Shown in pieces: positions 1 to 47,318 of a stretch of DNA of 47,318 nucleotides (positions are counted from its first letter, which is position 1; the number at the start of each line of letters is the position of its first letter). The translations under genes and the position numbers were made by a program. Below the pieces are notes generated by a model. It was not told the DNA's origin. It did no database searches and saw only the letters and a list, made by a program, of their open reading frames with translations. Origin of the DNA: a bacterium (lineage in GTDB: Bacteria; Patescibacteriota; Saccharimonadia; Saccharimonadales; SZUA-47); contig JAUIBQ010000007.1 of NCBI GenBank assembly GCA_030427445.1, positions 1 to 47,318 of the forward strand. The letters are read 5' to 3'.

Positions 1-1
1 T

Positions 2-232
2 GATGTAAGTTGTTTTTCTGTCGGTACAGATGACACAATTACTATAGATAAAGTTGACTCAAGCGAAGAAGATAATAGTTGTAAAAATTCTAGTCTCTAC
101 CAAGTCGATACAAAAATAGTTAATAGCCAAGCAGAAGTGAATGTCGTATGGGAGCGTTTGGGAGCGGGGTTAGGTCCGGATGGCAACCCTCAACAAGATT
201 CATTAACTTTGTACTACAGGTTCGGTAATTAA
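2..232 (+). CDS. 3' end of a protein upstream of prepilin genes (partial)
   Basis: Open frame from the window edge to TAA at 230-232, overlapping the next ATG (232): ...NPQQDSLTLYYRFGN*. Confidence 0.7.
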   Translation, partial: DVSCFSVGTDDTITIDKVDSSEEDNSCKNSSLYQVDTKIVNSQAEVNVVWERLGAGLGPDGNPQQDSLTLYYRFGN

Positions 233-987
233 TGATGAAGCACCTGAAACGACAACATGGATTTACGATTATTGAATTAATGATTGCTACTACGATTTTC
301 TCTTTGGTGTTAATGATTTCTCTTGGAGCAATCATGACGATCACAAGAATGTATTACCAAGGGACGTTGCAAGCAAAAACCCAGAACCGTGTGCGTGAAA
401 TAGTCGATGAAATAGCCGATGATATACGGTACTTGCCTGGTGAAGTCGTAGTCACTGAAGACCCTTCGGTTATTAGTGGAGCAATCGAAACAGGCGACGA
501 TGGTAGTGTCGGTTCAGTTGACCCTGAGGCTCCGGTAGATTATTTTGGGGAGCATTGTATCGGTGAGATTAGATATCGGTACTTACTTGGATTTAAGACT
601 GTCACTAACGCAACACTCGCGTCTTCTGATCAAGATGCGCGAGATGCTAACGGTACTCTCGTGAGGGAACCGTCAGCAAACTGTGATGCTGCTGATCTTA
701 ATGATACTGATAGGACGACTTTGGCGGAAAGCATTGTCACAGATGACTCGTTAACATCAATGCTCGATGAAAATATGAGACTACTTGAATTTGCGATAAA
801 TCGCTCATCTAGCATAGACTCAAACAGATACACAGTCGCAGTTACAGTTGCATACGGCGACGACGATCTTATCGATTTCGTAGACGGGAACTTTATATGT
901 AAGCCAGACAACATAGCGCGTGCTTACTGTGCGGTTTCGAGACTTGAGGTTGATGTAACGAAGCGCTTGGAAACATCAGGAACATAA
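232..987 (+). CDS. prepilin-type N-terminal cleavage/methylation domain protein (type IV pilin-like)
   Basis: N-terminus RQHGFTIIELMIATTIFSLVLMISLGA is a class III signal peptide. Confidence 0.85.
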   Translation: MMKHLKRQHGFTIIELMIATTIFSLVLMISLGAIMTITRMYYQGTLQAKTQNRVREIVDEIADDIRYLPGEVVVTEDPSVISGAIETGDDGSVGSVDPEAPVDYFGEHCIGEIRYRYLLGFKTVTNATLASSDQDARDANGTLVREPSANCDAADLNDTDRTTLAESIVTDDSLTSMLDENMRLLEFAINRSSSIDSNRYTVAVTVAYGDDDLIDFVDGNFICKPDNIARAYCAVSRLEVDVTKRLETSGT

Positions 988-989
988 GC

Positions 990-2099
990 GTGATAAAATT
1001 AAGTACAATGAGCAGTAAACGAACGCTAAAAGAACAAGGTTTTGTTTCAATAATTGTTGCAGCAACGATTATGATTCTCTTGTCTCTGATAACTATCGGG
1101 TTTACACGTCTCATGCAGAGAGAACAGCGTGAAGCTCTCGACAGGCAGCTGACTCGACAAGCTACTTACGCAGCAGAAAGTGGCATAAATACTATCTGGG
1201 AGTATATCTTAGATGAGTCGGTTCAAGAACAGAAGACGGAATGCTCACATGATCAGAATCCTTTTCATATTGACGACACAACATTTATCACGTCAAATGG
1301 TGTAGAGGCAGTGCCGTATTTTGACGAGGCAGACGATACTGCGTCGATCCAGATCACGTGCGCGCTATATGACAAAAACCCACAGTCGCTGACATATACA
1401 CTTGGTAAAAATGAGGATGTCGTAACGCCATTTGAGGATAAAGATGGTACGCCTATCGATTCAATAACTGTTTCTTGGAATAGCCAGGTTGGCAATACTG
1501 CTGTTCATGGTTCGTGCGGAGACGGAGACGATTTCGAGTTTCCTGCATCGATGGATGACAATATACCGGTGTTGCGACTCGACTTATATAACACCTCTAA
1601 TCTAGATCGTACGTCTATTGCAAATAATTCATATTTTATGTACTTAATCCCATGTGACTCAGTTTCTGGTACAAATGGGGTGGATTTAGAACAAGATCAG
1701 CGTTCGATTTATAAACTACCAGTGAATTGTGATGGAGGAGAGTGTACATTTAGTTTTAATTTATCTGACTTTGTAACCGACAGGACATCCTTCTTTGTGC
1801 GGCAGAAATTGCTTTACGGTGCAGGACGCGTTACATATACAGCTATAGATGAAAATAGAGAGCCAGTTGAGTTTAAGGATTCGCAATCAGTTATCGACGT
1901 TACTGCACGCGCGTCTGATGTGGTAAGAAGATTGCTTGTGCATGTGCCATACGGAGCAACAGACCCTGTACCAGCAGGAGTAGCAACGGTAGAAGAGGGC
2001 TACACAGGAGCAAACAACAGTGGTTTTTGTAAGGATATTACAGTCATCGATGATGGTCCAGCCTCTGGGTATAAAATCGAAAATAATTGTTTAGACTAA
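990..2099 (+). CDS. PilX-like / minor pilin-like membrane-anchored protein
   Basis: N-terminal GFVSIIVAATIMILLSLITIGFTRLMQREQREALDRQ; directly downstream of the prepilin gene. Confidence 0.65.
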   Translation: MIKLSTMSSKRTLKEQGFVSIIVAATIMILLSLITIGFTRLMQREQREALDRQLTRQATYAAESGINTIWEYILDESVQEQKTECSHDQNPFHIDDTTFITSNGVEAVPYFDEADDTASIQITCALYDKNPQSLTYTLGKNEDVVTPFEDKDGTPIDSITVSWNSQVGNTAVHGSCGDGDDFEFPASMDDNIPVLRLDLYNTSNLDRTSIANNSYFMYLIPCDSVSGTNGVDLEQDQRSIYKLPVNCDGGECTFSFNLSDFVTDRTSFFVRQKLLYGAGRVTYTAIDENREPVEFKDSQSVIDVTARASDVVRRLLVHVPYGATDPVPAGVATVEEGYTGANNSGFCKDITVIDDGPASGYKIENNCLD

Positions 2100-2101
2100 A
2101 A

Positions 2102-3022
2102 TTAATCTTCTTTATTTGAGCTGTGGAATTTTTCATGGACGGCTTTGAGGTGTGGGTCGGTAACGTGCGTGTAGATCTGCGTTGTTGAGATGTTGCTATG
2201 TCCAAGCAGAGCTTGGACAGAGCGCAGGTCGGCACCATTCATCAACAAGTCTGTTGCGAAGCTGTGCCGGAGTGTGTGAGGACTGACTTTTTTAGTAATC
2301 CCTGCAAGCAGCGCATATTTACTTATCATGCGTTGTACACTACGTGCTGAGAGGCGCATATGGTCACCACTTTGTTTTACTTCTTTCTGTCCTGAGTAAC
2401 GGATAAACAGAGGGATGTTGTTGTCATTTCTTCTCTGAAGGTATTTATCAACCCACCAGGCGGCATTTTCTGAGATAAATATTGGTCGATCCTTTTGTCC
2501 TTTACCACGAACCATGAACTCTCGGCGTTTAAGGTTAATGTCCGTTTGGTTGAGAGCTACGAGCTCGGAGACACGCAAGCCTGAGCTAAACAGAAGCTCG
2601 AGGATTGCTCGATCACGGATACCTTGTTCGCTAGCCAAATCTGGTGCTTGAAACAAATTCTCAAGTTCTTGAGATTGTAAGAAAGTTACTTGTTTACGTT
2701 TTGATTTAGCGAGCTCAATCTTATCGGCGGGCATACAGGGTATATCGCGCTTCGCGCAGTATTTTAGGAAACTTCGTAGCGCGATAAGGTGATAGTTTTG
2801 AGTATTTTTCTTTATATCATCACCGCTGTTGCTTGGCAGTCGGTTAAGCCATAATCGCCATTTGCGCACTAACTCTTGATCGATATCATTGATAGAAATA
2901 TCGCCAGCGAAGTCGATCAAGCGCGTGAGATAGTGGTCGTAATTCACGACTGTTTTTAGCGAGCGACCTTGTTCGATTTCTAAATGCTCGAGAAAGTCAG
3001 TTTTTGCTTTTGCAAATTTCAT
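2102..3022 (-). CDS. tyrosine recombinase XerC/XerD family
   Basis: Core-binding N-domain, ELLFSSGLRVSELVAL, HTLRHSFATDLLMNGADLRSVQALLGHSNISTTQIYTHV catalytic motifs. Confidence 0.93.
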   Translation of the reverse strand: MKFAKAKTDFLEHLEIEQGRSLKTVVNYDHYLTRLIDFAGDISINDIDQELVRKWRLWLNRLPSNSGDDIKKNTQNYHLIALRSFLKYCAKRDIPCMPADKIELAKSKRKQVTFLQSQELENLFQAPDLASEQGIRDRAILELLFSSGLRVSELVALNQTDINLKRREFMVRGKGQKDRPIFISENAAWWVDKYLQRRNDNNIPLFIRYSGQKEVKQSGDHMRLSARSVQRMISKYALLAGITKKVSPHTLRHSFATDLLMNGADLRSVQALLGHSNISTTQIYTHVTDPHLKAVHEKFHSSNKED

Positions 3023-3141
3023 GTATGAATGTAGTATAGCATAAGAATTTTATTGTGCGACGCGGCATACAATCTGCTTTTTTAAGCATTCTACATCTGT
3101 TACACTAGAGTAAATAACGTATTCAATACATAAGGAGATTT

Positions 3142-3651
3142 ATGGAACGTACCTTAATAATTATTAAACCTGATGCATTACAACGTGGGCTAATGGGGGA
3201 GATAATGACACGTTTTGAAAAAGTAGGGCTCAAAATAGTAGCCGCAAAAATGCTCCAGCCAGATGTAAATCACTACATGCACCATTATGAAGATATTAGT
3301 AAGATGATAACTCGTCGCGGACAAAAAGCTTTTGATGTGACTATGGAAATGATGCAGCAAGGACCAGTAATTGCATATATCCTCGAAGGTGTCGGGTCGG
3401 TTGGTTTAGTTCGAAAGATGGTGGGCGCTACAGAACCGAAAGAAGCACTTCCTGGCACAATTCGCGGCGATTACGCACATGTGAGTTTTGAACACGCCGA
3501 CAATGAGGATGTTGGAATTCCAAACCTAATTCATGCATCTGGAGATCCTGAAGAAGCAGAGCAAGAAATAGCCCACTGGTTCTCTGAAACTGAAATATAC
3601 GACTACGACCCAGTCCACAGTAAGTACACTCAGCCAAAGAAAACTAAGTAA
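3142..3651 (+). CDS. ndk: nucleoside-diphosphate kinase
   Basis: MERTLIIIKPDALQRGLMGEI...GATEPKEALPGTIRGDYA...NLIHASGDPEEAEQEI. Confidence 0.95.
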   Translation: MERTLIIIKPDALQRGLMGEIMTRFEKVGLKIVAAKMLQPDVNHYMHHYEDISKMITRRGQKAFDVTMEMMQQGPVIAYILEGVGSVGLVRKMVGATEPKEALPGTIRGDYAHVSFEHADNEDVGIPNLIHASGDPEEAEQEIAHWFSETEIYDYDPVHSKYTQPKKTK

Positions 3652-3852
3652 ATTCCACGCCGTTTGGTATTTTAACTCCTTATAGTTTCACACCATTTGA
3701 TATATTCGATATCATGGTGCCCTGGCCAGGAAGTTTCCCATCCGCCTGTTACTTTTGTGAAGGCAAAAGAGGGGATGAGCGAACCTGGACGGTTCAAGCT
3801 CACTGTGTGAAGCTACCAAATGCTAACGCATGACACGTCCTGCGCAACCATT

Positions 3853-3927
3853 TGGTGCCCTCGCCGGGAATCGAACCTGGATCTAATCTTTAGGAGAGAC
3901 TTGTTCTATCCGTTGAACTACGAGGGC
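3853..3927 (-). tRNA. tRNA-Arg(CCT)
   Basis: Reverse complement GCCCTCG..AGTCT-CTCCTAA-AGATT..CAGGTTCGAATCCTGG-CGAGGGC-ACCA folds as a cloverleaf; anticodon CCT; CCA encoded. Confidence 0.93.
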
Positions 3928-3992
3928 AACTCATATAATTTACAACCATTCACTACTCTTTGTAAACTGTTTACGGTAAAATAGAGACTCAG

Positions 3993-4523
3993 ATGGCAAG
4001 TATATATAAAGATCTCTACGATGATGAAGAGATTCAGATGATGTTTCGTAAACACCCGGTCGTGATGCGAAAGGGGCTTATCCTCTTCATGTTTACATTG
4101 CTTCTTGGCATGGTGCCTTCGCTTATTGAGCCCCGCATGGACTACTTTTATTACGGTTTGGCAGGTGGATTTCTACTAGGAGTAATTGTCATGCTGCCAT
4201 CGTGGATTTACTGGTACTTCAGTGTCTATATCGTGACTGACCAGCGGTTTATCCAGGTAACGCAACGAGGGTTTTTTAAACGAAGTTTTGCCGACATTGG
4301 TATTCATCAAATACAATCGATTAATTATCACATCATGGGACTACAGGAAACAGTGCTTAAGTTTGGTACAATTGTTGTACAAACATATTTAGGCGACAAT
4401 ACGATTTATGATGTACACCACCCAGAGAAAGTCGCTAAAGAATTAAACCAAGTGTTGCGAGAATTCGGATCAGTTACACAAACTCCAGATGACGCATCAA
4501 CAAAAGCGAGCCACGAAAGATGA
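3993..4523 (+). CDS. PH domain-containing (YdbS/bPH2-like) membrane protein
   Basis: Two TM segments followed by YIVTDQRFIQVTQRGFFKRSFADIGIHQIQSINY pattern typical of bacterial PH domains. Confidence 0.7.
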   Translation: MASIYKDLYDDEEIQMMFRKHPVVMRKGLILFMFTLLLGMVPSLIEPRMDYFYYGLAGGFLLGVIVMLPSWIYWYFSVYIVTDQRFIQVTQRGFFKRSFADIGIHQIQSINYHIMGLQETVLKFGTIVVQTYLGDNTIYDVHHPEKVAKELNQVLREFGSVTQTPDDASTKASHER

Positions 4524-5626
4524 AAAAGCACAAAGAGAAACTAAAATCAGCGGTCAATAAGGCTACTGAAAAAGTCCCAGAGCAGTTCAATAAGCTTCAG
4601 AAGCGTCCAACTATAGACGAAACGACGAAAGTTCCACGTATCACAACACAGAATGTCGCAGAACATCGCGAAGACGTGCTAAAAGGTGCTCGTAAGTTTA
4701 TTTTGCCTTTGCAGACATCAAAAAATCGTATCGTCGCTATCAGTATTGGTGTATTTTTGCTTGCTATTTTGATTTTTGCTATCACAACAGTAACGTTACT
4801 CTACAGGTCACAAAGTACATCGCAACCTATGTATCAGTTGACCCGTGTGATCCCGTATCCTGTTGCGCGAATCGGATCGACATTTGTGGCGTATGAAAAC
4901 TATTTGTTTGAACTACGACACTATATTCATTACTACGAGAACCAGCAAGAGCTAAGCTTTGAAAGCGAAGCCGGGCAGGACCAGCTAAATGACTATAAGA
5001 AGCGAGCACTCGACAAAGTTGTGAACGATGCATATGTGAAAGACATAGCAGATGAGAACAATATATCTGTTTCAGAGGCTGAGATAGACGAGCAGATACG
5101 AATAGCTCGTGAGCAGAACAGACTTGGTAGCTCCGACCAGGTATTTGAAGACGTGTTACGTGATTTTTGGGACTGGTCAGTGAATGATTTCAGAAGAAGT
5201 TTGCGCTCAGAGCTACTACTACAAAAAGTATTAAAACAACAAGATGTTGAAGCTCGTGACAACATAGTTGAAATCAAAGCAAGACTGCAGGGCGGTGAAG
5301 ACTTTGCTGAGTTAGCACGGGAGTTTTCTCAAGATATCATCACAAGTGAGGATGGTGGTGATTTTGGGTTCGTAGATAAGTCCTCAAGAACCGTGTCTCA
5401 AAAAGCCGTTGATACACTGTATTCTCTAGAGCTCAACGAAGTTTCAGAAGAGATAATCGTGCCGTATGGTACGGGATATGCACTTTCAATTATTAAGTTT
5501 ACTGAAGAAAAGGGTGACGAGCGTAGAGGTTCGCACATCATTGTCCCTCTTCAGTCAGTTGATGAGATGCTGAACGACATTAAAGCCGAGCAGCCATATA
5601 GGCTCTACATCACGCGTCCAGAATAA
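4520..5626 (+). CDS. membrane-anchored PpiC-type peptidylprolyl isomerase
   Basis: TM helix then parvulin signature GEDFAELAREFSQDIITSEDGGDFGFVDK; start overlaps the previous stop. Confidence 0.8.
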   Translation: MKKHKEKLKSAVNKATEKVPEQFNKLQKRPTIDETTKVPRITTQNVAEHREDVLKGARKFILPLQTSKNRIVAISIGVFLLAILIFAITTVTLLYRSQSTSQPMYQLTRVIPYPVARIGSTFVAYENYLFELRHYIHYYENQQELSFESEAGQDQLNDYKKRALDKVVNDAYVKDIADENNISVSEAEIDEQIRIAREQNRLGSSDQVFEDVLRDFWDWSVNDFRRSLRSELLLQKVLKQQDVEARDNIVEIKARLQGGEDFAELAREFSQDIITSEDGGDFGFVDKSSRTVSQKAVDTLYSLELNEVSEEIIVPYGTGYALSIIKFTEEKGDERRGSHIIVPLQSVDEMLNDIKAEQPYRLYITRPE

Positions 5627-5707
5627 GACGCCTAACTTCTTGAAATATGAGCTACTAAATGCTATTATTATCCGAGTTAATTTACAAATTTGTAGATTGA
5701 GGTCCAG

Positions 5708-5863
5708 GTGCGCACTGTAACCAAACGCGCTTGGATGAAAAATCTAATTTATCGTAGAGAAACGGACCGAGATGTACAAAAGTACTTCGAAGGGAGTATC
5801 GCAGACGAAAATTTGATTTTACGCCAATACTCTTACTTAAGCAAACGGGCTTTGCTTGGTTGA
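5708..5863 (+). CDS. possible 51-aa small protein with GTG start
   Basis: GTG CGC ACT GTA ACC AAA..., preceded by GAGG; VRTVTKRAWMKNLIYRRETDRDVQKYFEGSIADENLILRQYSYLSKRALLG; not in supplied ORF list. Confidence 0.35.
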   Translation: MRTVTKRAWMKNLIYRRETDRDVQKYFEGSIADENLILRQYSYLSKRALLG

Positions 5864-5892
5864 TAAGGAAGAGGGCGCGATGGTTACAGCGC

Positions 5893-5969
5893 GGGCTCGT
5901 GGTGTAGTGGCCTAACATGCCTCCCTGTCACGGAGGAGATCGCCGGTTCAAATCCGGTCGGGCCCGCCA
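5893..5969 (+). tRNA. tRNA-Asp(GTC)
   Basis: GGGCTCG/CGGGCCC acceptor, CCTCC-CTGTCAC-GGAGG anticodon arm, GCCGG-TTCAAAT-CCGGT T arm, CCA encoded. Confidence 0.93.
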
Positions 5970-5972
5970 AGA

Positions 5973-6005
5973 TAAAAGTCTCATGCATAGCATGGGGCTT
6001 TTTTC
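5973..6005 (+). terminator. intrinsic terminator after tRNA-Asp
   Basis: AAAGTCTCATG-catag-CATGGGGCTTT followed by T run. Confidence 0.7.
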
Positions 6006-6096
6006 TTGGGCAGACTTTGTCTGCATTTGAACAGCAGGTTCAGACACTAGTCACAACCCCCTAGCGTAAGTGAGTGGTTGGATTAGAGTTTATTCT

Positions 6097-6111
6097 TCCG
6101 GTCGGGCCCGC
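6097..6111 (+). repeat. direct repeat of the tRNA-Asp 3' end (att-like)
   Basis: TCCGGTCGGGCCCGC identical to 5953-5967. Confidence 0.75.
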
Positions 6112-6338
6112 ATTACTGTCTACAAAATAACGAAATGCCATCCAATATTTTCTTCAACTTCTTAGGGTAATTGCTCTGTTTTCTTTTCTTCAATGGTGTA
6201 TTTCACGCACAAATTTACAACAGTCTAAGGTGTTAGTGCAGTATAGGTGGAGACAACTACCTCTGTTAAATGTTGTTAATGCTACATTTTAGAGTCCAAA
6301 AAGATAGTTTATGCTGTTGGAGCTAAAGGAGATACAGT

Positions 6339-7280
6339 ATGGAAAACATAAGAGAATGTAATCGTTTTGAAAGAGACCAGGTGCAGGCTAGGATAGATGG
6401 AATCCTATCAATTGAAGAAGAAGTAGTGTGGCTGGAACAGGCGCTATATGATTTTAAGTTACTGAAGCACGAGCGGGATATCGAGTTAGGAAGAGAGTCT
6501 CAAGAGCCATCTAAGCCGACTAGCTTGCGTAACTTCGGGCAGGAAGTAGCAGTTCGAGGAAAGGAACAATATGAGGACCTCATACCAGAACTATTAACGT
6601 TTGGAGAAGAGGGTAGTGTATCTCGAAGAGAAGAAGATTCAGATGATGGAATAGGTTTTGAATCAAATGCTACATTTTCTTATGAATACCACGAAGGATT
6701 GTTATGTATTTCTTCGATCGATAACTATAGACAGTTTGGTTGGAGTGGAGACAGGACTACAGTGATACGTAAGGACATGATAGTGTCTGTAGACGCTGCT
6801 TTCCCATTAGTATCTCGCGATGCACACCCTAGTTCACTAGCCCATTTTGACAAAGGTCACTGGATGAGCGCAGTCGAAAGCGTAGAGAAACTTATTAAAG
6901 CATTGCGATGGAGACAGTGCATCCAGACAGCACATGAACTTCTAGAACAATATGGCTACATCCATGTCTTAGAAAAGGAAGGAGCGGGGCGCAACAAAGA
7001 TGTAAAAGTAGTAAAAACCGAAACGGATTCTGAAGTATGGTCTTTACAACAAGGTGATACGTTTCAATCGTATAACGAAACAGAGAGGTGTGGCCATGCC
7101 CCGTTATATGTATCGTACAAAAACAAGGTTGTTGACCAGGAATTTAGAATAAGTTTGGAGGAGGACAATATCAGACCCTATGTGTGGCGCGATAAGGGTT
7201 TTGATAGATCATTACTGTACAAAAATCATTTAGATTACATCGAGAATGTCCTTGAAAATATTGTTCAAGGTAAAAAATGA
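6339..7280 (+). CDS. hypothetical protein
   Basis: Long ORF with AAAGGAG upstream; family not recognised. Confidence 0.75.
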   Translation: MENIRECNRFERDQVQARIDGILSIEEEVVWLEQALYDFKLLKHERDIELGRESQEPSKPTSLRNFGQEVAVRGKEQYEDLIPELLTFGEEGSVSRREEDSDDGIGFESNATFSYEYHEGLLCISSIDNYRQFGWSGDRTTVIRKDMIVSVDAAFPLVSRDAHPSSLAHFDKGHWMSAVESVEKLIKALRWRQCIQTAHELLEQYGYIHVLEKEGAGRNKDVKVVKTETDSEVWSLQQGDTFQSYNETERCGHAPLYVSYKNKVVDQEFRISLEEDNIRPYVWRDKGFDRSLLYKNHLDYIENVLENIVQGKK

Positions 7281-7295
7281 AGTTATAGTGTCTCT

Positions 7296-7844
7296 ATGAA
7301 AAATATAGTTTTTATAACTGGCAACAATGGTAAGTTCAAAGAAGCAGGGCAACTTTTGGAAGGCCTGCAAAGAGCAGATATCGATCTACCTGAAGAGCAA
7401 TCGCTAGACCCAATGCTCGTGATAGAAAAGAAAGTGGATGCAGCAAAATCCAGTATAGAAGGGCCGTTTATCGTTGAAGATACTTCTCTTTATCTGGATG
7501 GTTTAAATGGATTTCCAGGTCCGCTTATAAAATGGATGCTGCAGGCAGTCGGTACCCAGGGGATTTATTCACTGTGTAATAAGCTGCAAAGCTATGGTGC
7601 TATCGCTAAAACTGTCGTTGGTTATTACGATCCTTCGGAAGATACGATACAGTTCTTCGAAGGTGAAATAGACGGTACTATCGTCCGTCCATCGGGTAAT
7701 GAAGGTTTTGGGTGGGATGATATATTTAAGCCTAATGGTATAGATGAAACCTTCGCAGCTATGGGTGACGATTTTAAGCCAGAATTTAGTATGCGTACGC
7801 GAGCTTTTGAAAAACTGAATCAGTATCTACAGGATAAGGAGTAA
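7296..7844 (+). CDS. non-canonical purine NTP pyrophosphatase (RdgB/HAM1 family)
   Basis: ITGNNGKFKEA, FIVEDTSLYLDGLNGFPGPLIKWML, GEIDGTIV, GFGWDDIFKPNG, FAAM motifs. Confidence 0.85.
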   Translation: MKNIVFITGNNGKFKEAGQLLEGLQRADIDLPEEQSLDPMLVIEKKVDAAKSSIEGPFIVEDTSLYLDGLNGFPGPLIKWMLQAVGTQGIYSLCNKLQSYGAIAKTVVGYYDPSEDTIQFFEGEIDGTIVRPSGNEGFGWDDIFKPNGIDETFAAMGDDFKPEFSMRTRAFEKLNQYLQDKE

Positions 7845-7938
7845 TATTATATTCATAGTATCTTAAGAAGCTAAGAATATTCTTCTTCAAACTTCTCAAG
7901 CCTGTTTAGTGGTTCTGCGGATGTATATAATCCAACTC

Positions 7939-8373
7939 ATGAATTATTTTCGAGATGCACATAGCTTTACACCGATGGAGACACCACCGGGTGAAGCACC
8001 TGAGAGGCTCAGAGAAGAGTGGGTTGGGGTGCAGATGCCACTATCACCACGCGTAGTGTATTTAGATCATCCCAAAACTCATGCAGAAGGTATGCGTTCA
8101 GGGAGTGCAATGACTGAGACAAATATCGATTTTGTTCTCGTGAGTGTTGAGAATGCACTACAAGCATTACGAGAGCATGGAAAGGACGATGCCGCAGACG
8201 AATGGCAAGTCTTAGCACGCAGAAGATATGGGGCAACAAGTCACATCTCTAGTGCGTTGCGACGAAGAGCTGCTGCACGATCACCATTTTTGTTTTTAGT
8301 AACGTCTTCTGACTTGATAAATGGGCACATCACTCTTGATCAGATGAGAAATCACTCATCATCTAGATTATAA
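7939..8373 (+). CDS. hypothetical protein (probably leaderless, ATG start)
   Basis: Supplied ORF starts at GTG 7909, but TATATAAT at 7924-7931 sits inside that extension; MNYFRDAHSFTP start at 7939 is more likely. Confidence 0.65.
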   Translation: MNYFRDAHSFTPMETPPGEAPERLREEWVGVQMPLSPRVVYLDHPKTHAEGMRSGSAMTETNIDFVLVSVENALQALREHGKDDAADEWQVLARRRYGATSHISSALRRRAAARSPFLFLVTSSDLINGHITLDQMRNHSSSRL

Positions 8374-8432
8374 GCAACTGTACGCTTATGCTTGTGGTTT
8401 CATGAAGAAGGGAATACTATATTTTTTCAGTT

Positions 8433-9311
8433 ATGGCAGAGCAGACCTCACTTGAAATCGAGCCTTATTTTCTTGATAGCATACAGCAATTAGAGTATGC
8501 AATGGAGGAGTATTTGCATTTTATTCATGAGCGAATGCCTCCGCTTGATCTGCGCTTAGACGAAGCGAATCTTCAAGATAGATTAGAGCGCATGTTTCGC
8601 GCGTCATTTCCGCAGTCAAATGGTTCTCCACTTGTACAATTCTTGCTTCTAGCATCAGGCATAAAAATTATGCGTGCTGACCTGGGAGACGTTGAACCGA
8701 TAGTAGAGTCTGTAGATGCAATAGCCTTAGAACCTGCTAAATTTTACCCACCTAAAAAACATGTCGAAGTAAAGGAAGACCGAGTAGATTTCAGAGTTGG
8801 TCAGATATGGGACATCTTTAAAGACATTGTCCATAATATAGATTCTCTTGATAAATTAACCCAGACAGAGGAGATGACAGAATTTGACTGGCATATTCTA
8901 GAAATTTATTCATCTTTAGGAATGCAACATTTTGTTCTTGGCTCAGAGATGTGTGCCCAAGACCTGCACTGGCTTGAGAAAGGCAGACCAGGTAGGGAGA
9001 ACGAACGTGCTAAATACCTGAGCTATTTCAGAAATTACATACTCGGCTTGAAGCATACTGGTAGTCCAGAACTTGATGTGGCCAACCGGCTCACTAGAGA
9101 GACAGTAATATATACATTAGAGCCTGATACTCCTTTGCCAAACGCCTATACAAAAAATCTTTTTTATATCCCATATATACAACTTGCGCAAAAGTGGGAA
9201 GCAATTCACAGTCGACAATTTGCTACGCCAGATATTGATGCATATTTGGGAAAAACAGTACTTGGTGCTGATGTGGAAGGCGATGACTGGCAATTACTGC
9301 CTACGCGCTAA
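8433..9311 (+). CDS. hypothetical protein
   Basis: Long ORF with promoter-like TTGTGG-N17-TACTAT upstream; family not recognised. Confidence 0.75.
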   Translation: MAEQTSLEIEPYFLDSIQQLEYAMEEYLHFIHERMPPLDLRLDEANLQDRLERMFRASFPQSNGSPLVQFLLLASGIKIMRADLGDVEPIVESVDAIALEPAKFYPPKKHVEVKEDRVDFRVGQIWDIFKDIVHNIDSLDKLTQTEEMTEFDWHILEIYSSLGMQHFVLGSEMCAQDLHWLEKGRPGRENERAKYLSYFRNYILGLKHTGSPELDVANRLTRETVIYTLEPDTPLPNAYTKNLFYIPYIQLAQKWEAIHSRQFATPDIDAYLGKTVLGADVEGDDWQLLPTR

Positions 9312-9374
9312 AACTTCTCATGCTTGCAAGCAACTCTTTGGAGTAGTTTAATATCTGAAAAGGAGTTTAATTCT

Positions 9375-10067
9375 ATGGCAGGAGAAAGAATTTCAGCAGA
9401 TGAGCTGTTTGGACAAAATGAAGCGCTCATTGAAAGTATAGGGAGAGACGCTTTTCAATACGGTGAGAGGATGGGAAGGCAGAAAAGAGAAGAACTTGAA
9501 GCACATGTTGATTTGTTTCATGGTGGAGAAAGAGGGCTGGATGAGATTGCTGCCCGTTTTGCTTTAAAAGCTCAAGATCGCTTTAAAATCGGGGTAGAGC
9601 GTGGTGAGCACAATACACTTTATATGAACGATGCTGGATTTATAGCTTTGCTTGCTATGACTGCTGAATCTAGCCAAGGTAGACACTTCAGGTCAGTGTT
9701 TGAAGTTGATCAGCCAGAGCTTAATTATCCAGAAGTAGTTGATGTTACACATCCTTCGACGAATGACGCGAGTTTATTGGGGGTAAAATTTCCTAGCGGT
9801 AAAGTAGAGCTTAAGTTCGGCAGTGGCGCTAGTTTGACAGATATAAGAAATATTGCAGCAATTGATATGTGGCAGTCATCCGACTTATTCAGTCAACGAG
9901 TAGAGCAGGTGTTTCCATTCGGAAGAAAAGGAAGACTTTCGTTTGCACTTCACGAAGTGGTGCGGATTGAGACGACAGACGGTGATTTATGGCAGAACCC
10001 CCATTTCTCACCAGAAGGTCTTCGTCTTACTAAAAAGCCAGTGGATATATTCGGGCAAAGAGGGTAA
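9375..10067 (+). CDS. hypothetical protein
   Basis: MAGERISADELFGQNEAL; AAGGAG RBS at ~9360; supplied start at TTG 9324 overlaps a probable -35 element. Confidence 0.7.
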   Translation: MAGERISADELFGQNEALIESIGRDAFQYGERMGRQKREELEAHVDLFHGGERGLDEIAARFALKAQDRFKIGVERGEHNTLYMNDAGFIALLAMTAESSQGRHFRSVFEVDQPELNYPEVVDVTHPSTNDASLLGVKFPSGKVELKFGSGASLTDIRNIAAIDMWQSSDLFSQRVEQVFPFGRKGRLSFALHEVVRIETTDGDLWQNPHFSPEGLRLTKKPVDIFGQRG

Positions 10068-10068
10068 C

Positions 10069-10473
10069 ATGCAGTTTGAACGAGCCAGATGGGACAGTAG
10101 GCGGGACGACGAAGACTTCGTAAGTATCGAGGTGAGCCCGTCATTAGAGGGTGGAATTTTCGTAGCGACTTTTCGTGGCGAGATGGCTGTAGGAACCAGT
10201 GCGATTATTCACGGACTTGATGAAGTGGAAGGTAGAGCTTTAGAGGCAGGCGATGTTGACACATTAGGGTATAGACTTAGGGAGCTTTCAGCAGGAGTAT
10301 TTAGTTTATATAACTGCAAGGCATCAGTAGTTAACGGAAATCGATCAACACCATGTAGTGATGGCATATTGCGTGAATTTGCTCCTTTGAGTCGACGAAG
10401 GGCAGAAGTTAATAGCCCAAAAGGCTTAGAGCTACAAGAGCGCATAGCCACAGAAATCACTAGAGGCTATTAG
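10069..10473 (+). CDS. hypothetical protein
   Basis: MQFERARWDSRRDDED start just after the upstream stop; the supplied 9943 start would overlap the upstream CDS. Confidence 0.65.
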   Translation: MQFERARWDSRRDDEDFVSIEVSPSLEGGIFVATFRGEMAVGTSAIIHGLDEVEGRALEAGDVDTLGYRLRELSAGVFSLYNCKASVVNGNRSTPCSDGILREFAPLSRRRAEVNSPKGLELQERIATEITRGY

Positions 10474-10479
10474 AAAGTA

Positions 10480-10971
10480 ATGTATTTGCCAGAAAATATG
10501 CAATCAGCTTCACCAGAAGACGTGAAGGGAGTTTTAGATGCTCTTGACGTACTTTTTATGGAAAACAAAGACAAAATTGATGAGTTAAATAGAGCACAAG
10601 AAGAAGAAATGCTTGCGGGTGATTCAGAGTATCGTGAGGTGATAGAACGACAAGCAAAATGGCATGGCATGACAGTAGAGCAAGTGATGGAAAAAACACG
10701 ATCTATGCAAATGTATGAATTAGAGCCAGTAGATGAACTTTTGGGCTTTCGTGCAAGCAGATACCCTGAGCCTTTCATGTTTACACTAGGAATTGTTGCA
10801 AGACAATACGACTATGACAGCTATGACGGTGTACATATACATAGTTATCCCGAAACTGGTTTAAAGTTAGATTTCGGCTACGATATTCCTGGAGTGCATA
10901 GAGCTACAGTTGCAGATTGTGAAGAGCTAAAACGTCAGCTTGGAGCCACTTGGGTTATAGGACTTATTTAG
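10480..10971 (+). CDS. hypothetical protein
   Basis: ORF closely following 10069-10473; family not recognised. Confidence 0.65.
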   Translation: MYLPENMQSASPEDVKGVLDALDVLFMENKDKIDELNRAQEEEMLAGDSEYREVIERQAKWHGMTVEQVMEKTRSMQMYELEPVDELLGFRASRYPEPFMFTLGIVARQYDYDSYDGVHIHSYPETGLKLDFGYDIPGVHRATVADCEELKRQLGATWVIGLI

Positions 10972-11135
10972 GAAAGTGACGAACTCATATAGCGCAAAGA
11001 AGTATATTACGTAGCTGTATTCGTAATTTCTTAAGAAACTAAGAAATTAATCGAAATAGTGTAATTATTTAATGACCGCTTTTCGTGCGGAGACGCCCTA
11101 TCTTTTGAGTCATCAAAAGATTGGATCAAAAATGA

Positions 11136-11294
11136 CTCGCGACTAGCAAAACGTCTTTGCTCTGAAGTGCAGAAACAAACGTGCTTGTGGAACGCAAGCG
11201 ACCCAAAAAGTTTTTTAGTTACTATTTTTGGGCTAGTCCTCAGCAACGATTCGTTCATTTCTGCACTCCATTGCAAGAGTTTTGCTAGAGCGAG
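11136..11294. ncRNA. large nested stem-loop element, strand unknown
   Basis: CTCGC..GCGAG, CTAGCAAAAC..GTTTTGCTAG, TCTTTGC..GCAAGA, GTGCAGAAA..TTTCTGCAC all nest. Confidence 0.5.
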
Positions 11295-11361
11295 GAACAA
11301 CACGCATTATCTAAACCCCTCATGCTTGCAAAATTCACGAGTTGCTCTATACATATAGTAG

Positions 11362-11850
11362 ATGAGATACGAAACAGGACTTATAGAAGATAAAGATTTG
11401 GCATGGGAAATGGCTCATGCAGAGCTACCATACAGAGAGCTTCAACTACTTGCTATTGGCCATGGTTTAGTAGAAATTGCTAAGCAGATGAATGGACATG
11501 CGAATTCCACATCAGCAAACGTAAGAAAAAAGTATCTTGCGCAGGTGAGGCGAGAAAGACATGAAGAAATCTGGAACGAATACAACGGTAGAGTTTGCAC
11601 GGAAGAAGACTTTAGAAGACTATCTAAAAGAGGTGGTGGCATGGCTTGGGCGAGCTTAGTTGCCAAGTTGCAGAGTGAAGAGGCTGAGCAAATGCCAATA
11701 AGACTAGTACCAATAGTTGAGGATGAGTTTGCCATAGTTGGGGATTTTGCAACGGCTGCGTGGGGCATGAGAAATGTTCGCATGGGACAAATCCTCGGCC
11801 AGTTCAACACTCAACTTGAAGAATACCAAACACAAATAAAACAGCCCTAA
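11362..11850 (+). CDS. hypothetical protein (probably leaderless)
   Basis: TTGCAA-N16-TATACA then ATG 8 nt later; ORF of 162 aa. Confidence 0.7.
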   Translation: MRYETGLIEDKDLAWEMAHAELPYRELQLLAIGHGLVEIAKQMNGHANSTSANVRKKYLAQVRRERHEEIWNEYNGRVCTEEDFRRLSKRGGGMAWASLVAKLQSEEAEQMPIRLVPIVEDEFAIVGDFATAAWGMRNVRMGQILGQFNTQLEEYQTQIKQP

Positions 11851-11947
11851 GGCATCCTTTCTTCTGAAAACCTAGTACTTAAAAACCCGCGAGAACCATA
11901 CAAAACCTCTCATGCTTGCGACAATAGGGATTTGGTATGATTAGACC

Positions 11948-12514
11948 ATGAGCCCAAAGGACATAGCCACAAAAATCAAGCAGACTAACTTTAATAGTAA
12001 CCCTGTAATTATTGCGATTGATAGCTTCGGCGGTGCAGGTAAATCTACTCTAGCCAAAGCGTTAAAAAACGAACTTACATCTGCTGCGATTGTTGAAGTC
12101 GACGATTTTTATTTGTTTGGAGTGAGTAGCGATGCTGATAAAACAAACTTCGACAGAGCTAGACTTGTGGATCAAGTTTTACAACCGTTACGACAAGGGC
12201 GTAAGGCGTCATACCAGAGATCAATCGACGAGAATAACCATCTCAGCGATTTTATTGATGTGCCGAAAGTTGATTATGTAATTCTTGAAGGTGTGTCTAG
12301 TTTTCACCCAGACATCGCCGAGTACGTCGACTACAGAGTGTGGATTGAGATATCTGCAGAAGAAGCACAGAGACGAATGAGCGAGAGGGACAAAAGTGAA
12401 GGCCAGGATCACGGCGATGAGTTTTGGAGCCACCATACAAACAGTTACCAGGCCTATAAAGACCTACACCACCCAGAATCCAAAGCAGACATCATCCTCA
12501 ACCACGCACAATAG
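11948..12514 (+). CDS. uridine kinase-like P-loop NTPase
   Basis: IAIDSFGGAGKSTLAKAL Walker A, VEVDDFYLFG, DYVILEGVSSF. Confidence 0.8.
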   Translation: MSPKDIATKIKQTNFNSNPVIIAIDSFGGAGKSTLAKALKNELTSAAIVEVDDFYLFGVSSDADKTNFDRARLVDQVLQPLRQGRKASYQRSIDENNHLSDFIDVPKVDYVILEGVSSFHPDIAEYVDYRVWIEISAEEAQRRMSERDKSEGQDHGDEFWSHHTNSYQAYKDLHHPESKADIILNHAQ

Positions 12515-12714
12515 GCAGTTAGAACTAGCTCCCATCCAACCACAACGATACTATGCTATAGCTAGATGAATATTCTTTGTATTCTTTAGGTTTATTTTTT
12601 ATACATTTAATGCTTATAAAATTTAAAGATTAGCGTTATACAAATAAGGTAACATGAATAACACTTATAATATTACGTCATTCTGGTTATTAGTTTTGGC
12701 TTCACTAATAAACG

Positions 12715-14169
12715 TTAGTCATCATTTAATTCATCTTGGTTGGCAAGCTTGTAGCGTGTATTGCGTTTAGCCCCTGAAGTAGGTTGAATTTTGATAAGCA
12801 ACCCTTGTGATGTCCATTTATTAAACATTGATGACATTTTATACGCCTGTATTACGCCCGACACAGCCCGAGCTTGTTTGTTATTGATATATTTATTTTT
12901 TAAGAGAAAGTCTCTGACTTTCTCCCATTCAGATAGTCTAACCTCATTAAATAGACCAACCTCAACGGAGTCGTCATAGGTTGGGTATGTCCAATATATT
13001 GGAGGATATAGGTTCGACGTCTGCATTTCATTTTGCATTGCCTTGACTCCTTCGTTTTGATCGAGATTAGGGGGTTGGGGAAATTCTCTTAGGTGTTTAA
13101 CTATTAAGTCATTACGATAACCATCAGATCTGACTCTACCTATGTTGTTTTTCGTTATGTTGTATGGGAATAATCCTGGACTTTTTATTTCAATCCTGTC
13201 CTCGAAAATCTTTACCTCAATGTCTCTTTTTATATGGTAGTCTCGATGGATTACGGCATTAGTAATTGCTTCTTTCACTGCACGTTCTGGAATTTGATAT
13301 TTTGTTATAAATCCAGACTGCAGTTCTATCCCTGATCTAAGCAGAGTCAAAACACGTTCATGAGCCTTTGCGATTAGATGTATAAGCGGTCCTTCTATGG
13401 TCTCAGGCTTTCCTACTAGATTTGGAACTTTTTGGTAGTCTTCAAATGTTCCGGTATACTGCAGTATCCTAATTGTGCACTTTGTTTCCATTAGGTTTGT
13501 GGGATGATCTGCAAATAAAAGAACTGCTGCTCTGGTGGGGAGTAGCTTGTTGGAGGAGTTTTTTCTTGCCAGTCCTGTCTTATACAATACGTCTTTGATA
13601 TTGCTGCCTACTATATTTCTTCCTGTCTTCCAGTCATGGTATGTCAAAGTATCAAGTAGCTCGAAGTCAACTTTAACCAATTCTTTATCGGCTTTTTCAA
13701 AACCTTTTGCATAACTTAGCTTAATTACTTCTTGAGGGGTTAATCGTTTATTACCTTTTTGTAACCTTACGTATACATAGTTATTTATTGAATGGAAGCA
13801 ATTTGTGGCCTTCGGGACTCTTATTATCGCTATTGTTTTTGCGCATTCTTTTTCCAAAATAAGTTGAGGCTTTGCAATATCGCTTAGGGGAGGCACTATG
13901 AGTTGAATTTTACGCATTAATTCGTCAAACAGTTCTTTATTAAGTTCTATGCCTGAAATTCTAGCTAAGTTTTTCTTTTTTGTTTTCTCTGGGTCGTCAA
14001 TGCCTATCACTATTTGACCCCCGTCTGTATTTGCCATAGCAACAATGGTCTCAATTATTTTTGCTACGACTTTATCGCCTGCAAGTTCTTTGAATTCAAT
14101 ATTTTGAGTCTCTTCTGGGATATCAAGTAATAATTTTGTGATACTTAACATGGAGTCATTGTACAACAT
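12715..14169 (-). CDS. AlbA_2 (Schlafen-type) ATP-binding / RecG-like putative DNA-binding protein
   Basis: ETQNIEFKELAGDKVVAKIIETIVAMANTDGGQIVIGIDD N-terminal AlbA_2 pattern; AIPERAVKEAITNAVIHRDY-like motif; C-terminal winged-helix-like region. Confidence 0.82.
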   Translation of the reverse strand: MLYNDSMLSITKLLLDIPEETQNIEFKELAGDKVVAKIIETIVAMANTDGGQIVIGIDDPEKTKKKNLARISGIELNKELFDELMRKIQLIVPPLSDIAKPQLILEKECAKTIAIIRVPKATNCFHSINNYVYVRLQKGNKRLTPQEVIKLSYAKGFEKADKELVKVDFELLDTLTYHDWKTGRNIVGSNIKDVLYKTGLARKNSSNKLLPTRAAVLLFADHPTNLMETKCTIRILQYTGTFEDYQKVPNLVGKPETIEGPLIHLIAKAHERVLTLLRSGIELQSGFITKYQIPERAVKEAITNAVIHRDYHIKRDIEVKIFEDRIEIKSPGLFPYNITKNNIGRVRSDGYRNDLIVKHLREFPQPPNLDQNEGVKAMQNEMQTSNLYPPIYWTYPTYDDSVEVGLFNEVRLSEWEKVRDFLLKNKYINNKQARAVSGVIQAYKMSSMFNKWTSQGLLIKIQPTSGAKRNTRYKLANQDELNDD

Positions 14170-14469
14170 AGACTTCCGTTTCTTAGAAATTTATAAAAGT
14201 GTGTTTTCTCGGCATAAAACGGGAAAACCACGGTAGTAAGGCTGGCCTCTTGCGTTCCGAATTCGTGTTGCTTTTTCATGAGCAAGCAAGCTTGTATTGA
14301 TTGTTATGAAAAATGCTGCCTGTCAGGCACGGACATCAGCGAGCCAGAGCTCAATCGCCGTTCTTCTCGCCCGTTGCGGGGTTTTTGCCTACTTTTGGAT
14401 CTGTAGCTAAAAGTAGGTCTTGGGTGCAGGGACGAAGTCGCCCGCAAAATATTTTGCTATAATCAATCC

Positions 14470-14694
14470 ATGGAAAGAAATACAGGTTCACTAGCAAGAG
14501 CAGCAATAGGACGTATCATTGGTTCGATATTACCGCGGGATGACGCATTCAGAGAAGAGTATGATCATAGCCATCTGCAAGAATATCACGGGCCAAGATA
14601 CGATGATCCACAGCAACTTGCTGAGGTTAGACGACGTCTTGGTATGTCAGTACTGAAGCAAGAAGTTGAACAATCACCACTTCCAACTGAATAA
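14470..14694 (+). CDS. small hypothetical protein
   Basis: 74 aa, TATAAT at 14458-14463 just upstream of ATG. Confidence 0.55.
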   Translation: MERNTGSLARAAIGRIIGSILPRDDAFREEYDHSHLQEYHGPRYDDPQQLAEVRRRLGMSVLKQEVEQSPLPTE

Positions 14695-14781
14695 TCAAAA
14701 ACCAAAATGGTGTTAATTCTTAGGAAGTTAACCAACTTATATAGTTGCCTAATATTGTATAATGTTATATAATTTATAGAC

Positions 14782-15606
14782 ATGAGTGAGCAAATATTAC
14801 GGTCTAGGTCTGGTTTACAGCGTGGTGAAATGGCTATGTTTATTAGCGATGAAACAAGACGTCTATTCGGAGATGTAATGTATGAAGGAATTGAACTTCA
14901 TCCATCGGCCAAAGATAGTGCTGATTCTTTGTCTGAAGTAGCACGTGACTTAACAAAAGTATTAGAACAAGCATCCAAAACCAGGCATCACCAGAAAGGC
15001 CGAGTAGTTACTGAAGGAGCTGAACTATATATGGGGTATTTATCTACAATTTCAGCTTCAGGAATCAGTGCACAGTTGAACGAAGGCCTTAGAACCGGCA
15101 TAGCTTTTCCTAATAATTTAGCTCTTGCACTACTACATGCTTCCGAGGAAGGTCTGGGAATTGAGCAGGGTTCTCTGAAGTATCCAAGCCAAATATTAGG
15201 TAAGACCTGGTTTACAAGAATGTTGCTGGAGGCTAGTATTACAGCAAACGGACACTGGGGAGATCAATCAAGCAGGGTATTGAGCCATCCTGAGTATTCT
15301 TTTAGATTTATTCAAAATAGAACTAGCGTAGAAGAGCAGAATAATGTGTTTATACAGGCTGATGATCGTGTGGAGTTTAGCCCTCAGGTAAGAGGCCATC
15401 TCAAGAAATGGTATTCTAATCAACAACAAAAGGGCACAAGAAAAACCTCTGGATGCCCTGCAAGGCATAGAGAATTTCGAATCGGCGAAGGTCACCATGA
15501 GGCCTCACCAGATGGTCTTTCAGTAATTGAGCTATATGCAGACGCACTAAAACGTGCATATGACTACACACTTATGATTAATCGCATTAGACCTGGCGCT
15601 GAATAA
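14782..15606 (+). CDS. hypothetical protein
   Basis: 274-aa ORF, TATAAT upstream; family not recognised. Confidence 0.7.
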   Translation: MSEQILRSRSGLQRGEMAMFISDETRRLFGDVMYEGIELHPSAKDSADSLSEVARDLTKVLEQASKTRHHQKGRVVTEGAELYMGYLSTISASGISAQLNEGLRTGIAFPNNLALALLHASEEGLGIEQGSLKYPSQILGKTWFTRMLLEASITANGHWGDQSSRVLSHPEYSFRFIQNRTSVEEQNNVFIQADDRVEFSPQVRGHLKKWYSNQQQKGTRKTSGCPARHREFRIGEGHHEASPDGLSVIELYADALKRAYDYTLMINRIRPGAE

Positions 15607-15658
15607 ACCAAAATGGTGTGAAATCCTAAGAAGTTAAAATATCAAACGGTGTGGAATT

Positions 15659-16240
15659 TTACATATCTGAATGGTCGTGTGATTCTTCATTCGAGTCCAT
15701 CATATGCATCTCATCATGACCTTCTGCGTCGCTATCGTGAGTGACAGTCTGAGAAACTTCAATAACTTCACCGTCTACTGCGTACTCGCTATGGTCGTTG
15801 GCGTTTAGTGTAACTCTAAATTCTTTCGTGCCTTCAAACGAACCGTCCCAATGGAAGTAAGGTGAGTAGAGTCGAGCAACTTTTTCACCATCAACGTAGA
15901 GGTGTGCATGGCCTTCTCCAATAACATTTTCGCCATTAACACCTTCTGGAGTGAATACAAAATCGGTAGCAACAATCTTAATGTTGTAGCCTGATTTCGC
16001 ATCCTCTGACACAACGAGCTCAACTTTTGGTGCTTGCTCGGCACTTACTTCGTACTTCTCAGAGTGGCTATGTGAGGTTTCTGATGAGGTAGCAGTGTCG
16101 GTACTGTTGCTGTCCTCTGATGATACTTGTGCGATACCAAACCCAAGGCCGATGCCGAGGAGAATTGATATAAGCATGATGATAAGTTTATCTTTTGATG
16201 ATTCTTGAGTCGGTGTTGTTTGCTTCTTTTTTGTAGCCAT
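15659..16240 (-). CDS. membrane-anchored exported protein with His/Met-rich C-terminus
   Basis: N-terminal TM (LIIMLISILLGIGLGFGIA), low-complexity linker, GHAHLYVDGEKVARLYSPYFHW, tail HDEMHMMDSNEESHDHSDM. Confidence 0.7.
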   Translation of the reverse strand: MATKKKQTTPTQESSKDKLIIMLISILLGIGLGFGIAQVSSEDSNSTDTATSSETSHSHSEKYEVSAEQAPKVELVVSEDAKSGYNIKIVATDFVFTPEGVNGENVIGEGHAHLYVDGEKVARLYSPYFHWDGSFEGTKEFRVTLNANDHSEYAVDGEVIEVSQTVTHDSDAEGHDEMHMMDSNEESHDHSDM

Positions 16241-16323
16241 TGGTTCCTCTTTGTAAATTGCTTGTGTTTATGAGAATAGTATAACTGAATCATTCGATGT
16301 TGTTATAATAGAATCAATAAAAT

Positions 16324-16399
16324 GCCACCTTAGCTCAGTTGGTAGAGCGACACATTCGTAACGTGTAGGTCAGCAGTTCAATCCTGCTAGGTGGCTCCA
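16324..16399 (+). tRNA. tRNA-Thr(CGT)
   Basis: GCCACCT...TTCGTAA anticodon loop...AGGTGGC-TCCA; CCA encoded, discriminator U. Confidence 0.93.
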
Positions 16400-16401
16400 A
16401 C

Positions 16402-16476
16402 GCGAATATCGTATAACGGCTATTATGTGACCTTCCCAAGGTTGAGACGCGGGTTCGACTCCCGCTATTCGCACCA
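16402..16476 (+). tRNA. tRNA-Gly(CCC)
   Basis: GCGAATA...TTCCCAA anticodon loop...TATTCGC-ACCA. Confidence 0.92.
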
Positions 16477-16541
16477 CTAAAAGTTAATTCCAAACCTATA
16501 AATGATAGAATATTATAAACTTCTAAAAAAGAGAAAGTATT

Positions 16542-16931
16542 ATGCCTGAAAGAGTTTATGTAGCATCAAGTTTTGAGCAGAAAGAAGATGTCCGAGTAAT
16601 TCATAGAATGTTAATAGACGCAGGACATGAGATAACAGCGGATTGGACAACCCATAATGAAATAGCTTCGCTTGAGTCTGAACAAGAGCGAAAGAGTTTA
16701 AAACAGCAGTATGCAGTGGAAGATACTGAAGGCGTGAAATCGGCGACTGTTTATGCGTTACTTCTTGGTGAGAGAAAAAGTACTGGTGCACACATAGAAT
16801 TAGGAATAGCGCTTGGTGCAAGCATTGGTAAAGTATGCTTAATCGGAAACCCAGATGAATCACAACTTTTTTATAGTCATCCAGCGATAACAGTTTTTCC
16901 TGACGTAAGTTCATTTATCGAATCACTTTAG
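16542..16931 (+). CDS. nucleoside 2-deoxyribosyltransferase-like protein
   Basis: VYVASSFEQKEDVRVIHRMLIDAGHEITADW ... GERKSTGAHIELGIALGASIGKVCLIG. Confidence 0.65.
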   Translation: MPERVYVASSFEQKEDVRVIHRMLIDAGHEITADWTTHNEIASLESEQERKSLKQQYAVEDTEGVKSATVYALLLGERKSTGAHIELGIALGASIGKVCLIGNPDESQLFYSHPAITVFPDVSSFIESL

Positions 16932-17007
16932 AACTTTAACTAGTGGTGTACTTGCAGTAAAACCCCTGAAAAATCACGCCCACTCCTGTACAATGTAACC
17001 AGTAAAA

Positions 17008-17358
17008 ATGAAATTTATACCAAAATCTTATTATCATAGTCGCACTGTTTTGGCGCTCTTGTCTGTGAATGCAGCGATGTTACTCTTGACTCTTTTTGTT
17101 ACACTTCAGGTGGATGGTGAAAATGCACGGTCAGTTATCCAGTATCGAGCTGGGCTGCTCGACTCAATCACACGTGGTGAGACAACTTACCTTTACAACT
17201 TTGCTCTCTATGCAGTTATCGTGACACTTGTATCAGTAGTACTCAGTATCCGTCTTTACACGCACAGACATAGACTTGCAGTAAGCGTGCTTGGTGGTAA
17301 CTTGCTACTTTTGCTACTCGCAGTAGTTGTGTTCAACGCATTGTCAGGAGTGCAGTAG
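17008..17358 (+). CDS. small membrane protein
   Basis: Three predicted TM segments; abuts the GT2 gene. Confidence 0.65.
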   Translation: MKFIPKSYYHSRTVLALLSVNAAMLLLTLFVTLQVDGENARSVIQYRAGLLDSITRGETTYLYNFALYAVIVTLVSVVLSIRLYTHRHRLAVSVLGGNLLLLLLAVVVFNALSGVQ

Positions 17359-19026
17359 ATGGCAAAAAAGAATAAAAAAGATATCGAGACCTTTTCTCCT
17401 GATACGCCACCAGAGGATTTCGCATACGAAATACCGCTCAAAGAAGATCGAGGGCTACAGTGGCGAATCTTTGAGATGATTCCTGGGCTTACAAGTTGGA
17501 GTATCTTACTACTGCCGTTTATTTTAGCGATGTTTAATCAAGTATTAGCAGCAGCTGTGTTGATGATTGCATACCTCATGCTGTGGTTCGTGAAGGCAAT
17601 CGCGCTTAACTTACGCGCAGTACAGGGCTATAAAAAGCTCAACGAACATCAGAAAGTTGATTGGCTTGAGCTGATGAGCGACCTGAAAAATAACGAGCTA
17701 GAAGGCTCTTTGCCTGATTGGCACTATGAAAACAAGAAGCGGGACTTAGACAATCCAAATGGTATTGAGCCTGACGAGATTTATCATGCAGTTATCATCG
17801 CGACGTGGAATGAAGCTCGAGAAATCTTGCAGCCAACGCTAGAGAACGTCAAAAACAGCCTGTATGAAAAGAGTAAAATGATTGTTCTTTTAGCGTATGA
17901 AGACAGGGGCGGTGAGGCAGTAGAAAAGCAAGCGAAGAAGCTGATGGCTGAGTATGAAGGCGTGTTTTATATATCTAAAGCGACGAAGCACATTGACCAG
18001 CCTGGTGAAGTAATCGGGAAGGGTGGCAACATCACTGCTGCTGGTCGCGAGCTACTAAAGATCGTTAAAAAAGAGGGGATAGACCCGAAAAATGTGCTCG
18101 TCACGACACTTGATTCTGACAATCGTCCACACGAGAAGTATTTCTCCAACCTTGCATATGTATACAGTGTTATTCATGATCCGAAGTACATGTCATTCCA
18201 GCCTTTACCGATGTTTACGAACAACATCTGGGACGCACCGGCACCGATGCGCGTTATCGCTACGGGTAACAGTTTTTGGATGTTGGTGCAAGGACTGCGT
18301 CAGCATATGTTGCGCAACTTTTCTGCTCACGCACAGCCACTTCATGGGCTGATCGAAACTGATTTTTGGACAGTGCGCTCAATCGTAGAAGACGGTCACC
18401 AGTTCTGGAGAAGCTATTTCGCGTTTCATGGAAAACACGAAGTGATTCCTATCTTCTTACCGATTTATCAAGACGCGGTGATGGCGAAAGGGTATGCTCG
18501 TACGATGAAAGCGCAATTTATCCAGCTCCGTCGCTGGGCATACGGTGCATCAGATATATCCTACGTTGCGAAGTTTGGGTTTTTTACTAAAAACATGATC
18601 CCGAAGCGTGATGTATGGTTTAAGTTTCTACGATTATTCGAAGGCCACGTCAGCTGGGCAACGTCACCATTAATTCTATTGTTCGGTGCTATCATCCCCT
18701 GGCTGTTTAACCAAGACAGCTTCTTAGCGAACCAGCTTCCGCAGCTTTCGAGCCGGATTCAAACTCTCGCGCTCGTCGGCATATTGGTTACGATGTTTAT
18801 TAGTTTCAGAATCTTGCCCCCGAAGCCAGCAAGGTATAAGCGTCATCGAAGTGTTTTGATGGTCTTGCAGTGGGTGCTGTTGCCACTCACGACAATCGGG
18901 TTTAACTCAATGGCAGCAATCAACTCGCAGACAAGATTGCTATTTGGTCGTTACTTGGGCAAGTTCGACGTGACGGAAAAAGCCGTCGTCAAAGACTCGG
19001 GCGAGACAGTGACGTCACACGACTAA
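17359..19026 (+). CDS. membrane glycosyltransferase family 2
   Basis: ATWNEAREILQPTLENV, VTTLDSDNRPHEKYF, LIETDFWTV, QLRRWAYG (QxxRW-like) and several TM segments. Confidence 0.85.
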   Translation: MAKKNKKDIETFSPDTPPEDFAYEIPLKEDRGLQWRIFEMIPGLTSWSILLLPFILAMFNQVLAAAVLMIAYLMLWFVKAIALNLRAVQGYKKLNEHQKVDWLELMSDLKNNELEGSLPDWHYENKKRDLDNPNGIEPDEIYHAVIIATWNEAREILQPTLENVKNSLYEKSKMIVLLAYEDRGGEAVEKQAKKLMAEYEGVFYISKATKHIDQPGEVIGKGGNITAAGRELLKIVKKEGIDPKNVLVTTLDSDNRPHEKYFSNLAYVYSVIHDPKYMSFQPLPMFTNNIWDAPAPMRVIATGNSFWMLVQGLRQHMLRNFSAHAQPLHGLIETDFWTVRSIVEDGHQFWRSYFAFHGKHEVIPIFLPIYQDAVMAKGYARTMKAQFIQLRRWAYGASDISYVAKFGFFTKNMIPKRDVWFKFLRLFEGHVSWATSPLILLFGAIIPWLFNQDSFLANQLPQLSSRIQTLALVGILVTMFISFRILPPKPARYKRHRSVLMVLQWVLLPLTTIGFNSMAAINSQTRLLFGRYLGKFDVTEKAVVKDSGETVTSHD

Positions 19027-20693
19027 GATTTTAGCTGGTCGATGTTTAGCTCTTTGCCGCCGATGGCGCGGGCGAAGTAGCTATCGTGGGTGATGTAGAG
19101 GATTGCGCCTGTGTATGATTTTAGGTGGTTTTCCAGTTCTTCGATGCTCGGTAGGTCAAGGTGGTTCGTTGGCTCATCGAGTATTAGTAAGTTTGGTTTG
19201 CCAGCAAGCATGCGAATAAGCTGAAGTCGCGCTTTCTGCCCACCGCTCAGAGCTGAAACGAGTATGTTTCTATCTTCCTGCGGGTTGAACAAATAACTAT
19301 CCATAGTGCGTAAAATTGCTTGCTCGCTGGCTGGCATGTCTTTGCTCATTAACACCTTCTCCAGTGCCTCAAATAGAGTGAGATCAAGCAGTTCTGAACC
19401 TATTTCTTGCTCATAGAGACTGAGTCGAAGAGCAGTGGAGTGGTCAATAATCCCGCTACCGATAAGTGTATCTGGTTTTTTGCCCTGTGCTGCGTCGACA
19501 ATCGCTTTAACGAGAGTTGTTTTACCGGTTCCGTTACGGCCAATAACGTGGATTCGGTCTTGAGCTGAAAGGGCAAACGAGCACCCAGAAAAGAGTGGTT
19601 TGCCGTCGTAGCCAAGTGACAAGTCGTCAACTCTTAACAATGATGATGAGCCATGATCGGTCTTAGCGCTGGTGATTGATATGTTTTTGGCTTTGTATTT
19701 ATGGTAGTTATCAGTGGCTTTTGTCGAGAGTTGCTTAGTTGATTCGCTGTCGATCCAAAAGCTTGGTTTGTGATGCTTTTTCATGATGTCGTCGAGCTCA
19801 CGTTGTAGACGATCTCGCATCACGATCCACGGATTTTTACCAGCTTTGCCTTTGTAGCCAGGTGCTTTGGCTTTCGCATAGGCTATCTGTTCTTTAATGT
19901 TTTCGATGCGCTTTTCAGTGATTTCGAATTCGTTAATCGCGTTGGTAGTTTTGTGTGCGTTTTGTGACAGATACGCTTCATAGTTACCCTTATGCGAGTG
20001 TGCCTTTTTATCCTTCAACTCCACGATTCGGTCGACAACATCAAGCACGTCACGGTCGTGAGAGATTATTAAAACAGCACTTTTCGTGCTCTTGAGCCAC
20101 GAGATAAATGCTGCTTTACCGACGTAGTCCATGTGGTTCGTTGGTTCATCTAGTAGTGCTAACTGTGGTTCAGCGATCTGCACAGCGATTAATTCTACAA
20201 AACGTTTCTGGCCACCACTTAGGGTAGAAAATGGCCGATTTAACAATTCGGGATCAAGCTGGTAAGCCGCAAAAAACTTAGAAAGTGAATTTTCGACGTT
20301 GTAGTACCCAAGGTTTGAAAACTCTTCGAGTGCGTTGCTGTACGTAGTCATTTTCTGCATGTTGTCGCCCATGTGTTCAGGATAGGTCGAGATGATGTGC
20401 CACAGTTTGGAGTATTTCGGGAGCTTCGTCGTGATGTGTTCAAGGCAGGTTCGATCATCATTGTGAAGATCAGTATGTTCCTGACTGCTTGCCATGACTG
20501 ATGTACCTTTTGAGATATCGATTGAGCCATTCATGTCCGTATCAACACCTGTGAGCAAGTTCATGAGTGTTGTTTTGCCGGTACCATTACGACCTAGAAA
20601 GCCGACTTTTTCATCACGTGATACACGGAGCTCGAAATCTTTCAGCAAGAGTTTAGAGCCCATTGTTTTTTCATGTATCTGTACGTGAAGCAT
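19023..20693 (-). CDS. ABC-F family ATP-binding protein
   Basis: Two Walker A (GRNGTGKTT) and two signature motifs (LSGGQK), no TM segments. Confidence 0.92.
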   Translation of the reverse strand: MLHVQIHEKTMGSKLLLKDFELRVSRDEKVGFLGRNGTGKTTLMNLLTGVDTDMNGSIDISKGTSVMASSQEHTDLHNDDRTCLEHITTKLPKYSKLWHIISTYPEHMGDNMQKMTTYSNALEEFSNLGYYNVENSLSKFFAAYQLDPELLNRPFSTLSGGQKRFVELIAVQIAEPQLALLDEPTNHMDYVGKAAFISWLKSTKSAVLIISHDRDVLDVVDRIVELKDKKAHSHKGNYEAYLSQNAHKTTNAINEFEITEKRIENIKEQIAYAKAKAPGYKGKAGKNPWIVMRDRLQRELDDIMKKHHKPSFWIDSESTKQLSTKATDNYHKYKAKNISITSAKTDHGSSSLLRVDDLSLGYDGKPLFSGCSFALSAQDRIHVIGRNGTGKTTLVKAIVDAAQGKKPDTLIGSGIIDHSTALRLSLYEQEIGSELLDLTLFEALEKVLMSKDMPASEQAILRTMDSYLFNPQEDRNILVSALSGGQKARLQLIRMLAGKPNLLILDEPTNHLDLPSIEELENHLKSYTGAILYITHDSYFARAIGGKELNIDQLKS

Positions 20694-20792
20694 GCTCAGT
20701 AGTATATAACAGATGTCGATCGCGTGGCATCAATAAGCCACTGCTACTATCAATTACAGTAGATGTTAAGTAGTTTTATTTTTAAGCGAGAC

Positions 20793-21296
20793 TTATTCTG
20801 CTGGAGCATTCTTGAAGGCTGCTCGTGCATTTCCTCGTAAATAAGAAAGTTCGGGTATAGTATGTGAATTATGGATAGAGTCACCAAAGGTATAGGCAGC
20901 TTGAATCATATGTTCTGCTAATAACGATCGGGTAGTAGACGAAAGCCCGCCTGTAAATGCTAGTTGTTGCATTTCGGAAAGTGGGTTTAAAGTTGTTTTG
21001 GGTTCCTCAACTCCTTGTATAACATAACTTGCAGTAACTATTGCGCTTGCTTGTCGCGCTAAAATTGTCCACTTTTCTTGCCTTACAGTTGGGAGCGTTA
21101 TGGCACCTGACTCTAATCTATCAAGATACGCAGCAGGATTACGGAGTGTCCATTCTATCTCTCTCGGTAGAGTACCGTTAGGACCATGAGCATTATATAC
21201 TCCGCTATTTAAGTTTCGTTGCCATAGCTCAGCAGCACCTCGTTGAGTGCGCTCAGTTTCTTTAATAGTCTCAATAAGATCTAAATCTTTTCTCAT
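20793..21296 (-). CDS. hypothetical protein
   Basis: 167-aa ORF; family not recognised. Confidence 0.6.
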   Translation of the reverse strand: MRKDLDLIETIKETERTQRGAAELWQRNLNSGVYNAHGPNGTLPREIEWTLRNPAAYLDRLESGAITLPTVRQEKWTILARQASAIVTASYVIQGVEEPKTTLNPLSEMQQLAFTGGLSSTTRSLLAEHMIQAAYTFGDSIHNSHTIPELSYLRGNARAAFKNAPAE

Positions 21297-21327
21297 AAAT
21301 ATATTATAACAAATAACTATTAAATAG

Positions 21328-21732
21328 TCAATTTACTGATTGCTTGGCTTTATATACGGCGCTGGCTGTGCGGTCAAAACGGTATAAAACTTCTGCAGTG
21401 ATGTTGATTAAGTACGTCGTCTCGATAATTGCTTCTTTTTGTGCTAATAGCCGTGTCAAAACAGTGTCTGTAAGCGCTGTAGCGTCGGTTAGAGCAGTTT
21501 TACGGTGTGATAATGAGTCTTTTATGCTTAGGAACAACATGTCTCGCGAGAACGCTTGTAAATGCTTATGACGAGTACGAACTTGATGGCTCGTACTGAG
21601 GTCGATGTACTCACGAGTCGTCCAGATATTCGCACAACGCTTGCATTGTCGTCGGCGCCAGACTTCCGGATATCTTTTACTAGGACGACTATTAGTGACT
21701 TTTGTGTCAGATTCGCAGTATGGACAAGTCAT
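21328..21732 (-). CDS. NrdR-like transcriptional regulator (zinc ribbon plus ATP-cone-like region)
   Basis: MTCPYCESDTKVTNSRPSKRYPEVWRRRQCKRCANIWTTREYID; supplied start at 21762 lies in the palindrome. Confidence 0.72.
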   Translation of the reverse strand: MTCPYCESDTKVTNSRPSKRYPEVWRRRQCKRCANIWTTREYIDLSTSHQVRTRHKHLQAFSRDMLFLSIKDSLSHRKTALTDATALTDTVLTRLLAQKEAIIETTYLINITAEVLYRFDRTASAVYKAKQSVN

Positions 21733-21760
21733 AAATTCAGTGTCGCACAATCTATAAAAC

Positions 21761-21778
21761 ATGTCAATATATTGACAT
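21761..21778. promoter_or_regulatory. palindromic operator at the NrdR-like gene
   Basis: ATGTCAATATATTGACAT, perfect 18-bp palindrome. Confidence 0.65.
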
Positions 21779-21830
21779 CACTCTATTAAACCACACGGTG
21801 GATAAGTCTTGTAAAACCGTGGGAAAAGTA

Positions 21831-21863
21831 AAAACCCCGCGGCAACTACTGTTGCTACGGGGT
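21831..21863 (-). terminator. intrinsic terminator for the small minus-strand ORF
   Basis: Minus strand ACCCCGTAGCAAC-agta-GTTGCCGCGGGGT followed by TTTT. Confidence 0.65.
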
Positions 21864-21920
21864 CCGGTCGTCCACTCCATGGGGTTTTCAGCCCCTAACC
21901 GTTAAGACTCTTGACCAGTG

Positions 21921-22040
21921 TTACTGGCTTGCTTTGCGTGCCTGAGCTCGTGGTCGCTTGACTCGTCGCTTTGGCAGAGTTGCCTCTAACTCTTCATAAA
22001 AGAGTGCAAATGCATCAAGAGCATTGGTCGTTGTTTTCAC
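21921..22040 (-). CDS. small basic protein, 39 aa, GTG start
   Basis: Minus strand GAGAGGAAAC-GTG; VKTTTNALDAFALFYEELEATLPKRRVKRPRAQARKASQ; promoter TTGACT-N17-TACCAT upstream, terminator downstream. Confidence 0.55.
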   Translation of the reverse strand: MKTTTNALDAFALFYEELEATLPKRRVKRPRAQARKASQ

Positions 22041-22130
22041 ACGTTTCCTCTCTTAACCTGCTTATGGTAACATATATGTGTAAATAAGTCAATATATTAC
22101 CAATCTCGTATGCTATACTTACCTCTGTAA

Positions 22131-23210
22131 ATGAGTGAAGTATTTAAGACAATAAACACATTTGGTGCTTACGGACGCAGTGGAGTACTTAAGACACGAG
22201 CAGGAGAGGTGAGGACGCCCACGTTTATGCCTGATGGTACTCGTGGAGCGGTGAAGTCTCTGACTCCTCAGCAAGTGATTGATACAGGCGTAGAAGTCGT
22301 GCTTTCCAACACCTATCATTTGCACTTAGCCCCTGGAGAAGCGGTGGTAAAAAAGCTGGGGGGGTTGCATGCTTTTGCCAATAGAAAAGGGCCGATGCTA
22401 ACCGACTCTGGTGGGTTTCAGGTATTTTCACTCGGATCTCACGTAAAAGTTACTGAAGAAGGCGTTCATTTCTCTGACCCGAAAAATGGCGATAAACACT
22501 TCATAAGTCCAGAGAAATCTATGCAGATACAGCTGGATTTAGGCGCTGATATGATTGTCGCGTTTGATCATCTAATCGGACTTGATGAATCTGTCACTGA
22601 TGAGATGGTGAAGCAGGCTTTTGATAGAACTCATCGGTGGTTGGAACGATGCATCGTCGAGTTTAAGCGACTCACCAAAGACATATCTAAGAGCGAGAGA
22701 CCACTCCTTTTCGGTGTCTTACAAGGGGGCTTAGACTTAGAGCTACGTAAACAAAGCCTCGAAATTATTCAGAACAGTGAAGTTGATGGTATTGCGATCG
22801 GTGGTCTCAGCGTGGGCGAGACTCGCGAGGAGATGGAGACGGTACTAAAGGCATTAGCTCCGCACTATAGAGAGGATAAACCTCGGTTTCTACTTGGGGT
22901 TGGGACTCCTGAAGACCTGAAGATTGCAGTGGAGAACGGAATCGATATGTTGGACTGCGTATTGCCGACACGGAATGCACGCCACGCAACTGTATGGGGT
23001 AAGGGTTCAGAGAAGATTCATTTAACTAACGAGAAATTTGCTGAAGACAAGAGTGTCATCGATGAGACGTGCGATTGTTATACCTGCGCCGAGGGATTTT
23101 CTAGAGGATTTTTGCGACATCAGTTTAAAGTCGGCGAGCCACTCGCCGGTACATTGGCGAGCATTCATAATTTACGACATATGACTAGGCTGTGCGAGGG
23201 ATACAGATAG
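22131..23210 (+). CDS. tgt: tRNA-guanine transglycosylase
   Basis: TPTFMPDGTRGAVKSLTPQQV, SDSGGFQVFSL, GGLSVGE, DMLDCVLPTRNARH, CDCYTC. Confidence 0.95.
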   Translation: MSEVFKTINTFGAYGRSGVLKTRAGEVRTPTFMPDGTRGAVKSLTPQQVIDTGVEVVLSNTYHLHLAPGEAVVKKLGGLHAFANRKGPMLTDSGGFQVFSLGSHVKVTEEGVHFSDPKNGDKHFISPEKSMQIQLDLGADMIVAFDHLIGLDESVTDEMVKQAFDRTHRWLERCIVEFKRLTKDISKSERPLLFGVLQGGLDLELRKQSLEIIQNSEVDGIAIGGLSVGETREEMETVLKALAPHYREDKPRFLLGVGTPEDLKIAVENGIDMLDCVLPTRNARHATVWGKGSEKIHLTNEKFAEDKSVIDETCDCYTCAEGFSRGFLRHQFKVGEPLAGTLASIHNLRHMTRLCEGYR

Positions 23211-23722
23211 TGTCCGAATCCAGGTATCTGGTTGTAGGAACGCCTGGTTCGGGCAAAACAACAGTTGCTAGATTATCGGCTGTGCATGATGACTCTATGT
23301 ATGTGGAGCTTGATTCTCTGATTTGGGATGAGGACTGGAAAGAAGTTTCAGATGCAGAGCTTCAAAATAGATTATCCAGGTGTCTCAATGGTAAAGACAA
23401 TTTTGTCGTAGAGGGTGTGTTAATTAATAAGCTTTCGGAAGAGTTTATGGAGTCATTAACAGACATCATCTATCTAGATGTGCCATTTATAAGAAGTTTT
23501 CCTGCTGCAATGAAGCGTAACTGGAAAAGACTAATTAGTCATGAGAAAATTTGCGGAAATAACTACGAAACGCCTCTATCTTTCATGTATACGAGTTTCG
23601 GACTAGTTTTTAAACACCTCTCAAGGAAACATAGGTTTAGAAAGCTATCAAAGAAATTTCCCAAAGCTAGCTTTCATAAGTTTACGAATATACGTGTTGC
23701 AAAGGAATGGATTGATAAATAA
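23210..23722 (+). CDS. P-loop adenylate/shikimate kinase-like protein
   Basis: YLVVGTPGSGKTTVARLS; GTG start overlapping the tgt stop. Confidence 0.75.
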   Translation: MSESRYLVVGTPGSGKTTVARLSAVHDDSMYVELDSLIWDEDWKEVSDAELQNRLSRCLNGKDNFVVEGVLINKLSEEFMESLTDIIYLDVPFIRSFPAAMKRNWKRLISHEKICGNNYETPLSFMYTSFGLVFKHLSRKHRFRKLSKKFPKASFHKFTNIRVAKEWIDK

Positions 23723-23748
23723 AAAAATCGATCCTTCTCCAGGATCGA
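23721..23748 (-). terminator. intrinsic terminator of tRNA-Val
   Basis: Minus strand ATCGATCC-tggagaa-GGATCGAT-TTTTT. Confidence 0.75.
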
Positions 23749-23752
23749 TGTA

Positions 23753-23830
23753 CTGGTGGGTGATATAGGATTCGAACCTATCACCTCCACAACGTCAATG
23801 TGGCGCTCTAGCCAAATGAGCTAATCACCC
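23753..23830 (-). tRNA. tRNA-Val(GAC)
   Basis: Reverse complement GGGTGAT...CCACA-TTGACGT-TGTGG...ATAGG-TTCGAAT-CCTAT-ATCACCC-ACCA. Confidence 0.93.
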
Positions 23831-24065
23831 GATAAGAACTTCATAGATTATACATCAACAGAGAGGAATGCTCCAGTAGTATATTTTCTATGCTATACAC
23901 CATTTAGTACATATGCATTTCGTGGTATAAAAAAGCGTAAGAGTTATGCACAGGTGGGTAATGTGGAAAACTAAATTAAAAAGTACTAGCAATATAGTAC
24001 TAATACATAGTAAGATAGGTCTACGTGGATTTTGGGAGTTGTTTTACAAAACAACTACAAACGTT

Positions 24066-24100
24066 AAAAGTAGTGGTATGCGAGAAACCACTACTTTTTA
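24066..24100 (+). terminator. strong hairpin, possibly bidirectional terminator
   Basis: AAAAGTAGTGGT-atgcgagaa-ACCACTACTTTT then TT. Confidence 0.6.
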
Positions 24101-24101
24101 A

Positions 24102-24232
24102 TTTCAGACATTAATATATGGTTCATTTTGCGCTCAAAACTGCGTCAAAAACACTCACCGTACAGATGTGTACGGCTCCTGTTTTGTGCTCGCCTTGAGG
24201 CTGCAAGCTGCACCATATCTTAAAGCCTGAAA
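24102..24232. ncRNA. large nested hairpin, strand unknown
   Basis: TTTCAG..CTGAAA, ATATGGT..ACCATAT, CTCAA..TTGAG, AAAACA..TGTTTT, CCGTACA-gatg-TGTACGG. Confidence 0.45.
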
Positions 24233-24257
24233 TATAGAATTTTAAGTAGCAATCAGT

Positions 24258-24263
24258 TATAAT
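24258..24263 (+). promoter_or_regulatory. -10 element of the thrS leader
   Basis: TATAAT 5' of the T-box-like leader; no good -35. Confidence 0.5.
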
Positions 24264-24269
24264 CTGAAT

Positions 24270-24440
24270 CAGAAGTGTTGAGAGCGGCCTCACCAACCGC
24301 AGTAGCTTACTAGGGCAAGGTCAGAACACTAGCGAACGTGCTGACAAGAGTAAAAGTCGAGGTGGAACCTCCCAATAATCAGGGACCGAGACGCACAAAT
24401 AACAGAGTAGTTACCTGTCGTTTGTGCGATTTTTATTTTA
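24270..24440 (+). promoter_or_regulatory. T-box-like tRNA-responsive leader of thrS (antiterminator plus terminator)
   Basis: GTCGAGG-[TGGAACC]-TCCC-AATAATCA-GGGA-CCGAGAC antiterminator (24356-24392); terminator CGCACAAA..TTTGTGCG-ATTTTTATTTT. Confidence 0.78.
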
Positions 24441-24460
24441 AAACTACTAGCGGAGAAAAA

Positions 24461-26311
24461 ATGAGCAATAACGCAGATGAAATGCATGCAATGAGACACA
24501 GTATGGCGCACATAATGGCGACCGCTATTACACGTTTGTGGCCTGAGGTGAAACTAGGCGTCGGCCCAGTCGTAGAACACGGGTTCTACTACGACGTTGA
24601 TATTCCTAATGTGACTATTTCTGATGATGACTTTAAGAGAATAGAGAAGGAGATGCGGAAAGTTGTAGCTGAGAAGCAGGATTTTGTGCATTCTACTAAA
24701 AGTATTGACGATGCGATTGAGTGGGCAAAAGCTGCGGGACAGCCGTATAAAGAAGAACTCTTAAACGACCTTAAACGCTCTGGCACAACTGTCGCGAAAG
24801 ATCTAAGCCAAGAAGAGATGGGTACGCTTGCGGGCGAGGGAAGTGCTGTCGACGAAGTTGGGTTTTATACAAACGGAGAATTTACTGACCTTTGTCGTGG
24901 ACCACACGTAGCAAACACTGGAGATGTAGGTGAGTTTAAGTTAATGCGAGTTGCGGGTGCGTACTGGCGAGGAAATGAGAATAATCCTCAGATGCAGCGG
25001 CTATACGGAATAGGTTTCGCAACCAAGGATGAGCTTAAAGCTCATTTGCAGATGCTTGAAGAAGCGAAAAAGCGTGACCACAGAAAGCTCGGAAAAGATC
25101 TTGATCTATTTATTTTTTCAGACCTCGTAGGGCAAGGGTTACCGCTATGGACTCCTCGAGGTACTGTGCTGCGCAAAGAGATAGATGCATTTGTACAAGA
25201 GTTGCGAAGTAACTATGACTACCAGCCTGTAGAGATACCTCATATAACGAAGCGTGATTTATACGAGACAAGTGGGCATTGGGAAAAGTTTGGTGATGAG
25301 CTATTTCGTATTGAAACTCGAGAGGGCCATGAGTTTGTGATGAAGCCGATGAACTGTCCCCACCACACACAAATATATAATTCACGCCCTCGCAGCTATC
25401 GTGATTTGCCAATACGATATAGCAATACAACTATGGTGTATCGTGACGAGCAGTCAGGTGAATTAGGTGGACTCTCGCGAGTACGATCTATCACGCAGGA
25501 CGATGCTCACGTATTCTGTCGAAACTCGCAGATCAAAGAGGAAGCTTTGAAGATCTGGAACATAGTAGAAAGGTTTTATGGTGTCTTTGATATGACCGTA
25601 CGACCAGAGCTTTCGTTTATGGACCCTGATGAACCTGGAAAATATCTTGGCGATCAGTCACTCTGGGAAGATGCTCAAAAAACCTTGGAAGAGTTGGTTG
25701 TGGAGCGTACCGGAGAAACAACAACTATTGGAATCGGTGAGGCGGCGTTTTACGGCCCGAAGATTGACTTTATGGCTAAGGACGCTATCGGTCGTGAACA
25801 TCAGGTGGCAACGATCCAGCTTGACTTCAATCAGCCGCAGCGGTTCGGACTAACATGCACGAATGAAAACGGGGAAGATGAACAGATCATAATGATCCAT
25901 GCTGCAATTGCTGGGTCATTTGAGCGATTCCTTTCAGTGATGATTGAACACACAGCAGGTAATTTCCCGATTTGGCTCGCACCTGAGCAGGTGAGAATTA
26001 TCACGGTAAACCAAGAGCAGGTGACAGTAGACAAGGCTGAGGAAATGAGGGAATACGGGAAAGCACTTGGTATACGGATCGCGGTCGATAACGATAATGA
26101 ATCGGTTGGTAAGAAGATTCGTAGTGCTGCGAAATCAAAAGTACCGTATACGATCGTCGTGGGCGAAAAAGAAGTTAATGACGGTGTTGTGTCGCCACGA
26201 TTACGACAGGATATTGCCGTGATGGATGTGCAGAGCGAACTTCACTACGAGCAGTTCTTCAAGACAGTAGCAAACGAAGCAAAATCACGCGTGAACAAGA
26301 GTAGTTTATGA
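24461..26311 (+). CDS. thrS: threonyl-tRNA synthetase
   Basis: Class II motifs, MRHSMAHIMATAITRLWP, MKPMNCPHHTQIY; GGAG RBS; supplied start GTG 24338 runs through the leader and terminator. Confidence 0.95.
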   Translation: MSNNADEMHAMRHSMAHIMATAITRLWPEVKLGVGPVVEHGFYYDVDIPNVTISDDDFKRIEKEMRKVVAEKQDFVHSTKSIDDAIEWAKAAGQPYKEELLNDLKRSGTTVAKDLSQEEMGTLAGEGSAVDEVGFYTNGEFTDLCRGPHVANTGDVGEFKLMRVAGAYWRGNENNPQMQRLYGIGFATKDELKAHLQMLEEAKKRDHRKLGKDLDLFIFSDLVGQGLPLWTPRGTVLRKEIDAFVQELRSNYDYQPVEIPHITKRDLYETSGHWEKFGDELFRIETREGHEFVMKPMNCPHHTQIYNSRPRSYRDLPIRYSNTTMVYRDEQSGELGGLSRVRSITQDDAHVFCRNSQIKEEALKIWNIVERFYGVFDMTVRPELSFMDPDEPGKYLGDQSLWEDAQKTLEELVVERTGETTTIGIGEAAFYGPKIDFMAKDAIGREHQVATIQLDFNQPQRFGLTCTNENGEDEQIIMIHAAIAGSFERFLSVMIEHTAGNFPIWLAPEQVRIITVNQEQVTVDKAEEMREYGKALGIRIAVDNDNESVGKKIRSAAKSKVPYTIVVGEKEVNDGVVSPRLRQDIAVMDVQSELHYEQFFKTVANEAKSRVNKSSL

Positions 26312-26937
26312 GTAAGCCAGTTTTAGTTTTAGATTTCGATGACTGCTTGATACCTACCGATGTACCCTTGCGAGAGTGGATTACTAGAGAAAAAGGTATA
26401 GATTTAGTGAGTGCTGAGAGGGTCCCAGGGAAGTTTATGTATGAAGAAGCTTTTCCTGATAGTGGATTAACCGCCGCGATTGCAATTAGCTTGGTGGATG
26501 AATATATAGCTACAGCAAGTATCAATACACTACCTTTCGAAAAAGTTATCGAGACTTTAGAGGAGTTACACCGGCATTTTGAACTTCATATAGTCACAGC
26601 ACGTCCTGACATACATCATGATGTAACTCTTAAGTCAGTAGAGAAGCATTTTAAGCCTGGTCTTATAACAGATGTGCACAGTGTTGGAGGGAGTGGGCAC
26701 ACGAAGCATACAACTAAGGAGCAGAAATACAGAGAATTGAATGCTGTAGCAACCGTTGATGACGGTGACCATAATGTAAACACAGCTATAGAAGTGGGGT
26801 TACTCGCGTTTTCTTTGCAACATCCTACCCATGAGCATAACGGTATGGCACTACATGCGGATGCAATCGTCATAACAGACTTTTCGGAGATGCTGGATTA
26901 CATCGATAGGATTCTGCAACATGAAGTCAGAAGCTAG
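26308..26937 (+). CDS. HAD-superfamily hydrolase / 5'-nucleotidase-like
   Basis: VLDFDDCLIPTD motif I, HIVTARPDIH, VATVDDGDHNV. Confidence 0.75.
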   Translation: MSKPVLVLDFDDCLIPTDVPLREWITREKGIDLVSAERVPGKFMYEEAFPDSGLTAAIAISLVDEYIATASINTLPFEKVIETLEELHRHFELHIVTARPDIHHDVTLKSVEKHFKPGLITDVHSVGGSGHTKHTTKEQKYRELNAVATVDDGDHNVNTAIEVGLLAFSLQHPTHEHNGMALHADAIVITDFSEMLDYIDRILQHEVRS

Positions 26938-27247
26938 TTTTAAAGATAGAATTGAAGATTTAGTTAGCACCATACCAGAAAAGAGGGTAATGACATATGG
27001 GCAGATTGCTGCACTTTGTGGGTCTCCGCGAGCTGCACGCATCGTTGGTGGGATTGCGCATTACGGAGATCCTGGGCTTCCGTGGCACCGCGTTGTAAAC
27101 AAACAAGGCGGGCTTGCTAGTGGGTATCATGGAGGACGTCATGCTCAGAAAGAACACCTGGAGGCTGAAGGTGTTGAAGTGTTGGGAGAAGCCGGAAGTT
27201 ATTCTGTAGATATTGAAAAATTACTGTGGTGGCCGGATGAGCAATAA
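26921..27247 (+). CDS. MGMT family alkyltransferase-like protein (ATL)
   Basis: MTYGQIAALCGSPRAARIVGG..GLPWHRVVNKQGG: PWHR in place of the PCHR active site. Confidence 0.85.
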   Translation: MKSEASFKDRIEDLVSTIPEKRVMTYGQIAALCGSPRAARIVGGIAHYGDPGLPWHRVVNKQGGLASGYHGGRHAQKEHLEAEGVEVLGEAGSYSVDIEKLLWWPDEQ

Positions 27248-28109
27248 GATATCAGAACTCTATATTGTCGGTCCTACGGCGAGCGGAAAAAGTGCTCTTG
27301 CGATGAGTGTCGCTGAGCAGTTGAATGGTGAGATCGTCTGTGCAGATTCGCAGACAGTTCGTCGGCAGCTGGATATCGGTACGGCGAAGCCACCCAAAGC
27401 TGATCAAGAGAAAATCAAGCATCACATGGTGGATATTATTGAGCCGTTTGAAGATTTTAGTGTCGCTACGTTTAAATCTTTAGCACGTAAATGTATCGAT
27501 GAGATTATGAATAAAGAGAAACTTCCAGTCATTGTCGGAGGAAGTGGGATGTATATCGATTCCCTGTTCTATGATTATGCAATAGGCGAACAAAAGACGA
27601 ACTATGATAAGAGCGAACTGGAGCAACTTTCTGTAAATGAGTTACAAAAAATCATACGAAGCAACTCATGGCCGATGCCAGAAAACTCACGAAACCCGAG
27701 ACATTTGATCGGGGTAATTATGCGTGGCGGACAGGTGAATCATGATATGGGCGAGGCAGACATACATAAACTGATTGTCGGTTTACTGCCCAGTGATGAA
27801 GTATTAAAGCAGCGTATTAGTGAGCGCACAGAGCTAATGTTCAGTGAAGGTATCGTTGAAGAGACACGGCTTCTAATCGAAAAATATGGTGAGTTACCTA
27901 AAAAAATGGATGCTATCGCATACCCAATTGTTAGTAGGTATGTCGAAGGTAGTATCACGCTAGATGAGGCAAAAGAGCAACTACGACGCGGTGACTGGCA
28001 GTACGCTCGAAAGCAAAAAGCGTGGTTCAAGCGCAACCCACATATCGCATGGTTTGAGACACAAAAAGATGCGCGAGAATTTATCATACAAACAATGAAC
28101 AAAAACTAG
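27237..28109 (+). CDS. miaA: tRNA dimethylallyltransferase
   Basis: YIVGPTASGKSALAMSVAEQLNGEIVCADSQTVRRQLDIGTAKP; RKQKAWFKRN. Confidence 0.92.
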   Translation: MSNKISELYIVGPTASGKSALAMSVAEQLNGEIVCADSQTVRRQLDIGTAKPPKADQEKIKHHMVDIIEPFEDFSVATFKSLARKCIDEIMNKEKLPVIVGGSGMYIDSLFYDYAIGEQKTNYDKSELEQLSVNELQKIIRSNSWPMPENSRNPRHLIGVIMRGGQVNHDMGEADIHKLIVGLLPSDEVLKQRISERTELMFSEGIVEETRLLIEKYGELPKKMDAIAYPIVSRYVEGSITLDEAKEQLRRGDWQYARKQKAWFKRNPHIAWFETQKDAREFIIQTMNKN

Positions 28110-28132
28110 TTCGTTTTTGATACAATAGACTC

Positions 28133-28801
28133 ATGGTCGAGCAGTTATTTGGTTCAAAGACGAGGGTTAAACTGTTAAAACTGTTTTACAGTAATCCAAA
28201 TCGTTCATTTTATGTGCGCGAAATTACGCGCAAAGTCGAAGAGCAGATTAATTCTGTTCGTCGTGAGTTATCTAATTTGCTTTCGCTCGGGATTATTTCG
28301 TCAGACAAATCGAACAATCGTTTGTACTATGAAGTGAACCAAAAGTACGAGCACTATGAGCCACTAAGTCAGATGTTTGGAACAAAGCCTGCGAAGAAAG
28401 CTGAGCCTAAGAAAGATTCTAAGAAGGCAGATACTAAAGCGGCTCAGGTGGAATCTAAGGCGCCTGCTAAAGAGAAAGAGACAAATAAAGCGGTCGAGCT
28501 TGCCGAAGCAGAGCAATGGAGTGGAGTTGGAAATGTGTTTGGGATTGCATATAGTGGAGCGTACACAAGAGATACGAACGCATTGGCTGATATCGTGATA
28601 ATTGGAGACGTAAGCATTCCAAAAGTTGAAGCAGTAATCGTCGAGCTAGAGAAAGAAAAGAATAACGAGCTGAGATATGCAGTCTTTGATCTTGATGAGT
28701 GGAAGTACCGACGGCAGGTACATGATAAGTTTTATTCAAAGTTTATGGATACAAAAATGCAAATAGTCCTCGATAAAGAGGCGCTATTTGAGCGTAATTA
28801 A
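28133..28801 (+). CDS. winged-helix regulator fused to nucleotidyltransferase-like domain
   Basis: LFGSKTRVKLLKLFYSNPNRSFYVREITRKVEEQINSVRRELSNL; GIAYSGAYTRDTNALADIVIIGD. Confidence 0.75.
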   Translation: MVEQLFGSKTRVKLLKLFYSNPNRSFYVREITRKVEEQINSVRRELSNLLSLGIISSDKSNNRLYYEVNQKYEHYEPLSQMFGTKPAKKAEPKKDSKKADTKAAQVESKAPAKEKETNKAVELAEAEQWSGVGNVFGIAYSGAYTRDTNALADIVIIGDVSIPKVEAVIVELEKEKNNELRYAVFDLDEWKYRRQVHDKFYSKFMDTKMQIVLDKEALFERN

Positions 28802-28815
28802 TGGAGATATAAAAA

Positions 28816-29469
28816 ATGGAGTTAGAGTTTTACGGAGCTAATTGCTTTCGAGTAAAAACAAAAGATGCGAGCGTCGTACTTGACGACACGCTAAGTAAAA
28901 ATGGTGCCAAATCTGTCACAAAAAAAGATGAAGTTGCGATTTTTTCTCAGCATCAGCTTATTACTGATGATGCAGCAAAAACTGCTAGGCTAGTGCTAGA
29001 GAGCCCCGGTGAATACGAAGTAGGAGACCTAACAGTACGCGGTGTACAAGCGCGCGCCCATATGGATGAGGAAGGCGACAAAAAAACAGCTGTCGTTTAT
29101 CAGATGCTTTACGACGGCCAGACAATTACATTCTTAGGTCACGTGCATCCAGATATCGTTGATGAAGTTATCGAAGTAGCTGGAGGAACAGATGTGCTTG
29201 TGCTACCTGTTGGTGGCAACGGCTATACACTTGATGCAACTGGCGCAACAAGCTTGATCAAGAAAATCGAACCAGATGTTGTGATACCTTCGTATTATCA
29301 CGATGATGCACTCACATTTGAAGTACCGGCAGCTCCGCTAGACGACTTCATTAAAACGAGTGGTCTACAGGTTGACGAAGAGTTATCAAACCAAGCAAGT
29401 TATAAGGTGAAGCGAGTATCCGACTTGGAGTCGGGACAAACAAAGCTTGTCACACTTCAAAAGAAATAA
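28816..29469 (+). CDS. MBL-fold metal-dependent hydrolase-like protein
   Basis: UlaG/YddR-like pattern MELEFYGANCFRVKTKDASVVLDD; VLVLPVGGNGYTLDATGA. Confidence 0.72.
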   Translation: MELEFYGANCFRVKTKDASVVLDDTLSKNGAKSVTKKDEVAIFSQHQLITDDAAKTARLVLESPGEYEVGDLTVRGVQARAHMDEEGDKKTAVVYQMLYDGQTITFLGHVHPDIVDEVIEVAGGTDVLVLPVGGNGYTLDATGATSLIKKIEPDVVIPSYYHDDALTFEVPAAPLDDFIKTSGLQVDEELSNQASYKVKRVSDLESGQTKLVTLQKK

Positions 29470-29488
29470 CACTACCTTTTATTGAAAA

Positions 29489-29521
29489 TAAAAAACACCC
29501 GGCGGATTTCCGGGTGTTTTT
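29489..29521. terminator. bidirectional intrinsic terminator
   Basis: AAAACACCCGG-cggattt-CCGGGTGTTTT between convergent genes. Confidence 0.85.
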
Positions 29522-29538
29522 AATAGTCAGCCAAAGGA

Positions 29539-29733
29539 TTAGCTAGCGATGATGCCTTTTTTCTTCATTGTTCGAAGTGCACTTGTGCTAACTTTCATAG
29601 TCACTTTTTTGCCATCGATAATCAATGTCTTCTTCTGAAGGTTTGGCTTCCAGACTTTTTTAGTTCGGCGCAGTGAAAAGCTAACGTTGTGGCCGTATTG
29701 TTTTCCTTTGCCTGTGATGTCACATTGTTTCAT
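29539..29733 (-). CDS. rpmB: 50S ribosomal protein L28
   Basis: MKQCDITGKGKQYGHNVSFSLRRTKKVWKPNLQ. Confidence 0.93.
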   Translation of the reverse strand: MKQCDITGKGKQYGHNVSFSLRRTKKVWKPNLQKKTLIIDGKKVTMKVSTSALRTMKKKGIIAS

Positions 29734-29863
29734 GGGTGAATCCTTAATTACTCGCTTGATGCTTATCTAAGTCGCATCGATATTTATCTGTTAATCGACA
29801 TACATAGTACTATAATTATCTCCTCTGGTCAATGCTTCGGTGCATGTGTATAGTAGTAGGGAC

Positions 29864-30463
29864 ATGTATCAACTTTCTCCAGTCGCAGATATCGTTGTCT
29901 TCATCAGCACTCTTCTCGTGTCAATCGTGCTTCACGAGATGATGCACGCAGCAGTAGCGTACAAACTTGGCGATGACCTCGCACACTCAGAAGGAAGGAT
30001 TTCTCTTAATCCACTCAACCATATCGATCCATTTTTAACGATACTCATGCCACTACTTTTTTATGTTACAACTGGGGCGTTTATCCTTGCTGCAAAGCCT
30101 GTGCCAATCAATACATCAAGGATTCGAGGAGATGAATATGGACTCGCGCTCGTCGGTATCGCTGGACCGCTTACGAACTTTGCCTTAGCCATTCTTGGGG
30201 GAGTCCTGCTGCGCTTTGTAAGCTTTGGAGGAGTCGTAGAAGCGGTGTTGATGCAGTTTATCGTGATAAACGTCGCACTATGTGCGTTTAACTTACTACC
30301 GATACCCCCACTGGACGGATCACGTGTGCTGTATGCAGTTGCACCAGATGCGGTACGTGCAGTTATGCAGAGAATCGAACAGTTCGGCTTGATGGTGTTA
30401 CTTATACTTATTTTTGTTCTAGGTCCAGTGATATCGCACTTCTTACGGCCGTTGACGCGGTAA
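29864..30463 (+). CDS. site-2 protease (M50) family membrane metalloprotease
   Basis: VLHEMMHAAVAYKLGD HExxH motif, NLLPIPPLDGSRVL. Confidence 0.9.
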   Translation: MYQLSPVADIVVFISTLLVSIVLHEMMHAAVAYKLGDDLAHSEGRISLNPLNHIDPFLTILMPLLFYVTTGAFILAAKPVPINTSRIRGDEYGLALVGIAGPLTNFALAILGGVLLRFVSFGGVVEAVLMQFIVINVALCAFNLLPIPPLDGSRVLYAVAPDAVRAVMQRIEQFGLMVLLILIFVLGPVISHFLRPLTR

Positions 30464-30529
30464 GTAACGGACGAATACCACTCTAAAAAGTCACACCCAT
30501 GGCATGTATAATAGTAGGTACAGTGAACA

Positions 30530-30679
30530 TTAACTTGCAGTGGTGCCTCGCTCATAAATGATTTTTCTGAACAATAAATCATATGGGCATTCGAAGTCGT
30601 GATAACCCGTGGGTTTTCACTCAGATAGCCCACCTAGCTTTAAGCAGGTAAATCAGAGCGGGGTGCCTTTGCCAGTTAA
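30530..30679 (+). ncRNA. candidate structured RNA upstream of rnpB
   Basis: TATAAT at 30507; long stem TTAACT..AGTTAA and GGTGCCTCGCTC..GAGCGGGGTGCC (GU allowed). Confidence 0.4.
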
Positions 30680-30691
30680 GAACCACTAGCG

Positions 30692-30697
30692 TATAAT
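30692..30697 (+). promoter_or_regulatory. rnpB promoter -10 (with TTGCCA -35 at 30669-30674)
   Basis: TTGCCA-N17-TATAAT immediately upstream of rnpB. Confidence 0.8.
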
Positions 30698-30704
30698 CAG
30701 TGCT

Positions 30705-31069
30705 TGCCAAGAGATATCAGGCTAACCGCTGGTCTTTTTAGACGAGAGGAAAGTCCGAGCAGCATAGGCGAATGACAGTTGCTAACAGCAACCAGGGGTA
30801 ACCCTAGGGAAAGTGCCACAGAAACGAAACTACCACTTGTGGGTAAAAGATGAAAAGAGCAGGGTAAGAGCCTGCAGTTGGCTGTAGTGATGTAGCCAAA
30901 TGGTAAACCCTGTCTGCTGCAAGGAAGGTGGAATATTCAGTTATGATCGGTTCGCCGCCGTCCACCGACAAAACCGCTTGATCATTAGGGTGACTTAATG
31001 ACTAGATAGATGGTTAGCGTCGCACGCTCTGCATGCGGAACAAGACTCGGCTTATAGGTATCTCTTGGT
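30705..31069 (+). ncRNA. rnpB: RNase P RNA (bacterial type A-like)
   Basis: GAGGAAAGTCCGAGCA, CACAGAAAC, GGGTAAGAGCCTGCAG and terminal AAGAGATATC/GGTATCTCTT pairing. Confidence 0.92.
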
Positions 31070-31202
31070 TTTTTGATTTTGTTAACTATATCGTAGTACT
31101 ATATTCTAATATTCTTAAGAAACTAAGAAATATAGTAATAACACTTTAAAATAAAGCACCGCACGTAATGTTGTGCGGTGTTTTTGTATAAAACATTGAA
31201 AG

Positions 31203-31547
31203 TTATTTCTTGACTGTTTTTGCGATAGCAGTGAACGCTTTGCTGTCTGCAACTGCGATTTCTGCGAGCATCTTACGGTTAAGTGTGATGCCTTTTTCTT
31301 TTAGGCCGTTGATAAGCTGTGAATAGGTTGTACCATTTTCACGAGCTGCTGCGTTGATACGAGTGTTCCATAGCTGACGGAATGTTCGCTTACGATTACG
31401 TCGATCATTGTATGAGTTTGTAAGTGAGCGAATAACTGCTTGCTTACCACGTCGTACACTTGAGCGATTAGAAAGGGACATTCCCTTCGTGCTTTTACGA
31501 ATCTTGTTGTGTCGTGCGCGTGCTGTGACGCCTCGTTTTACTCTCAT
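31203..31547 (-). CDS. rplT: 50S ribosomal protein L20
   Basis: MRVKRGVTARARHNKIRKSTKG; NRKRTFRQLWNTRINAAAR. Confidence 0.95.
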   Translation of the reverse strand: MRVKRGVTARARHNKIRKSTKGMSLSNRSSVRRGKQAVIRSLTNSYNDRRNRKRTFRQLWNTRINAAARENGTTYSQLINGLKEKGITLNRKMLAEIAVADSKAFTAIAKTVKK

Positions 31548-31744
31548 TATTTAGCTCCTAAATTTAGCTTAGCGTTTTTCGCTTGCTTGCCTTCGATCTC
31601 GACAGTTCCTGCGTGAGTTCGCTTACGGCTCTTTGATTTCTTCTGTAGCAAGTGGTTTCCTGATGCTTTTCGGCGTAGGACTTTACCGTTCTTGTTTACT
31701 TTAATGCGGTCTTTAGTGCCGCTGTGGGTCTTTAGTTTAGGCAT
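31547..31744 (-). CDS. rpmI: 50S ribosomal protein L35
   Basis: MPKLKTHSGTKDRIKVNKNGKVLRRKASGNHLLQKKS. Confidence 0.95.
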   Translation of the reverse strand: MPKLKTHSGTKDRIKVNKNGKVLRRKASGNHLLQKKSKSRKRTHAGTVEIEGKQAKNAKLNLGAK

Positions 31745-31745
31745 A

Positions 31746-32261
31746 TTAGTTGCTCCTTAGTGTGAAGCTTAGTTGTCGACCTGCAAATTGTGGTTTCTGG
31801 TCTACGACGGCTTCCTCGTTAAATGATTCGATTATCTTATCAGCGAGTGCAAATCCTACTTCTTTGTGGGCTAGCTCTCTTCCTCTGAAGCGTAGAACAT
31901 ACTTTACCTTTTGTCCTGCTCCGAAAAACTCACGTGCCTTTTTAGCTTTCACTTCTAAGTCGTGGTCGCTAATCTTGAGGCCCATGCGAATCTGTTTGAT
32001 TTCATTTGCCTTAGTGGTTTTCTGGTTTCGCTTCTGTTGCTTTGCTTTCTGGTACTTGTATTTGCCCCAGTCGATCACTTTCGCAACAGGAGGAGATGCG
32101 TTAGGAGAAATTTCGACAAGATCTAATCCTGCGTTACGTGCTTCTGCGAGAGCTTCGCTCCGAGATAGTACTCCTATTTGATCACCATTTTCATCAATAA
32201 CTCGTAATTCGTTCGCACGAATACGTTCATTGACACGTGTAAAATCTGCTATGGTTATCAC
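31746..32261 (-). CDS. infC: translation initiation factor IF-3
   Basis: VNERIRANELRVIDENGDQIGVLSRSEAL; KEIRMGLKISDHDL-like motif. Confidence 0.95.
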   Translation of the reverse strand: MITIADFTRVNERIRANELRVIDENGDQIGVLSRSEALAEARNAGLDLVEISPNASPPVAKVIDWGKYKYQKAKQQKRNQKTTKANEIKQIRMGLKISDHDLEVKAKKAREFFGAGQKVKYVLRFRGRELAHKEVGFALADKIIESFNEEAVVDQKPQFAGRQLSFTLRSN

Positions 32262-32324
32262 TCCTTGCTGATATTGATTTTTCAGGTATCTATCATAACA
32301 GATACGAGAAGTGAAATCAAGGAG

Positions 32325-33848
32325 TTATATTGTTTTTGTAGGACGATACTGCACAGCTTCTGCTATATGTTTTTTCTCAATAGCCTCTGAGCCTTCTAGA
32401 TCAGCAATAGTACGACTAATTTTGAGCAGTTTCATATAGACACGAGCGGAGAAGTCTAGTTTCTTAGCTGCAGTGTCCAGAAACTCCTTTGCCTCTGGTG
32501 TGATTAAGCTGAATTTATTAATTTGCTTATTGTTCATCTGGGCATTGTTCTTCTGACTTTTGAATCTCTTTTGCTGGATTTGTTGTGCTTGCTCAACGCG
32601 CTTCCGTATGGTGACTGAATTTTCGCCATTAGAGCTGCTTCCTAGGAGCTTCTCATGGTCGATATTGTCAACAGTCACATGGATGTCTATGCGGTCATTG
32701 ATAGGTCCTGATATCTTTTTGTGATATCTCGAAAGTTCGAGCGGGGAACAGGTACAAACCTTTGTGCTACCCCAATACCCGCATGGACATGGGTTCTTAG
32801 TTGCGACGAGGATAAAGTCTGCAGGGTAGGTAAGTGTTTCTTTTGCTCGAGACACAGTTACATTGCCGTCTTCGAGCGGCTGTCTCAGAGCTTCGATAGT
32901 GCTGCGCTTGAACTCTGGAAGCTCGTCCAAGAACAGTACACCGTGATGAGCAAGCGATACTTCTCCTGGCCGAGGGTTTTGGCCTCCACCAATGATCGCG
33001 ACATCACTTGAGCTATGGTGAGGTGACCTAAAAGGTCTGGTTTTAATCAAGGTGGTCGCATCGTTATTTGAAAGAGAATGAATATGTGTGATAGTCACTA
33101 CTTCTTGAGGAGAGGGGCTACTCATAATACTAGGGAGTGCTTTTGCGAGCATGCTTTTACCAACACCTGGAGGACCATTTAAGATAATGTTGTGTCCACC
33201 AGCAGCTGCAATCTCAAGTGCACGCTTTGCTCGCTGCTGTCCGACGATGTCCCTAAAATCCAATGCATTCTGGCTGTCTTCTTGAGACGTATCTATGTTA
33301 GAAGTGGTTGTTTTGAACGCTAGAGGCTCGTCGCTCGCCATTTGTTTGTAGAGTTCTTTTAAATTAACAACCGGTAGGTAAGTAATTCCTTCTATCAAGT
33401 TGATCTGATCTTCGTTCGCTGCAGGAATGATAAAGGTATCGAAGCCAAGTTTCATTGCACCTAAGACACGTCCAAGTATGCCGCGCACTGGCTTAACTGT
33501 GCCGTCTAAGCCGAGTTCACCAAAAATAACTATGTCTCTTTTGATAAGACGGATCATCTTTGACTCATGAAGTATTTGTAAAGCTATCGGTAAATCATAG
33601 TGAGAGCCGTCCTTGGGTATGTCGCTCGGGGATATATTAATCGTTATTCGTTTCTTAGGTAGTTGTAACTCGGATGCAGTGAATGCACTTCTTATACGCT
33701 CTTTAGACTCATCGAGAGATCTGCCCGCAAAGCCAACGATTGTCATTACCGGCAGTCCGTTACTCATGCTACATTCAGGTTCGACTAAGGTAGACGTACT
33801 GCCTGAATTATGGATAGTAAAGATGGCCATGATTGTATTCCTCTTCAA
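32325..33848 (-). CDS. YifB/ComM family Mg-chelatase-like AAA+ ATPase
   Basis: GLPVMTIVGFAGRSLDESKERI; NIILNGPPGVGKSMLAKALPSIM; FRSPHHSSSDVAIIGGG. Confidence 0.93.
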   Translation of the reverse strand: MKRNTIMAIFTIHNSGSTSTLVEPECSMSNGLPVMTIVGFAGRSLDESKERIRSAFTASELQLPKKRITINISPSDIPKDGSHYDLPIALQILHESKMIRLIKRDIVIFGELGLDGTVKPVRGILGRVLGAMKLGFDTFIIPAANEDQINLIEGITYLPVVNLKELYKQMASDEPLAFKTTTSNIDTSQEDSQNALDFRDIVGQQRAKRALEIAAAGGHNIILNGPPGVGKSMLAKALPSIMSSPSPQEVVTITHIHSLSNNDATTLIKTRPFRSPHHSSSDVAIIGGGQNPRPGEVSLAHHGVLFLDELPEFKRSTIEALRQPLEDGNVTVSRAKETLTYPADFILVATKNPCPCGYWGSTKVCTCSPLELSRYHKKISGPINDRIDIHVTVDNIDHEKLLGSSSNGENSVTIRKRVEQAQQIQQKRFKSQKNNAQMNNKQINKFSLITPEAKEFLDTAAKKLDFSARVYMKLLKISRTIADLEGSEAIEKKHIAEAVQYRPTKTI

Positions 33849-33920
33849 GTAAGTTTAGACATATAGTACCAGAGAAATAACCTAAAATCAGTGAAAAATA
33901 AAAAAGCTCTTAAAATAAGT

Positions 33921-33963
33921 AACGACGATCTGCGAGAGGATCGTCGTTACAGTTCTCGTTTTT
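33921..33963 (+). terminator. strong hairpin (terminator-like)
   Basis: GTAACGACGATC-tgcgagag-GATCGTCGTTAC followed by a T-rich stretch. Confidence 0.55.
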
Positions 33964-34655
33964 GTTTTTGAGCACTTAATTTATTCAAAGTGCTGGGTAT
34001 AGATTAACCGTAAAAAATGCTTGTGTCAATAACAATTTTCATGTTTTTAAGTATAAAAGACAACGTTCATTTTGTGTTCGTGTTTTTAGGAAAGTTAACT
34101 ACTTGTTATTAGTATAGTAATCAAATGTAATTAGCTTCCTCAAGCGGACACAGTAGGTGACTTCTGAGAACTTTATAAAAAGATATTATGCGGCTAGTTT
34201 CGCTGGTGTCATATATAGTGCGTATAGTAGGAATGCTCTATGTGGAAGCGTAAAGCACACGAATAGCGGTGAACTTAGGATTCATGTTTTTGTAATACAT
34301 TTTTATCATAAAGATGTTCCCACACATTGTTCGCAGCCATATGGTCGGTTTAATAGTAAAAAGTTATGTGGTAAAGCTTATCGTTAGTCAAAAGCTGTTT
34401 CATTGAGGGTTTATATTTACAAATAACAAAGTAAAAATGGGTATCCTAGAAATAACTTAGCTTAGTAAAACTTTCTAGTGTCCTGTACATTACAGTATCA
34501 GGTGAATCTAAAAAATATCGTATCTTCTAACTAAAATCTTATGCTTGTAACGTTGTATTTTAGTTAACATATATTCTAATAATAATGCTAGTATCTGTAT
34601 CAGTAAAACAGTTCACCATAGCAATTAATACAACATTATAATTGATAATAGCATA

Positions 34656-34684
34656 TTGACTTTTTATAGAGCTTATGCTAGATT
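34656..34684 (+). promoter_or_regulatory. sigma70-like promoter of a candidate ncRNA
   Basis: TTGACT-N17-TAGATT. Confidence 0.7.
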
Positions 34685-34690
34685 GTACTC

Positions 34691-34894
34691 ATGGTTCAAC
34701 AAAAACAAACAACCATTCAAAACAAAAATAGTGTCGCTCATGTAGGCCTAAAGCCCACATAGAGCGGTCAGTCAAACGTCCGATAAAAGGACGATAAGCG
34801 CTTCAATAGTATATTTTATAAAGTGCATTTATCGTCCTTGAAGGACTCTCTTATCTCGCATGAGCTGCACTACTTCTCTTGGTGCAGCTTTTTT
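34691..34894 (+). ncRNA. candidate structured small RNA (~204 nt), family unknown
   Basis: Promoter 7 nt upstream; hairpins ATGGTT/AACCAT, CGCTC..GAGCG, AAGGACGATAA..TTATCGTCCTT; terminator AGCTGCAC..GTGCAGCT-TTTTT. Confidence 0.65.
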
Positions 34895-34926
34895 GTATAA
34901 TCAAAAGGTCTAATGAAAGAATAATT

Positions 34927-35280
34927 ATGAAGTTTATCGATCGTAGCAGCCTAAATCGAATAGCAGTTATCGTACTGTCTAGTTTTTTGCTGATCCTCTA
35001 TGTAGTACTGATTGACCCAAGTAGCGGAGGTTTATTGGTGATACTTGGGCCTATAATACTTGCCTGGGTTATTTTATATGCTTTTGTAAGTGTGGTTCTT
35101 GATAAAGTGTTGCACAAGACTCGAATAACAGTAGTGCGGTTTGTATCTGCTACTATTGCATCATCTGGCCTGTTCTTCCTGCTGTTAAGCGGTATTGGCA
35201 CAATCAGCGCAGTAGACGTTGTATTAACTAGCGCTCTAGTATTGATAATTGGCTTTTATGTTGCTCGACTCTGGAAATAA
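34927..35280 (+). CDS. small membrane protein
   Basis: MKFIDRSSLNRIAVIVLSSFLLILY... with four predicted TM segments; supplied start 34879 falls in the ncRNA terminator. Confidence 0.65.
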   Translation: MKFIDRSSLNRIAVIVLSSFLLILYVVLIDPSSGGLLVILGPIILAWVILYAFVSVVLDKVLHKTRITVVRFVSATIASSGLFFLLLSGIGTISAVDVVLTSALVLIIGFYVARLWK

Positions 35281-35331
35281 GGTGTTATAGGTGGTAAAAT
35301 AACACCTGTAAATTAAAAAAGACCCTCATTA

Positions 35332-35640
35332 ATGAATAATAATCAAACAGACGACCACATTCTGCCTACACCGGCTGCAAATCCAGCGACTTCTAGCAAT
35401 GGAGCCGCCCAGTCTGCTCCTGCTATGACTCAAGCAGGTCAACAATACACAGGTTCGCAAACTGATACTCCAATTCGTGCAGATGATATCGATCTAATAG
35501 AAAAAGCATGGGTAACAAAGGCGAAGTCAATTGTAGATGCAACGGTAGGTGATCCTAAACGACAAAGTAATGAACTAAATAAAATGAAGTCAGATTACAT
35601 CTCCAAGAGATTCAATAAGGAGCTGCCAGGAAATGACTAA
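35332..35640 (+). CDS. hypothetical protein
   Basis: 102-aa ORF directly upstream of the HerA/TraG-like ATPase gene. Confidence 0.6.
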   Translation: MNNNQTDDHILPTPAANPATSSNGAAQSAPAMTQAGQQYTGSQTDTPIRADDIDLIEKAWVTKAKSIVDATVGDPKRQSNELNKMKSDYISKRFNKELPGND

Positions 35641-35667
35641 AGCTCTAAACAGTACGGAGTCTGTTAC

Positions 35668-38403
35668 ATGATTTTTGCTGTGATTATGATTAGTCTAGTT
35701 GTTTTGCTGATCTTGGTAGGATTTATTACGTATTACTCAGTTAGAAAGTCTTGGCGAGAACAAAAGAACTTCGAGCGTGGTCTTAAGATGGTACCTCTTT
35801 GGATCCATTTACCTCCGCAGAGTTCAGATATCGAGGGTGGAGGTCGAGATGAAAGAGACGTACATGACGAAACAATCTCAAAGGCACAGACACTATATGG
35901 CATCATAGCTAGCTCATATCAAAAAGGGTTCAAGAATACGTTTTATGGTCAACGACATATAGGATTCGAAATAGTCGCTCAGGGTGGGTTCGTGAAGTTT
36001 TATGCTGTTGTGCCAGTTTCTATGATAGAGCTTGTCCAGCAAGCGGTTACAAGTGCATATCCGTCAGCACGACTTGAAGAAGTTCCAGAGCACAACATAT
36101 TTAACGATAAAGGCAAAACCATAGGAACCGTGGGTGGTGAGCTGCATCTAAAAGAAGATGCTTCGCAGCCTATCGCAACATACCAAGAGATGCGACGCGA
36201 CTCGATGCAGTCGTTACTGAACGCACTTTCTGGTATGGATAAAGAAGATGGTGCTGCTGTTCAGATATTGATTCGCCCATCCCACCCGATGTGGCGTAAA
36301 AACTCACTGGCGAAAGCCGAGAAAAAGCGCAAAGGAAAAGATTCGAAAAGTGGGGCTACTAAGGTTATGACAGGGTGGTTCAGCGACTTACTATACGCAC
36401 CTGTAAAGCCACCGGAAGAGCGTGAAAAAGAAAAGAAAGAAGAAGACAAATCGCTCTCGAGTAGTGACCAGGCGTTAGTTGAGTCAATTGAAGAGAAGGC
36501 GCGTCATGCAACTTTTGAAAGTCAAATACGGGTAGTTACGTCCTCGGCAAATCACCAAAAAGCGCAATCATTATATAACTCAATCATCGCCACATTCTCG
36601 CTTTTTGATTCTCCAGGTAGAAATGGTTTTAAGGTTAGTAATACAAAGGATATAGATGAATTCATTACGGGCTATTTGTTACGAATTTTCCCTCAGGAAG
36701 CAACCAAGCTCGTCTTGAATACGGTTGAGCTTTCAACATTGTTCCACTTCCCAGCGCAGAATAGTATTCCAACGACACAGTTAGAGCGACAGATGTCTAA
36801 GCAAGTCGACGGTCCGCGAAACGTGCCGGAAGAAGGACTCGCACTCGGGTATAACGTATTCCGCGGGACTAAAAAGAAGATTAATCTAGACGAAGAGGAC
36901 AGAAGACGGCATATTTATTCAGTTGGACAGACTGGAACTGGTAAGTCGACTTTTCTAGAGAACCTTGCAGTTCAAGACATGATAAATGGTGCAGGCTTTG
37001 CATTTATCGATCCTCACGGAGATAGCGCTGAAAAACTATTATCAATGGTGCCGAAAGAGCGTGCTGAGGACGTGATTTATTTCTCTCCTGCTGATATGGA
37101 TTACCCACTTGGCCTTAATCTTTTTGAATTCCAGAATCCAGAGCAGAAAGACTTTATTATCCAAGAAGCGATAAATATGCTTTATAAGCTATACGATCCG
37201 CAAAGACAGGGGATTATCGGTCCAAGGTTCGAGCGCATATTCACTAACTGTGCTCAGCTTTTGATGGCAGATCCGAACGGCGGTACGTTTATCGATGTGC
37301 CGAAATTGTTAATCGATCCAGACTTCATGAAACCAAAACTGAAGTATACAGATGACCAGAACGTGATCGACTTCTGGACTAAAGAGTGGCCAAACTCACA
37401 GCGTTCTAATGAGGCTGGAGAAGTGACAAGTTGGGTGGTGAGTAAGTTTGGTGCTTTTTTGAGCAATGAAATGATGCGCAATATCGTAGGCCAAAATAAG
37501 AGTTCGTTCAGTATTCCAGACATTATGAATAATAAAAAAATATTGCTAGTGAACCTTTCAAAAGGTCGGCTAGGAGAGCTTAACTCCAAATTACTAGGAA
37601 TGATATTTGTGATGAAGTTCCAGGCTGCGGCTATGGATAGAGCGAATATATTAGAGTCAGAACGTACTGATTTTGGCCTGTACGTTGATGAGTTTCAGAA
37701 CTTCTCGACCGATTCTTTTGCAAGTATATTAAGTGAAGCACGAAAGTATCGACTTAATTTGATTGTTGCAAACCAGTTTACGACACAGCTAACTGAAGAA
37801 ATTCGTGATGCTGTATTTGGTAACGTTGGTACGATAGTGTGTTTCCGTGTGGGTACGCAAGACGCTGACTTCTTGGCGAAGCAATTTGCACCTATGTTTG
37901 ATATCGATGACTTGCAGCGCATCCCTAACTATAATGCAGTTCTCAGGATGCTTATTCGCGGCGTTCCAACACAAGCCTTTAGCATGGCGACGCTTCCGCC
38001 ACTTGGAGTAGAGAATCGTGAACTTGGTGACGCCCTTAAGCAGCTCTCAGCAGCGAAATACGGTCGACCCAGGGCTATTGTCGAAAAAGAGATAATGGAC
38101 AGAATAAGGACGCCTGAGAAGCCTGAGGGGGTGTCAGCAAGTGCTACACCAACAGCTCCAAAGCAACCTAGCACGGGTTCTTCTTTCCTCGATGATTGGC
38201 TTGATAAAAAAGATAAGCCATTAGCACCTCGCCAAAGTCCATTTAATAATGCGCAGCAACCTCCTCAAACACAAGTTCAGCCAGCTCAAACTACGACTCA
38301 GCAACCTCAGCCTCCTCAGGTACAGCCCGTGCAAAACGACACAAGAAACGACTCGGTCTTATCGACTGACAGTGGAGCTGACCAGACAATCTCTATTAGG
38401 TAA
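35668..38403 (+). CDS. HerA/VirD4(TraG)-like type IV secretion/DNA-transfer ATPase
   Basis: N-terminal TM; YSVGQTGTGKSTFLENLAVQDMINGAGFAFIDPHGD Walker A; LYVDEFQNFSTDSFASILSEARKYRLNLIVANQFTTQL Walker B. Confidence 0.88.
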   Translation: MIFAVIMISLVVLLILVGFITYYSVRKSWREQKNFERGLKMVPLWIHLPPQSSDIEGGGRDERDVHDETISKAQTLYGIIASSYQKGFKNTFYGQRHIGFEIVAQGGFVKFYAVVPVSMIELVQQAVTSAYPSARLEEVPEHNIFNDKGKTIGTVGGELHLKEDASQPIATYQEMRRDSMQSLLNALSGMDKEDGAAVQILIRPSHPMWRKNSLAKAEKKRKGKDSKSGATKVMTGWFSDLLYAPVKPPEEREKEKKEEDKSLSSSDQALVESIEEKARHATFESQIRVVTSSANHQKAQSLYNSIIATFSLFDSPGRNGFKVSNTKDIDEFITGYLLRIFPQEATKLVLNTVELSTLFHFPAQNSIPTTQLERQMSKQVDGPRNVPEEGLALGYNVFRGTKKKINLDEEDRRRHIYSVGQTGTGKSTFLENLAVQDMINGAGFAFIDPHGDSAEKLLSMVPKERAEDVIYFSPADMDYPLGLNLFEFQNPEQKDFIIQEAINMLYKLYDPQRQGIIGPRFERIFTNCAQLLMADPNGGTFIDVPKLLIDPDFMKPKLKYTDDQNVIDFWTKEWPNSQRSNEAGEVTSWVVSKFGAFLSNEMMRNIVGQNKSSFSIPDIMNNKKILLVNLSKGRLGELNSKLLGMIFVMKFQAAAMDRANILESERTDFGLYVDEFQNFSTDSFASILSEARKYRLNLIVANQFTTQLTEEIRDAVFGNVGTIVCFRVGTQDADFLAKQFAPMFDIDDLQRIPNYNAVLRMLIRGVPTQAFSMATLPPLGVENRELGDALKQLSAAKYGRPRAIVEKEIMDRIRTPEKPEGVSASATPTAPKQPSTGSSFLDDWLDKKDKPLAPRQSPFNNAQQPPQTQVQPAQTTTQQPQPPQVQPVQNDTRNDSVLSTDSGADQTISIR

Positions 38404-38410
38404 GTTAACT

Positions 38411-38971
38411 TCACCTACTTTTTAGTTTTAGGAGTGCTTCAAGGCTTACACCAAAGACCATGCCAATGACGAACATCATAATGACTACTAAGTAGTTGTA
38501 TTCATAGCCGTAGTGTCTCGTAATCCAAAGTAATGCAGAAGTGCCTAGTAATGAGAAGAAAGCTCCTCCGAGGACACTAGAAGGACGTGCAATGGTCTTG
38601 CCGGCTACTTCACTGGTTTTATCAATGACAGGGTTGTGAATAACTTTGCTTAGTGGTTTCTCGATAGGATTGAGTTTTTTACGTACACGGGTCATTGTAC
38701 GAGAAAACGATACGGCCTGTTCATTACCATGAATACGTCGTTCTTGGTTCTTTTGTGGATGTTGTTCACCGTGTGATTTTAATCGCTCTGAAGGAGTGGA
38801 AAGTTTTTCAATGACAGACTTAGCGTGCTCAGCTTGCTCCTGTGATTGAGCTTTACTTGCTTCAGTCGCTTCTTTTTCTATTTTGTTTTTCAGTCGATCA
38901 AGATGCTCACTCTGTTCATGCTCGTGTGAGTGATGATGAGCCTCGTGTTGGCGGGAAAGTTTCTCAGCCAT
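38411..38971 (-). CDS. membrane protein with His-rich N-terminus
   Basis: MAEKLSRQHEAHHHSHEHEQSEHLD and two C-terminal TM segments. Confidence 0.65.
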   Translation of the reverse strand: MAEKLSRQHEAHHHSHEHEQSEHLDRLKNKIEKEATEASKAQSQEQAEHAKSVIEKLSTPSERLKSHGEQHPQKNQERRIHGNEQAVSFSRTMTRVRKKLNPIEKPLSKVIHNPVIDKTSEVAGKTIARPSSVLGGAFFSLLGTSALLWITRHYGYEYNYLVVIMMFVIGMVFGVSLEALLKLKSR

Positions 38972-38974
38972 ATC

Positions 38975-41530
38975 CTAAATGCCTCCTGTTGTTATGAAAT
39001 CATTACGAATAATTGAAAGTTCTTTACGCAATAATCGTGAGCGAGCGTAGAAGTAACCTACGACAAACGTGATGCTCATACCGCCGATTAAACTTGCGCC
39101 AGGACCTGTGTTAGGTAGGGTTTCAACACCTTTTACAGCAGGGCATGCTACTTTGAGTGACACTTCATTTCCGTATTCGTTACTAATCTCACAGTCGTAA
39201 GCTGTGCCTAATGTAGATGGGCTATTTGTTGCAGGTATTGTCTCTTTCATCTTTACTTTGAATGAGTGATGAACGCTCGTATTTGCAGGTATTGTGACGT
39301 TTTTCCAGACGACTTCTTGGTGCTCCTCGTCGTACTCACCACCTTGTTCTTTGAGGTAGGTCAAGTCTAGGTCTGCGTAATCAAGTATATCGCCGATGTA
39401 GTCTCGTATTTCTAGGCCATCTCTTGAATAATTTAAGGTGTTATTTGTTGTGAGTGTATACAACAACTCGTCGTCTGATCGAACTCGTGAACTTGGATCA
39501 ATCGTTTGAGCCTCATCAAGTTTCTGTGTAAGATTCACCACCGATTTCTCCTCGGTTATAGGTGCGTCAAAATCCACTTCTTCTTCACAATCAACTCGAC
39601 GATCTTCAGTTTCTTCCTGACCAGTAATGCGGTAGTAAACGGTAGCAGTCATGATGTATCTGCCAGGTTTATATGTGTGCTCGACCGTGTCAGAGAACTC
39701 ATTACTCTCTCTGGACGCTGTCGCCGTATCTCCAAAGTCATAGTCGTATCGTGAGACAGATGTGTTTCCTTTATTACTACTTGTTACTTCAGTTGTGAAT
39801 GTCGCTTTCTTTGTCTCTTGGTCAAACACTCCATTTGTAACTTCACAAGCTACGACAGGCTGTGTGCAGTTTTCATCACGCTCGTCCGGGATGGATGGGT
39901 CGTACTGACATGGAATGATAACGGTGAAGCATTCTCGGCTCGTTTTCTTAGATGCATTTGAAGCGACGATACTACTTGCGTTACATACTTCATCACCTGA
40001 CTTCACGGAGTCTTTTAGTCTTACGTGCACGCGTATAACTTTGTTGCTATAGCCTAGTACTGAATGGCGCAGTTCAATTTTACCGAGACCTTTGTCAGCT
40101 ATTTCTGGGTCTACACTAATCAGTTCTACAAAATTTGTGTTCAATGTATCAGCGATGACAACATCTCTCGCAGCAGAACCGTTAACGGTATTGCCATACT
40201 CTATTGCGTAGGTAAGCTGGTCACCTGGGAGGTAGTTACTTTTTTTGTTCAATACCGATTTACGGATGTATAGGGAAGGGTCTGGTTCCGGCATCTTACA
40301 ATTTGGATCTTCTGCCCAAAGGTCTGTTAGTCCTGTGTAGACACATGGTTTACATCGTGGATCGTCTTTATTTAAGTTTGGATTGTATTCACATTTTTCT
40401 GGGGGAGCTTCTCGTCGAATACTTGCTTCGCAAGATGATGAGTGTTCGAGCCATTGCCCATTGTCGCGATCAAGTAAGCGGATAACAATCTTATCACTTA
40501 AGTCCGAAACAGCTACGTTTAGTTGCACAGTAAAATCAGATGTTTGAGCTGACGTTACATAGTATCTCTTGTACGTGTTGCCGTCGAGGTCCCATTTAAA
40601 CTGATAAAATCCAACACCTTTGATCCCAGTATTTAGAGGAGTGTAGTTTGAGCTGGTATCGGGTGCTGTGTGTGGCGGTGCACTAATGAGGGCTTGATCG
40701 TCAACATTCCATAGTCGATTTGCCCCTTTGTGTGTGACGCCGATATGCAATCCTTTGCCTTTACCGCTTGCACTTCCAGCTTGAATTTTTGTATTTTTTG
40801 CAAGACTTATAGAAACCGGGATTGTTGCTGAGGTGGCATCACGACCAATTGTGATCGGTCCTGCTACTTCGCAGGCTGCACCGATAACTGGTTTTTTAGG
40901 TGGAGGTGGAACATAACGACCGACTGTCGTAAAGTTTCCGCAATCAAGAAGTATGTAGAACGTTGCACCAGTGGCAGCAATTGTTCCTTGAAGCGCATAG
41001 TAGTGATTACACGAATTCACGATATCCCATGCCTTAAGATCTCTCTGATAAATATTTCTGCCAGGCTGGTATTCAATTGCGACTTGAGAGTTTTTGTATT
41101 GATCAGCTACTTTTGAGTAGCCAGAAAGAGAGTTTCTGCCTGTAGTCCACCAATCTTGTCCGTCGCATGAACTGATCCGTACATGTTTTGATTGAGTGTT
41201 AGCTATGTTTGCAATATCTTGTTTTGTTACACCGAAATAGCCATAAATATCTTTAACGTCTGTACTGTCCCAAGCTCCTACAATAAGATTTACATTAGAG
41301 CGAACAGAGTTATTTGTTGTTAGGCCATCAAATATGTGATTTGAGCTGGACGCCAAAGATTTCTGTGGCGGAGCTACTACTGCGATTGTTTGAACCACCA
41401 TTGCGAGTGCTATGAACACAAAACTTAGACGCCTCAATGCGTTTTCTTGCTTGATACGGTTTGCGTAGAATCCAACCTGGTTGATAAGGCCAGGATTGAA
41501 GTTGAGGTTTGAGACGAGTTTGTTGAACAT
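38975..41530 (-). CDS. large surface protein with DUF11/PKD-like repeats and LPNTG anchor
   Basis: N-terminal signal/TM, repeat-like beta domains, C-terminal LPNTGPGASLIGGMSITFVVGYFYARSRLLRKE. Confidence 0.85.
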   Translation of the reverse strand: MFNKLVSNLNFNPGLINQVGFYANRIKQENALRRLSFVFIALAMVVQTIAVVAPPQKSLASSSNHIFDGLTTNNSVRSNVNLIVGAWDSTDVKDIYGYFGVTKQDIANIANTQSKHVRISSCDGQDWWTTGRNSLSGYSKVADQYKNSQVAIEYQPGRNIYQRDLKAWDIVNSCNHYYALQGTIAATGATFYILLDCGNFTTVGRYVPPPPKKPVIGAACEVAGPITIGRDATSATIPVSISLAKNTKIQAGSASGKGKGLHIGVTHKGANRLWNVDDQALISAPPHTAPDTSSNYTPLNTGIKGVGFYQFKWDLDGNTYKRYYVTSAQTSDFTVQLNVAVSDLSDKIVIRLLDRDNGQWLEHSSSCEASIRREAPPEKCEYNPNLNKDDPRCKPCVYTGLTDLWAEDPNCKMPEPDPSLYIRKSVLNKKSNYLPGDQLTYAIEYGNTVNGSAARDVVIADTLNTNFVELISVDPEIADKGLGKIELRHSVLGYSNKVIRVHVRLKDSVKSGDEVCNASSIVASNASKKTSRECFTVIIPCQYDPSIPDERDENCTQPVVACEVTNGVFDQETKKATFTTEVTSSNKGNTSVSRYDYDFGDTATASRESNEFSDTVEHTYKPGRYIMTATVYYRITGQEETEDRRVDCEEEVDFDAPITEEKSVVNLTQKLDEAQTIDPSSRVRSDDELLYTLTTNNTLNYSRDGLEIRDYIGDILDYADLDLTYLKEQGGEYDEEHQEVVWKNVTIPANTSVHHSFKVKMKETIPATNSPSTLGTAYDCEISNEYGNEVSLKVACPAVKGVETLPNTGPGASLIGGMSITFVVGYFYARSRLLRKELSIIRNDFITTGGI

Positions 41531-41698
41531 TTTTTGTTTACTTTTTAGTTATGTTAATAGATATATTTAACCATAAGTTTAATTGTTCAATCAAGTGTTT
41601 GTTGTATGATACAGGGGCTTTGATTATAATAGTTTGTGTAATCAGTAAATTTTCACTAATTTACGACGTAGAGACAAAGATTAAAAGAGGGTTAGTAA

Positions 41699-43672
<1,974 letters not shown>

Positions 43673-43673
43673 T

Positions 43674-46247
43674 ATGGCTGACGAAGAAAACAAGAAGAAC
43701 CTTGAAGAAACCAACGTTCCAGTTGTTGAGGGCGAAATTATTCAGGAAGATGACAGCCACTCTCGAATAGTCGAGCGCGAAACTGTCGAGCGGGTGATGG
43801 AGGACAGTTACCTCCGTTATTCTATGAGCGTTATCGTTGAGCGTGCCTTGCCAGATGTACGAGATGGTTTAAAGCCGGTTCACCGACGAATCCTTTACTC
43901 AATGGACAAAAATGGCTGGCGATCGACAGCGAAATTCGTTAAAAGTGCTCGTGTAGTTGGTGACGTTATTGGTAAGTACCACCCGCACGGTGATAGTTCA
44001 ATCTATGATTCGATGGTTCGTCTAGCGCAGCCATGGTCAATGCGTCACACTCTTGTACGCGGACAAGGTAACTTTGGTTCAATGGATGGTGATCCACCAG
44101 CTGCGTATCGATATACCGAAGCGAAAATGGAAAAAATCGCTGAAGAACTTATCAGTGACATCAGTAAAGATACGGTAGATTTCCGAGATAACTTTGATGG
44201 GTCTGAGAGAGAGCCTAGTGTACTTCCAGGTAAACTACCAAACCTTTTGTTGAATGGACAGCTCGGTATCGCTGTCGGTATGGCGACGAACATCCCTCCG
44301 CATAATCTCGGTGAAGTGCTTGATGCGACTATCCATCAGATAGAAAATCCTGAAGCTACAGTGGACGACTTGCTTGAGTTTGTGCAAGGCCCGGATTTCC
44401 CGACTGGCGGTATTTTATACGGAAAAGAAAGCCTTCGAAACGCCTATGCGACAGGTCGTGGCGGTGTCATGATGCGTGGTGTTGCAGAAGTAGTAGAGAA
44501 CGCAAAAGGGAAGCAGCAGATTGTTATTAGTGAAATCCCATACGGATTGAATAAAGCCTCTCTTCTTGAGAAAATTGCTGACCTCGTGCACGACAAAAAG
44601 GTCGCCGGCATTAGTGGGCTGCGAGACGAGAGTGCACGTGGTGAAGTGAAAATTGTTATCGACCTAAAACGCGATGCATTCCCGAAGAAGCTCTTGAACC
44701 AGCTGTATAAACTAACACCTTTGCAAGGGTCATTTAACTTCAATATGATGGCGCTTGTCGATGGTATCCAGCCACGAGTTTTAGGCTTGCAGGATATTAT
44801 CCAAGAGCACATTAAGCACCGACAAGTTGTCGTGCGTAGACGAACTGAATTCGAGCTGAAAAAAGCGAAAGATCGCGCACATATCTTAGAAGGTCTTAAG
44901 ATCGCACTTGATCATATCGATGAAGTTATCGCGACGATTCGAGCGAGTGAAACAACTGATGAAGCGCAAGCTAATTTGATTAAGAAATTCAAACTTTCTG
45001 AGATTCAGGCAAAAGCTATCTTAGCGATGCAGCTGCGAACACTTGCAGGACTTGAGCGCAAGAAGATTGAAGACGAACTTGCAGAGCTTATGAAGCTGAT
45101 TGCAGAGCTCGAAGCTATTTTGGCAGATGAACAAAAGATTTTAGACATCATCAAAACTGAGTTTAAAGAGCTCAAAGACCAGTATGCGGAAGAACGACGC
45201 ACAAAGATTGTGCCGAACGAACTTGGCAAGATGAGCGATGAAGACTTGATCCCGAACGAGCAAGTTGTTGTGACGATGACGAGTGCGAACTATATCAAGC
45301 GAAGCCCAGAGAGCGAATATCGTAAGCAGGGTCGTGGCGGTAAAGGTAAGCGCGGTATGACAACACGTGATGAAGATATGATTAAGCACCTTGCACTTTC
45401 AAATACACATGACTATCTTCTATTCTTTACAGACAAAGGTCGTGTATTCAGACTCAAGACATACGAAATCCCATCTGCTGGACTTGGCGCGAAAGGTGTC
45501 GCTATCGCAAACATCTTGCAGCTTCACCCAGATGAGCAAATTACGTCGATCAACCCGCATGACGCAAATCCTAAAGATGGCTACTTATTCATGTGTACGA
45601 AGCGCGGAGTCGTGAAGAAGACATCTGTCGAAGCGTATAAGAATGTCCGAAGCAGCGGTCTAATCGCAATTAACCTAGACGAAGGTGATCAGTTGTGGTG
45701 GGTACGATACACGACCGGAGATAACGAAGTAGTTATCAGTACACAGCAAGGCCAGGCTATTCGCTTCCATGAATCCGAAGCACGAGCGATGGGCCGCGTG
45801 GCTCGAGGTGTGCGGGGTATCCGCTTACGAACTGGTGATGAAGTTGTCGGTATGGGTATAGTCGAAGAAGATACGAACATATTTGTAATCAGCGAAAATG
45901 GCTATGGAAAACGTACGAAAGTGAAGCAGTTTACGCCTCATAAGAGGGGTGGAGTCGGTATACGCTCTGCTGTCGTAAATGCTAAGACAGGCAAGCTCGT
46001 CGGTTTTGCAAGTCTGCGAGATGGTGACGATCAAGAGATTATCATTATCTCTAAGCTCGGTCAGACTATCCGCCTTGGGATGCAAGACATACCAGAGATA
46101 GGACGAGCGACTCAAGGAGTGAGAATCATGCGCCTGAAAGATGGTGACAGTGTTGTCTCTATGGGACTCGTGAAAAAGGTTGAAGAGGAAGAAGAAGCTG
46201 ACTCTGATAAGAAAGATGTAAAGCCGAAAGCGAAAGCTAAAAAATAA
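43674..46247 (+). CDS. gyrA: DNA gyrase subunit A
   Basis: [52 protein letters not shown]. Confidence 0.96.
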
Positions 46248-46285
46248 TAGTTGAAATAATTACTACGATATCAGCAAAAATGATG

Positions 46286-46314
46286 TTGACGTAGGAGTTA
46301 TTTGTCTGTAGACT
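46286..46314 (+). promoter_or_regulatory. rRNA promoter
   Basis: TTGACG-N17-TAGACT upstream of 16S. Confidence 0.65.
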
Positions 46315-46537
46315 GTACATTCAGCGTTTGAGAGTACATTGCCCACGTGTAATGATTTCTACTCGAGAATGCGTACGTTAAAATCTAAATAGTGCAAATC
46401 AACGTCAATTTACCGTACTTTAGGGTACGGATAAATGGATAAATGTTTTTAATATACTAAGTCAGTATTTTACTGATGCTTAGATCAAGAATATTCATCA
46501 AAGTATGAATGAGAGGTTTACTTCTCATCTGTACATT

Positions 46538-47318
<781 letters not shown>

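Follow-up and report, generated by a model that had tools for sequence, protein, structure and literature searches.

A conserved structured RNA upstream of a T4SS-like operon in Saccharibacteria, with a possible base-pairing function

What is encoded in the intergenic DNA between a divergent ComM/YifB-like gene and the gene of a small hydrophobic protein, where an earlier note had read a compact RNA, running from promoter to terminator, that fits no recognised family? In the window (the whole 47,318-nt stretch of DNA analysed here), the predicted RNA gene covers 204 nt of the plus strand, from the putative +1 to the end of the terminator (34691..34894), and was defined by its fold, its homologs, and the lack of an Rfam match. 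All its elements lie on the same strand. The promoter, TTGACT-N17-TAGATT with a TG before the -10 box, has its -35 box at 34656-34661 and its -10 box at 34679-34684. The RNA would start with a 5′-terminal hairpin, AUGGUU/AACCAU, with an A/C-rich loop (34691..34716), followed by hairpin P1 (34735..34766), in which the outer CGCUC/GAGCG is conserved in sequence and the inner part varies but pairs. The segment GAGCGGUCAGUCA (34762..34774) joins the 3′ arm of P1 to an exposed toehold. After it, P2 (GUCC/GGAC) surrounds P3 (GGACGAUAAGCGCUU / AAGUGCAUUUAUCGUCC), which carries an A/U-rich apical loop (34778..34846), and an intrinsic terminator of 11 pairs, detected by terminator scan, closes the gene (34863..34894). 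The promoter, 5′ hairpin, P1, nested P2/P3, and terminator that the earlier note had listed were thus all found at the positions it gave. The fold energy of the 204-nt segment was -64.2 kcal/mol, compared with -36.9 ± 3.5 for shuffled sequences (z = -7.75), and none of the 200 shuffles was as good.

The conservation of the helices was analysed on homologs, as had been proposed. In an earlier alignment of 25 sequences (A1), compensatory changes were observed at 9 of the 19 pairs. In the alignment of 54 homologs (A2), 98.4% of the pair cells pair and two-sided changes occur at 13 of the 19 pairs, a number reached by none of 500 shuffles; 94 cells show two-sided changes versus 17 ± 7 in the shuffles, and the signal was lost when the partners were slid. 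Four of the five pairs of the P1 outer helix have two-sided changes. The consensus helices are kept in a fixed order: the 5′-terminal hairpin with its A/C-rich loop, P1 closed by CGCUC/GAGCG, the exposed GUCAGUCA, and P2 enclosing P3 (GGACGAUAAGCGCU...AGCGGAUUUAUCGUCC) with an A/U-rich loop. The stem of the 5′ hairpin varies among homologs (GUAAG/CUUAC, UUCAG/CUGAA, GAUC/GAUC) and its AAAACAAAAA loop is usually retained. GAGCGGUCAGUCA is exact in 41 of the 54 homologs and GGUCAGUCA in 45. That the locus holds a structured RNA which is conserved and which Rfam lacks is practically certain.

The promoter was considered separately. In the window it scores 9/12, and the AT-rich region contains 8 such sites versus 6.9 expected, which is not above chance; among 52 homologs, 47 have a TTGAC-N16..18-YAnnnT promoter in front, versus 1.1 expected from shuffles. 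The terminator scan recovered the terminator of the RNA among 4 sites in the region (0.9 expected), and a terminator follows 25 of the 52 homologs. The reading of a compact RNA with its own start is therefore supported by compensatory helix conservation, by the conserved promoter, and by the absence of any Rfam match. Of the promoter-to-terminator layout, the promoter holds as a general feature and the terminator does not. The competing GTCC/GGAC repeats, proposed in the earlier note as alternative pairings, turned out to be a local coincidence that homologs do not keep, since in most of them P2 carries AGCC/GGCU and P3 carries GGACGAU/AUCGUCC, so that the partners are not exchangeable. Two other candidates were discarded. 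The short ORF across the 5′ hairpin (MVQQK..., MFSKNKNPE) is open in the family of the window only, and elsewhere the hairpin is kept without a start codon. The idea that the A-rich loop of the 5′ hairpin pairs with the U-rich loop of P3 was rejected because the A-rich loop is lost in two loci (L014 and L030) where the P3 loop is unchanged.

Within one order of Saccharibacteria, which are ultrasmall parasitic bacteria, most families have kept the RNA, and it also occurs in a few neighbours of that order. Its core was found in many families by DNA search of 99 relatives. With model R1, nine genomes of the order were matched in a phylum sample of 382; outside the class there was one clear case (G352), with a c2-like gene downstream, and further weak cases. 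The upstream region of the operon was also fetched for 40 loci and scanned with R1, and the RNA was present at the same locus in 20 of the 21 sampled genomes of the order outside the divergent family f35. Model R2 matched 122 of 393 genomes of the class, 121 of them with a single match; four of the matching genomes are from f35 and five are from other orders of the class, and the non-matching genomes, among those listed, all belong to f35. A pattern scan of a contig collection was too permissive and returned mostly unrelated sequences, together with four Saccharibacteria records that match R1. In f35 (L186-L193, L200) a form of about 440 nt occupies the same place in the operon upstream region. 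In it GGUCAGU is retained next to a P1-like hairpin, the tip of P3 is similar, and it folds well (z = -6.35 for one sequence); its homology is based on position and motifs because the R2 scores are weak there. The f35 form has extra domains with recurring GAUGCUCCGCC and UUAGUACC motifs, and five of these f35 loci have the 3′ end of tmRNA some 1 kb upstream.

Considering the near invariance of the segment beside P1, its possible partners are of particular concern. Perfect antisense partners of GAGCGGUCAGUCA (12-15 nt) exist outside its own locus in five genomes, by a search for long partner sites that reached a minority of the genomes; in four of them, from four families, the partner site is in the 3′ flank of a gene for an LPXTG-type surface protein. 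BLAST of the 99 relatives gave 16-nt perfect off-locus matches to the invariant segment in G024, G045, G062, and G065. All four sites are antisense and 3′ of a stop codon, that of an LPXTG-type gene in G024, G062, and G065 and that of tuf (3′UTR) in G045; base composition alone would give, by rough estimate, about 0.03-0.2 matches of this kind in 99 genomes. Around the site, the three LPXTG flanks show no resemblance to one another by eye, and tRNA-Glu follows in all three. The predicted duplexes range from -28 to -44 kcal/mol; the pairing runs past the invariant part in G062 and G024. A clear promoter for a 3′ small RNA was detected only at the G024 site (11/12), the scans at the other partner sites having found none. 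Neither the surroundings of start codons nor other mRNAs showed an enrichment of words complementary to the segment, and thus no hint of a wide regulon was seen.

As an independent test, the whole genome of the window (G000, 43 contigs, 965,930 bases) was searched afterwards. In its LPXTG ortholog (E = 3e-123 against that of G024, 1e-26 against G062, and 2e-8 against G065), the stop codon is followed by GACTGACCGC at 9 nt and by GACTGACCGCTC at 194 nt. This gene ranked first of 878 for predicted 3′-flank pairing with the toehold, and the best duplex of the genome outside the RNA locus is located in its 3′ flank. By the same 3′-flank measure tuf was first of 818 genes in G045, where an LPXTG-type gene was third for its 5′ flank. 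On the minus strand of contig C40 of this genome (23545-23795, in L336) there is a second stretch that is A-rich, structured, and apparently noncoding; it has a terminator-like hairpin and no Rfam match, and in it GACUGACC is in a loop closed by AGAGC/GCUCU. A paralog of the C40 protein is encoded in the window itself (38975-41530, minus strand), an 851-aa surface protein ending in LPNTGP and a membrane helix; no antisense site with up to 3 mismatches was found near the end of this gene.

We propose that this new structured RNA family, expressed from its own promoter, functions by base pairing through GAGCGGUCAGUCA, and judging from sequence we give this reading a probability of roughly 0.5. 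The exposed GUCAGUCA would act as a toehold. A partner RNA bearing GACUGACCGCUC would pair with it, displace the 5′ arm of P1, and open P1 and sometimes P2. Strand displacement would be the natural mechanism because the CGCUC of the partner has the very letters of the P1 5′ arm, and such an opening would account for the sequence conservation of the P1 closing helix. The partner may be the mRNA 3′UTR, or a short 3′ transcript, of the LPXTG-type gene (of tuf in one genome). Most likely, the two would form a regulatory pair of RNAs through which surface-protein expression is tied to the RNA, in the manner of a small RNA with a 3′UTR target or sponge, and the effect could run in either direction. 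In the variant L044 the RNA carries GAGCAGCCAGUCA at the GAGCGGUCAGUCA segment, and its partner would be expected to read TGACTGGCTGCTC. The antisense partner makes the mechanism testable by mutating complementary bases. The compensatory structure, the promoter, the nearly constant single copy, the antisense sites, and the independent test in G000 argue for base pairing; the small number of genomes with a long partner site, the clear 3′ promoter in G024 only, the missing sign of a wide regulon, and the strongest site of G045, being in tuf and not in a surface-protein gene, argue against it. By comparison with small RNAs of the GcvB/SroC type and 3′UTR-derived sponges (PMC9438474), the RNA is alike in its own promoter, its conserved exposed pairing segment, and a partner in an mRNA 3′ region, and in the genome of the window also in the intrinsic terminator. 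It differs in that there is no sequence relation, the partner mimics one arm of P1, and no wide target set was seen.

The main rival arises from the gene neighbourhood, since in almost every case the same operon follows the RNA directly, in some genomes with no terminator in between, and a strict position of this kind is more typical of a cis element. The order comM, RNA, small membrane protein, small protein, and VirD4-like ATPase is kept among the loci. In the window the divergent upstream neighbour (32325..33848, minus strand) is the gene that we take to be ComM/YifB-like from its sequence. Between it and the RNA, a strong inverted repeat (GTAACGACGATC...GATCGTCGTTAC, 33919-33950) is terminator-like on both strands. 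Downstream on the plus strand are c2 (34927..35280), which adjoins the RNA and encodes a hydrophobic, probably membrane, protein of about 117 aa, syntenic and without Pfam match; c0 (35332..35640), for a syntenic 102-aa small protein of unknown function; and c1 (35668..38403), for a syntenic VirD4/TraD/TraG-like ATPase. The RNA could accordingly be a cis-acting leader of c2/c0/c1, whether riboswitch, attenuator, or a leader opened by an RNA in trans, and we regard this as rather unlikely, at clearly lower odds than base pairing. In 47 of 48 loci c2 follows the RNA directly and in the same orientation, with a spacer of 0-175 nt in 46 of them; about half of the loci have a terminator in between and others almost no spacer, and a separate c2 promoter lacks statistical support outside f35 (5 of 47, versus 5.8 expected). 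Against a leader, TATAAT-like boxes stand directly before the c2 start in f35, the gap to c2 reaches 552 nt in one locus (L016), and the trans antisense partners are left unexplained unless the ligand is itself an RNA. Like riboswitches and attenuators, the RNA is structured, directly upstream of one operon, and often followed by a terminator; unlike them, it matches no known class, and its terminator is neither conserved nor tied to the core through any alternative pairing that homologs share. A bolder version of the base-pairing proposal touches the same operon: a natural toehold switch, in which RNA from the 3′ end of the surface-protein mRNA would open P1 of the RNA, be it a leader or a small RNA, by displacing a strand, and couple surface-protein expression to the T4SS-like operon, in an SRP-less lineage and as a family of 200-440-nt RNAs spread across the class and perhaps the phylum. 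This we offer as a speculation that is unlikely to hold in full.

It is also conceivable, by analogy, that the RNA forms a membrane-bound RNP with the neighbouring membrane protein. For OLE RNA, adjacency to the gene of a small membrane protein was the first clue to OapA (PMC11332333), and here too the RNA gene is strictly beside a gene for a small, hydrophobic protein, while its size and extra domains vary as they do in stable RNPs. The present RNA is however 200-440 nt long versus about 600 nt, belongs to another phylum, gave no match to the CM of OLE RNA (a family present in Rfam), and has a neighbour protein unrelated to OapA by annotation; c2 shows no sign of an RNA-binding domain, and the antisense partners would have no explanation. 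We consider such an RNP improbable.

A strongly diverged housekeeping RNA is still less probable, to a degree that we give it little room. The comparison with 6S RNA (RF00013) and bacterial SRP RNA (RF00169, RF01854) is suggested by size, wide distribution, and single copy, and the slot looks empty, none of the three models having matched in the genome of the window. The search against all Rfam proposed by the earlier note gave no family at the place of the RNA at the gathering score (Rfam 15), and the 801-nt region gave only five sub-threshold chance matches at E ≤ 10. CM searches and fold agree with the earlier statement that this is not rnpB, tmRNA, SRP RNA, or 6S: the RNase P RNA of the window is a separate gene at 30710-31069, and tmRNA is elsewhere in the genome (C40:1930-2302), with none in the window. 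SRP RNA was rejected because the protein side is missing too. The Ffh M domain (PF02978) was absent from all 16 genomes searched, including that of the window (control 14/14), and the SRP-GTPase motif (DTAGR) from the complete genome G045; the fold, moreover, has no SRP domain IV. Parcubacteria and many CPR bacteria are reported to have lost SRP (PMC4508563, PMC8080830). RF00169 was not matched in any of 240 phylum genomes, and in these samples the order of the RNA is likewise without SRP RNA and the M domain. 6S RNA was discarded, as the fold lacks the long rod with a central bubble.

A chance fold in AT-rich intergenic DNA, for which the window promoter taken alone would leave room, is refuted by conservation, given the z value, the covariation, and the conserved promoter and synteny, and its probability is negligible.

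What remains is an RNA absent from Rfam and yet conserved across one order of Patescibacteria, with its own promoter and beside a T4SS-like operon. To our knowledge, no regulatory RNA has been described for the Saccharibacteria epibionts, and a limited full-text literature search found no paper on this one.

In the genome of the window, 62 nt of contig C17 (16166-16228, in L002) share 79% identity with the RNA gene over its promoter and 5′ end, a comparable strong promoter at another place. In other classes, R2 weakly matched L212 (28 bits) and L213 (25 bits); both have A-rich stretches upstream and a P3-like hairpin, followed directly on its 3′ side in L212 by a T run; these two are possible distant relatives of the RNA.
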